From assembly GCA_001600455.1 (NCBI GenBank), contig BCKC01000012.1:434001-498000 (forward strand): DNA of 64,000 bases. Reading direction: 5' to 3'. Under the pieces are notes generated by a model. That model did no database searches, was not told the origin of the DNA, and saw nothing but the letters and a program-made list of their open reading frames with translations. This document shows positions 1 through 64,000 of the stretch, piece by piece. The translations under genes and the position numbers were made by a program. This stretch comes from Endocalyx cinctus (lineage: Eukaryota > Ascomycota > Sordariomycetes > Amphisphaeriales > Apiosporaceae). Position 1 is the stretch's first letter. Every line of letters starts with the position of its first letter.

Positions 1-205
1 CTTGATTGATTTTTCCAAGAACTGAAACTAGGTTATCTCGTAACAATTCATTCCGGCCCGCGGCTAGGTTGGCGTGGTTCCGGCGAAGCTGGTTCTGCCC
101 CGAATTGGCCTCTTCCAGCGATCGGCGGAGCAAACGAAGTTCTTCGATTGGGATGACGGTGCGCGGACTTCCGAGGAAACCCCTAGTTCGGCGCCAATGT
201 TCCAT
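1..205 (-). CDS. Partial coiled-coil ORF running off the left edge
   Basis: An open frame on the minus strand has a possible ATG at 205 (start MEHWRRTRG) and continues without a stop to base 1. It also stays open upstream to about 360, where a TGA occurs. The readable 68 residues include IPIEELRLLRRSLEEANSG followed by a leucine/asparagine-rich heptad-like stretch ending near VLGKINQ, which suggests a coiled coil. It does not resemble the DDE domain expected downstream of the neighbouring transposase N-terminus and lies in another frame. It could be the first exon of a host gene or part of another element. The family is not recognised, and the start is uncertain because the frame is open further upstream. 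Confidence 0.3.
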   Translation of the reverse strand, partial: MEHWRRTRGFLGSPRTVIPIEELRLLRRSLEEANSGQNQLRRNHANLAAGRNELLRDNLVSVLGKINQ

Positions 206-410
206 ATTCGTGATGATCTTGGGTTCTCCCTTGCGCGCCAACGGCAAATTTTCGGCGAGGTTGCCATAAGGCGGCGATATGGCGCGCGTGCAGCATTGCG
301 ACGGAAAGTGACTGGGAGGGGATGGTCCCAAATCAACCAGCCCATGCTCGCACCGTCAAGATGGAGGATCTTGTCTCGGAATTGGCCAAAGTCGAATATG
401 TAAATCAAGA

Positions 411-863
411 TCACATCACCGATGTAGAGTCGGTCGAGCTGTTGTTGACGGATCCGTTCCCGCGCGCTAGTTTTGGATCTTTGGCGTCCGATATACCAGT
501 ATGACGACGTATACCTTCATCTTTCAACCAATCGGAAATCGCACGTTCTGAAACCACATCGCCGCAAGCCGTACGCAAACCTCTTAAGGTAATGGAAGGG
601 TCAAAGGCAATACATCGTCTAATGCACTGTTTTATATACCGAGTGAATTTCGTCGGCCGACCAGAACGTGGTTGAGATTTGCCGTTGGTTTGATTCTGAT
701 AACGACGCGAAATTTGGTATACACTACCTGGCGAAATACCCTCTTGAATCGCCACCACACGCGCGGGCGTACCAGATAAATATGATGACGCAATTCTCGT
801 ACGCTTATTAGGGGAATACTCTGCTCTATTGGTCATTCGACGTGTAGGGGTTGAGGGAGCCAT
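411..863 (-). pseudogene. Tc1/mariner-like transposase, N-terminal helix-turn-helix fragment
   Basis: From the ATG at 863 the frame encodes about 150 residues with the layout of the N-terminal DNA-binding region of fungal Tc1-type transposases. A first HTH (YSPNKRTRIAS ... GISPGSVYQISRR) is followed by a basic linker (PRSGRPTKFT) and a second HTH-like segment (ITLRGLRTACG ... SERAISDWLKDEGI). The frame stops at 411, where the DDE catalytic domain should begin; no DDE motif or WPPxSPDLNPIE-type block was found in any frame down to base 1. The copy is therefore truncated or replaced at its 3' end and cannot be autonomous. No terminal inverted repeats were confidently identified. Confidence 0.6.
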
Positions 864-1306
864 CGTTGGAGAAGAAGTGTTGTTTTTGAAGTTCAACGCG
901 TTAAACGCGTGGAGGGGGGATTGTACGCCACTTTTATCCCCCCCCGCTGTATTCCGTAGATAAGGTCCAGTTTACAAGGGTTTAGGGTTCTCCAGGACCC
1001 CTATAAAAGCGAAACTACACTAAACTAGGTTTGAATAGTGGGCTACTGTACTATTTATACTATCTGACTATATGCGCGACCTACACTACAGTATTTAATC
1101 ACTACCTGTAGGGAGAGAGGCGCTTACAGTGGCACAACTATGATAAATGACAAAGTCTGTAGAAGCCTCGGTTGTTGGTGCATAGAAGAGTCTAGGGAAG
1201 TAAGTCGTCTTGACAGCTCTCGTTAAAGCTTCTAAATTCTATTGTTCTCGTAGAATTGAACGATGTCAAGTTTTAGAGCTTGAACTGCTTTGAGTTGCCC
1301 CAATTA
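864..1306. other. Intergenic, transposon-flanking DNA
   Basis: Lies between the transposase remnant and the 3' end of the SDR gene. It contains a short C-run near 940-948 and AT-rich sequence. No ORF, RNA gene or clear terminal repeat was recognised. Confidence 0.4.
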
Positions 1307-2422
1307 TCACCCTAAATGCAGGAATCGCGTCAGTATTTTTTTTCCCAATGAAATACGAAATAAATTATCACGTACAGTTCCAAGAATGGCTTGACCCTTT
1401 TCAAATTCTGTCGTATTTTTCTCGCCGAGCCATTGCGGCATCGTACGATTAATTCCTTCTTCTATATCGAACCCTCTGCCGCCCGTCATGAATATGGCCT
1501 TTCCGTGAATCGTTTCGTCCGCGAGACACTGCGCGATAATCTTCGCCACGTCCATCGGCGAGTTCATCGGCATCTTTTCCTCCTCCCATTTCTCTTTAAT
1601 ACCGCTCAGAAGCTGAGTGTCGGTAGCCCAGGGGCAGATCGTGTTGGTCCGAACGCCGTACGCGTCGGGGGCCCACGACTTGAGGGCGCGCGCGAACCCG
1701 AGCACCCCGTGCTTGGCGGCCGCGTAGGCGAAGAGTCCCGGCGCTTCGGTGAAGCCGGCGACGGACGATACCAGCACGATGGACTTGGAAAGTTCCGCGT
1801 TATTGGAAGATGCCGGGTTCTTGCTGGCGTTCATGTATGCAAGTGCAATCCTGGTGAAGAAAAGCACCCCTTCGAGATCGATAGAGACGATATTTCTCAT
1901 ATCGGTTGGTACCTGTCGCAGATGTCAGTCCTCTCTTCGCTTAATGACTGCATGAAATCATAATAGGTACAGACAGTCTTCACAGTATCCAAATTCAGCT
2001 CTCCAGGCTCGAGCCATCCTCTTGTCTCCGTCACGGCGGCACATGATACAGCTGCGTCGACTCTTCCACCATGTGTCCTGTAGGCGCCATCGAACAAGGC
2101 CAGTAGAGAGGAGTAGTCCCGTACATCCACTTTCTGAAAAGCAACGGTCCCGCCGGTCGAGTAGTCGCGTGCTCGTAAGTTCTGTTCCACCTGTAGACCT
2201 TTCTTCTCGTCCCAATCACCAAAGACTACATGAGCTCCTACGCTATACAGGAGCTCTACCGCAGATTCCCCTATGCCCTGAGCGCCGCCTAGGATAGGTA
2301 AGTATATGTACTTCGGCCCAGGACGATTATAATGGAACGGATCCGTAAACCACACCTGTTAAGACGACTACTTTCCCTTTGAGTGACTGAAGGGCAGCCT
2401 CCGAAAAAAAGACCTCCGCCAT
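1307..2422 (-). CDS. Short-chain dehydrogenase/reductase (SDR)
   Basis: NAD(P)-dependent oxidoreductase of the classical SDR type; the substrate cannot be told from the sequence. Three exons join exactly in frame: 2422-2356, 2288-1975 and 1912-1307, giving 328 residues. The first intron splits the cofactor-binding glycine motif, which becomes TGGAQGIG (residues 22-29) after splicing. A Ser pair in VSSVAG (about 176-177) and the catalytic YAAAK (Tyr190, Lys194) are intact. The C-terminal extension after the core (to IEEGINRTMPQWLG and beyond) resembles fungal SDRs related to 15-hydroxyprostaglandin dehydrogenase-like proteins, but that assignment is only inferred. The start at 2422 is the only ATG that places the MAEVFFSEAAL leader before the Rossmann strand. 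No broken residues are seen. Confidence 0.85.
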
Positions 2423-4923
2423 CGTGGATCAAGGATGATGAATCTAAAATGAAGCGAGCGGGCTAGGCAGAAAGTTCGAATTGTTTGAGATCACGTAGGA
2501 TTGGTTTCTTCGCTCGCATCAGTTCATTTTCACAGTTGCCCTTCTTGAAGGTCTCATACTCCGCACATTTGAACCTCTACTGAACAGTTGAGATGTACCC
2601 CATTCATTCACCGGTTCTCCCCACATATCTTTAGCTTGACGTAATGCGTGGCCGGCAGTTAAATCACGATCCCATTTTGGTTATCGACGCTGTGTTGTGG
2701 GGCTCTTCTCAACCAACTCCATCCCCAAATCGAGTCCAGTCGGCCTACCTATCTTATCTGATAGTTACAGGGCGAAGGTTAGTCATCGACCAAAAAGGGG
2801 TAATTAGTGTTCACCAACAAGATGTCTTGGCATTTTCAAATCTATGCTTATGGCTAACCTGGTTCTCATAGAATTAAGTATCAGACGTATGTAGAAAGAT
2901 ATTGACGATTATCATAGGTCTTTTATGTGATCCTATTATCTTCAGCCTTTTGCCTCGCCCCGATCTGTCCCAATACACCCCTAATTCTTGATTAAGTCGC
3001 TCTTATAGAGTATGAGGGCAAGACTACAAGTCCGTTATCATCGTGGAAAGGGGAAGTGGGCGGAAATGGTCTCGCTATATTGCGGTATTTCGTTTTTGAA
3101 GCTCTTATATAGTGACAACGTAGCAAGTCCTCAGGTCGTGGCTATCATCACCACTTCGCATTCTCAAGCTATCATTCGCTCTAAGAACTGTACTTCGTCT
3201 TCGTGTGAGGATGAACGGCTGGCTTTTGAGGAAATATATCATAAGAATAGCGACATGCTTAATATAGCCATGGCCAACTGTAAGGGAATAGGATACGTGG
3301 GGTGCAAGGTAGCGCAGTTACGTAAACCGACCTTAATAGTAAAGCCCAAGTATAATTTAAAAATCGAATAATTACTTTATTGATTCTGAACTTTTCTATC
3401 TCATCTATGAGGCGGGGGTTTTCCTTTTATGTAAACCGTTTGTATTCTACTTAAGCTGTTTACCCCGGGGGTAGTTGTAGGCAAGCCGCTAGTTAACTTT
3501 TTGTGAATGAGTATCCCCGATGCTAAGTTACTTTTTTGCCGTTGGTGGCATCGCCACCGGGTTTCGTTCTTTATTATATTCATGTATATTTATGGCAAAA
3601 AGGCAATAAGATTTGCTACTCGGCGTATGATCAACAGATATCAAAACCGTATGTCTTCTGGCACATGCTACATAGTAAATGATCAATAAATAAAGGCGTT
3701 TAGTCATGTTCTATTGTATTTAAGGGGTCACGAACTCTGAAACGTTTAATGATAAAATTTTAGTCACCCTGATCTGGAATTGAATTGATTTGAGAGTTCT
3801 AAAAGTACCTTTAGTGGGAGGAGCCGATTTTCTGGGTTTCCTCAAATGTGGCTGTGCCGACCGTCCATTGTACCCCTTGCTTCTTTGAAAGAGACTACAA
3901 GAACTTCGCATGCAGTACAGTTTATCTATACTATGAAAGTCGGTAGTCATTATGCACCTGTGAATGGTGGGTTTCTAAAAGAAGGCGTTTTGTATCGAGA
4001 GCCACAATGCGGGGGATAGTATAAGCAATGTTACGGAGGGTTACACAACATTGACGTCGTCAAGGATATCCAAACGCACCTCTTATGACAGCCATGTTTG
4101 TTGCAACCACTTTGCCCAATCTAGTGTTAGGGGATAATTCATATAATACTTTACAGTCCACTACTTCGATCACTCCTGTACCTCGGGATAATTACAGTAT
4201 ATTATTTAGATACTTCAGATTCCCCAACCGTCTAAACCCCCTTCTGGACCGTATTATCGGATACAGTAGCTTGTAAGAAGCCTCTGCTGATATTTAAATG
4301 TCTAAAGCAACTAGCTTTCAAGTATGGGATATCTATAGAAGTAGGATAGGAATACAGAAAATTTGTTCTTATTCCTGTTTATCCTAAGAAACTTCTTAAT
4401 TACCCGTTCACCCCAAAGTAGTCGAAAAGTCCCTAAAAGAAAAGGAAACAAAAGGAGTAGAACGGGAAGGTTGCATATCAAGTATGATCGGAAGGCTGAG
4501 ACTACTCTTGGGGAGTAATTAGAACTAGTTAAATTTTCAGACGATCAAGAGTCACAGTAATAACGGAAAGGGGGTGTGATAGTATTTTACTAGATAAAGA
4601 GCTGTTATGAAGTATGAATTGTGATTTATCATTTGATTTTCCAGTGATTCATAATTACACCATTATTCAGAGACTTCTTCCGTTGCGTATGATTGAGAAA
4701 GACTTGCATAAAAAGCGTCGAAAATCCTTCTACTAAGTTAGAATAATTACCTCTCTTTTTCCTCCTCTATTATTACTTTTGCAGAAATTGCATGGCACTA
4801 TACCCAAGACAGTTATTTGTTCAGCAGAAACAGTAAATAACTATTCCCTTCACTCGTGCTACCTCTATTATCATTATTTACACTACATCATACTCTCTGC
4901 TACTTCAGTTCAGTTGAGTCGCG
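2423..4923. other. Long intergenic stretch without recognisable genes
   Basis: About 2.5 kb, AT-rich. Several ORFs of 60-119 codons are present (for example 3012-3371 on +), but their composition looks random and none has a recognisable motif, signal peptide or convincing intron structure. Confidence 0.4.
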
Positions 4924-5804
4924 ATGGAAGGTTCCGACCCTAGCTATGAACCTACCAACGATTACGAGGTTCGTATGAACATTGATGATAACCTCCAAAG
5001 TAAGTGATTAGAATCCCGCCAATGCCAATAACTAACCTCAAATAAAATCTCATTGATCCAAGATGACATTGTCTACTTTCACAATAAAAAAAGAGGAGCA
5101 AAAGAAAATATCCGGAAGACCGAGGACCTCTACGACGTAATGAAGAGAGAACTGGATGTTTTGGCTCTGTGTGTGAGGGAAGCTCGGGATGGCGTGAATG
5201 AGTTACAGCGGGCTCATGAACGCTTAGAGAACGAACATCCAACGCATTATACTGGCGGCTTGAGAGAAGGATGCATCGGCGAAGTCAGAAAACTTGATGA
5301 AGAGTTGAATAATATTATTAATGAGAGTGCCGGAAGATTAGAGCATGCACTTAATGATATCGCATTAAATGGAACAGAACCGTTCCCATTGAGCGAAGCT
5401 TGTCTAGTGTTTCGTATGAAATAAATTATGGATGTAATAGTCGAGAGTATTAATATGGAAATATAAAATAAAGAAAATTACATGGACGACTTTCTCAATG
5501 TTTCAAAGAATAATACGATAAGACTAGTTTTCAAATGGTGTGTGGAAAGCAAAATCATGTTCCACCACAGCTAAACATGCTTCCTCCTGGTTTTGAAACA
5601 TGCTTAACCATGTTATCAAAATGTCACCAACACCTGTATCGGGTAATTTTTTTTTGTCTATACAATACCAATCTGTCCCCGCAGTTGTTCAAGAATCCTG
5701 ATCTCTTACAGCAGGACGAGTTCTTGGAGACACAAGAAATGACGTCTTCATTACTTCTTCAGCGTATTTACGGGGCGCTGACCAGTCAAAAATTATCCAT
5801 TTAA
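4924..5804 (+). CDS. Small coiled-coil protein, spliced (hypothetical)
   Basis: The family is not recognised. Exon 1 is 4924-4999 (MEGSDPSYEP...). A GTAAGT intron ends at 5062 and exon 2 restarts at 5063 in phase, encoding a charged helical region (IRKTEDLYDVMKREL, DGVNELQRAHERLENEH, EVRKLDEELNNIINESAG) typical of a coiled coil. The simplest model stops at 5424 (145 aa). An alternative removes a second intron (5407-5522) and possibly a third of 42 nt (5643-5684); it stays in phase and adds a protein-like tail (HLYRLFKNPDLLQQDEFLE) ending at 5804, total about 219 aa. The second donor (GTGTTT) is poor, so the 3' end is uncertain. No catalytic motif is visible. Confidence 0.5.
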
Positions 5805-6283
5805 TTACACATAATATTAATGGTGGGAATAGTTAATTTAAGCAGAAACTTTCATAGTATTTGACTGTGCGTAAGGCTGAATAGTTACTACTAATTTTTT
5901 CCAAAAGCCAGAGACGTCCATCAACCAGCAACAACTGTCGAACAAAAAGAAAAGAACGAGTGACGATCCCAACACGTTGCTTTCACATTTCTCCTTGGTG
6001 CTCGTTACTTGCACGCTCATTTCCATATTACCCAATCTCAACAGCAGTATAAAGAAGAACAGAAAATGAGCAGCAGATAGCTTCCCATTTCCTATCTCTC
6101 CTTCACCCTGCAACACATTATAATATCTTTCCAATAACCCTGTGAAATACTGATAGCGGCGATTTTCGAACCTTTCTGAATTGTCTAATGTCGGCTCTCG
6201 GTGAAAAGGAGCGGCAACCGAGAGAGATAGGTCGTTGGCGGGAGCTATCACTTCCCTGAGGGCCCATGGGCGCGTACTTGCGC
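5805..6283. other. Intergenic, hydrophobin 3' flank
   Basis: 3' flanking sequence of the hydrophobin gene. A minus-strand ORF crosses it (5838-6368), but it overlaps hydrophobin exon 3 in another frame and has no coding character. Confidence 0.4.
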
Positions 6284-6796
6284 TTAACCGACAACACCGA
6301 CGGGGGTCTCGCAAAGGACGGCCTGTCCGAGCTGTTTGATGAAAATAATATGTTAGTTCATGTATCATGGTAGGGGGGCGCCGCGCTTATCTCTTCGGCG
6401 AAAAGGAAAAAGTACTTACGACGGGGAGAGCACAGCAGCGGGCGCGCTGGCCACCCGCGGCGCAGATGGACTCGAAGTCAGAAGCGCTGGTGGGGGTCTT
6501 GGTAACTACAAGTAGTAAGAGATATAATTGTCAGCGATAGAAAGGGGAAAAAAATAAGGAGTGATTTGTCTGAAGGGGGAGAGGGTTCTCTTACCGGTAG
6601 CGCAGTCGAGGTCAGCGACGCCGAGGACATCGGTGGCACAGCAGTCGGGGTTGGAGTAGACGGTAGAAGTGCAAGGCACGTAGGTGCTGCCGCCGCTGCC
6701 ACCGCTGCCACCGTCACCACCGCCGTTGCGGACGTTAAGGGGGTTGGCAAAGGCGGCGGTGGCCATGAGAGTGACGAAGATAGCGGTGAACTGCAT
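6284..6796 (-). CDS. Class II hydrophobin
   Basis: Small secreted amphipathic protein that self-assembles at air-water or wall interfaces of hyphae and conidia. Three exons (6796-6595, 6505-6420, 6331-6284) give 111 residues. Residues 1-17 form a signal peptide (MQFTAIFVTLMATAAFA). A glycine/serine-rich spacer (GGGDGGSGGSGGS) precedes the mature core. The eight cysteines show C-x9-CC-x11-C-x16-C-x8-CC-x10-C, the class II spacing. Conserved blocks YSNPDCCATDVLGVADLDC, SDFESICA and RARCCALPVLGQ are all present. Both introns are at the positions usual for this family, and the first acceptor (TTGTAG) was chosen because it keeps the frame. The gene stands alone, with long noncoding DNA on its 5' side. 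Confidence 0.97.
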
Positions 6797-9700
6797 TTTG
6801 ATTGTTGGTTTGGTTTCTTTAAAGAACTGAAAAGGTTCGAAGAAAGTGAATGTGATATTAGTGAAGGTAGAAAGTGAGAGTGTTTGGGATCTTTGTTATT
6901 GCTGCTGTGGATGCTGCTGATGAGGAAAGAAGTTTTTGTCGACAGGAAGAGGGATGGAAGCTGGATATTTATATTCGAAAAGTGAATCTTCTTTCGCGCC
7001 CAATCCTCACCATGATCCTATTCTCATTGAGGACCTTGCCAAAGTCTTGACAAAAGTTCTAATTTCCTCTAACCTCTGCTCAGCTGTGGAGGGGATAGTG
7101 ACTCGCGATCCTTGATCTTCCAACTACCTCAATGTAACATCCCGGTAGTCGTGAATGAGCAATGAGAGCTTTGGATGGACAACAAGACGACCCTAGTAAC
7201 CACTCGTAAACTGTAATCATCGAACTTTCCAGTGTCCATCTTGGGAAACGATCGCCGATGAGCTGGAGTTTTCTCCTTGATTTTGATCCATAACTTGATT
7301 TTTTTACATGCCATGTCAGATCTTGAGATGTGGCACACGCCGCCCTGTATCTCAGTATGGGAACGATTGACGACGAGTAGGGGGGGTCCAAAAGAGAAAT
7401 TTTGCTTAGACAGCTCTCAAGATGCATATTTTACATTTCACTTCTTCCACATATGGAGAAAATAAAGACCGCCTCGATTGGTTGATTGCTTGGGACACTA
7501 TCGAAACTGCACCCAAACAATGCTAGCAGCCGCTGAACCTCATCGCGGTGGGCTGAAAGGGGGCATGTAATAAGATGAATGACGTCGAAGGCTTAGAGAA
7601 TCTGATCCTTAAGGTAGTATCAGATGCCGCCTAAGATTTGATGAGAGATTAGTTACATGCAATGTGAAGTCTGCAAGCCCAAGATGTCTTCATCAGACTG
7701 CTGGGCTACAAGAACCTATGGTGCCATGCGTAAGTACACCCCCCCATGACCATCTGCAAATTGGTCAAGCCACAATATGCAACCATGGCAAGCAGACTAA
7801 TTAGCATACGATGCGTGCTCGCCCTACCACGTTTGCCACCTGGACCACATAGATGGAGTAATTCAGTCAGCAGCTAGTCCTCAACCTGGATCTCTATGGA
7901 TTCTCTGAGGCTGAACGGTTCTGTACCTAAGCATGCCGCCACTAACGCTGTTTTCTTTTTTAAGATAAACATCTTGCCGATCGGTCATGACACGTCTCAG
8001 GGGTCGACAAGATGATTAAGGCAGAAGACGGATGATCGCGCGGTTTGACGTCGTGCCGAGAATCGATTGGGGCGATTAAAAAAAAAAAAACATCATAATC
8101 TAGACGGCTAAATTCTCCGGTGCAATCGAGATATCAAAATAATACGATATAGCTCAATACTATCCCCGGCGCAATCTTAACCGTCACGGGAGGAAAGAAG
8201 TCATAATACTAAGGCTATTGCATAGTAGGAAGTCAGACAGTTACACTAATGAGGTAAGTAAGCAGGTAGGGATACAAGGGGTAAACAGGGGAGCACGGAG
8301 GGATCAGGAATGATTGGAGGAATAGAAGCCATATACCTGGACAAAACTGGTAAGCTTATCCGTCGTTTAGTGCTTCCGGGCATGGGTTTACCACCAGGCA
8401 AGTCATCCGTGTGGCTTGAAGAACTCTTCTTGAGGACACGAAGGTACACAGTGGCTCACCGAGATGTTGGGTAGAGCAACGAACACCAGTGAATTGAAGG
8501 ATCAATGATACAGGGGTCTTATGTATGTGTCATGGTATGATCATGTAAGACGTAGGGGGGATGTTTATAATACAAGTAACAACTCATACATTAAGTACTT
8601 ACTTTAGGTTTCTTTTTGTTTCCCCGCATATGCCGTTCCTTCCGAATATCTTGTCACATATACACGTTACCAGACTTTACGATTACACGAGTACCAACGG
8701 ATTCGAAACCATGGTTCCCTCCTTGTCTTAGTACCGACGGGAGGGACGGCTAGGTAGAAAAGTTTATTAGGAAATAAAATTTGGAGTATTAAAAAAATAA
8801 TTTAATAAATGACGACGACGACAACGACGATGATATAATCTCACGTGCAACGTTTAAACACAATTTTCGTTTATGCGTGTTGTGCGAGCACAGGTGGTAC
8901 GTTCGTCTCACCGCAACCAGCCTGCAGAATCGAGACTCGAACCATTTGTCCGAAGAAATTATATTGACAATGGCTCCATGACGACAAGCTACTTAAGCTA
9001 ATGACTGGATCAAGTTCTCCAGGCATTAACCTTGTTGTCGCCGTTTCTCTGTATACAAGGGTAACCGCTTTTACCTAAAATCTGGACTTCAAACGCTCCG
9101 GCAATGGTCGGTTTCACTCGGCCGAGCATGGAGACTATGAGCTGTATCGCCAGGTGGGCAGATCAATCCGTCAATCCGTCAAATCCTTACAATTACTTAT
9201 GCCTGATGTTCTAATCAATACTGAGAATTGGAACATAAATGGACTTACTATGTATTAAGTAGACGAGAAAGAAATTTTCTAAATTGTATGAGTTATGACT
9301 CTTATTGGCTAGTTTGTCTAAGTACAAAAAACGGTAGTTTTGATAATAAGGCGATATCATGTTACCAAGGATCTACCGAGGGACGCCATACCCCTGTATA
9401 TCTCGATTGACAGCCCCTTTTCCCTGTAAATAGTAAAATGTCAAGAGAGTTAATAAGGGAACGGAGACCCAAATAACCCCACAACCCTTGTTGAAGTAAT
9501 AGTACACACTATATACCACACAGTAAGTGTGCTTATAATACCTGACTGAAGAACGGCGAACGGGGGCGGGAAAAAAAGAAAAGAAAACCCAGTCCGGATA
9601 GCTACTTACCCGACGAGACGCATCCGAAGTGGGTGGAGCATTTTAATCTAACAATAGAAAAAAAAAATAACCACAGGACATGCTGAAAACTTTTCACCAC

Positions 9701-10833
9701 ACCACTTATCAAATAATAACTTCTCTTTTATCTTTCTACTGTGGGAAGATCTTCTTGGTAATAACGCGGAAGTCTCTACTTATTTCCGTTTGAAACCCCA
9801 CAACGCAGTGTATAAATATCCCCGTCACCTATTTCGACAATTAAATGTTGCTCTTTCGGTCAGCGAGTCGCCTCTGACCTCTAATTATTGAATATCAGAC
9901 AACCAATAATAGTGTATGAGAGGTAAACAATATGAGATGAAAAGTCTTACGCTGCAAGATCTTACGTTATGAAAATATTTGAGAATTAAAATAAATCTGG
10001 GGAAAAATGGTGAGGGTGCCATTGGGAATCTTGGCCCCTCTTTCCCCGATCCCTTGTCGATAGATGCGTTTTCTTGGCGATCGTAAAATACGACCTCCTA
10101 CTCAAGTCAGGCGCTTCGGTCTGTACCGTCCGGAGAGGTTATATATTCTTTTAGGTATTGAAACCTTGGCCTGCCATCCTAACATTTGCCACCTTGTTCT
10201 TGAGGTGAGAGATCGGAGCAAAGGTCGGTTTTCAGCATAGTACAGTAGCCTAGCCGCGAATACAAGGGCGAGGCGATATTTAATGAGATCATCAGCTCCG
10301 CAGCTCCGGTACAGATAATCCATAAGCCTAATTAAACATTAATTGTACAAGCTAGGGGATGATGAGCCGATGCAACGTTAAGTATTATGTACAACAGTGC
10401 TGGCTGGCCACATTGCCATCCTGCATATGTGCCCCTTCTCCAGCTCATGTATTGCTAAAACTTTTCACTAATCCTTACTAATTGTCAACCAGTTAGGATA
10501 TGCGTATCAGTTATATTTCCACACACACCTAGTTTGGCAAGGGTAACACGAACGATCACCAGTTCAGTGTTTAAGGGGATAACCTAGTATATTATGGATT
10601 CCCAAGAACCCGGAGGAAGCACATGGAGAAAGTCGGAGGCAAAAGAAAAGAAAGAGGGTAAAAAATATTACATGATATGCGCAATTCGATGATGATGTAT
10701 GCGCAATAACCAAACTTCTTTGCTTCTTTTTTTTCTAAAATTGCCAATACGAATCCCCAATAGATGAACTGCATATCTGTGCGTGCGTTCACGGTTGGTT
10801 GCATTTGGAGCCGGGTACACCACTTTTCGCGCT
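6797..10833. other. 4-kb gene-free region
   Basis: The first ~250 bases are the probable hydrophobin promoter and 5' UTR. The rest is AT-rich, with no ORF of convincing composition on either strand. A short trinucleotide (acg/gat)-type run lies near 8812-8835 and an A-run near 8079. No tRNA, rRNA or transposase homology was recognised. A B-box-like GGTTCGAGTC occurs on the minus strand near 8925 but cannot be folded into a tRNA. Confidence 0.4.
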
Positions 10834-13438
10834 TCAATGGGTGACAATTTCCCTGACACTTCTAGAATGCAACCTTGCCAACCATGTTTCTGACATGAAT
10901 TTGCGAATGGCCTTGCCTCGGAATATAAAGACGAGAAGGAGGAGATTATTGGCCAGTAAGACGCCTCCGAAGATCCCGGACACGACGACAGCGTAACCAC
11001 TCTCCATGACCCATGTCAACACTTTCAAGCCAAAACCAAAGCTGATAGCTTGCTTTCCCAGGTTCATGGCGATCAACATCTCAGACGTGTTCGCGTTATA
11101 GGAGTCTACAGCGTAAGCAAGGGTAAAGGAGAAGTAGAAGTAGGCTGCCCAGTAAGACATGGCTCCCCCTACGAAGAAAAGGACCCAATGCAATCCCCTC
11201 TCGGCTGCGAAGCCGTATATGATTATACCCACCGGTCCAATCAGCATGGCTGGCAGCATAACGCCCAGGCGCATCTCTGCTTCTCTAATTCCATCGTTGC
11301 GTTTGGTTAGATAGGCTGCCAGGCGGTCAGATGATGAGGTGAATGGAATCGCTAGTCCATATCCGATCACAGAGGCAACTGCAAACAGCCCTGAATTGGT
11401 CTGCATGATTTGTATTTATAATTAGCAACCAAAAGGACATAAGGAATGGAGAGAGCATTCTACTTTGAAAAGAATTTACACTTACGACCGACCAGTTGTA
11501 GGGGGGCGACGTGATTAAAATGGGAAAAGTGTACGAATAAGCAAGTGCAAGCAAGCCAATATTGATCCCGAAAGAGGCAATAACCCAAAAAGCCTGAGGC
11601 ACGAGGAAGTAGGTGAACGATCTTGCGATCATCGTGAAGAATGGGACGTTGGGATCCGTCCTACCCCGCAAGCTGAGAGTCTGGACAAATGACTTGCGAG
11701 GGGGTTCCGGGGCACCGGCATCATTACCATCATCTGGACACCGAGGAGGAAGGGCGACTGTTTCCATCTCGCCTTCGCTAGGCTGACCAGCTTTCTTCTC
11801 TTCCAGGCTGGATGGCTTAGAGGAAGACGCAGGCTCCGAGGTGGCGGCCTTCCGATCATACGATGTCTCTTCCACGAAGAAAAACGCCAATACCAGGAGC
11901 GCTGCCGCAAAGGCAAACACGACATAGAAGAATAGCCGCCAGCTGTAACCTCCCGAAAGCATACTATACGTGCAATAAAATTAGCATCCTGTTGACACAC
12001 GCACCCAGCCCGGTAGTTTTTTTTTCTATTTAAAAATCAGACGATCTGACGTATTTCTGCATTTTTAGAAAGGCTCTAACCACGTCACCAAGTAGGAAAC
12101 CAAAGGGAGGAGAGCGTTCTGATGCAACCACCGATCGCCGGCAACCAATAAAAAGAAAGAACGGATTGCTACTCACTATCCAGCTGGGAGGGAGGCGAAT
12201 GTGCCCAAGGCAAGACAAACTGGTAGAGAAAGTTAGACATTGATTGGGATTGGACTGGACTCTCCGAACAGATCCGGCAGATCATATTTCTTTACCTGTA
12301 TAGTAGCCGATACGTTCTCCGCGCTCGTGTAGAAAGAAGATGTCATTGACAAGCTGCACCGGAAGTGCCTCGCAGACACAGGAACCGAACCCGTGAAGAA
12401 CTCGGGAGGCCATCAACGCGGCGTACGTTTTGCTTTGAGATGCCCCTATTAGACCGGCGACGAACTATTGCCCGCAGACACACAGGTTTTCGTTATTAAC
12501 CCTCTGTAACTTTTTTTTTCCGGAGTGATAGCCAAGAATACACACACACACACACGCATACGTATACATGTGCACCCTCATATATCATATTATATTAAAA
12601 ATGTCTTACCGTAATCAGAGACCCTAGCATTACCGGTCTCCGTCCGAATTTCAAGTAGAGTGGGACAAAAATGAGAGAGCCTTTTTTTCAATCACCTGCA
12701 TATTAGCTGAAACGAAATGTTTTTGCCTCTTTCCCCTCTTCCCCTATACTTCTTCTTTTTATTTCTTTCTTCGACTTCCTCGGCAAAACAACATCAACAT
12801 GGATCACGACCTACCGAAACCAAAAGCGAGATTCGGATACGATATCAGCTCCGACGCGGTCGTGGGTGAGATGTCGAATTCTTCTGCCCAGATCTCGATG
12901 TAGGGCGAAGGGCCGATCAGGGCGGCGTTAGCGATGAAGGAGTAGAACGAGCAGATGACCAAGATCATCGTCTTCTTGAAATTGGACCACTAATGACAAA
13001 ACGCCAAGAATGAATGATACGCGTTAGAAAAAAAAATATTCAAAACATGTGCGCAAGCCATTAATCAGTAGACAATTATATCGGCAATGATTATATCGGC
13101 AATGATGGTGGCGGTGCTGGTGGTGGTGGTCGAACCTGGAGAGGATCATTCGGGTCCTCGGCTGGGACTGGGAAAAGTGCTTGCCCATATCCCGTATCAT
13201 CGCCCTCTGTGTTGGTAAAATGCACATTCTTCATCAGCCAAACGTAATTCCTCGACTTTTCTTCTTCTTTTCATTTGAATCTTGGGTATTGGAGCGGGCT
13301 TCTGCTCTACCCTCCTTCTTTTCTTTCTTAAAACATACCCATCACTCTAAGATTAACAGTCCCAGGGATCGACTCCTCGTGCGCGTGGCTGTGGACGAGA
13401 TGGTGTCCATCTGGGGGATGTTCAGTTGTCGCACCCAT
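10834..13438 (-). CDS. Major facilitator superfamily transporter (DHA1-type, Hol1-like)
   Basis: Plasma-membrane transporter with a predicted 12-helix fold. Eight exons close exactly in phase: 13438-13358, 13204-13136, 12989-12815, 12680-12610, 12464-12296, 12219-12177, 11963-11486 and 11400-10834, giving 550 residues. The N-terminus is soluble (MGATTEHPPDGHH), then WSNFKK marks entry to TM1. GPSPYIEIWAEEF and ISYPNLAFGFG are typical of the fungal DHA1/Hol1-like branch, and PLYLKFGRRPVMLGS is the loop 2-3 motif A. The central cytosolic loop is long and charged (about residues 235-300). Substrate (polyamine, cation or drug) cannot be inferred. The second exon's acceptor (ACAGAG) is inferred from phase alone; the other junctions are standard. 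Confidence 0.88.
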
Positions 13439-14267
13439 CGTGAATTCTTCGATGTTCTTCAGGGTTTCGGTTTCAATGCGAGCGTCACGATCACGATATA
13501 CAATAAGGTATTACCCCGAATAAAAGATTATGGGCAAGAAGACGTGACGTTGATTTAAAGCGCGTCGAAGCAGATGCGGGCAATCTAATTCATGCAATCG
13601 CCATGATCAAGTGTATTGGCGTGCTTTTTATACACTACTATGGTACATAATATATATTTATTACTGGGGTTCACCCACAGTAAGATTACTTCCCCATTCT
13701 CCCCTCCCCGGATTGTAGCTCGGCAAGCTCGTTAAGGTGCTGATCGTGGGGCATAAAAATCTTGATAAGAACCCGCGCTGTAGCATCGCTACCCCAATAA
13801 GGGAAGCTCGAAAATCTTCAACTTTCTGGTTCAGGTTTGCCAAGAGGTTTTGTATCCTGACCCCGGATTCCCACATTACAAATAATTGACAAAACTTCCC
13901 ACGCGACGACGACGAGAGAACTGCCGGCTTAGAAATGATATATGTTATGAACACGGTAGTTGGTTATGTATAACCGAAGATTTGAGTTTATGCCGGTCGG
14001 CTAGTTAGGAGAGAACAAACTTCCTGTGAGCTATTGAATGAGGAATAGTGCTATAGCGGTAGGAACAGGGGGTTAATACTTACGGGCATAATTGTGAAAC
14101 TTTTCGTACCACAATAATACCAAATCAAGAAGTCGCATATACCTCAAGACAGGCTCCCAAAAATGAAGTCTCGTATCGCATACTGTTGTATGGTTTCGGT
14201 GGAGTGCCATCGCAATAATGTGACGGCCAGATGTGATAATGCAATAGTATACGATCATCCCATAGCC
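13439..14267. other. Intergenic
   Basis: 5' flank of the MFS gene and 3' flank of the next minus-strand gene. No supported gene or RNA. Confidence 0.4.
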
Positions 14268-15284
14268 TCACGCTTTAGCACTTTCCGGCGAGCTCTCATC
14301 AAGCCAGACATCCCGAGTTTCTTGCTCCACTGCCCTCATAGAGATAGATACTTGCTCGAGTCGGGCTACCACGTCTCTGACGCCTTGCTCGACCTTCGAA
14401 AAGAAGCGATCGTTCGCCTCCCGTCTGTTTTTGGCTAGCAGGATATCGCGCTCCGTTTCCTCTTCAAGTTTAGCTCCCAACCTCTCACCGCCCAACCCAC
14501 TGCTACCCGGTCGCGCGCTACCTGCGCCAGCAGCGGTCTTCGCGCCATCCGCTCCGTCGGCGATCCCTTTGCTCGTCGCCGACGTGCTGGGCACGATGGT
14601 AGACCCGAGCGCCGTCCCCGCCACCGCGGCCGCGACGCCGCTTCCACCGGTCATGTCACTCCCTGCTCCCCCCAGGGCGCCCTTCAAAGTTCTCACTTCC
14701 GCATCGGGGGAAGTCCCCTTTTGTTCGGCGGCCGAGGCGTCGTCGTCGATAGCTTCGCTGCGCGCCCACGCTTGGGCGAGCGCGATCTGAGCGGCGCGCA
14801 ATTCTGCCAGCTTGCGGTCGTGCTCCGGCCCGAAGACGTGCGTGCCTCCGGTCGCCGACAGCTCGACATCTTCTAGCGTAGCTTGCATCTCGGCCCACAG
14901 GGCGTCCGTCTTATCGGCGGTACGGGTCGAGTCGGCCGTCTGTAATCGAGGGAGGCCGGTGCGAGCCATGTTTGTTGTCTGGCGAGGGTGTAATAAGGAG
15001 CCGGGTCGAGCGAGAGTCGGAGATGTGGTACTAGTAGCGCCAACACCTGCTCCTTCGTGGGATGATTGTTGTTTTTGTTGTGAAGCGGTAGCGGCATTCG
15101 GAGCTTTGGTCGGACTATTGTTGGCGGGGACGGAGGTAGACGCGGATATGGAGGGTAGGACTACGCCTGAGGCGACCATGCTCGGTATCGATATTAGGGA
15201 AGAAGCGGGAGAAGGATGTAGGAACAAACTCGGGGGAGGGTCGCGAGTTTTAGGATCGGTCAATTTCGATTTAAGGTTCGACAT
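14268..15284 (-). CDS. Hypothetical Ala/Ser-rich protein with C-terminal coiled coil
   Basis: A single-exon ORF of 338 residues from the ATG at 15284. The N-terminal ~100 residues are Ser/Pro/Ala-rich and look disordered. A more conserved-looking block follows (ALWAEMQATLEDVELSA, GTHVFGPEHDRKLAELR, about residues 128-172). After an Ala/Gly-rich linker comes a charged C-terminal helix (LAKNRREANDRFFSKVEQG, about 282-300) ending near WLDESSPE. The two helical blocks separated by low-complexity sequence, and GC-rich third positions, support a real gene against the shadow ORFs on the other strand. I do not recognise the family; no enzyme motif, membrane segment or signal peptide is seen. It is divergent from RPS23, with about 600 bases between. 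Confidence 0.75.
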   Translation of the reverse strand: MSNLKSKLTDPKTRDPPPSLFLHPSPASSLISIPSMVASGVVLPSISASTSVPANNSPTKAPNAATASQQKQQSSHEGAGVGATSTTSPTLARPGSLLHPRQTTNMARTGLPRLQTADSTRTADKTDALWAEMQATLEDVELSATGGTHVFGPEHDRKLAELRAAQIALAQAWARSEAIDDDASAAEQKGTSPDAEVRTLKGALGGAGSDMTGGSGVAAAVAGTALGSTIVPSTSATSKGIADGADGAKTAAGAGSARPGSSGLGGERLGAKLEEETERDILLAKNRREANDRFFSKVEQGVRDVVARLEQVSISMRAVEQETRDVWLDESSPESAKA

Positions 15285-15891
15285 GACTGCTACATTCTTG
15301 GTTTTAGGCTAATTTACATAAGAAGTTGACTGGAATGCGGTGTATTCAGTTGTGCAATTGTTACAGAGTGCCGGATGGCTCTCCTTATCCACTCACTTGT
15401 CCGCATGTACATGTACGTAATAACAAGATCCCGTTGTGGCTGCATATAACAGTAATAAGCCACTCTATCGGTCAGTGGGGTCGAGTGATAATCTTATCAG
15501 TTAATCGATAAATCAGAGGTTCAGCCACATTTTAGAATTGAAAAGCACGGCCACATTGTCGTCAGCCACATACCACTAGGGTGAAGAAGCCCTTAGCAAT
15601 TTTGCACTACAAGCCCCTCTGTGAAAAATATTAACCGAGAAATTCACATCCACCAAACAAAGTTGATCGAATCAGTTAACCCATCCCCAATCCATCAATT
15701 CCAGACTTTTAACAAACCCATACTACAGCGATATCACATACAAATCGGTAAGTTCATTACTTTCTTCATGAAATCATCTAAAGAGTCTTCTTATTTGATT
15801 GTACTCTTCTTCGACAGCTCAACATCAACAATTCTATTGAATCAAGCCAGGTCAACAAGTTACTGACGTTTGACCGACTGGTTTAGCAATC
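15285..15891. other. Divergent promoter region, with RPS23 5' UTR intron
   Basis: Shared upstream region of the minus-strand hypothetical gene and RPS23. Near RPS23 the sequence AATCG|GTAAGTTCATT (about 15749) and the acceptor GGTTTAG just before CAATCATGG suggest an intron in the 5' untranslated leader. This is common for fungal ribosomal protein genes. Confidence 0.45.
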
Positions 15892-16482
15892 ATGGGTAAA
15901 GGAAAGCCTCGTGGACTCAACGCCGCCCGAAAGCTGCGTCTGCACCGAAAGGAGCAGAAGTGGTCGGATCTCTCCTACAAAAAGCGTGCTCTCGGTACCG
16001 CCTTCAAGTCGTCGCCCTTCGGTGGTTCTTCCCACGCTAAGGGAATTGTGCTCGAAAAAGTTGGTGTCGAAGCCAAGCAGCCCAACTCCGCCATCCGAAA
16101 GTGTGTCCGTGTCCAGCTCATCAAGAACGGAAAGAAGGTTACTGCTTTCGGTACGAAATTGCATCCCGTTTCCTTTGACACCAATTGTTGTTTTCTCTTC
16201 ATATGATACGAAAAACATACTCGAAGAGATAGAAGAAGAAAAAAAAAAAAAATTTGCTAAGCAAGTTCAATAATGGCTAACACATGATTTTCTACATAAC
16301 TAGTCCCCAACGACGGTTGTCTCAACTTCGTAGACGAGAACGACGAAGTCCTCCTCGCCGGTTTCGGTCGTAAGGGCAAGGCCAAGGGTGATATTCCTGG
16401 TGTTCGATTCAAGGTCGTCAAGGTGTCGGGTGTCGGTCTCTTGGCTCTGTGGAAGGAGAAGAAGGAGAAGCCCAGATCGTAA
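15892..16482 (+). CDS. RPS23: 40S ribosomal protein S23 (uS12)
   Basis: Small-subunit protein at the decoding centre, orthologue of bacterial S12. Two exons, 15892-16150 and 16304-16482, encode 145 residues, the standard length. The start [15 protein letters not shown], the block [18 protein letters not shown] and [15 protein letters not shown] match the eukaryotic family. The conserved loop KQPNSAIRK contains the proline that is hydroxylated in other eukaryotes. The intron splits the codon before [13 protein letters not shown], and the protein ends in [10 protein letters not shown] further intron is likely in the 5' leader. Confidence 0.98.
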
Positions 16483-16937
16483 ACAGTTTGGATTCTCTTT
16501 TAAAGGCGCCGGGGGGTTTAAAGCAATAACAACAAAAAAGAAACACTATAAATGTGCGACGAAGTGAAAAAAAGGAATATCAACATGACTTGGCATGCGG
16601 AGTCAATATAGGTTTGCTTGATTTCTCATCGGCATCAATGGCATGGGGATTTGATACATGTTCATAGGCGATAACAGATCCAGGAATAGAGATCGTTCGT
16701 CACCACCAAAACAAATAATCTTGCATATTTCTACGATTGTTACGTGAAGTCATGATCCATGCTTCGACTTTTGATTTACGCTTCTGGTTGGGTTTTTGCC
16801 CACGCGTGTATATTAAAAAATCTTCCATGCTGTAGTTTTTTTTTTTTTTTTTTTTTTTTGAGAATGCTCCTATGACTTGATATACAAGGCGTCAATATAT
16901 CAACGCATGCTATAATTATGATACATGATTATGCTTC
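16483..16937. other. Convergent intergenic region with a 24-nt T-run
   Basis: Lies between the 3' ends of RPS23 (+) and COQ2 (-). It contains a pure T-run at about 16836-16859 and otherwise nothing recognisable. Confidence 0.5.
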
Positions 16938-18191
16938 CTATTTTTCCGTTGCCTCGGTTTCAGATTCATCTTGTTGGAGATATTTTATCAGATAGTCCGC
17001 ACCAAGTCCCAGACTGATTGCACCACCCGTAATCCAGCAGCCATTGACAAACCACCACCAGCAGTCTTTCACACTTTTCAAATTGACTCTAGCGATCATC
17101 CAACCCAACGAAAGGGCAGCTCCGCCACAGCCACCAATGAAAAACGCGGGACCCGCACCAGCAGCCACACCAGCTGCGCCCAGCAAACCGATTTGCACCA
17201 CCGCGAGACCGCTGAGGACTTTCTTGGTGTCGGCGTCGTGTCTGAGGGCAATACTCTTAATCCCGACCTTAGCGTCGTCCCGGATATCCATGTGCGCGTA
17301 TATCATGTCGTACAACACGGTCCAGGCGACGTTGCTAGCGTACAGGGACGCCGCGGCCACCAGCACCTTCTCCATGCCCGGCGCCAGCAAATCGACGCCC
17401 AAGGCCGGAAACCCCATGATGGCGCCCCAGGAAAAAGTAAGGCCCAGGACGAACTGCGGGTAGTACGTGACGCGCTTGGCGAGCGGGTACGAGGCCACGA
17501 ACGCGAGGCTCGGGATTCCGTACCAGAGGCACTGCGCGGGGAACTGCAGGAGCACGGCGAGGCCCGCGAGGAGCTGCGCCCCCGTGTACGCGAGGGCGCG
17601 GAAGGGCGTCAAGGCTCCGCGAGCGATGGGTCGGTGGCGCGTCCGGATCACGTGGGGGTCGAGGTTGCGGTCCCAGAGGTCGTTGATGCTACACCCGGCG
17701 CCGCGCATGATCAGGGCTCCGGAGAAGAAGAGGGCGGTGGTGCCGACGACGGTGAGGGGGGAGGTTATGGGTTGGGCGAGAGGGGCGGCTAGTAGAGTCG
17801 AGAATAGACATGGGAAAAATAGATAATACGTCCCTGTCGGCTTGTCGAGACGGATCAGCTCCGCGTAGGGAACCCATGATTTAGGTAGGCGGGAGAGGAT
17901 GCCGGTTGTGGGTGGTGAGTACGGCTCCGGTGTAGATGACGATGAGGAGGAAGGTGATTCGATGGTGTGTGATTTTCGATTAGGTGTGTTGAAAGAGTAC
18001 TGGAAGGGAATCACGTGCGTTGGCCTGGCCAAACTCAAAGCCGTTGATGAGGGTTGGCCACGGCATTGGATATACGGCCTTCTGCTCTGGAGAAGACTTG
18101 AACTTTTAAGAAACGATGAACCGGGTGATATACGCAGTGGGCTTTTTCTTAAAAGGTGTCCAGAACCACCTGGTAATTTGAATTGATACAT
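16938..18191 (-). CDS. COQ2: 4-hydroxybenzoate polyprenyltransferase, mitochondrial
   Basis: UbiA-family integral membrane enzyme of the inner mitochondrial membrane. It attaches the polyprenyl tail to 4-hydroxybenzoate in ubiquinone synthesis. Intronless, 417 residues. Residues 1 to about 95 are Ser/Arg-rich and free of acidic residues, fitting a mitochondrial presequence. LIRLDKPTGTYYLFFPC (112-128) is the family start of the membrane core. The first prenyl-diphosphate/Mg motif is NDLWDRNLD (170-178) and the second is DMIYAHMDIRDD (295-306). HRPIARG and TYYPQFVLGLTFSWGA are also conserved. The length agrees with fungal Coq2. Convergent with RPS23. Confidence 0.96.
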   Translation of the reverse strand: MYQFKLPGGSGHLLRKSPLRISPGSSFLKSSSLLQSRRPYIQCRGQPSSTALSLARPTHVIPFQYSFNTPNRKSHTIESPSSSSSSTPEPYSPPTTGILSRLPKSWVPYAELIRLDKPTGTYYLFFPCLFSTLLAAPLAQPITSPLTVVGTTALFFSGALIMRGAGCSINDLWDRNLDPHVIRTRHRPIARGALTPFRALAYTGAQLLAGLAVLLQFPAQCLWYGIPSLAFVASYPLAKRVTYYPQFVLGLTFSWGAIMGFPALGVDLLAPGMEKVLVAAASLYASNVAWTVLYDMIYAHMDIRDDAKVGIKSIALRHDADTKKVLSGLAVVQIGLLGAAGVAAGAGPAFFIGGCGGAALSLGWMIARVNLKSVKDCWWWFVNGCWITGGAISLGLGADYLIKYLQQDESETEATEK

Positions 18192-19298
18192 TATATCTAA
18201 CGACTAATTGGAAAGCTATTGGCTCGTGGGCTGCTACGTCTTTTGTGTGAGCAAAATGGAGATAAATCAGTATACAAGTGCCCTCTTACCTCTTTCTTCA
18301 TTTTTAAATTCAAATTGACCTCTTCCCCATATTGCCACACCCTTCAAATAGAAAAGGTCTTCGGAGCCATATATGATATCGCCGACGTCGAGACCTCTTT
18401 CTCGTTTGCTATCTTGACTTTGCCATTGCAGATTTATCACTCTAAGTCTTGGCAAAAGCAGGAGTTAATAGTTACGTAATCATTCAATATGAGTCTAGTC
18501 AGCTGATCTACACCTGCTTCCAAACTGATTGCTGGTGGATATAGGTACAGTCTAATAGAAACGAGTTGAAATTTATGCTACGAGATTTGACCACTTTATT
18601 AGATAATTAGATACATGTTAACAGATTTACATGGATATGTGAAAGACACGGGATCACGGTCAAAGGAATATCCATATCAATTGAATGGAAATAATTGCAT
18701 TGTAAAGTGGGATGGATAGTTCAAAGTACTACCTAGGCAGCTAGGTACCTAAACAGCTGGGCTGCTAGGTACCTTTTTTAGCTTAGGTAGTATGCTGTTT
18801 AGCCCACCTACCCACTAAAGTTTACTCGTAGTAAAACCTACCAATCAAGTTACATTTTAGTACTCCGTACTCCGGATTTACCTAGCTTTAATAGCAGAAT
18901 AGCTGGTACTTGGAGAGAGACTGCTATATGAATAAATTGCCATACCTTCCAATCTTTCTTTGATACTATTATGATGGTGGTATAAATTTATACCAAACAT
19001 AAACACTCAATGATAGATTCTTTTCTTCCACCCATGGATATCAACTATTGTCGATTTCTTTTGCCATAATTATTATAGCATACCTCCTTCCTCCTTGCAT
19101 GTTGGCGCATACCCTTGGGAATAAAACGCGTTCATCGTGACTGCGCCAAAGGTTCACGCTCATGTCTTAAAAACCGAAGCCAGAATTTGGGCCTTTAAAA
19201 GCTTACTTTAACAGCTTCCAAGTTGCAATTGATTACGATCCCTTCTCTCTATCTCTCTCTCTCTCTTTCTCGTAATAAATGATTAAATCACTATCAAG
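18192..19298. other. Intergenic with a TAGGTACCTA-rich repeat patch
   Basis: Upstream of COQ2 and of the JmjC gene. Positions 18725-18800 hold repeated CTAGGTACCT-type palindromic words, including ctgggctgctaggtac, which recurs near 63830. A CT-rich tract at about 19242-19270 precedes the JmjC start and probably belongs to its promoter or leader. Confidence 0.5.
18725..18800. repeat. TAGGTACCTA-rich repeat patch
   Basis: Contains several CTAGGTACCT words with intervening CAGCTGGG/GCTGCT and the 16-mer ctgggctgctaggtac, also found near 63830. Confidence 0.5.
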
Positions 19299-22200
19299 AT
19301 GCCGACTCAACTCCACCCGCAAGCAAAATTCGATCCGATCCCACCTGACCTCGATCTTCATGCGCTCGTTGATCGCACACCCAACTTCGACTGGGTTGTG
19401 CGTATATCTATTGCCCAAATCCGAACACTGGGACCAGCCGGTTTCGAGAAATTGGTTCGGCTCCATGTCATAGAAAGTGGAAAGCCTCTTGTTATAGATG
19501 GTTGGAATAGGGTTCTACCGGAAGAGCTTTTCAGCGCAAGATGGCTAGAAGGAACGTATGATAAGAAGCGTAAGCGTTCTTCTATCCTCAATTTTCTTCG
19601 AGGCAATTACTAATACTGCGCTAAAGAGGAAAATGTTCGCGACATAACGGCTCAAACTGATATACCAATGACCACTGGTCATTACTTACGATCGATGCGA
19701 CAACTTACGAACCAATGGACTCCTTCCAATTTTCGAGACGAGCGAAGGCAACGGTTATATCTAAAGGATATAGATTGTCCTCCAGAATGGTTTGATCATC
19801 TTAAGAAAATCATACCTCCAAATGTCTTTTATATGAACGAAAACGTTAGCGAAAACGCTACCTCGGATTCTCGAAATGATGACATATTTGGCGGCCCGGA
19901 AAAAGTCCCGGCGGTGGCCGGAGATCTAATGAGTAGCCTAGAAAATGAGATGCGGGCTCAAAATCTCATGTGCTATATCGGTCACGAAGGAACTTACACT
20001 CCTGCGCACAGAGAAATGTGCGCTAGTCTAGGTCAGAATATCATGGTGGAAGCATCAGGAAACACAAATGGGGAGAAACCCGGAAGCTCCATATGGTTCA
20101 TGACGGAAACAAAAGATCGTGAGGTTGTTCGAGAATATTTTCTTTCCATGCTGGGCCACGATATCGAGATCGAGAAACACTTTGCCCAGATCAATGCTTG
20201 GAAAAAGGCCAATTTCCCTGTCTACGTTGTTGAACAGAAAGTGGGCGATTTTATTTTGGTGCCACCTTTAGCACCACACCAAGTTTGGAATCGAGGTACA
20301 AGGACTATGAAGGTGGCCTGGAACCGAACCACCGTCGAGACCTTAGAACTTGCCCTTCACGAAGCACTCCCTAAAGCTCGACTAGTGTGCAGAGACGAAC
20401 AATACAAAAACAAGGCAATAATTTATTATACACTTGACAAGTACTATAATGAGCTTCAGGCACTTGAAACTTCCGATGATAATTTGTTAGGTTTCGGGCA
20501 CGATTTAATGCAGAACTCAACTAGGGTTAAGCAGCTCGCGGCCGATTTCAAGCGACTCCTCGGTCTATATACTGAAGTTTTGACCGATGAGATGTTCGCC
20601 TACAAGCAGATTGACGTGGAGTTCATACCGTTCGACTCAAACATCACATGTTCTTACTGTCGGTCCAATATCTTTAATCGATTTTTGACGTGCAAATGTT
20701 GCATAAGGCAATTGATAAACGGTGACGAGGATACATACGACATTTGCATGGAATGTTATGCCATGGGACGGTCTTGCGTCTGTGTTTCTGGTCTCCAGTG
20801 GTGTGAACAGTGGAATTGGGCAGACCTGGTGGAAAAGCACGAGATCTGGCGATCCATGGTCATCAAGCAAGATGGGTTTGTTGATATCGACCTGTCACCG
20901 CAACCCATAGAGATCGCGAGGAAGAAAACTGGAAAGAGGTCGGTAGCCCAGATATGCCAGGAACAACTGCGGAGGCGTCCTTGGAACGATATTACCAAAC
21001 CAGCTGAGCTTCTAGGTGCAGAGGAACTTGAAGAACCGGAAGTTGACGACGAAGGTCGGATAAAGAAAAAGCCAAAACCAAAAAGAAAACCGAAGAAGGG
21101 TGAAACATATCGTTGTCACGTTTGCTGCCATAAAGATAATATCTGGAGGTTAAGCTTCTGCACAACCTGCTCCGAAGCATATTGTTACGGTGTGCTATGG
21201 AGAGCTTTCGATATGATGCCGCAGGAGTCGATGGAGAAAGAGCATTGGCAGTGCCCAAAATGTCTCGGTATATGCAACTGCGGAACCTGCCGCCGACTAG
21301 GTAACACAAATCCCTACGTGCCAAAGAATACTCTTCTAGGACATGACACTCGTCCCATCGCAGACGACCGCAGCGTTGAGTCGATCGTTGACTTCCGCGT
21401 TCATAACCTTAGTTGGCTGAAGGCAGCAGGCGAAGAAAACCGTAGCAAGGACACCAAGAGAATGCAGAGGTTGAGGCAACAGGCCGACGCAGAAAAGGCG
21501 AAAGACCCATTAGCCAGTTTAGATGACATAGCCGTTGATGATGCGCCCCATGAAATGGACTCAGCACTTCAAGATTCCATCACAAACAGTCACGGTGATC
21601 AGAGCCGTATCATTGGTGAAAATAATTCAATGACTAATCAGCCCAGTGAACAACCATCTAGCTCGCAAGATGATGGCCCCGGTAGTCGCGTCCAAGTTGC
21701 TGATATGTCTGGTCTTCAGACTGGCGAAGAAGACTCGGCCTATCCCGATCCAACTGAATACCCAGATCCGTCACTTATCGGCGGTGGACGAATGATGGGT
21801 ATGGGCTTCTACGACCAAGACGACAGTGTTGACCGTATTCTGTTTGATGCGTTCCAGATGCCGTCCGCTGATTCTCTGGATAATGAGCCCCAAGTGTCGG
21901 AATTTGTTAAGAAGACTTTACGACTGGCGAAGCGAAAAGCACGGCTCGAGATTGACGACGACCCCGACTTTCAAGGACCAAGGAGCCATCGCAAGAAACC
22001 AAAAACTGGAAATATCGACCAATTAGTAAATCTAGATCCTGCTTTATTAGGCTCCTTAGGTGACCCAACTACCGGGTCCGAGGAGAGAACGTAAGAGAAC
22101 CCCCCCCCCCCCCCCTACCATTATATCTACCGACAGCGCAGCTGATACAGCCCCTAGCGAAGGATCTGAAGCAGCTAAGACTTCTACCGCTACGGTCACT

Positions 22201-23520
22201 AAGAAACCCGCAAGACCACCTCTTCTCATTGATCCTCTTCGTCCAACTTTACGTCATGCTAAACCTATGACATCTTACATTGAAGCCGAGGACCTCGGTG
22301 CCGAAGAGCTCGGTGATGAACAAGATATCGTACAACACCCTTTGAGGCTATTTGGGGGCGATCTTGAAGATGAAGGGGGTGAGACGGGCAAAGACCCGGT
22401 TGACTTGGCAGCGGACGCTATCCGTGCTCTTACACAGCAGGTGGAAGATGAGCCATCATTTGTTAATCAAACACCTCCTACGAGTGGAAAAAGACGGGGA
22501 CGACCGCCTCGTAATTCTCTTAATGCCAACACTCCTGGTTCTACAAATCCATCGAAACGGCGCGGCCGGCCTAAGAGGTCACTCCTTGCCAACGCCGAAA
22601 GTGCGGACGAAACTACCAACGCTGAGGATACTAACGATGTCACTATCCAAGACGATCAAGAGGACGTGCCACGACCAGACAATGAAGACAACGAAGACAA
22701 TGCTGCAATAGATGAGTTAGAAGCACAGCTTGCAAGGGAGCTGGAAGATGTAAATTCCAGTGCGGAAAACACGCCGTCTATGACGACTCCTGCTCGCGGA
22801 GGCTCAATGCACCGCCGAGGTCGACCTCCAAAATCCCGCGAAAGTCGTCCATCATCCGTAACGGCGATGTCAATTTCTCCCTCACTTGAACAGCCGGCTA
22901 AGACACCGGTAGATGTACGGTTCATGTCGATGCGGGAGCGCGCTGCTCTTCGTGGGAAGAAGTTCAAAATTGGACAGCGGAAGCGCGCCGACAGCTCAAC
23001 GCCTACCCAAACTAACAACTCGGGTAGCAGCACACCGGTGACTTCTTTCAAAAGCGTAAACAAACCCTCGCCATCAGCAGACGCAGGGACAGACGCAGAG
23101 ACGACGGGAGCGAATGCGGCAATGCGGATGTTTCCGAGTCCGAAACGCGGTCGTAAAGAACTGGTGGATGATGATTTTAATCCTGTCGGCAATAGCGACA
23201 ACGTCTCTTCCCCTTCAGCTGCGAGCGTGATGGATGATGATGATGATAATGATAATGATAATAGCGACGAAGAGGAACAAGTATCGCCCCCGCAACCGGT
23301 CCGAAAACCTGGACGTCCGACAGTCGTCAAGCTAGGTATTTCCGATGACGAGGCGGATGATACGACCGCGACGGATTCGGAATTTGATGATGATGATGAT
23401 GAAGACGAAGGAGAAATATCTAACCGAAACCAGTTCCTCGCTAGGAGAGGGGGGCGCGGAGGTAGACCTAGAGGGAGAGGTGCAAGAGGAAGAGGAAGGG
23501 GGAGAGGTGCCCGCATTTAA
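19299..23520 (+). CDS. JmjC-domain chromatin protein with zinc fingers, AT-hooks and RGG tail
   Basis: Probable nuclear histone demethylase or chromatin regulator. Exons 19299-19569, 19627-22090 and 22137-23520 give 1372 residues. The JmjC core spans about residues 195-330. The Fe(II) ligands appear as His218-x-Glu220 (PAHREM) and His308 (LAPHQVWNRG), so an active dioxygenase is plausible. A first Cys cluster (CSYCR ... CKCC ... CMEC, about 432-475) and a second 4CXXC-R1-type finger (CHVCC ... CTTC ... CPKC ... CNCGTC, about 587-645) follow. The C-terminal part is disordered, with AT-hooks RRGRPPR (~1032), RRGRPKR (~1054) and HRRGRPPKSR (~1137-1146), an acidic Asp-rich tract and an Arg/Gly tail (RGGRGGRPRGRGARGRG). 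The last join uses an unusually short 46-nt intron containing a C16 run. Without it the protein would stop at 22094 and the AT-hook part would be a separate ORF. Confidence 0.85.
22091..22136 (+). other. 46-nt intron with C16 homopolymer
   Basis: The donor GTAAGA at 22091 and acceptor GACAG at 22132-22136 bound a segment that contains 16 consecutive C (22100-22115). Removal joins two long frames of the JmjC gene (phases 2 and 1) without a stop. No clear CTAAC branch site is visible. The stop codon avoided by splicing lies before the C-run, so a homopolymer sequencing error alone cannot explain the two frames. Confidence 0.65.
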
Positions 23521-24880
23521 ACACATCCATTTTATTTTTTCATTCTAAGAGAGTCTGTATCGGAGTGCATGGAGATACATTGACGATATACACATTGTAA
23601 AGGAGTTTAGGCATTGGTCATTTTGATATCCCCTTCTGCTTTTTGGACTTTCTATGAAAATTTAGCCACTTTACTTTGCATTCACTGGGCTTTTTGGACG
23701 AATAAGATAAAGCAAGCTATATAGTTGATTCACATAATTTCATCTCTATTACGTGTAAATTAGGGGTATTTTACGAAGAGATGTCTTTGGTATATCGGTA
23801 TATCAATATTTCGTTCATGAGATAAACCAACTTCATCCGGCTGTCTGGTAGGTCTCGGTGGCTGGAGATTTTTCAATCTCTCTGACGGATCAATCAGTAA
23901 CGTAAATGTGCTGTGCGGAGTACCCTACCGATGTCTTCTTTTCTCCAACTTCTATTACTTCTCGAGCTTCTTATTATTTTGCCTTACCCCACGCTATCTG
24001 ATGATGATCACGCTCGATACAGAAAATCTTTCCATTCTGCGGGGTCTGAAGAAAAAAAAAAGATAAAAAGAAAAGAGAAACAAAAAAGTTTCACCTTCCC
24101 AAATCGTAGCTTTCCTCCAAGGAACAATGCTTTTGTGGCGAGGGCGCTCGTATGCTTTGCGTTTTCTTGGCTCCTGTAAAGCTCTTCCGATCTGACAGGG
24201 GTTGACGTCGACGAAGCTCGCGTGTATGTACGTATATACGGAGTATGCGAGCACACATACCACACCGCTTAGCACGGATGATCTCCCATCTCGATAATTA
24301 AGTGCATACAAACATTCGGCGAGCTTTGATTTATACCTTGAGGAGCGTTGCCAAAGATGTACATATCTTACCTAGCTTTGGTCTTGGGATTTATGTATGC
24401 TGGGGACATGGAGATACGACGTTGTATTTGTCGTTTTTTTTTTTTCTACCGTCGTGCGGGGAAGAGGGGATAGAGAGATAGATGAGCATATCGACGAAAA
24501 TGTTTCCAATAACAAGCTCTTGGCTTAGGACCTGGGTAGGTAGGTGCTATTTTCGAAAAAGAAACTGGGTAGTATGATGTAAATACAGGGAAATAAAGTG
24601 TTGATACCTTTGGGGGGGGAACAGACTTTTATAAAATGTGAGCTTGTTCCACGCAGTCTCGTTTCCGTCCCAATATTTTCATGCTCTTTCTTCCCTTCAC
24701 CCTGATCGCTACCTACGATTACGTAGGTGTAATAAAAAAGGAAGTAAGAAGGAAAAAGAGAGGAGCTTGGCTTGGTAATTAGGTTTTGCCGGTTTATCTT
24801 CACAGCGAGAAAAAAAAAAAAAAAAAAAAAAAAGAGTCGCGTAGCATAAATCATAGTTCTAACACACCTGGTCACCAATC
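23521..24880. other. Intergenic
   Basis: 3' flank of the JmjC gene and promoter of the carboxypeptidase gene. Contains an A-run at about 24810-24832 immediately upstream of the carboxypeptidase start, and shorter T/A runs. No supported gene. Confidence 0.4.
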
Positions 24881-27153
24881 ATGTTGTGGTCTTCACTTCG
24901 CAAGGTTGCCGGCGTCGTGTCGACATTGGCGGCAACGACGGTGGTACCTGTCCACGCCGGGTTCCCAGGCACTCCCCAGAACGTAACGGTTCTACAGTCC
25001 AAGTTCGATGACGGTGTGAGCATCAGCTATAAAGAGGTTTGTTCTGCTTTCTTTTTTACCAATTAAATTTTCTAAAAAGTAGTACGTCCTATGGACAAGA
25101 ATGAAAGACAATAAGCAGCTAATAAGTCAATATAAATGAAAGACAAGCATATGCGAAACCACTCCCGGCGTAAGGTCGTACGCAGGTTACGTTCACTTAC
25201 CTCCGGGATCGCTTGAGGATATCGGGGATCCGGACCAGGATTACACTATCAATACATTTTTCTGGTTTTTCGAGTCCAGAAATGATCCCGCCAACGCGCC
25301 GCTTAGTATCTGGCTCAACGGCGGGCCCGGTAGCAGTTCTATGTTAGGTCTCTTCACCGAGAACGGCCCTTGCTATGTCAACCCGGACGGTAACTCGACG
25401 ACTTTGAGCGAATGGGCTTGGAATAGGGAAGGTTAGCATTTCTATTTCCACGGTCGAGAAGACAAAAAATAAACTAATATTGAACCCTCTGAATGAACAG
25501 TAAATATGCTCTTTATCGACCAGCCCACGCAAGTAGGATTCTCGTACGACACGCTCAAAAATATTACGATGGATCTAATATCAGGCAATCTCGAAGACGT
25601 CGAAGCCGACGACAACGTTGCGACCAACACGACCATCCTAACGGGGACGCTCCCCAGCGGAGACCGCGACTCGACCTCGGTCGGCAGCCGGAACGCGGCG
25701 TACGCGATGTGGCACTTCGCGCAGACGTGGTTCCAAGAGTTTCCCGCGTACAAGCCGAACGACTCGCGGGTCAGCATCGCGACGGAGTCGTACGGCGGGC
25801 GGTACGGCCCGGCCTTCGCGAGCTTCTTCGAGGAGCAGAACCAGAAGATCGCCAACGGCACGTGGGACGACGACGACGGCGAGAACTACATCGTCAACCT
25901 CGACACGCTGATCCTCATCAACTCGTGCATCGACCGCCAGGTCCAGTGGCCGGCCTACCCGCATATCGCCTTCAACAACACGTACGGCATCGAGACGGTC
26001 AACCGGTCCGTCTACGAGGGCATGATGGACGCGCTGAACCGCGAGGGCGGCTGCGCCGACCAGATCACCCGGTGCCGCGCCCTCGCGCGCGAATCCGACC
26101 CGCTCAACACGGGCCACAACGACACCGTGAACGAGGTCTGCTCCGACGCCGAGACCTTCTGCAGCAATTACGTGCGGGACCCGTACCTCGAGCATTCCGG
26201 CCGGAACTACTACGACTACGCTTCCCTCGACCCGAACCCTTTCCCGCCTTCGTTCTACTACTCTTACCTCAACCAGCCGCACGTCCAGGACGCGCTGGGC
26301 GTGCCCCTGAATTTCACCCAGTCTAGCTCGGCCGTCTCCTCTACGTTCAGGGGTATAGGCGATTATCCTCGGCCTGGTTGGACGGAGGACCTGGCTTTTT
26401 TGCTCGAGAGCGGCGTTAAGGTGCATTTGATGTACGGGGATAGGGATTTTGCCGTAAGTGTTTTTTTCTCTAGACAAGGAAAAAAATAAATAATAGCTGA
26501 CTGACTAAATTTTCGAAAAGTGCAACTGGATCGGCGGCGAAGCCGTCAGTCTCGCGATCAACTACACGGGCAGCGAAGCGTTCGCCGCCGCGGGGTACAC
26601 GCCGATGATGACGAACGCGTCCTACTCGGGCGGCATGACGCGGCAGTACGGCAACCTGTCCTTCACGCGCGTGTACCAAGCCGGGCACGAGATCCCCGCG
26701 TACCAGCCCGAGACGTCCTTCCAACTCTTCTACCGCGCCCTCTTCAACCTCGACCTCGCCACGGGCACGGTCGACGTGGCCGCGAACCAGGAGTACGCGA
26801 CGAACGGGACGGCCGACACGTGGGCGACCAAGAACGAGGATCCCGCCGATCGCGTGCACTGGTGCTACCTGCTCGACATCGGCACCTGCACCGAGGACCA
26901 GGTCGAGAGCATCCTGAACGGCTCGGCCGTCATCGTGAATAATATCCTCAAGGACGCGAATTCGACCATGCTGTTTCCCGAGATCTTCGGGGACGGGTCC
27001 GATTCGACGCCTACGGATGGCGGGGACGACGGTACCGCCACGGGGGACAGCGGTGAGCCTACCGAGACGCCGAGCGCGGGAGGCGTTGCGAGGGTTTCGA
27101 GGCTTGGTTCGTGGATCCTGCTCGCTGCTGTTGGGTACGCGGCGCTGGCTTGA
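24881..27153 (+). CDS. Secreted/GPI-anchored serine carboxypeptidase (peptidase family S10)
   Basis: Removes C-terminal residues from peptides; expected at the cell surface. Exons 24881-25036, 25143-25431, 25501-26453 and 26521-27153 give 676 residues. The N-terminus ([18 protein letters not shown]...VHA) is a signal peptide. Family blocks are present: [34 protein letters not shown] and [16 protein letters not shown]. The catalytic triad is Ser245 (ATESYGGRY), Asp462 (YGDRDF) and His522 ([10 protein letters not shown]). The usual GESYGG reads TESYGG, and the usual GHMVP/GHEVP block reads GHEIP. The C-terminus has a Thr/Ser/Gly-rich spacer followed by a hydrophobic tail ([16 protein letters not shown]), suggesting a GPI signal. 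Many N-x-S/T sites. Exons are far more GC-rich than the introns. Confidence 0.94.
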
Positions 27154-27745
27154 TGATGCGCGTTACGTGGTGATGTGATCGGTGGTGAAAGGCCACCGAG
27201 ACTCTCTCAGTAGAGATAGAAATAGTAATATAATTTATTAATATGGAGATATAATATTTCGCACTGAGACTGCCTGATTTCGAAATACCTATCAGATTTC
27301 AAGAATGTAGAGATGAAAAGAGCTTGGTTTTCCCCTAGTAATTGTTACAAAAACATCCTCTGGTTTACAAAAAAGGTCTACTAGATAATCATTGGAACTG
27401 AATATATACTTTCAATCTCCCAGAAGTCATGTCGGTAGATTAAGTACGCAAGACAAACAAGCACAGTATAGACTACGTACTTACCTGCAAGTCACGTTAT
27501 TGTACGAATAAGTAAGCCGGGAAATAAAGATATGGACTTCCATATACAGGGCAGTCATAAGAGCACGGCAAAAGGACAGCGGGATTTGAGTCTTCATATT
27601 CATTCGTGTTAGCAACTCAATTCAATTTAATAGTATTTAAACACGTGTACAAGGGTAGGTAATATGCACCTTTTTTGCTTCCTTCACTTTCCTTCCGTCA
27701 TCCTTTTGGGGGGTTTAAAAATAAATCAAAAAAGGGGTTCCCAAC
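27154..27745. other. Convergent intergenic region
   Basis: 3' flanks of the carboxypeptidase (+) and the SNU66-like gene (-). AT-rich, nothing recognisable. Confidence 0.45.
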
Positions 27746-29716
27746 TCAACCGAGACGAACGCCGGCTTCCTTCCGCTTCTTGGTCTGCTGAGCGGTCGCG
27801 TAGCTCATACCGGCGTTCTGGCTGGCGTCGAGCAAGCTCTGGCTCTCGCGTCGCTTCTCGTCCTCGATCTTCTTGAGCCGCTTGTCCGTCTTTCCCTTGC
27901 CGCTTCCCTTGCCGTGGAACTGGTGGCTGAGGTGCTTGAAGGCTTCCTTCTGGTCCAGGGACCGGCCGTGCTCGTCGTGGTATTTCAGCTCCACGTTGGG
28001 CTTGTATCCCTTGTTGAAGAGGTCCACCATTTGACGAGAGCTCTGCTGGTCGCGCATGTTGTTCTGCTGACGGGCCCACTCTTCCCGCTCGCGAACCGAC
28101 ATCCGATCTAGCTTGCCGCTTCTGCGATCGCGTTCACGTTGATCGCGCGTCATTTGCTCGAGTTCACGCTCTCGCTGGCGCTTCTCAAACAAGAAGGCTT
28201 CCCGTTGACGATGCTTTTCGTTCAGCTCGCCGGAGCCGTAATCCTTGAGAATCTGTCGGTCTCTTAGTAATTGCAAGGCGGCGCCAATACCAGTACCGAT
28301 AGATTTCTCCTCGCCTATGCCGATCTCTTCATCATCTAGAGCAGCCGACCCTTCTCGTTTCACCTCGCTGTCTTCGTGGTCATGGTCTCTCATAGGTACG
28401 TCTTCATCAGAGTCATCTTCCATAGCTGTGACAGGCTGAACGCCGGGCGATTTAGACTTTGCGGTTCCGGCTTTACGCTCCTCGATGTCTTCCTTCTTCA
28501 GGCCGGAGATAAATTCGGAAATCTCGTTGATGACCAGGCCTTCCCCCGGTGTACTAGTTCCCTCGGGATCGGCCTCCGGAGTTTCGGTTTCCCTCTTTAA
28601 CTCCTTAGCAATGTCTTCAGGGCGCATCTTCTTTCTCTTCTTCAAGGCTGCTCTTCTCTGCGCGGCTAGAGTCGCTTGTAGATCTTCATCGTCCACGAAT
28701 GTGGTGTCCTCCGTCTTGCGCTTTCGACTAACGAAGCCAGCGCCAGAGTCAATCTCCATAGATTCCGATGGTTCGGTAGGCTGAGTAGGGAAGATATCGT
28801 CATCGTCTACTGGTTTCTGCCTCGTTGTTTTTGACTTTTTCTTTTTCGGCTTCTTGACCTTGACCTCGGAGATATCCATATAGTCAGATGATGGTTGATC
28901 GTCTTTCAAGAAATCTAAATTGATTTTCTCTAGTTGGTTCATTTTTGATTGACCAGCAGCATCATCCGCCTGTATCGTATTTCCTTGCCCGTCTAGAACA
29001 AATCGTTTTGCCTTCTTTCCGTGAATCTCTTCGTCATACTGGGCTAGAATACTTCGTTCGGCAGGGTCGTCTTCAGCGTGCACATCGTACACCGGCTTCT
29101 TCTTTTTTAACTCAAGTTTCTCACCCAGTTTCTCTCGTTCGCGCAAGTTGACGTTTTCGAGTTCGTCGCCTTCGTCATCTTCATCGCCCACGACATTTGA
29201 ATCTTTTAGAGTTAAGATCTGCTCATCGCCATCTTCAAACGCTCCAAATTCGTGCGCGACTTTGACTCCGGCGAGATCTTTGGAGGTATATTGGACTGCT
29301 GCCGCCGCTGCTGCCTCGGCGGCTGCTAGTTCTTCTTCTAACTTTCGAGCCTTTTTTATTGCCGCTTGTCGCTTATTTTGTTTTTTAAGCCAGGACAGCG
29401 CTGAGTCATCATCTCCATCGGCATCGCCTAAACCTTTGCCATCTAAGACTTCGGTACGTCTAGCAGCGTCTTGAGCTTTTCTAATCGCAGCTTTCGCTTC
29501 TTCTCGTCGCTTTTTTCTAAGTTCGGCATCTTGAATTTTCTTGTAATTATCGTATGCGGCGGCTTCTCTAGATTCCAGGGTACTTCCAGGTTCTTCGTCG
29601 TCGGAGGTTGACGTCTTTTCTTTGAATTGAAGATTTGTCGCTCCTGGTACCGGTAAAGGCTTCAAGCCCATGGAAGCGCGAAGCTTATTCGTCTCCTCGA
29701 TAGTTGCGGCATCCAT
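27746..29716 (-). CDS. SNU66: U4/U6.U5 tri-snRNP protein, SART-1/Snu66 family
   Basis: Spliceosome component of the tri-snRNP. Intronless, 656 residues. The N-terminus (IEETNKLRASMGLKPLPVP) is the family signature, a short helix followed by KPLP. A charged coiled region (YDNYKKIQDAELRKKRREE; DDSALSWLKKQNK) comes next. The C-terminal SART-1 block contains GIGAALQLLRDRQILKDYG, followed by PNVELKYHDEHGRSLDQKE, AFKHLSHQFHGKGSGKGKT and a basic tail. FVDDEDLQATLAAQRRAAL is also conserved. The length agrees with fungal Snu66. The symbol is by family; yeast Snu66 is the characterised member. Confidence 0.92.
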   Translation of the reverse strand: MDAATIEETNKLRASMGLKPLPVPGATNLQFKEKTSTSDDEEPGSTLESREAAAYDNYKKIQDAELRKKRREEAKAAIRKAQDAARRTEVLDGKGLGDADGDDDSALSWLKKQNKRQAAIKKARKLEEELAAAEAAAAAAVQYTSKDLAGVKVAHEFGAFEDGDEQILTLKDSNVVGDEDDEGDELENVNLREREKLGEKLELKKKKPVYDVHAEDDPAERSILAQYDEEIHGKKAKRFVLDGQGNTIQADDAAGQSKMNQLEKINLDFLKDDQPSSDYMDISEVKVKKPKKKKSKTTRQKPVDDDDIFPTQPTEPSESMEIDSGAGFVSRKRKTEDTTFVDDEDLQATLAAQRRAALKKRKKMRPEDIAKELKRETETPEADPEGTSTPGEGLVINEISEFISGLKKEDIEERKAGTAKSKSPGVQPVTAMEDDSDEDVPMRDHDHEDSEVKREGSAALDDEEIGIGEEKSIGTGIGAALQLLRDRQILKDYGSGELNEKHRQREAFLFEKRQRERELEQMTRDQRERDRRSGKLDRMSVREREEWARQQNNMRDQQSSRQMVDLFNKGYKPNVELKYHDEHGRSLDQKEAFKHLSHQFHGKGSGKGKTDKRLKKIEDEKRRESQSLLDASQNAGMSYATAQQTKKRKEAGVRLG

Positions 29717-31754
29717 GATGATTGTCTTTGATTAAATTAAAATAAAAATCAAATGTATATGATATTATATAAATGATGAGAATTTTTAACAAAGAGAAAA
29801 TTCGAGAGTTTAGATACCTACTCCCTCCTCAACACGATGAAGATTTTAGTCGGACAAGTTTTACTATCTACACCAAACAGCCAGGCAGCCTACCTAAGGC
29901 TAATGGTTGGGTAAAGTTTAACGGCGACACATTATGTATTAAGTAAGTATTTACCTAAGTAGCGCAGTTAAAATTTATGCATAATTCAGATAAATACTCT
30001 TTAAAGGGTGCTTAGTTAATAATAACTCATTACATGAATAATTAATTGGCCCCACTATCAAAGTTTTATTATTTGAAGAAAATTTTTGAAAGCTTCTTTC
30101 TCTTTTCCTTTTCTTTTTTCTTCTTTACACATACTCGGATCTGTGCCCGATAGTCCTTTGTTTTCGCCTCGCGAATTTCAGAGTTGATCATCGCGGCAGC
30201 TTGAATCACTTATGGAACCATCAATTTTTTCTTAAAAAAATATCGTGGTGTCAGTCCTGACTCGGGTCCGTAGATTAACCAGCTTTTGGTAATGTCGAGA
30301 TCGCCGTAAAAAGCTGAGCTCGTGCATCCAGATGCCTGGAGATGTCATATTCCGTTCCTCTTTTCCAAGATCCTTATATCTATGAGGTTGGGGCTAACCA
30401 TGACCCTCTACATTATTCAATTTCGTAAATATTTTCTTTTTTGATCATGCAATTTGCTACGATTCATTGTAACAATTTCATCGAATACCTATCGACCATC
30501 TTCAAATATTCCATTGTCTTGTAGTAGGAGCTTTGTAAATCACACCTGGAATGATACTGCTGAATTAATTTCAGTTGTTTTTCAACTAGGACAATATACA
30601 TTCCTGTATTTTTCCCTCGTCGAGGAGCGAATATACCTAGGTATCTACATATACATCGTGAAATCTGTTTTGATATCAAGAGAAAATTTAATCCATATTT
30701 GGTCATCTGCTCGGCTAGTTAATTTTCCCTCGATTAACTAAGCATATGGAAATTACTGAATAAATTTGAAATCACGTAACCTGTAGGTTGCCCTACTAAG
30801 TACTTTCTTCTCTCTTTTTCTCTTTTTTTTTCGGTTGTCTACGGAGTACTGGTTATTATATTTACTATTGTTTTATTATATGATTAGTCGCCGTTGTTGT
30901 TTTCAATCCACCAGGCAGCCAGGCAGCTAGGAGAGCCAAAAAAAAAAAATTGAACCAATCACTTCCAACATGTGGAGTGACCGGGCCGATGTATGGCCGT
31001 TATCTAATCTGATAGTTCTTCGTTATTCGACCTTCGTTGGATACTCCGGAACTCCAGTGTATGGACCCAACGTTTCTCAACGTAGTAATATGATATCCTA
31101 ACTCCTGCAAGTCCGAACTGGTTCGATGTCAGATCTGGCTGAATAATCCGATGGCCATCTCCACGACTCCGGAACTATCTTGATTGTGGGTAGCCCGTTA
31201 GACGCTCCTGACGCTGTAAAAATCAAAATCAAGATTGACGTAGGTAGGCTCTTAGTGATTCGCACGACCAGCAGGATTACTTACGACCCCCGCAATTTAC
31301 CGCGGATACATCGCAGGAAAAGTAGATGGATCGATTGAGAATATGCACAAAGTGTGTTAACGCCGATGGACCCCACCGGCGAGTCGCCTCCGACTTACAC
31401 ACTATAGCAGGTATAAGTCACATAGGATCGCATTTTGACACCTCGAGTATTACCTAATGATTCGTAACTACGGAGTTGAGTGGTTATCGTGGGTTTATGA
31501 TGCCATAATCATGCAAACGTCTCCAATTCTCCAAGGAAACTGCTAGATATCTATAGACTCTCGGCGTTATGAAACTCGGTTTGCTTCCAAGTATTAATAG
31601 AAGACGATATCCCTCTCAAAATGGAGAAGAACATGAAAGAAGTACCCAAAACCAGCAACACGGTTCACACGATAGACCACAATCATATCTCTGAACCTAA
31701 ACCCACTTTCTATCTCTTCAACATTTTATCAATTTAAGTTTTGTCTCCCTCACA
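29717..31754. other. Divergent intergenic region
   Basis: About 2 kb between SNU66 (-) and the MDR reductase (+). AT-rich in its first half with CAGCCAGGCAGC-type words near 29880-29895 and 30913-30930 (related in style to the patch at 18725). A pyrimidine-rich leader precedes the MDR start. No supported gene. Confidence 0.4.
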
Positions 31755-32908
31755 ATGGTGTCAAACAAGTCTGTCGTCTTCAAGAAGATCCCCGTCTCTG
31801 GGTTACCGGTGGCCGGGGAGCACTTCGTGATCGAAGACCGCCCGATCGACCTTGACGCTGTCCCCGCCGGCGGCATGATCGTCGAGGTCCTCGCAGCCTC
31901 GCTGGACCCGTACCTCCGTGGCCGCATGCGGGACGCGAACGAGCCGTCCTACTTCCGGGCCTTCGACCTGAACGAGCCGGCCGACAACGACACGGTGTCT
32001 CGCGTGCTCAAGTCCGACAACCCCAAGTTCAAGGAAGGTGACCTCGTAAACGCCTACCTGCCCTTCTGCCAGTACGTGGCCGTGACGCAGGCCCTGATCG
32101 ACGACAAGATCATCCCGGCCAAGAAGATCGAAAACCCGTACAACCTGCCGCCCGAGAACTTCCTCGGACCTTTGGGCATGCCCGGTCTCACGGCCTACTC
32201 GTCGCTGCTCAAGATCGGCCAGCCCAAGAAGGGAGAGACGATCTTCGTCAGCTCGGCGGCCGGTGCGGTTGGCTCCATCGTCGGCCAGCTGGCCAAGCGC
32301 ATGGGTTTGACCGTTATTGGTTCGGTAGGATCCGATGAAAAGCTCGAGTTCATCACCAAGGAGCTCGGCTTCGATGGCGGTTTCAACTATAAGAAGGAGA
32401 AGCCTATCGACGGTCTCAAGAGGCTGTGTCCCGACGGGTTCGATATCTACTACGAGAATGTAGGCGGCGAGCATCTGGAGGCTGTCCTACAGCAGATCCG
32501 ACAGCGCGGTAGGATTATCGTGTCCGGCATGGTATGTATTTTTCTTTTCTTCTTTCTCCTCCACTCGCTCTTTTCATATTCCGTAAGGTTAAGACAGATG
32601 ACTAACTGCGGAAAAAAAACCTACAGATCGAGGGATACAACTCCCCCATGGAGGGACGCTACGGAGTACGTAACTTGATGGAGTTCTTCGCCAAGAGGCT
32701 CACCATGACCGGCTTCCTCGTCTTCGACCCTGACTTCGGCCCGACTTACTCGGCGGAGCACCAGGAGAAGGTCCAGAAGTGGCTCTCGGAGGGCAGCTTG
32801 ATTGCCAAGCTACACGTCACCAAGGGTATCGACAACGCTGTCGAGGGGATGCGCGAGATTTTCCAGGGCAAGAACTTTGGCAAGGCGATCTTGCAGATCA
32901 AGGAGTAA
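31755..32908 (+). CDS. Zinc-independent MDR reductase (leukotriene B4 12-hydroxydehydrogenase / alkenal reductase type)
   Basis: NADP-dependent medium-chain dehydrogenase/reductase that reduces activated double bonds in alkenals or enones. Two exons, 31755-32531 and 32627-32908, encode 352 residues. PYLRGRMRD (52-60) and FLGPLGMPGLTAYSSL (137-152) are characteristic of this subfamily. The cofactor motif is AAGAVGSIVGQLAKRMG (168-184), and YYENVGGEHLEAVL contains the family's ENVGG. The zinc ligands of classical alcohol dehydrogenases are absent, as expected. The intron lies after GRIIVSGM, and exon 2 opens with IEGYNSP. The start is MVSNKSVVFKK. The natural substrate is not evident. Confidence 0.93.
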
Positions 32909-34788
32909 AATAACTAGTGTTCGATTCCCTTATTTTGCTTTGGGGTCATTTTCTTTGTACAGTAGTATACCATATCGGGATTTGGTTATGATGGAAAATA
33001 GGATATTCGGGGTCATATCGGTTTAAGCACAAACGTACAGGCTAGGGGTAAATCAACTGCTCATGATTCATTGCTTTTTTCTTCTGTTCTCTGCTGTGAT
33101 AAATACTTGCTCTCCGCTAAATTATCCGCGAACGACATATCCATCATAATCCTAAGCGGAGTGGATTCTTCTGGCAGTTCGATTAGAATGTCAAGTAATA
33201 TTCAAATCTTCTATGCAGCCGTAAGGTGTGATCCGAGGTGGAATCCTCGTCTCGTCATCACACCATAAAAGGTCCGTGTCAGGAGACGTAGATATATACA
33301 TTTAAAAGTAAGAGGAGAGCTTGTATGTCGTACACTATATAGAAGTATTGAAATGAAGTGCAATAGACACGATCCTCATCATCAGTTTTAACTAGGTTTG
33401 GTTAGATTACGATGAGGTTTAGCATATCTTGAATGTGTGTACTGTGCTGTATTACAGTAGTGTATGCAAAAGCAAGACGACTGGTCACAATTTTAGCGTA
33501 TGACTTCATCAAATGCACATCTGATTTATTTCATCATCCAAAGCCAAGAACTGCCTCGAGCGAGGTGATGAACATAAAAATCAAATGTATCTTAAATATT
33601 CAACTTCTTATCTCAAAATAGGCCCGAGAACATATACAGTATAGTCTCATATAATTCCGAGTTGGAAACAAGCTGTGACTCTCCTTTTTTTTTTTTTTGT
33701 GCGTATACTACGTAATAAACTGTATGTGAGTTTTTGTTGATTTTGCCCCTCTTCTCCACACCCCCCAACATTCACTTCATCTCCCATTACCTTCCCCGGA
33801 TTCTATTTCCTCTTCCGTCCGCAACGCCCACCCATGAACCCTCGGGCATTGGACACACCTCTTTGACACGTGACAAATCTATCAAACGGCTTAGAGGAGA
33901 TAGCTAGGACTTAACCAACCATACATTCCTGGCTACCCTGAATGCAAGGTTACGGCCCGATTCCGTGATTCTTCATTTATAGGAAACCCGTCCTTCGAGT
34001 TGATTAAGCGAGCTGCTTCGCTTTCGTGCATGGTCCTCGGGGTGGCGTGCTAAACGTATGTATGCGTCGCGCATGAAATATTACCAAGTCACATTCTCGG
34101 TTTATCTCCGTCTTACTCAAGAGTCAACAACCGAAAGGAAGGCACCGAGATTACGCCTTTACGATACCACGTGGCTAACCTTGGAGAAGAAAAGGAGGAA
34201 AAACATATAAACGAAGAAATTAATTGACCGAGGCATATGCAGTTGCTACCCACCGGTTGCTACCTTAGAAGGACCGGGGAATAGAACGTCATATTCTTCA
34301 CAAAAACGTTTTTTTTATTATTTCTTTTTAGGAGATCTTCAAGGTCGCCGTCTTAATTTTGAGTGCATCTCACCGAGCCGTCACCGAACGGATCGTAACT
34401 ACCCCCTTTTTGGAGGGAGTGTAGTGGCATTCGGCCTTAATCCCTTGGGGTTCTGACATTCGGTCCTAATCCCAGAGCGTAATAATACCTCCGTAGTAAG
34501 CATCTCTAAACTGAAATTAGAGAACTAGACTGATGAAGAAGTTGTGGAAGAAGCCGAACTTTTTTTTTTTTTTTTTGCGTCGTCTCTAAGGGGGGAAGAG
34601 GAGACGGACGAGAAACGATTGCATCTAGTAAATCAAGGTAGAAGTAAAAGAGAGCATTGTGTATAAATATTCGACGAAGGGTCGACGAAAAGATGCAAGC
34701 CCCTTTGGAATATGATCAACCATCTCACTCTTTATCTAGCACTAGCAGCGATACCAGTAATTCTAGTTACTTCATTGCACAACCCATC
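32909..34788. other. Intergenic, promoter of the glucoamylase gene
   Basis: About 1.9 kb without supported genes. T-runs occur near 33687 and 34560-34576. The TATA element of the next gene lies at 34662. Confidence 0.45.
34662..34669 (+). promoter_or_regulatory. TATA box of the glucoamylase gene
   Basis: TATAAATA lies 120 bases upstream of the proposed start. An in-frame ATG at 34693 is only 24 bases downstream of this element, too close for a normal transcript start, which favours the ATG at 34789. Confidence 0.5.
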
Positions 34789-36954
<2,166 letters not shown>

Positions 36955-38479
36955 GTTGGAGGAGGGGGGTTGATTATGATGAGGTGGAGGGGTGGATCAT
37001 TGGCTGTGCTGTGTAGGTGAGCGGTTGGGATTGAGGAGGTGTTGGGACGTGATTTGATGAATATACGAGGGGATGGTTGTATGAAAAGGTAGTTTGGGAA
37101 GATAGGGAATTGGTGTATACATTTGCGAGAAATTGATAATCGAAAAGTACATACTGCTCAGGAATACGGAGTACACGTCCCGATTTCCTTTTCCAAGACA
37201 ACTCGAGGTTAGACACGGGAAGTGGTTACTGATAAAAAGTATTTCATAGATCAATAAAAAAGGACTATCCTCCTCGCCAAGCTAACTTTCCCTCTCACCC
37301 GGTCCTGTTTGCCATCCTTTTTTTTTTTTTTGGCCTCCATCTTTATTCATTGACTCATCCTTAATAAGCACCCGGCGGTATTTTCTACCTGCATATATAT
37401 GAACCGAAAATGCACCCCAGGTCAAGCCGGTGTAACGCAAACACATAACGTGATCCTCATATCTCTCTGATCAGCGCGGTTAAGAAGATTATTTGTGTAG
37501 CTTTCCCAGCCGTCCTCCCCCCTTCCCTTTCGGTCAAACACGTTGTATTTTTCAACGTGGCCAACTTGTCGCGAAAGCGGCTGGGAAAGGGTGGGTGGTA
37601 CGTATGTGACACAAAGTAGGTATGTATGTGTCAACGAACTGTGCCGCACGCCCTTTTTTGATGATAGTAATCACGAACCATAGGCAGGACAGGCTCCACA
37701 AGAAGAAGAAAAAAGAAACCCGATGTCAATGGCGATTGAGTTTGCTTATCGCTTCTCCAACAAGGTCTAAATATATCTGCCGTATATATATACCTCGCGT
37801 TACAGCGCAGACGCAAATCGATATATATGCATTTAAGAGTTACACAGATGCCTGCATCGATATCATCATACATCCAGTGGGGTTCTCATTGTGCTCAAGT
37901 TGGAAATTTCTCACAGCCCTGTTATACACTTGGCATTTACCATAAGACTTACTGCATCCGCTGACGAATGTAGTTCTTGGGGGCTGAAATTGAATATAGG
38001 CTTGAGGTATGTATGCCTTGTATGGTATTTGCCTTTCGGCGACGCCAAAAGCAGGCTTAGCAGTATGTACAAGTCGCGTGACGCTGCGGGCCGTACCTAT
38101 TTAGGTAATGCTAATGAGGCTGACATCCATCCGTTCTCATGTGAATGTCGCATGAATAAGGTGAGCAAAGAAAACGAATGGTTTAATGGACCCCGAGTAG
38201 CAGGATTTTACGAAAACTTGGAAGTTCTGGACCGTTATTCTCCTAGGTTCCGGCCGTGCGTGTATATATAAAGTTCGAGCGGTCACTGACCTAGATCTTC
38301 CTAACGGTATCTAAACCACTAACCTGGAATAATTAAAAAAATGTGATCGATCTTTTAAATAGACCGATTATCCGTCAAAGCAATGAAAGAGGAATCATAG
38401 ATGATCAAAAGATCAACTTGGATACCATATAAAATCATCGACATAACCTGGCTGTCGTCGCTGTCTTCTCTCTCTCGCA
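36955..38479. other. Intergenic
   Basis: About 1.5 kb. T-run at about 37318-37331. ORFs present are short and unremarkable. Confidence 0.4.
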
Positions 38480-38867
38480 ATGCACAAAACTCGCGAACTC
38501 CAGATCTGGTGGCAAAACCAGCTGGCTCAGTCACTCGATACCCCGAAATCGCCACCGATCTGTCCTTGCACATCGTGCTTCAACGGGACGGGACATGATA
38601 TTACAGTGAGTAGAAGACTGGACGGAACCGAGACTACTCAGAAAACAGGAAACAAACGAGTATAACACTTCGCTAACCGCAACTCATTCTGATTAGAAGT
38701 TAAAGACCAAACCTTCCAACCACACATCGAGGCGGTCAGGTTACCTGGGGATTACGTATCGACACTACAGTAGCCGGGAGAGCATTGCTTCGGATTATGT
38801 GCCGCTTTGCGCCGCTGCAGAGTGGAAACCTGGCTCAAGCACCGAGACTCTGGTTGACAAGTTCTGA
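38480..38867 (+). CDS. Small two-exon Cys-containing protein (hypothetical)
   Basis: Not recognised, and too short and spliced for ordinary ORF scanning. Exon 1 (38480-38605) starts MHKTRELQIWWQNQLAQSL and contains a compact cysteine cluster PPICPCTSCFNGTG. A GTGAGT donor and a GATTAG acceptor bound an intron of 91 bases. Exon 2 (38697-38867) continues in phase with KLKTKPSNHTSRRSGYLG and ends ETLVDKF. The product is 98 residues with no signal peptide. Both exons have protein-like composition, and the join is exactly in phase, which supports a real gene. CPCTSC could bind a metal. Further 5' exons are possible. Confidence 0.5.
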
Positions 38868-39432
38868 AGATGGTGAGTTTTGGCTTGTACGATGGATATG
38901 ATCAAACGTTATGAATGCTTCAGATCTACGGGGTTACTTGAAGATTATGGGTGATTATATGAATATGAAGCTTTTATCTTTGACTTTTTTTTTTTCGGGT
39001 GGAGTGAGCGGGACAGAAAACGTATGAGGACATAACGCGGCGGGGAAATACCTTAATATATGTATAAATACCCTTTAGTTGTATAATACGTCTACATAGT
39101 ATTGCATATCTCTCTCACAATTCTCGTCAACTCTGCGAACGGAATAGACGTCGACTTGCTCTACACGCAACACAATAGTACTTTTCAATATCCTCGCAGG
39201 AGAGGCTTTTCATTCTTGTTTTAATATTTTTTTGAGAATCAGCTGGACTGCCCCTACCTTATCATTAATCGTAGAGAGAGGCGGAGAGGGTAGCGATAGT
39301 GACGTCATAACCAAATATCGCTATCGGTAGATGATCGTCAGAGATATCAGAGTGTATAGAAGAGGATTGAAACATCTTACCTTCGGATTCAATCATTGTA
39401 CTGGAGTTTTACCGTCAAGATATATAAGAGCG
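38868..39432. other. Intergenic / promoter
   Basis: Upstream region of the fructosamine-kinase-family gene. ATATATAAGAG lies immediately before the chosen start at 39433; an upstream in-frame ATG exists at 39331. Confidence 0.4.
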
Positions 39433-40587
39433 ATGCCCCAAAAAGTGGACGATGCCATCATCGAAGCGCTCGGGCTTGATCCGAAGGTCACGACGATCGC
39501 CTCACACGGCGGCTCGGGCTTCTCATCCACCTTCAAGCTCAACTCGACGGTAGACGGCAAAGAAGTGAGCTATTTCGTGAAGACGGGAACGGGGAAGAGT
39601 TCGGAGGCTATGTTTAAAGGTGCATTATGATATCCCCTTCTCAACAGCTACGGTATAAGAAGGAAGGAAGGAAAAAAAAAAAAACTCATGGAGAGACAAT
39701 TTCACTGATGTGATAAATCAGGAGAACACGCTTCCCTCAACGCCATCCACGACGCCGTACCGGATTTCTGCCCGAAATCCCACGCGCACGGCGTTTTCCG
39801 GTCCGACCCGTCCAAATTCTTCCTGGTGACCGATTTCCTCGATCTACGATCATCATCGTCCTCATCAAAGTCCGGGAAGACGCTGGCGCAGAAGCTCGCG
39901 AAGCTGCACACAACGCCGGCGCCGATCCCTCCGGGATTTTCGGCCCCCGTGTTCGGGTTCCCGACGCCGACGGCGTGCGGGTCGACGGTGCAGGATAACG
40001 CGTGGAGCGAGTCGTGGGCCGACTTTTACGCCGACCGTCGGCTGCGGCGCGTCCTCGCGCAGGGGCAGGCTCGGAACGGGCCGGACGGGGAGCTCGCGGC
40101 GGCGGTCGAGAGGACGGCGGATCGGGTGGTGAAGAAGCTGCTGGCGAACGACGGCATGAAGAGGACGCGGCCGGTCGTCGTGCACGGGGACCTGTGGTCC
40201 GGGAATCGCGGAAGGGGCAGGATCGCGGGGCGCGAGCAGGTGGAGGAGGTCGTTTTTGACCCGTCGTGCGTTTATGGGCATTCGGAGTACGAGTTGGGGA
40301 TTATGCGCATGTTTGGTGGGTTTAGTGCTGCTTTTTGGACCGAATACAAGAACCTGGTGCCTAAGTCGGAGCCGAAGGAACAGTGGGAAGATCGGTTAGA
40401 TCTTTATGAATTGTGAGTTTTTTTTTTTTTTTCATGCTAAAGGAACAGATCAAAGAGAGCTGGTAGCTAACTGTCTAATAGATATCATCACTTAAATCAC
40501 TGGTCGTTGTTTGGTGGCGGATATAGACATGGAGCAATGGGTATCATGAAGAGGCTAATATCAAAATACGGAAAAGATGAAGATTAG
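39433..40587 (+). CDS. Fructosamine/ketosamine-3-kinase family protein
   Basis: Kinase of the FN3K family, expected to phosphorylate sugar adducts on protein lysines so that they fall off. Exons 39433-39619, 39722-40412 and 40482-40587 encode 327 residues. The N-lobe contains SHGGSGFSSTFKL (glycine-rich loop-like) and YFVKTG, with the ATP-binding Lys. The catalytic loop is VVVHGDLWSGN (from about residue 214). The metal-binding motif is DPSCVYGHSEYELGIM, with Asp equivalent to the DFG Asp. The C-terminus YHHLNHWSLFGGGYR fits the family. The start was chosen at MPQKVDDAII because the family usually begins there; an in-frame ATG at 39331 would add 34 residues of unlikely composition. Confidence 0.9.
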
Positions 40588-41145
40588 AAGTAACGTTATA
40601 TACACATTATCGTCTTGGTGAACACATTTACCCTCCTGCCGGGTTAAGGAAAGCAAGATATGAGAAGCCATCCTTGCGTTACACAAGTCTTAGAGAAGTC
40701 GAGTAATTGTGACGATGCTCACTATGTTAACAGCAGTAACGTGAGCTCAAATGACTATAAATCTCATTCAAAATAAATCTCATGAATATCACTATAAGTA
40801 AATATCAATTTTTAATCTCATCCAGACATATAACCGTCTTATCAAACCGGGCGTATTCCCGAAATCCCTGCCGGCGTAGGAGAGAGTATTGGTCATCGGG
40901 GCGGGTCCGCTTGTTCTATTTCGTAGGTCTTATTTTAGTGACGCTACAAGCAGTTAATCATCGCACGCCACCAGGACTTATCTATTTCTTCATTTTCCTC
41001 TCTTTCCATTAAACGCATTGAAATTCAATGAACATGAATATGTATATCCAATACTTAAACCAGTAATTATTTATTTCTGGTTCGGAAGAAAAAAAAAAAA
41101 AAAAGCTTTCTTAATTTACGCAGAGTCCGTGAATAATAGATAAAC
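40588..41145. other. Intergenic
   Basis: Short spacer with an A-run near 41090-41103, upstream of the riboside kinase. No supported gene. Confidence 0.45.
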
Positions 41146-42373
41146 ATGAGCGACCAGAAAAAGAGGGCGGCCGTCGTGGTGGGGATGAGCGGGGCTTCGT
41201 CCAGCGGGAAGACGACGTTGGCGAGACTTCTACGCGACATCTTCCCGAACACGTTTATTCTACACGAAGATGATTTTTATCGGGAGGAGAAAGAGTGAGT
41301 ATACTCTTCATAATTCCTTTTTTTTTTTTTTAAACGCCGAGTCCCAATACTATGGTTTACCTTGCGATAAGGGTGTTGCGCAGAGTTATGATATGAGGAG
41401 TAATGTAAATAAAAGGAGATATATATTGAGGTTAGATGGAAATAAGAAGAAAAGGTAGATTGTGTAGATTATGAGAACTTGGAAAGATTACTATACATAT
41501 ACTTCCAATGCTGATTATTTGAACAGATTACCCACGAAAGATGGTCTCTTGGACTGGGACTGCGCCGAGGCGCTCAATATCCCGGATATGGAGAGAGCCT
41601 TGGAGTACATCCGTGCCGAAGGCAAATTTCCCGTAAGTTTTTCGAATCTTCGTCTTGAAACTCGTCGTTTCTTCCTTTCTTCTCCGAACTATCATCGGTC
41701 TTGAAAAATTAAAGGGGCCTGAACCTCCTACAAACATATAAACTTTAGTCACTATCCCACCTACTATTTCCTTTTCGGAAATGGTCATAAGACAAAGCGC
41801 GTGAGTTATCATATTAACATCGAGGTTGTTTCTCCCCCACAGCCCTTCGTGAAGTCTATAGAAGATCAAAACTCCGTAGGCTCATGTCCCGTCTCCCCCG
41901 CCGTCATCTCCTCCCTCCAAGAGCAAGTGCGGACCTGGCTGCCCACCTCCCGGTTTCTCTCGTCCGGTCTCAAGATCTGCCTCCTCGACGGGTTTCTCCT
42001 GTACTCCAGCGATCCCCGGTTCTCGCGCGTCATGAACTCCCTCCTCGACGCCAAGCTGTTCTTGCAGGTCAGCCGGACGCGCGCCATCGAGCGAAGGGCC
42101 AACCGGGACGGGTACGTGACTATCGAAGGGTTTTGGACCGACCCTCCCGGCTACGTGGAAAAGATCGTCTGGCCGAATTACGTCGAGAACCACGCTTGGC
42201 TGTACCGGGATGGAGATGTGGAGAAAGGCGTTTTGGACGAGGAGGCTTTGAGGGCGAATCAAATCGAAGCGCAGGATGGGATGGGGAGCGACGTGCCTAT
42301 GGATGTTACGCTGGAATGGGCTGTTAAGACGTTGATAAGTAAATTGGACAAGACCCTTTCTGAGGATGAATGA
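41146..42373 (+). CDS. NRK1: Nicotinamide riboside kinase
   Basis: Phosphorylates nicotinamide riboside to nicotinamide mononucleotide in NAD salvage. Exons 41146-41294, 41527-41632 and 41843-42373 encode 261 residues. The P-loop is GMSGASSSGKTTLA (13-26), and the acceptor-side block FILHEDDFYRE contains the conserved Asp pair. Exon 2 has DGLLDWDCAEAL, also a family signature (D-W-D-x-P/A). Exon 3 carries CLLDGFLLYSSD (Walker-B-like) and the lid region RRANRDGYVTIEGFWTDPPGYVEKIVWPNYV. The symbol is by family orthology to yeast Nrk1. It sits next to another small-molecule kinase, but the two pathways are unrelated. Confidence 0.93.
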
Positions 42374-42597
42374 ATAGGATGAAGAGGAAAGCGGGGGGTA
42401 TAAAGAAAGTTGGGCGAGGATACTGCTTTCGGGTTACCAATCTATAAAGGCTTTTTTTTTTTTTTAACATCTTACCCAGTATCTAAGCCTTAGTTATCTT
42501 CTATAAAGAAAATGGAACATTTCGCGGTCAGGGTCCGTTTTTCTCCTACCTAGAAATTTGATCCTCTAGAGCCATACGGAGTACCTGCTATCAAGAC

Positions 42598-43773
42598 TCA
42601 ACCTGAGAGGAATGAGTGTTTGGTAAACAGATCTCTAAGTCCGATAGTATCTTCGTCCAGCTCAAATCCCACCATATTCACTATTTCGTCGAAGTCTTGA
42701 CTTTCCATCTTGAGGCACGCCTGGAAAACTAAATATTTTCGGTCCGCGTCGCTCATTCGACATCAATATTGAATAAGCAACTTCATCGCAAACGTATAGG
42801 ATTCTCGCGCAGCCAACGTCATCGGCGTGAATCCTTTGTTATCTTGGTAGTTCTTGTCGCTTCTTCCGTCGTCGAGCAATAGTTTCAACGTCTTCATGGA
42901 ATTGGGCTCAACTGCTAGCGAGAGGGCTGTGCGGCCCTTGATATCGGCAGCATCGGGATTTATGTTGGCTTGGGAGAGTAGGAAGCACACCATCTCATCG
43001 TTGCCACGCGATACCGCCCACATCAACGGTGTTCTCCCCCGCTTATCGGTAGCCGTAATATCAGCTTTATTTTTAAGCAGGAACTCGGCCAATATAGGCT
43101 TGTTCAAACCCGCAACCACATGAAGTGCGGTAATCCCGTCATCGCTTGCCACGTCGACGTCAATGCCCTATTTAACAGGTTTACCGAAAACGCGTATTGA
43201 ATGCCCCCCCAGATCTCCCTTTTCTGCCTCATCTGCCTCTTCTGCTATTTTCGTCGCTGCGAACGCTGCTGGTATTTCTGGTGTAATTTGTATCCCGCTC
43301 TTGTATGTGAAGCATCGCGAGAGGTACTCCATCTTCGCGCTGGAGTTAGCTGCTGATACTAACACGTCTGGTATCATTGGCATCTTAACGTAGTGTGTTC
43401 CGAGGATCATCTCAAATACCCTGGCGCTACATTTAGTTAATATCTTCCGCGTAATCTGTATGTCATTGCCACGTTTCCTGAGAAGTAGGTCCATTATTCT
43501 ATAATTTTTTTGCTGCGGCTAGGATTACCTTCGGCGTAATCTGGATCTCGTTACCACGTCTGTCGAGAAGTAATTTTATCGTATTTAAATTATAATTACT
43601 TGCCTCATCGTATTTGAATACCTGTTACTTGCTGCGGCTAGGACTACCTCCGGCGTAATCTGGATCTCGTTACCACGTCTATTAAGAAGTAGGTCCATTA
43701 TTTTATAATTTTTTGCTGCGGCTAGGACTACCTCTGGCGTAATCTGGATCTCGTTACCGCGTTTATCGAGAGG
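42598..43773 (-). pseudogene. Decayed 3' part of the NLR gene (repeats, ankyrin region, C-terminal tail)
   Basis: Continues directly from the NLR stop codon and still reads as NLR sequence. After the TGA at 43776-43774 the same frame resumes with LDKRGNEIQITPEVVLAAA and another repeat, then breaks near 43580. An imperfect partial duplication of about 29 nt there shifts the frame, and an A7 instead of A6 run near 43505 shifts it again. The frame from 43494 reads MDLLLRKRGNDIQIT, then a TAG (43170-43168), then ankyrin-like repeats (ITALHVVAGLNKPILAEFL; GRTPLMWAVSRGN; GRTALSLAVEPN; GFTPMTLAARES). A further TGA (42763-42761) is followed in the same frame by a coherent C-terminal tail (RKYLVFQACLKMESQDFDE) to 42598. 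At least three stops and two shifts argue for decay rather than missed introns. Confidence 0.7.
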
Positions 43774-44110
43774 TCACCGCATAGTCTTAGAATACCTGTT
43801 ACTTGCTGCGGCTAGGACTACCTCTGGCGTAATCTGGATCTCGTTACCACGTCTATTAAGAAGTAGGTACATTATTTTATAATTTTTTGCTGCGGCTAGG
43901 ACTACCTCCGGCGTAATCTGGATCTCGTTACCGCGCCTGTCGAGAAGTAACGCCATCGTATTTGGAAACTCATTACTCGCTGCGGCTAGGACTACCTCCG
44001 GCGTAATCTGGATCTCGTTACCGCGTCTGTCGAGAAGTAACGCCATCGTATATGAATACTTATTACTTGCTGCGGCTAGGACTACCTCCTCTGTAATTTG
44101 TAATTGGCTG
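43513..44110 (-). repeat. Tandem coding repeats, alternating 84- and 90-nt units
   Basis: Seven copies of a near-identical core (ctgcggctagg on + at about 43513, 43632, 43716, 43806, 43890, 43980 and 44070). Each encodes EIQITPEVVLAAA or a close variant, and units alternate between KNYKIMDLLLNRRGN and SNxYSxTMALLLDRRGN linkers. The 119-nt interval between the first two contains an extra ~29-nt partial duplication that breaks the frame. High identity between copies indicates recent unequal exchange or conversion. Confidence 0.85.
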
Positions 44111-47100
44111 CCGTAGAACCTCAGAAGTGAATCGACCATTTGGGCATTGTCTAATGAATCATTTTTACCCTTTACCACTGTCAATAATATTTCCGGTGTG
44201 ATTGCTAGATCGTTTCCTCGCCGTTCAATTAACTTAGCAAATGACCGCGCATATCCAGTGTGTGCAATGTCAATTGCTGTAGCTGGCGTTAAAGAAGTAT
44301 GTGCCCTATTTTCCTCCTTTAGGAGCGTGTCGAAAGCCAGACTACTTCTCCGCGCACTATGTACGAGGCAATCTTCAGTAAATTCGCCTGATAGGCCCGG
44401 AATCGTCTTTCGGAGCAACAAGTTTATCAACCATCCGATATTAAACTCGATGGCGACTTGACTAGGTAACTGAATCTGCCGAAAGACCCCGTATTTACGG
44501 GTTTCCATCCATAAAGAGCTTCTTTCCAGACTTGGGTTAACAGTCAGTTTTAATAATCTCGTTAGGGTTTCCCCACGAATATCATCTTCCGATTTTATAT
44601 AATAATCCCAACTACGCGCGGCATGCTTGAAAAACAACTGATCTTCTTGCTCGCAGAAACTTAAATAGGCCATACAGCTAAATGCTGGATATAATCGGGG
44701 TATTATAGGCAGGAACATGTCGCAAAAAGGGTCACGTTCCTCGAAAAAGTCCTTGACAGATTGGTGAATGAGATAGATATTGCCTTTGACCACGTCAACC
44801 AAAGTACCGAGCCCTCGACGGATAGTATTGACGGTTAAGCCCGACTTTTGCTCCAAAAAGTCTTGGTAGTCGGTACATGGCTCTGATGGATCCATGACCA
44901 CAGCATCCTCTAGCCAGTGGCAAGACACTTGCGCTTCTGAATACACAACCCAGGCTAGAATGCGCTTATATATCGGGTCACGGTGGATGATATTGTTTAG
45001 AAGGTCGGCGTATAACTCAAAAAGGTCTTGAGAGCTATTCTTTATCGTATCACGCACTCGTTTCAAGGAGGGGTTTTCGATTATATCAAGTTTTCTGAAA
45101 ACAATGTCGATCCAAAGGAAGGTTCGTTCATCTTTGAGGCAGAGATAAATTTCATCTCTCATACTCTTATTAAACTCGGGACCCAGAGATTTAATTCGTG
45201 AGTGAACAAAGGCTTCAATATCTCTCGGGTTGCAGCGAAGTGATAGACGAGTCGCTTCACCCCAGGGGCTTAGTACCGTTTTATTCGGTCTCCCCGTGCA
45301 CAATAGTTTCAATATCGGGGAATCCGGTGTTTGAAAGCTGGAGCTGAATGCTTTTCTCAATCCGACAATAAGTTTATCCATGCCCTCTTGGTACACATCA
45401 AGGCCATCTATGACACAGTAAACTTTACGATACGATTTCTCGCGTAACAGTTTTTCGAATATATACAAAAGAGTCTCGAAGGATGCCGAAGTGAAAAGAT
45501 CCCGATTGTGCGCTAAATCGGAAGGAATAATTTGAAATAAACGTTGCCGATGCTCGCACATCTGGACGATGAGAGCTTGTAAGACTGAAGATGCGTTGCG
45601 CAAGGGTTTGTCGTTCTTAATATTGCAGAAATAGTAGATTACCCTTGAATTATCTGGCTCTCTCTGCTCTAGATGTGTCAGTATGAAGTTAGATAGTACC
45701 GACTTGCCTTGTCCAGGGCCAGCGGTCACTAATAAACATTCAGACGTATCCGAGTCGCGCCAAGCAGTGAAGTTTTCAAAATATAAGCTCTCATCGAGAA
45801 CAAATCCAATGTCTTCGTCTTCGATTAACCAGTTCAATGTCCCTGGATCGGGCTTGGAAAGTTTTTCTGACTCTCTGAATGAGGAATAAGGTGGTACATT
45901 CAGGTTCTCCCAAGCTCTCTGCTCGTCTTTAGTGAGATCTGGGGATGGTAGGTTAGCAGGCTTAAAATGGAAATTGGAAAAGGAAGGAAGAACCCTGCTC
46001 ATCACATACTATTTTGAATTCTTTGGAAAATACGAGGCACCTCTTCATCGATGAGCTTTTCAAGTCGACCTCTTACGATGGTATACATTCCCTGGTTCCT
46101 AGAGCTGTATTTTACAAGCCCGGAATGGTCGGCGTCAAACCCAATGTTATCCTCCTGTCGTACCGATGTTATACCCATGCTTGTAGCAGACTTTTCCGTC
46201 ACCATGAGCACCATGGGCCCTGTACGAGCTAGTTTATAGTTATTCTGTATCTGATAAGGTGAATTAGTATGTTTTAATCTGATGTTTGGCCTTGCTAGTT
46301 GTGTCTTACTTCGGTAGTCACACTAGGATTTGTTTCAAAAAACGAGACTACCCGGTACTTGTTCTCGAAACGTTTCGCAAAATCATCGGAGAGTCTCTTC
46401 AAATACGCAGAAGGTTCGGAATCATTATCGACATGAAGAGCATCAATCAAACTTTGGTTTGGTCGCCCCTCTACAATACCCTGAAGCTGCTCGTGTCGTA
46501 ATCCAAGGTTCGGGACACCAAAAAACACCAATGCACAGCACGTCTCAGATAACTCAATGTTCTGATTATTATTGGAAGTCCTCTTTTTAAGATAGTTATT
46601 ATGAGCATAGAAAAGAGCCTGTGAAGGACGAGCTATTAGATATGAAGAAGAAAAAGGGGGAAAAAAACCGAGTATAGGATTGCTTACTTCTTTAACTATC
46701 AGGCCACCTAGACTATGACCAAGGAAAATTATGGGACGATCATTGGTCTGTAAAAACGCGCAAACGACGAGTTAGAAATAGTACAGTTAGGTATGTATCA
46801 ATGGATAGGAGCCGCATACGTTGCTAATGTTGCGAAAAGCCTCGAGTTCTTCTGATAATAGAGTACCCATGCTTGTGATCGACTTTTTACTGTTATTTTT
46901 CAACAGGCTCGTGTCATAGCCATAAAGTAGAATGCGAGTGTTTGGTAAATCGACGGGAAGATAATCTCGTAACCAGATATCACCGTTTTCCCGAGATCTC
47001 CATGACCCGACCGGGTGACTTGCTAGTCCAGATACCGCAATTATGCTGTTCAGTTAGGAAAAGCGCCAGGGCAGATTAGCAAGTGATGGATAGCTGAGTT

Positions 47101-47572
47101 AAGGGTATGAAAAGTAGGTATATCCATACTCAACCTGTGGATTATGACCTTCGTAGAGAGGGGTGATGCCATGGAAGTCGCAGTCGTACTTATATGGCTG
47201 TGTGTTGCTCGCGTCTCTGAATTTTTGCAGTATCGCAACCTCTGAAAGCGAGGTGTAGAAGGTAGCGGTAGCACAGCCATAGGATTTATCCCTCGAGGCG
47301 AGAGTGATATGAGTAACAGTATTAATACCCGCTTGCTTCGCGATAGCTCGTAAATTATTTTCTAGAGCTTCAATTGATGTGCCGGCTGGAATTTCGTCGA
47401 TTCGTATGGTCAAATTGCGACTTTTCTGTTTCTTGACTACAGGCTGTTTTTTGAATGCAGTTGATGGCGTATAGTAAAAGACTACAGTAACAAGAAGAAT
47501 GGAAATGGCAACAATGAGCGGCCAAATCCACTCAAAAAGGCTGCTGGCTGCATTCTGAGGCATCCACAACAT
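43774..47572 (-). CDS. NACHT-type NLR with N-terminal alpha/beta hydrolase and tandem repeats
   Basis: Signal-transducing ATPase of the STAND class, the fungal counterpart of NLR immune receptors; the role in nonself recognition is inferred. Exons 47572-47130, 47045-46820, 46747-46688, 46618-46310, 46250-46010 and 45938-43774 give 1147 residues. A membrane helix (about 11-34) precedes a small alpha/beta segment. Then comes a hydrolase domain with VDIIAVSGLASHPVGSW, nucleophile Ser235 in FLGHSLGGLIVKE, and a late DHSGLVKY block. The NACHT domain has Walker A AGPGQGKSVLSNF (about 499-511) and Walker B YCVIDGLDVYQEG (about 600-612). The C-terminus carries repeats of the type RRGNEIQITPEVVLAAA. 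The fifth intron (GTATGT...CTAAC...CCAG) joins two long frames that otherwise look like separate ORFs. The end at 43774 appears to be a premature stop. Confidence 0.85.
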
Positions 47573-48809
47573 TATGATAATAAATATAGACGCATTTATG
47601 GAATTGTTTTCACGAAAGTTCAAACAATAAGACTAAGTTGCGATGAAATTAAACAAAGGCATATTTGTGGAAGTAGGGATTCTACACGTATATGTAGGAG
47701 TGTATGTCTGCAGGTATTTATTATCTAAAAAAAGAAAAAAGGTAAGCATAGGAATATGTTAAGCCTAAAGCGACTTATATGTCATCTGTACAATCCTTGA
47801 GTTTTGAGAGGAATCAGTGGAGCAGATGGATCTTGCGCAGATTCGGGTACATAGACTGAAGTTTTCATTGCTATACTTTTCAGTCTATTCGGAATGGAAT
47901 AAAGCTAGAGTCGATCCTATATATATAAATTTCATTATTATATTATATTTAACAGTTATCTAGGTTACATAGATGGGCATGTATTGATGATCGGACTGTT
48001 GCTTGCGAAAAACATGTAAGTGTATAAGTGGTTCTACTTATGGCGGAGCAGTTACTGAACGGCACCCCTGTCTAAGCAGGCCTGACAGGGTATACTACAA
48101 AACAGTGATAATTTATAACCGGCCCTTTGGACCTAGGAATAATATGATAAACATCATGGAATAGTGAAGAACTCGGTGCAAATTTTACTTACAGTCTTGC
48201 TTGTTGAAACCTTTGGAAATGTCTTGCTCAACATGGTCAACTTTTCAGAGGTAAATTTCAAATGTTTCACACTATAAACTTAACAACGAGCAGGCTTGAG
48301 ATGACTAGATGGAATTTTCTCGATTTTCGATATAGAAAAAGATACCAGGAGACTGTCTTAAAATACTTGTTGCTACTCTCCCAAACACTTTATGAGAAAT
48401 AATGTGTTAAGATGAGTTCCTAAAATGCATGAAAACAACAAAGCCCACTGCTCGTAAACACAGCTTGTTCATGAAGACTTACAACTCCGATGTTGGTATA
48501 AGTAGCAGCTCGTCCTGTCGCATTTGGTTGTGAAAGACGGTGAATTATTAACTCGTTTTGAGAACCATAAACCAATAAGTCACTATGAATCAACACTATC
48601 ATTTCCATTACATCTCAAATACGATCACCTGATCATCTTTTAAATCTATCAAGCCATTCACTTTCCCAACTCGATAGCGTAATTCAAAAAAAAAAAAAAA
48701 AAAAAAACCATCGACTTCTGTACCAAGAACACTCCCCAATTATCTCTGACGAACCACCTTTTCGACTAGAATATCTCGCCTACCAAAACACAAGACCCCC
48801 AAAATAGCA
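47573..48809. other. Intergenic
   Basis: NLR 5' flank and promoter of the next gene. The frame before the NLR start is open upstream to a TTG at 47623 but has no ATG before 47572. A-run at about 48686-48707. No supported gene. Confidence 0.4.
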
Positions 48810-49305
48810 ATGGCGACTCTACCACTCTATCCAAGTCCCCCCAATCCCAGCGACGACTACGACTGGACCACGGTACGGACCAACCCCCGTCTCCGCCCTT
48901 TCGCGCCCTTCACCTACGGCTCCGAGCGGAAGCGATCCGAGCCGAGCGGCGGATACGTCTGCGTCTGCTGCCCCTGCCCCTGCCGATGCGGACGACGAAA
49001 CGAGTCATCTCACCGGCCTCGTCGTCAACCGGTCGCGCCGACCGTCCGGCGACCTGCTTTCTTCTTCTCCGACGATGACGCCCCCGTCCCGCCGCCGAAA
49101 GCGGCCGCGGGTGCCGAGAACGGCGAGAACGGCGAGCCGGAACCGAATTACGGCGCCTTGCGCCCCGGACCTCTCGTCCGACCGGCTTGGCATCGACCCG
49201 AGGATCGTCATGATTTCGATCGCGGCGATGAACCGGCAACGACGCTCGGACGCGCGCGTCGGATACTACGTCGAATACTGCGTCGAGCAGGAGCCATCGT
49301 TACCG

Positions 49306-49337
<32 letters not shown>

Positions 49338-49709
49338 CCGTCGATCCGCATCCCACGCCTAACGAAGATCCTACCGGCCCGCGTACGCGACGCGGCGGCG
49401 GCCGAAATCCGACGCTTCGGCCGGGTGACGAGCGGACGAATCTCGCGATTTCGACGCTACGCACGGGGGAGGCTATCGCCGGCGGCGCGGGAGATCCGGG
49501 CGCTCGGAAAGGCGAGTTGGGAGGTCTTGGGCGCGGTCAAGTGGCTGGTGCTGAGCTTGGGGCTCGCGATCGGGACGTTCATGTTTTGGGTCCGCCGGCT
49601 GGGACTTACCGAGGAGGTCCGAGAGTTCTACTACGGCGTCGAGGTGACTCCCCAAAAAGTCACGCTCTGGAATCGCCTCTTCGATGTTCACGCGTCGACG
49701 GTGACCTAA
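48810..49709 (+). CDS. Hypothetical basic protein with one C-terminal membrane helix
   Basis: A single-exon ORF of 299 residues from MATLPLYPSPPNP. The N-terminal half is Pro/Arg-rich and disordered, with a dense cysteine patch (VCVCCPCPCRCG, about 51-62). A run of nine Thr (encoded by a CTA/ACT microsatellite near 49305-49335) separates it from a basic helical segment (RVRDAAAAEIRRFGRVTSG). One clear membrane helix follows (WLVLSLGLAIGTFMFWV, about 244-260), then a short tail, EFYYGVEVTPQKVTLW. The strongly GC-biased composition and the hydrophobic helix support coding. The family is not recognised; a tail- or single-span organellar or ER membrane protein is possible. Confidence 0.65.
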
Positions 49710-50210
49710 GGACTTTCTGCAATTCGACGGATGAATATCTGATTTTTTTCATCTGTCATTAGTCAAGACTCCTAGGGTGTTGAAATAGGGGCTAGTTAGG
49801 TTATAACAAAGCCCGAACAATCGCTTTTATAAGCAAGTAAACAAGGAACATCACATATCAATCTGCTCTTCGACCACAAGTGTAAAATTGACAACATGCA
49901 TGTAAACACGTAAACACTTAAAGCAGGAAAGAAGAAAACTCTATTAATAAAGAAAAAAAGGAGAAAACGACAAGCTCGCAAGGGGGAAATTGGGATCACC
50001 AGATGCATAAGAATAGTGATAAAAACCCGCCATAATGCCTTGCCTTGCCTGCTTGTCTAAGCTCTCCAGTCTTTGTCTTCTATGTTCACAAGCTCCAGGA
50101 GAAAAAACCGCCTCCCGTACCGCACACGTATATCTCATCGTATACGATCACATTCCTGATAAAGTTAGTACAAGTGAGCCATTCCCGGCATTCTAATAAT
50201 CATCAAATGC
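49710..50210. other. Convergent intergenic region
   Basis: Spacer between the hypothetical gene (+) and the succinyl-CoA ligase gene (-). No supported feature. Confidence 0.45.
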
Positions 50211-51801
50211 TTAGATACCCAAGCTGAATTCGACGCCGACGTCGATATCTCGGGCTAAAATATTATCTCTCGTTAGCATGCGATTCCTCGCGGGGAGCGT
50301 TAGACGACGATGAAAAACTTACCCATCTTCACAACCTTCGAGAGCTGTACTGATTTCTCGGCGGCGCTCTGGAGGTCGTCGATCGAGAAGATCTTCATTC
50401 CCGAGTCGTTGATAAGCTGGTGAGCCTGCTCCATGTTGGTTCCCTGGAGTCGGGCGATGATGGGGACCTTGAGGTTGAGGGTCTTGGCGGTGTTGATGAG
50501 ACCGTGGGCGATGGCGTCGCATCGGACGATACCGCCGAAGATGTTGACGAATATGGCGGTGACCTTGGGGTCGCTGGTGATGAGCTCGAAGGCCTCCTTG
50601 ATAGCGGCCGGGGTGGCACCGCCACCGACGTCGAGGAAGTTGGCGGGCTGGCCGCCGTTCAGCTTGATGATGTCCATGGTGGCCATGGCCAGACCGGCAC
50701 CGTTGACGAGGCAGCCGATATCACCGTCCAGCTTGATGAAGTTCAAGCCGGACTCGGCGGCGCGGACCTCCTCGGCGTCCTCCTGCGAAGTATCGCGCCA
50801 CTCGAAAACTTCCTTCTGGCGGAAATCGGCGTTGTCGTCGAAACCGAACTTGGCGTCCATGCACAGAACTTGGTGGTCGGAGGTCTCGGACAGAGGGTTG
50901 ATCTCGATCTGGGTGGCGTCCTTCTCGAGGAAGATCTGGTACAGCTTCTTGATGGTGTCCTTAGCGTCTTCGATGCACTGCTCGCTGAAGCCAAGCTTAG
51001 TAGAAATATCCCGAGCGATCTCATCAGTTACACCGGTCTTGATGTCGATGTAGTGGGTGTTGATCGCATCGGGGTTCTCCTTAGCGACACCCTCGATATC
51101 CATACCACCCTGGGAAGAGGATACGATGACGGGGCACTGGTTCTGTCGGTCCATGAGGATAGCTAGGTAGAACTCGCGGCGGGCGAACTTGCGCTCGCAA
51201 ATGTAGACGGAGTTGCAGAGGCGGCCAGCCGCACCAGTCTGCTTGGTGATGAGCTTGTGGCCGATCATCTGCTCGGCGAACATCTTAGCCTCGGTAGGCG
51301 AGTAGATGACACGAACACCACCCTTCAATCCGTTGTCGAACGTTCCCTTTCCACGACCACCGGCGAGCACCTGGGCCTTGATAACCATATCCTCGCCGCC
51401 GATCTCCTTAGCAACCTTCTCCGCCTCGGCAGCAGTTGAGGCGTTATAACCCTTAGGTACACCAACACCATACTATAATTTTGTGTTAGGAATAATGGGA
51501 TCTTCGATATTTTAAGTTAGTTGAAGAGACGGTACCTGTCGCAAAAGGTCGGCTGAGAGATATTCGTGTATACTCAGGTTTCTTCGCTGTTGCTGGGCAA
51601 TACCCGGGATTCTGGTAGAGGGAGCAAATGCATTCTATAGATCGGAAACAAGGATATTAGCAATGATAAAAAATAGTAAAGACTGCTTATGCTAAAAGAA
51701 ATTTTATCTCCAACTCAAACGAGATGTAGTTGTAATTAATTAATTACCTTGGAGGATCGTAGAACAGAAGCCGCAGCACGGCTACGGGCGAAGTTGAACA
51801 T
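50211..51801 (-). CDS. LSC2: Succinyl-CoA ligase beta subunit, mitochondrial
   Basis: TCA-cycle enzyme subunit that binds the nucleotide and, with the alpha subunit, converts succinyl-CoA to succinate with nucleoside triphosphate formation. Exons 51801-51748, 51634-51536, 51472-50323 and 50254-50211 encode 448 residues. The presequence is MFNFARSRAAASVLRSSK..., ending near RRNLSIHEYLSADLLRQYGV, where the mature ATP-grasp domain starts. VIKAQVLAGGRGKGTF, ATQIEINPLSE and DAKFGFDDNADFRQ are ATP-grasp blocks. The CoA-ligase domain shows INTAKTLNLKVPIIARLQGTN after NIFGGIVRCD. The last exon is only 44 bases. ATP versus GTP preference cannot be read from the sequence. Confidence 0.96.
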
Positions 51802-53203
51802 TGTGATAGGAAAGAAGAAGAAAGGGTATAATAAATTTTGAGAGGAGAATATATTCAGGATATAAGTATACTGCCCTCAAATCTATCAGAGGTGCAGATA
51901 TGTCTCGTCTCTTTTACCCGTAGGTTTTTTGATTTGTGTAATACGTTGAGAGGCTCAAGCTAATTGACAGATACCAAATTAAAAGTCGCGAGCTCTTTTC
52001 CCGACAATACGGGAAAACCCGGTCTGCCGTTTTTACTGGCTAACCGTTTCGATTAGATAAGGAAATATTCTGCACAACTGCATCATCTAAAATTCCTTTG
52101 GACATCTGGACATCATCACATGCAAAAGCTCTGTTTAATCAATAAATATCGTTAAATGCAAAAACTACGATAGATGATTATATAGAAAATTGAAAAAGAG
52201 AAAGATGCTAAAATAGAGGACAAAGCAAAGTTGTTCTGATAGAAACAGTGGGTAGAGATGGTTATGGTATGATCAGAGATAGCTGAACCGAGGATAATTC
52301 ATAATTGTTATCTTAAACATCGCGCGTACGTAACGACTCCAGCCAACAGTGCGTACGGCGCATCATCCCGGTTGTTCAGGCCGTAAACGATCTGGATGAA
52401 CAACACCTTCCACACATTCCGTTTCTAAGCCAGCTCTCTTGAAGTTCTTATGTGGTATTATAGCTGGCCACCGGAGACAAATTACTGTACCTACTGAAAC
52501 ATTGATCGCCCTTTAGCCGTGCGGAGAGAATAATAGTGAATACTGCTTTCCCCTATTCCATAGTTCAAAATACCCCTTTGTGTCACCCACAAACGGAGGA
52601 TTTCTGTCACACCGGTTCGCAGGTTGGCCTATAGTACAGAACACGACTTTAAAGATAAACTGAGCAAATCGTAACCATTCGTGAGTTAGATACAATTGCT
52701 TATTCGAAAGACAGCTCCTCCAACCTTAATCATTGCCGCTTTTACGTTTTCGGATGTTCTACCGATTTTTATTCAAGTCTCAACTTCAACCCGTCATAAA
52801 CAAAGAGCAGCCCATCTCCCTATGTACTAATATGCATTTCTCGCATGGATTTTTTTTTTAAGCTTCGTCTGGGTTGGTTACGCACCAAGTGTGCCGTTTG
52901 GATTGACGCTATTGTAAACTACGTGGAGAACTCTCTTGTGCTCTCTCATAGTCCCTCACGTAACAAAAGCACTTCAGAAAAATGAGTCTTCAGTCCTCAT
53001 CTCATAACGCGTCATCCTTACTATTAATATCTTTCCGGAATTTTTCCAACTCTTCGGGTCCCGAACCCTCATCCGAGCCTCCCACAACTTATGGACAAAC
53101 CTTCCGTCTTTCGGCGTTTCAGTATCCCGGGTATACATAATGGTATTTGCGGAGACTTCATACAGTCAAGGATACAGCTTAGAGACATTCGTCTCGTAGT
53201 CTG
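51802..53203. other. Gene-poor DNA
   Basis: AT-rich, with no ORF of convincing composition and no recognised RNA gene or transposon domain. The first few hundred bases are the LSC2 promoter. Confidence 0.4.
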
Positions 53204-53864
53204 CTAGTTTGCTCTCATGCTTGGCCTTTTGGACTTCGTACGCGTATCCGAACACTTCGGTCCCGTGTCGCTACCGACGAGTGCTTGGTACCGGCCCCAC
53301 GAAGCTAGTTCATAGCCCAAAATGTTGGCCAGTCTCAGTATGATAACGTTCTCGTCTATATCCAGAGCCTGCTGTAGAATTCCTAGCTCAGTCAAGTAAA
53401 ATTAGGCCCGGAGGCCTCAAGTGATGCGAGAAAAGTTGCACGTAATATTTTCTTCATATCGAATCTTCTCCTGGTGCAATATTGTTGGCGCGGGTAGGGT
53501 GGGGGGAAGCTATTGTATCTGGATTCATCTTCATTTTCCGACCTAATTTTATAGCAGATCTACCTGTTCCTTCTGCGTAAAAAATAGAAACTTACTCAAC
53601 GCATTCAAGAAACCGTTTTTAATACCGATTCCTTGAGTACAATTTTCGAAAGACTTCCTTCCAACCCGCATGTACACGCGGTCAGGTGACTGAGTATAGT
53701 ACCCGAGCAAAAGCATCGATCTCACCACCAAGCGCGCTAAGACCGGGCTCGTCGTACTCTGGTAAGAACTCCTTGCCAGCTTGCGTTATATGTCGTTCTT
53801 CTTCTCGATAACTCTCATCTATCAATCTTTCGAAGCATGCGTACACAGTAAATAGTCGAACCAT
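53204..53864 (-). pseudogene. Possible gene relic or unrecognised spliced small gene
   Basis: Several protein-like fragments lie in order on the minus strand but do not form one clean model. The first starts at the ATG at 53864 (MVRLFTVYACFERLIDESY) and reads through LSALGGEIDAFAR. A possible short intron leads in phase to SFENCTQGIGIKNGFLNAL and a stop at 53549. Further on come MKKILRATFLASLEASGPNFT and, after a shift, TELGILQQALDIDENVIIL up to 53204. The pieces have natural composition (mixed charged and hydrophobic residues, helical), unlike other ORFs in this desert. No family is recognised. It could be a decayed gene or one with short introns that I could not resolve. Confidence 0.3.
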
Positions 53865-54820
53865 ACTATATTATCGTGTATGCTCGTTTAGTTCTACCAT
53901 CCCTGAAGATTTAGGCAGCGACTTAAAATACCCTGTCGTAAAATTCCACCGGAAATTTGACACGATCTCAAGACAATCCCCACCTTTATAGATGCCGCGA
54001 CCAATTGAAACAAACTTCTCAAGCGGCGGATATCTACTGATTCAACGGCCGAGATTGGTAATGGGACTTTTTTGAGAGGATGAGCTAACTCACTAGTCTT
54101 GGATATATTCTCACAAGTTTCGTCAACGGTAACGTACAGTGTTTAGCTGTAAACAATACATATGCGTAAATCGTAGAGACGTTGTTTTAAGAGTACTCAT
54201 AAGGCACTATATAAACAGAATCCAGTCCTTCGGGACACTGCATCAATACCTAATAACTACATCCATGAATCTAAAATGGAAGAAATGGACTGACGAATAC
54301 CCCAAAAAGAAATATGGAGCCCGCGGAACACCGGATCGTAGCTGAGTCAGTTCTGCAGTATTAGCTTCCGGGGAATTTCATTGGCTAGACAGAATATGAC
54401 GACCGCTTACAGAGTTGTGAGAGGGACTTTTTTTTCTTGAGTTTCGTCACGAATGATGAAACTTGAATCTGAAAACAAGACCTCGGGATCTTCCATAGCA
54501 AGGGGAGGAGGATCCGAGCTGCACTAGGTATATAGGCATACATAAACAAATAAAGTAGGTATGGAGTATACCAAATTGTCCTCGGAACCCGTACTGCTTT
54601 CTTTGGAGGTAACCCAACCTGCGAGGAACTCGGATACGAGATAACCCGGTTTATGTTCTGTATAAAGAGCATAAATCCTACTGGTGCAAAGTGCTTACAT
54701 TACGTGCATTTTCAACCAGCTCAAATTATATAGTAGACTATTTTCTCCTCCTGAGTACCAAGAGATCGAAAATCCTCTTCGTGAACAACAATTGAACCAG
54801 AAACACAAGTTCCCGGCATC
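53865..54820. other. Intergenic, P450 promoter side
   Basis: AT-rich sequence with no supported gene upstream of the cytochrome P450. Confidence 0.4.
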
Positions 54821-56850
54821 ATGTCTCTACATCTTAGAGACCAACCTCTGTTCGCCTACGGCGCCATCGCCCTAGTTTCCTACTACATCGTCAATTACAT
54901 CGTCAAGTATATACGGATAAATGCCAAGATTCGTAGATTGGGAGGCCGACGAGCCTACATGCTTTGCAATAATCCAATTAGCGGTAAATGCTCATCTAGC
55001 TATCTTGAAACATATGACAATTATATATATATAAGATTATCTTGCTAACAGTAAGGGTTTTTTTTCTCTCTCTTTCGATTCATGTTTAAAGGCTTCTACC
55101 AAACAATTATCACGATCAGACAAGCCAACCAGAACAGGATGATGGAGCGGGTCGAATCCGTCTTCGACATGCTCCCGTCGTGGAGCCGGCACACGTACGA
55201 GGTGCAGACCAGCGCGCGGTCGCGCAACCTCGACACGCGGGAGCCGGCGCACGTCAAGGCCGTCCTGGCCGGCCAGTTCGCCGACTTCGGCAAAGGCGAG
55301 ATGCTGCACCAGGTCTTCTACCCGTTCCTCGGCGACTCCATCTTCGCGACCGACGGGAAGGCGTGGCAGCGCAGCCGGGCCCTGATCCGGCCCATGTTCA
55401 TGACCGACCGGGTCAGCGACCTGCACATCTTCGACCGCTGCGCCAGGAAGCTGATCGGCCACGTCGTCGCCGGCGAGACCGTCGATATCATGTCCCTCTT
55501 CTTCCGCATGACCATGGACGCTACCACCGACTTCCTTCTCGGGGAGAACGTCAACAGTCTAGACCAGTGAGTGGATTTGAACCCCCTTGCGTGAGCCGAT
55601 ATGATTCTAACTTCAACAAAGTCCAGACGGTGCTTTCACAACGGCCTTCGACGAAGTCTTAATTTACCAGATGCGGCTCCTAGCACTCCGGGGAATCAGG
55701 TATGTACACACCATTGATCCAATTCCCTAATAAAGTATTGTTAAAGCCTCTTTTGTACAAACCGTGCTAACGAGACGGGGAAAAAAAAAACCTATCAAAG
55801 TCCGCTCGACAAGATACTCTTTGGTAAAACGTATTTCAAACACATTCAAACTATCGAAAACTTCATGGGGCCGATCATCGACCGAGCTTTGGCGCTGCCT
55901 CCGGAGGAGCTCGAGAAGTTCACCAAGTCGGACCGAGAGTTTACCTTCCTCCACAGCCTCGTGCAGTACACGCGCGACCCGAAGGTGATCCGCGATCAGA
56001 TCCTCGCCGTGCTCCTGGCCGGCCGAGACACCACGGCGGCGACGCTGTCGTGGTGCGTGTACGAGCTCGCCAGGTATCCCGAGAAGGTCCAGCGGCTCCG
56101 CGCCGAGATCTTGGAGGCCGTGGGTCCCGACGGGACGCCGACGTACGAGACGCTGAAAGATATGAAGTATCTGCGATATACGATCCAGGTCAGTATAACT
56201 GGCAGCTAGGCGTGTGAAATACGCCTCCCGTATGCTAACACCGACGACCCCCGATGTAGGAGACTCTACGCCTTCACCCGCCGGTTCCGTTCAATATCCG
56301 AGAGGCCCTCACCGATACGACGCTTCCGGCGGTGGGAGATCAGAAACCTATCAGTATTTGCAAGGGAGACACTGTTGGATACAGTATACTGTTGATTCAA
56401 AGACGGAAGGATCTATACCCTCCAGCCTCGGACACGTTTGCCGACCCATTGGTGTTCAGTCCTGAGAGGTGGTACGTGTGGCAACCCCGTGCATGGGAAT
56501 ATCTACCCTTCAACGGCGGCCCACGAATCGTAAGTCTTCTCTTCCTGTCTTACACAACGACTACTTCGCCGGATCTACTGCTAATCTTGGTATTCCCGAT
56601 AGTGTCCCGGTCAAAACTTTGCGTTGACGGAGACGGCATATACGCGTAAGTGGTCATGCTTTTTTCTTTTCTTTTTTCTTACCATAACGAAGTTAACTGA
56701 TCAAATAAATCTTGTACAGTTGTCCGAATCTTCCAGAGGTTTGACAGGCTGGAGTATCGTGGTGATTGGCACGCGCAACGCAACAAGGCGGAAATCATCT
56801 CCCGACCAGCCTACGGTGTTCCCGTAGCGTTTCACGAGGTAGAGACATGA
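54821..56850 (+). CDS. Cytochrome P450, CYP52-like (alkane/fatty acid hydroxylase group)
   Basis: Membrane-bound monooxygenase, probably omega-hydroxylating alkanes or fatty acids (by family resemblance). Seven exons close in phase: 54821-54983, 55092-55566, 55622-55699, 55801-56188, 56260-56529, 56603-56645 and 56720-56850, giving 515 residues. The N-terminal anchor is LFAYGAIALVSYYIVNYIV. The I-helix is LLAGRDTTAATLSW (oxygen-activating AGRDTT, about 312-317). The K-helix ExxR is Glu369-Thr-Leu-Arg372 (ETLRLHPPVP), the PERF-like motif is FSPERW, and the haem loop is FNGGPRICPGQNFALTE with Cys459. The exon 7 tail (RIFQRFDRLEY ... ISRPAYGVPVAF) is typical of the group. All catalytic motifs are intact. 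The exact CYP subfamily is not assigned. Confidence 0.95.
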
Positions 56851-56910
56851 ATTGATAATATGAAGTAATGGAAAACAAAATTCAACAAAAGCAGAAAAAA
56901 GAAATTGTGT

Positions 56911-57057
56911 GGCCTCGTGGCCCAATGGGTACGATAACAATCCCAACCCACCTAATTTAGCGAATTCTAGTGACTAACAATTTACCATAGTTAAGGCGCT
57001 TGACTACGATATCCATGGTTTATCAAGAGATTCTGGGTTCGACTCCCAGCGAGGTCA
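56911..57057 (+). tRNA. tRNA-Arg(ACG) with anticodon-loop intron and 62-nt D-loop insertion
   Basis: The acceptor stem GGCCTCG (56911-56917) pairs with CGAGGTC (57050-57056), one G-T pair included, with discriminator A57057. The T arm is CTGGG-TTCGACT-CCCAG. The anticodon stem CTTGA pairs with TCAAG, and the loop reads CTACGA with anticodon ACG. A short segment (about 57010-57021) fits a canonical intron after position 37. The A box TGGCCCAATGG and B box GGTTCGACTCC are intact. The D-loop, however, is split by 62 bases (56929-56990) inserted right after G18-G19. Without them the D-loop is AATGGTTAA and the whole molecule is a standard fungal tRNA-Arg. A T-run follows as terminator. Whether it makes mature tRNA is unknown. 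Confidence 0.85.
56929..56990 (+). other. Intron-like insertion in the tRNA D-loop
   Basis: 62 bases beginning GTACGATAAC and ending TTTACCATAG. A TGACTAACA branch-like motif (CTAAC at 56974-56978) lies about 12 bases before the terminal AG. All three signals match fungal spliceosomal introns of this window in sequence, spacing and length. The boundaries are ambiguous by one base because a G flanks both sides. Confidence 0.75.
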
Positions 57058-57062
57058 TCTTA

Positions 57063-57080
57063 TTTTTTTTTTTTTTTTTT
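57063..57080 (+). terminator. RNA polymerase III terminator (T-run) of the tRNA gene
   Basis: 18 consecutive T begin six bases after the tRNA 3' end. Confidence 0.8.
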
Positions 57081-57575
57081 GCCCCCTTCCTATTATCTTC
57101 TCCAACTCATCTCAGTTTTTTGAACGTTAGTAAATGTCGTTGGTTAAGTAGGTTTTATGATCAAGTTGGAACGTTTTGACTTGATAACCGTACGTATTGT
57201 AATAATGTGGGGGATAACTCAACTCAAAAAACGGACTTAGTGCTACTCACTTTTTTTCCTGATAATGTAATATGACTATTTATCTACTTTAAACTTGATA
57301 GCTGCATAATATTAATTTCTGCATTAGTGCATCTAAAAAATAAATTTATTTCGTCGTTGAATCAGAATCTCATCCGAAGATCTCTTGTAGAGCTACACCA
57401 CCACGTACCACGATAAAAATTCGCAAGTAGCAATTATGTATTTTTCGCACGTTCACACACCTCGCGCCGTCATATAAATCTACTCACAACGAACGAGAGC
57501 ACCACGCAACGCCTCCCAAATCCAAACGCAGCAAGTGCGCAGCAGCGCAAAGCTATCGCTAGACAGCTCGTTAGC
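57081..57575. other. Intergenic
   Basis: Spacer between the tRNA and the next gene; promoter of the latter. Nothing else recognised. Confidence 0.45.
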
Positions 57576-58358
57576 ATGGCGCCCACGACCGAATCCGCCG
57601 CCCCGGCGGCCGCGAACAAGCCCACGACCATGAGCGACTACCTATCGCGCATGAACCAAATCCAGCAGCGACTAGAAGCCAACGCGCAAAAAGTCCGATC
57701 ATTCCTACCCTCAAAAACAACTTCGTCGTCGTTATCAACCGCGCGGATTCCCCCTTCCTCGTCTTTCTCCTCCCTCGCGGCGGCTCAGCAACATACCGCG
57801 AAAGCGGCCACGCGCGAGATAGAGGCGGAGATAGACTCGTTCGAACCGAACGCCGGGATCGGGTTCGCGTCGTCGAAAAAACGCGACGATCCCAAGGAGA
57901 AGGAGAGGGAGGCTCTAGCGCAGAAACTGTTCCGCGGGAAGTTGGGGAATAATAAGAGGCGCAGGGAAGAGCAGGACTTCGCGACGGGGAGGAGGACCGG
58001 CGGGGGGCGTGACGATTCTAGTAGCGACGAAGAAGCCGGTCGGAGCGGGCTGGGTAGGGCGAAGAAAATGAAGAGGAGACGGCCCGAAGAAGAAGAAGAA
58101 GAAGAAACTGTTTCAGCTTCTCGACCTCTACCTCAATTCCGAGAAGGGGCTGAAGAAGAAGAAGAGTCGCCAAGTTTACTGGATGACAAACTCGCGACCA
58201 CCACCGCCGATGACAATGATCCTATGACTATAGCGAAAGACGGCGAGACAGACGCGGCGAAGAAGAGGAAAAAGAAGAAGAAAAAGAATAACGGTAAAAA
58301 CAAAAAGAGAAAGCATAAGAAGGAAGGAGAAGACGCTAAACAGCAAGGATCTGAATAG
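57576..58358 (+). CDS. Lysine/glutamate-rich nuclear or nucleolar protein (hypothetical)
   Basis: An intronless ORF of 260 residues from MAPTTESAAPAAANK. The N-terminal part has a helical segment that looks conserved (TMSDYLSRMNQIQQRLEANAQ, about residues 18-38). A second block (REIEAEIDSFEPNAGIGFAS) is followed by KEKEREALAQKLFRGKLG. The C-terminal half is low-complexity with acidic Glu runs and very basic Lys/Arg runs (KKRKKKKKKNNGKNKKRKH), as in nucleolar proteins with nuclear localisation signals. No enzymatic motif is seen. Role in ribosome biogenesis or RNA metabolism would be a guess from composition. Confidence 0.75.
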   Translation: MAPTTESAAPAAANKPTTMSDYLSRMNQIQQRLEANAQKVRSFLPSKTTSSSLSTARIPPSSSFSSLAAAQQHTAKAATREIEAEIDSFEPNAGIGFASSKKRDDPKEKEREALAQKLFRGKLGNNKRRREEQDFATGRRTGGGRDDSSSDEEAGRSGLGRAKKMKRRRPEEEEEEETVSASRPLPQFREGAEEEEESPSLLDDKLATTTADDNDPMTIAKDGETDAAKKRKKKKKKNNGKNKKRKHKKEGEDAKQQGSE

Positions 58359-59268
58359 TTTGTTTTAAAAAAAAAATTAATACTTAGAGTACAGTTTAGT
58401 TTGTACCTGTTTGGACCGAACGGTAAGACTAGAAAATGTTGTTTACGGCGTTCATAAGTACCTATACCTAAACGATATCTCCACCACATCTCTGAAAGCC
58501 CTCGTTCTCACCACTGCATATACTCTAGTCCGGTAGGGTTGAGGTATTAGAGCTTACGTTCTACCCAACGGCATTGCTGAGTGACAAAAGCTATGAGAAA
58601 TTGATTACAGGGGTTTCTCAGGTTCTTTTTTTTCTTTTTTTTTAACTTTTTTGAGGATGGGAGATATGTATCGCGTTTTCACCGTCAACTCCAGACAAGA
58701 TAACGGATGAGCTCGTCAAACCATTACCAATACAAGGGGAAAGCGAGAGAGGAGCCACATCGGCCACGATGGTTAATATCAAGCCGCCGCTCCGCCTTAT
58801 AAGCACGGGATAGGACCCTCATCATACATGTTACTCAGCGTCACTGCTAGTGGTTATGTCGATAGCCATCAGTGCCGAGACGCCTAGTAATCGGTATTCC
58901 ATTAATCGTTCCTAATTAGTCTAATAAACTATTAAAACCTAGTAGTTATTTCCTAAGATGGGCATGTTATATAGCAGTATCCAGACGCTAAGGGACTCGG
59001 CAAGAGAGAGAGAGAGAAACAAAAAAAAAGAAAACCAGGCAGGGAAAAAAAAAAAACGGATAAACTTTTTTTTATACATTCATCAAGTACATACAGCATT
59101 ATGACCACACCTGTCTGTCTGCCTGTTTGTTTGTTTGCTTGTTTGTGTGTTATTGTACATAAGAGAACAATGAGCCGCCCCCAATGCATGGTATATGTAA
59201 TACGTATGTGCCATCCAATTGGATAGTGCGCTATTTAAAACCATCATCGCTTTTGTTAAAGAAAGTAT

Positions 59269-59340
<72 letters not shown>

Positions 59341-59515
59341 AGCTATTCCCGGTACTCGTGTACGATCTCGGAAAGCGAATACACTCTGATATGTAGTATA
59401 GAACATACAAAAATTTTCGAGAGTAAAGGAACGCATTCAAGGTATATTGTGTCGTATCGTCGGAAAACATCCACGTCATGAGCACCGAGCGCTAGGAGTC
59501 TCGTTCGCTTCATCG
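58359..59515. other. Convergent intergenic region with GA microsatellite
   Basis: AT-rich sequence containing T- and A-runs near 59030-59075, a TG/TTG-rich patch at 59108-59150 and a long (GA)n tract at about 59275-59340. No supported gene. Confidence 0.45.
59275..59340 (+). repeat. (GA)n microsatellite
   Basis: Nearly uninterrupted GA dinucleotides for about 65 bases, with one AA interruption near 59331, just downstream of the Sfl1-like gene. Confidence 0.9.
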
Positions 59516-61538
59516 TTACCGTCGTCTTCGTTTCCTGTCGTCGTCGCCCCTGGGATCATCCTCGTCATCTCGCTCAGCGGTGTCGGACGGGTTCAAAATA
59601 TGAGCCATGCTCCCCCTTCGCGTAGAAGGTGCCGACATGTCCCTAATCGAGAGGTTCTTGTTCTCTCTCTCCCTGCTAGCCGAGCCCCAGGACCAGTTAT
59701 TCAGACTCTCCAGTCCATTTCCAATGGGGCCATTAGAGAAAGGCGCGGAAGGTGGGGTGGCCGGTCGCGAGAGCGAATAGTGCGAAGGCGTTTCACGGTA
59801 TCGGTGGTCGTCCACGGGAGGGCGGCTAGGAGACGGCGGCCATTGTGATGACGGCGGGCCTGAAGGCAGGAAAGAGGGCGGCGGCGGAGGTTGCCAGCCG
59901 TGGGCCCGAATATCAGCCGTGGTGTGGCGTCGATGCAAACTGCCTTGCGGTGGCTGCTCGACTGTCTGTGCAAGCGGGTGAGGAGGAGCAGGGGGCGGCG
60001 GAGGCGCTTGAGACCGAAGAGGAGAAGAAGCAGACTGTGCGGTGGTCCCACTGATTGACCCATAAGGTCGACGCGCATTGACGGAAAGATTCGATGGTAC
60101 AGGAGGCCGGTAAAGATTTGGTCCCCGGGCCGCGGGATGAACCCCCACCCCCACCCCAAGTCTTCTATGGTCATCCTGAGCTAGTTGCCGAGGGGAAACC
60201 GGTGGATCTCCTAGGTTAGCAAGGTATTGACGGCTACTCATAAGTGGTTCGTGCGGCTCCTCAAGAGATCGGAAAGATTCGGATTGGCGTTGAATCTCGG
60301 CTTGTAAATTTACCACTATGACGCATTAGTCGGGATACTCGTCCATACTTATTCGATTGCACGGGCTGAAAAAGACCTGAGCACACTTACTATCTCGGTG
60401 AACAGGACTTTCTGGTGGGACGAGAGACATGACAGTCCTGGTCAGGTCTTGATTGAACTGGAGCAGGCGCGTGATTGTATCGACCATGGCTTGCTGCTTG
60501 ACGTGCATATAATGCGCATTCTCGTCGCTGCGCTGCTGCCTTGACGATATCTCGTAGAGAGAATGATCTATGTTAGCCATCCTCGGATCGGCGCCGTCGT
60601 GAATAGGCGGCATGGGCTCCGCCGGGGTACCTGGCTGAGATGGTGTTGGCTTCTGGTTGCTGTAATCACGATGAAAAGTATGACGTGAGGCCCGTCGCTT
60701 AATTTCTCGCAACCCAACCAGATCGCCTTTCTTGAAGCTTCCGTTGCCGTGCTTGAACTCCCATAAAGCCGTCTCAGGATTGCCGGTATGAAACACGTCG
60801 CTAACTGCACAGTGGATGAGCTATCTGCGGAAGAATCGGATGGTGAGAGCGACGATGCGCATACCTTTATGAAACCCATACATATTTAGCTGTCGGACGA
60901 AGGACGAGATGTTGGTGTGTTTAAAATATTGGCTAGAGCCCGTTAGCATCAAAACAAATTCTATGGATGGGCATTTCTACAAACGTACGCCAGGACCTTG
61001 GAAAAATCGTGAGATGGAGACATGACGAAACTCTCGGCCGACGAAGACCAACTGATAAGGTGTTGTATATTTGGGTCCTCCAACATGCTACAAATGAGGT
61101 TGTTAGCCGTCGCATATTTTCCGGACACGTCTCCTGTATGGTCTCCTCCATACTCACGAGAAACACATACTTGTAGAGCTTATGTATGAAAGCGGTCTGA
61201 ACTATTTTTGGCTGGTGGACTGCCGCCGCTGCTGGCGCGGGCATGGTGGATGAACCGCCGGTCGGATTCAGATCAGTGGATGGGCCGAGGTTTTGGCGCT
61301 CATTTGTATCGCTTCCTTCGCCTTCGGAGCTCTTGCCAGTACTCTGCGGGGCGGAGGAATTGGTAGGAGTTGTGATATCCATGGGGTCTCCGGCGGTGGA
61401 CGGGGAAGGAGCGGACGTCTTTATGGTAGGTGTCGGTGTGGAAGTCGTGATGATAGGAACGGTACGAGCGACCATGCTCGCCTCTAAGTCGCTCCCAGGA
61501 GGAGGATTCTTCGGCGCGCTATCAGTTACGGTAGCCAT
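59516..61538 (-). CDS. HSF-type DNA-binding transcription factor, Sfl1-like
   Basis: Nuclear regulator with a heat-shock-factor-type winged-helix DNA-binding domain. Exons 61538-61171, 61087-60989, 60932-60865, 60804-60391 and 60315-59516 give 582 residues. Residues 1 to about 110 are Thr/Pro/Ser-rich. The HSF domain (about 113-215) reads TAFIHKLYNMLEDPNIQHL, then SFVMSPSHDFSKVL, HTNISSFVRQLNMYGFHKV (recognition-helix block) and WEFKHGNGSFKKGD. A helical stretch (HVKQQAMVDTITRLLQFNQDL) probably oligomerises. The long Pro-rich C-terminus ends in a basic DDDRKRRRR tail. The HSF domain is most like the Sfl1 branch (flocculation/morphology repressor), by family resemblance only. An in-frame ATG at 61565 would add nine residues. 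Confidence 0.9.
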
Positions 61539-64000
61539 TCGATCTACGAGATGCTTAATGACCATGGTTAGAAACAAGAAGCAAGACAACAGACAAAGGG
61601 CACGGTTCAAGGCGCAGGGGTAAGTAGTGTGTTATAGGTAGTGCGGAGGAGGATTGAGGATGAATAGATAAGCGTTCTAGAAAGTGAAATGACGAACCGC
61701 ATTGCATCCAACTCGCAATTGGAGAAGAGGCGAAGGGCGATGGATTTAATATTTCGTTTTTTCTTTCTTTTTCAACGTACGAGATCGTCAACGGTGAGCA
61801 TTCCTCTCGGTGGAAGTAGGCTTTGGCTTTGGCTTTCGCTTTCTACTGCTCGATCCCGAAACTGACATGGGTCTCTTGGAAACGAATTGTGACGGCAGAC
61901 AGCCTCGCAGAATGCGGGTAAAGGTGGCTACTTTAGGTGTGGTGGCCACTGTGACGTTGATGAAATTTGGGGTCGACGCAGGAAGTTGGTGCAGTTGGTA
62001 TTATTTTTTATTTTTTTCGAGTTAAATCAGTTGGCGCAATTATTTTGAGATTAAGGGAAAAAAAAGGGGAATGGGGGTCAAGATAGGATGTAGAGGAACC
62101 TGTCTGCTTCGTTGATGTTCGGCAATATTAGTGGATCAGGATCAAGGGACTGGAACTCGAACTGGGACTGGGACGGGGTATGAACCTAGAGTTATTATCT
62201 CGATGCAAGCAAGTGTGTGCGTAGAGTACGTAGTCCCAAATGGGGACGTAAGGTAAAAAGTAGTGTACCTATATTTTTTATTTTGGTGGTCTCGGGAGAC
62301 AGGGGTGGGAGTAATGTACCGCAGCACATGGTAGTAATCTACATCCATGTACATACATCATGGGCATACACTACAACCACAAAAACGTATCAGCATATTT
62401 GCTTTACACCATGTACTTTACACCATGTATCTTTATAGAGGTGGTTGGGTATGTATTTTTATGTACGCGAGTGGATTTTTACTTACTTTAGCATGTTGAG
62501 AGGCGTTACGTGCTGTGCAGTATTTGGACTGTCGTACATGACGGTAACACAATCATCCTATCACCTTTTTTATTTCTTCTGCTTTGCTTTTTTTAATCTA
62601 TCTTGTTTGTTCAAAGACGCCAAGAACTGTCGTCCCATATCGGTCATGGCTGCCAAGTTGTCTCGAAACGAAGTTTGGTGTTGCGGTGGTAGTTAATATT
62701 GCCCGTGTAGGATTGCAGTTGAGCTTCAAAACCTAAGGGAGGTAAACTGAGCATATAGGTAGGTCTATGGGCCTTTAAACCTAGCTAGGTTCGATGGACC
62801 TCTACAGAACCCGAGAGTGAGACAAGAAAAAAAAATAACCGACAGATCGAGTTAGTAACTATACCACATGCTACCACTCATGGGTGGAATACACATGGCG
62901 AGAAATGTGGGTAAGTAAGTAAGTTTCCAAATAGTATAAAAGTTGTACTCCTGAACTGGGTCTTTTCTTGCTCACTTGTAGAATACTTCGTACCGAATGA
63001 AATGAAGACGTGACCAACTGAATAAGTCTGCCCGCGTAGTATTCGGTCGAGTATGACCAGGTGGGATATTTTATTGTCCAACCGACGTCCTAACTTGGGA
63101 GATGCTGGTCAAATCTGTACCGAGTTTGGTACTCTTCTTTTGTTCTTTCTTAGCCAACCCGGGTATGTGAACATCTTGGCTCGGTGATACCTGTCTGACT
63201 GTATGTACATAGTATATTTCCCGGTACATCAAAGTTGAATGGCGTGCATACAATACACTAGTCAGGCTGCTAGTTGGGAATGGCTACACATGGACGATAG
63301 AAGAGAAAGAGAGACATACACGCGGAGAAAAAAAGGGAGAGAGGAGATGACAACTATCCTTCTAATATTTTATTTACTTACATACGTAGACGATTTAACT
63401 TGAACCGGCTTGACCTGAGATGAGACTTCGGGCGTTGCCGAACTTCTAGCATGTCACGAGACAGTACCGAAGCTGTTTCCAAAGTCGTTGAGTGGGTGTT
63501 GTTAAGTAGTATAGAGTTATCCATATAGATATATATTTCTTTCACGATCAACCCAAACGGTAAGAAATCAGATTACGTACATCTGAGCTTACTGTGTAAG
63601 AGAAATCTTCGAACTGGAAGAAGAAGGAAAAAAAGAAAGAAAAAAGTGATAATAATAAATATGCTAAGTAATTCTTGCAGTAGATAATTCGTGGTGGCAC
63701 TGATAATGCTGCCGCATTCAAGTGCTAAGTATTTTAAGTCCTCAGTAGCGTACATAAACCACGTTAAGGATCAGGTACTAAGACAGTGATGTGCATCTTA
63801 CATAGTGCATATGTGTACTAAATAAGTACTGGGCTGCTAGGTACTTAGTAGTCGCTGTAGCTTTGGGTTTAGTAACTATTCAAGTACTTAAGTACCTAAG
63901 TAAGTACCTACCTAGGTACCTAAGTAAGTACTCAAGGTAGTGTAGTCAAGGTTAGTAGTAACTAAGACTAAGTATGCGGAGTTCAAACGCTCAGGACTGT
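61539..64000. other. Right-edge intergenic region
   Basis: Promoter side of the Sfl1-like gene, then about 2 kb without a supported gene. Short ORFs (for example 61810-62025 and 62445-62696) are unconvincing. From about 63818 to 63935 the sequence is made of repeated AAGTACCTA/TAGGTACCTA words. Confidence 0.4.
63818..63935. repeat. TAGGTACCTA/AAGTACCTA-rich repeat patch
   Basis: Overlapping palindromic words (TACCTAGGTA, TAAGTACTTA) in dense array. The word ctgggctgctaggtac is shared with the patch at 18725-18800, so the two may be copies of one dispersed noncoding element. Confidence 0.5.

Follow-up and report, generated by a model that had tools for sequence, protein, structure and literature searches.

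Three tRNA genes of the ascomycete Endocalyx cinctus, one for tRNA-Arg(ACG) and two for tRNA-Lys(CTT), are interrupted in the D arm by 56 to 62 extra bases that carry the signals of an mRNA intron. Judged from the sequences, the three inserts are probably spliceosomal introns in functional tRNA genes. This reading is favoured because the exons are identical to those of uninterrupted paralogues, the strict motif of tRNA endonuclease introns does not form, no second copy of the Arg insert was found, and the same signals recur in the tRNA-Lys genes and in the U6 gene.

The interrupted tRNA-Arg(ACG) gene

The Arg gene lies in the window, the whole stretch of 64,000 bases that was analysed (bases 434001-498000 of contig 12). 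Searches of the genome covered 44.76 Mb in 15 contigs. The gene and its surroundings are laid out as follows, in window positions.

56911..56928, + strand: exon 1 of tRNA-Arg(ACG), the acceptor strand and the A box TGGCCCAATGG, last base G19; identical to the paralogues
56929..56990, + strand: D-loop insert of spliceosomal type, 62 bases, at 19^20, GTACGA...TGACTAACA...CATAG; missing from both Arg paralogues
56974..56978, + strand: branch-site-like CTAAC in the insert; its A, base 56977, lies 13 bases before the insert ends
56991..57009, + strand: exon 2, the remaining D arm through base 37, with the anticodon ACG at 57006-57008
57010..57021, + strand: ordinary tRNA intron in the anticodon loop, 12 bases long; in the paralogues it measures 11 and 12 bases
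57022..57057, + strand: exon 3, the 3' side of the anticodon stem, the T arm and the acceptor; identical to the paralogues
57036..57046, + strand: B box GGTTCGACTCC, read in the sequence
57063..57080, + strand: run of 18 T, resembling a Pol III terminator, read in the sequence

The earlier note had described a tRNA-Arg(ACG) with 62 extra bases after the GG of the D-loop and a second, ordinary intron in the anticodon loop, and the sequence bears out both. ARAGORN reports no tRNA in the window as found and so misses the interrupted gene, whether introns are allowed or not. After the 62 bases are dropped, it reports a tRNA-Arg(ACG) of 73 bases with a 12-base anticodon-loop intron. Searching the genome with the Arg gene found two further Arg(ACG) genes, at C2:2962990-2963073 and C2:1818243-1818327. 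Both read AATGGTTAAGG unbroken, which is the empty site for the insert, and excision of the insert gives an exact match to them. The exons of all three Arg(ACG) genes seen are identical, while the anticodon introns of the paralogues (11 and 12 bases) differ in sequence from that of the window gene. BLAST between the three loci finds similarity that spans the tRNA and a few tens of bases beyond it at most.

Alignment to the paralogues places the insert in two registers, one base apart, and one of these gives GT...AG. In that register the insert reads GTACG...GACTAACA...TAG, and the last base of TGACTAACA stands 11 bases before its end, so that the GTACG start, the motif near the end and the final AG are placed as the note had claimed. 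The insert holds no TTTT stop for Pol III and leaves the A and B boxes undisturbed; the A box, which the note had called intact, is identical to that of the paralogues. The note had also proposed searching the insert for introner-like copies. This search, which passes over very common words, returned one match in the genome, the insert itself.

The earlier note had held that its reading would fail if other intact Arg(ACG) genes supplied all reads. Half of this holds, as two uninterrupted genes exist, and the interrupted copy therefore need not be essential.

Interrupted tRNA-Lys(CTT) genes and the genome survey

The earlier note saw a single interrupted gene. That gene is real and not a one-off, as the genome has at least three. 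Among the loci fetched for reading (L numbers), L101 is a tRNA-Lys(CTT) gene on contig 6 in which 58 bases (GTTAGT...GCTAAC...TTCAG) separate base 24 from base 25, and L115 is a tRNA-Lys(CTT) gene on contig 10 that carries 56 extra bases (GTCAGT...ACTAAT...CACAG) there too, at 24^25. Both inserts lie in the D stem and read GTYAGT...CTAAY...CAG. Three Lys(CTT) genes have no D-arm insert (L004, L005 and L023, the last with a 14-base anticodon-loop intron). Exons are identical in all five Lys(CTT) genes seen, and excision of either insert gives an exact match to the uninterrupted genes. Across the Arg(ACG) and Lys(CTT) loci seen, the interiors of the Lys inserts, the anticodon introns and the upstream flanks differ between genes, unlike the exons, whose identity might stem from gene conversion.

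Compared whole, the two Lys inserts reach a score matched by 6 of 1000 shuffles; their interiors reach one matched by 708 of 1000, which is chance level. The likeness therefore sits at the ends, with the splice signals. Either one old intron drifted while its signals and the exons held, or two introns entered at one site, and both origins would support splicing. Against the fetched loci and the window the Lys inserts gave one 12-base match apart from themselves. At their 3' side all five Lys(CTT) loci seen carry CAATTCCCGRTGCCTC and a trailer hairpin. Both interrupted genes retain the hairpin, and by eye L023 and L115 each have one pair changed on both sides relative to L005.

Given the loci directly, the Rfam tRNA model scored L101 at 29.6 bits and L115 at 29.2 bits, while the window Arg gene (L034) did not reach E 0.1. 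In L101 (1500-1520) the 3' end of the insert, GCTAACTCGGTATCTTCAG, resembles the D arm of the same tRNA, and Rfam therefore aligns the D arm there; the likeness could be a hint at the origin of the intron, or chance.

At least 71 tRNA genes were seen in the genome: 56 from the Rfam tRNA model (63 of 1473 first-look candidates scored), 12 further uninterrupted ones recognised in part by eye (L060, L064, L088, L111-L114, L124, L128, L136, L147 and L160), and the three interrupted genes. This count leaves out five odd tRNA-like places (L066, L143, L154, L161 and L163). All introns that ARAGORN placed in the 56 Rfam tRNAs lie in the anticodon loop, the one place that it models. Canonical B-box places numbered 138 (control 81), and the first 100 of the 138 were examined: 30 were read (L060-L089), 19 were tRNAs already seen, and 51 were screened by script, with the context read for those whose T stem formed 4 or more of its 5 pairs. 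Querying with 37 tRNA 3' ends, with 40 of 77 candidates scored, led to four fetched places that are uninterrupted by eye.

Pattern searches were each compared with a control. The pattern of a CTAAC branch followed by AG and a B box matched 16 places (control 12), namely the window gene, L101 and 14 places not read as tRNAs, so the case for L101 rests on its tRNA exons and not on the match count. Three matches, against 0, came from a TAGC A box separated from its B box by a long gap: L115, and L037 and L045 with long anticodon introns. Across the whole genome, none of the matches was read as a tRNA for the pattern with a CTGAC branch (11, control 12) or for CTAAC with AGTTC-type B boxes (10, control 24). 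CTAAC close to the B box gave 9 matches (control 13), of which three are ordinary tRNA-Glu genes and one is L101. A TGGC A box with a gap of 55-85 gave 4 (control 2), three of them tRNAs with long anticodon introns; this pattern cannot match the window Arg gene, whose gap is 107. Matches of these low-yield patterns (CTGAC, the CTAAC variants and TGGC) were judged on strings of 80 bases at most. Outside the genome, the 5' half of the tRNA-Lys followed by GTNNGT had no match in viral_contigs and one in genome_contigs, on a Planctomycetota contig where ARAGORN finds no tRNA, and this match was taken as chance.

Several other sequences came up along the way. A 154-base tRNA-like gene with GTAATT...TTTCACAG (L066, 1369-1522) was considered as a fourth case and left uncounted; it has no relative among the fetched loci or in the window. 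Its acceptor, T arm and T run are present, and it may be another interrupted or derived tRNA. L035 (201-350) is a tRNA that has a 77-base anticodon-loop intron and, by ARAGORN, the anticodon TCA, which would read UGA. L143 with L154, and L161 with L163, form two pairs of odd tRNA-like sequences whose T stems are good but which otherwise fit poorly. Nine loci (L069, L073, L077, L117, L119, L120, L146, L148 and L150) share a B-box-containing repeat, exemplified by GGTATTAGGTTCGATTCCTAATAGCGCTAAGTGG in L069, that looks like a dispersed element. In the window, 30120-30415 on the + strand matches the Rfam family Afu_309, an Aspergillus fumigatus small RNA, at 75.2 bits.

Splice signals and competing readings

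All three inserts start with GT and end with AG in one of their 2-3 possible registers, and all have a branch motif, CTAAC in the Arg gene, CTAAC in L101 and CTAAT in L115, with the branch A 13, 14 and 12 bases from the end. When stretches as long as the inserts are drawn at random from the window, an initial GT, a final AG and CTRAY near the end occur together by chance 1.4-2.0 times per 10,000 (2.0 for the Arg insert). With 2-3 registers allowed, the rate is 4.0-5.0 per 10,000 per insert, and 4 in 10,000 for the Arg insert with its two registers. These rates bear on the idea that random or mobile DNA landed in the tRNA genes and resembles introns by accident. The repeats of 1-2 bases at the insert ends could be remnants of such an insertion, but a chance of 4 to 5 in 10,000 per insert, for three inserts, strongly disfavours it, as does the Arg insert's lack of a second copy by search, and we regard it as barely credible.

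Other signals are less telling. TTTT is absent from all three inserts, and this is weak support because 74% of 60-base stretches taken at random from the window have none either. The Arg donor, GTACGA, does not fit GTRNGT at position 6. A 308-kb scan found this donor twice, once in the Arg insert itself, against 4 times in the reversed control; the Lys-type donors were found 3 times against 5 (GTTAGT) and once against once (GTCAGT). In the same scan GTAAGT was found 11 times against 3, but the GTRNGT class 24 times against 23. A loose ORF-guided intron scan of the window did no better than its controls, and a stricter version yielded 13 GT..GT candidates (reversed control 5), too few for a donor profile.

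Self-splicing introns were rejected: they need more than the 56-62 bases present here. Another alternative is that the tRNA splicing endonuclease excises the inserts as non-canonical tRNA introns. Passages of two papers (PMC4090602, PMC3978253) describe non-canonical D-arm tRNA introns in red algae, nucleomorphs and many archaea, which resemble the present cases in their position and, at times, in the additional anticodon intron. In the same passages the splicing mode of the nucleomorph introns is said to be unknown, and PMC4090602 names the relaxed half motifs hBH and HBh'. There, archaeal and Cyanidioschyzon introns are tied to the bulge-helix-bulge and the tRNA endonuclease, whereas the inserts here lack the strict motif and carry spliceosomal signals. 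The strict motif (a 4-bp central helix, two 3-base bulges and flanking helices) did not form in any of the 8 registers of the three inserts, in a test run without a positive control. For the central helix the Arg insert pairs at best 2 of 4, and each Lys insert pairs 3 of 4 in one register, followed by 0 of 3 outer pairs. Excision by the endonuclease would give no reason for GT, CTAAY and AG to occur in every one of the inserts, and we consider it quite improbable. The tRNAscan-SE 2.0 paper (PMC8450103), in its passage on non-canonical introns, presents the search for them as one for archaeal tRNAs, and this would account for fungal cases having gone unseen.

The alternative that deserves most weight accepts the inserts as spliceosomal introns but has them removed only from occasional Pol II read-through, with the Pol III product a dead or decayed precursor and the loci becoming pseudogenes. 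Both tRNAs also have uninterrupted paralogues, so the interrupted copies could be unused. However, no decay of exons or promoter boxes was found in the three interrupted genes, whose exons, A box and B box are those of the paralogues, although the Lys interiors, if they share one origin, are now alike only at chance level. Each of the three genes is followed by a T run. The Arg gene also lies between reading frames: the window's ORF list has no sense ORF of at least 60 aa across it, and one antisense ORF of 81 aa (56701-56946) overlaps its first part. We think this account unlikely. The earlier note had set processing by a spliceosome or an odd endonuclease beside a gene killed by its insertion; exon identity and the signals in the Lys and U6 genes point to the spliceosome, and the endonuclease and the killed gene appear to lose ground, the one on the strict motif and the other on the undecayed exons.

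U6 and the proposed route of processing

A precedent for spliceosomal introns in such genes is found in the same genome. Its U6 snRNA gene (L090, about 1445-1610) was the one U6 match, with 48 of 2990 candidates scored, and the Rfam match (1501-1610; contig 1, 2248938-2249047) begins within an intron of the mRNA type. With boundaries set by eye, this is a 63-base GTAAGT...TTCTAACAT...ACAG between ACGAT and ACAGAGAAG, with a CTAAC branch whose A is 14 bases from the end, a CAG end and a B-box-like GTTCGATTC inside. We take this U6 to be transcribed by Pol III. Introns of the mRNA type in fungal U6 snRNA genes have reportedly been described by Tani and Ohshima in 1989 and by Canzler, Stadler and Hertel in 2016. 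Like the inserts here, these are GT-branch-AG introns inside a small structured Pol III RNA gene. Here, in contrast, the host is a tRNA with the B box in its exon, whereas the U6 intron of Endocalyx cinctus holds GTTCGATTC. Pol III transcripts have no m7G cap, so recruitment of the spliceosome to a pre-tRNA rests on the U6 precedent.

The rRNA genes of ascomycetes also carry spliceosomal introns, which are likewise mRNA-type introns in non-mRNA genes, but in a Pol I transcript and not in a tRNA. In a passage of a 2017 paper (PMC5832005), U3 and U6 are said to be the only two small structured RNAs in which an intron is known to be common. The fungal U3 snoRNA introns described there resemble the present ones as spliceosomal introns in a structured non-coding RNA, and differ in that the host here is a tRNA, outside the pair that this passage names.

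The window also places the organism near fungi in which introns may be spreading. The closest proteins to its COQ2-like protein, encoded in one open frame, come from Hypoxylon, Daldinia, Xylaria and the like; these three genera are Xylariales. Of the top 40 hits, the majority share 71-79% identity across 83-99% of the query; one reaches 84% across 83%. One Hypoxylon strain (Hypoxylaceae) has 36 near-identical twin introns that its authors discuss as propagating (PMC9024468), which suggests that intron gain is active near the lineage of Endocalyx cinctus.

The route that we infer, from transcription through spliceosomal removal and the order of steps to the use of the product, would run as follows. 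One copy of a multi-copy tRNA-Arg gene would have gained a 62-base spliceosomal (mRNA-type) intron. Pol III would start at the intact A and B boxes, pass the TTTT-free insert and stop at the T run. The spliceosome would take out the D-loop intron and the tRNA endonuclease the anticodon intron, and the product would be the same tRNA-Arg(ACG) as from the two other genes. The two tRNA-Lys(CTT) genes would follow the same route from another D-arm site.

Teaching keeps tRNA introns and mRNA introns apart, each kind with enzymes of its own, and to our knowledge it has not been described that the mRNA-editing machinery also has to edit some tRNAs. No report of a nuclear tRNA gene with a spliceosomal intron was recognised in the open-licence literature, and a paper elsewhere could exist. 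With at least three tRNA genes interrupted in the D arm, the mRNA-splicing machinery may also process some tRNAs. We lean, with less assurance than for the introns themselves, towards the spliceosome being a regular tRNA-processing enzyme in this fungal lineage. Spliceosomal introns would then sit directly after the A box in Pol III pre-tRNAs of at least two specificities, one transcript would need two unrelated splicing machineries, and tRNA genes would gain such introns and be passed over, or filed as pseudogenes, by tRNA finders. If true, Pol III tRNA transcripts can enter the spliceosome, intron gains can be seen with the empty site still visible in paralogues of the same genome, and fungal tRNA annotation that is blind to D-arm introns misses working genes. 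Splicing of an uncapped, non-Pol II transcript would become directly testable on a very short substrate.
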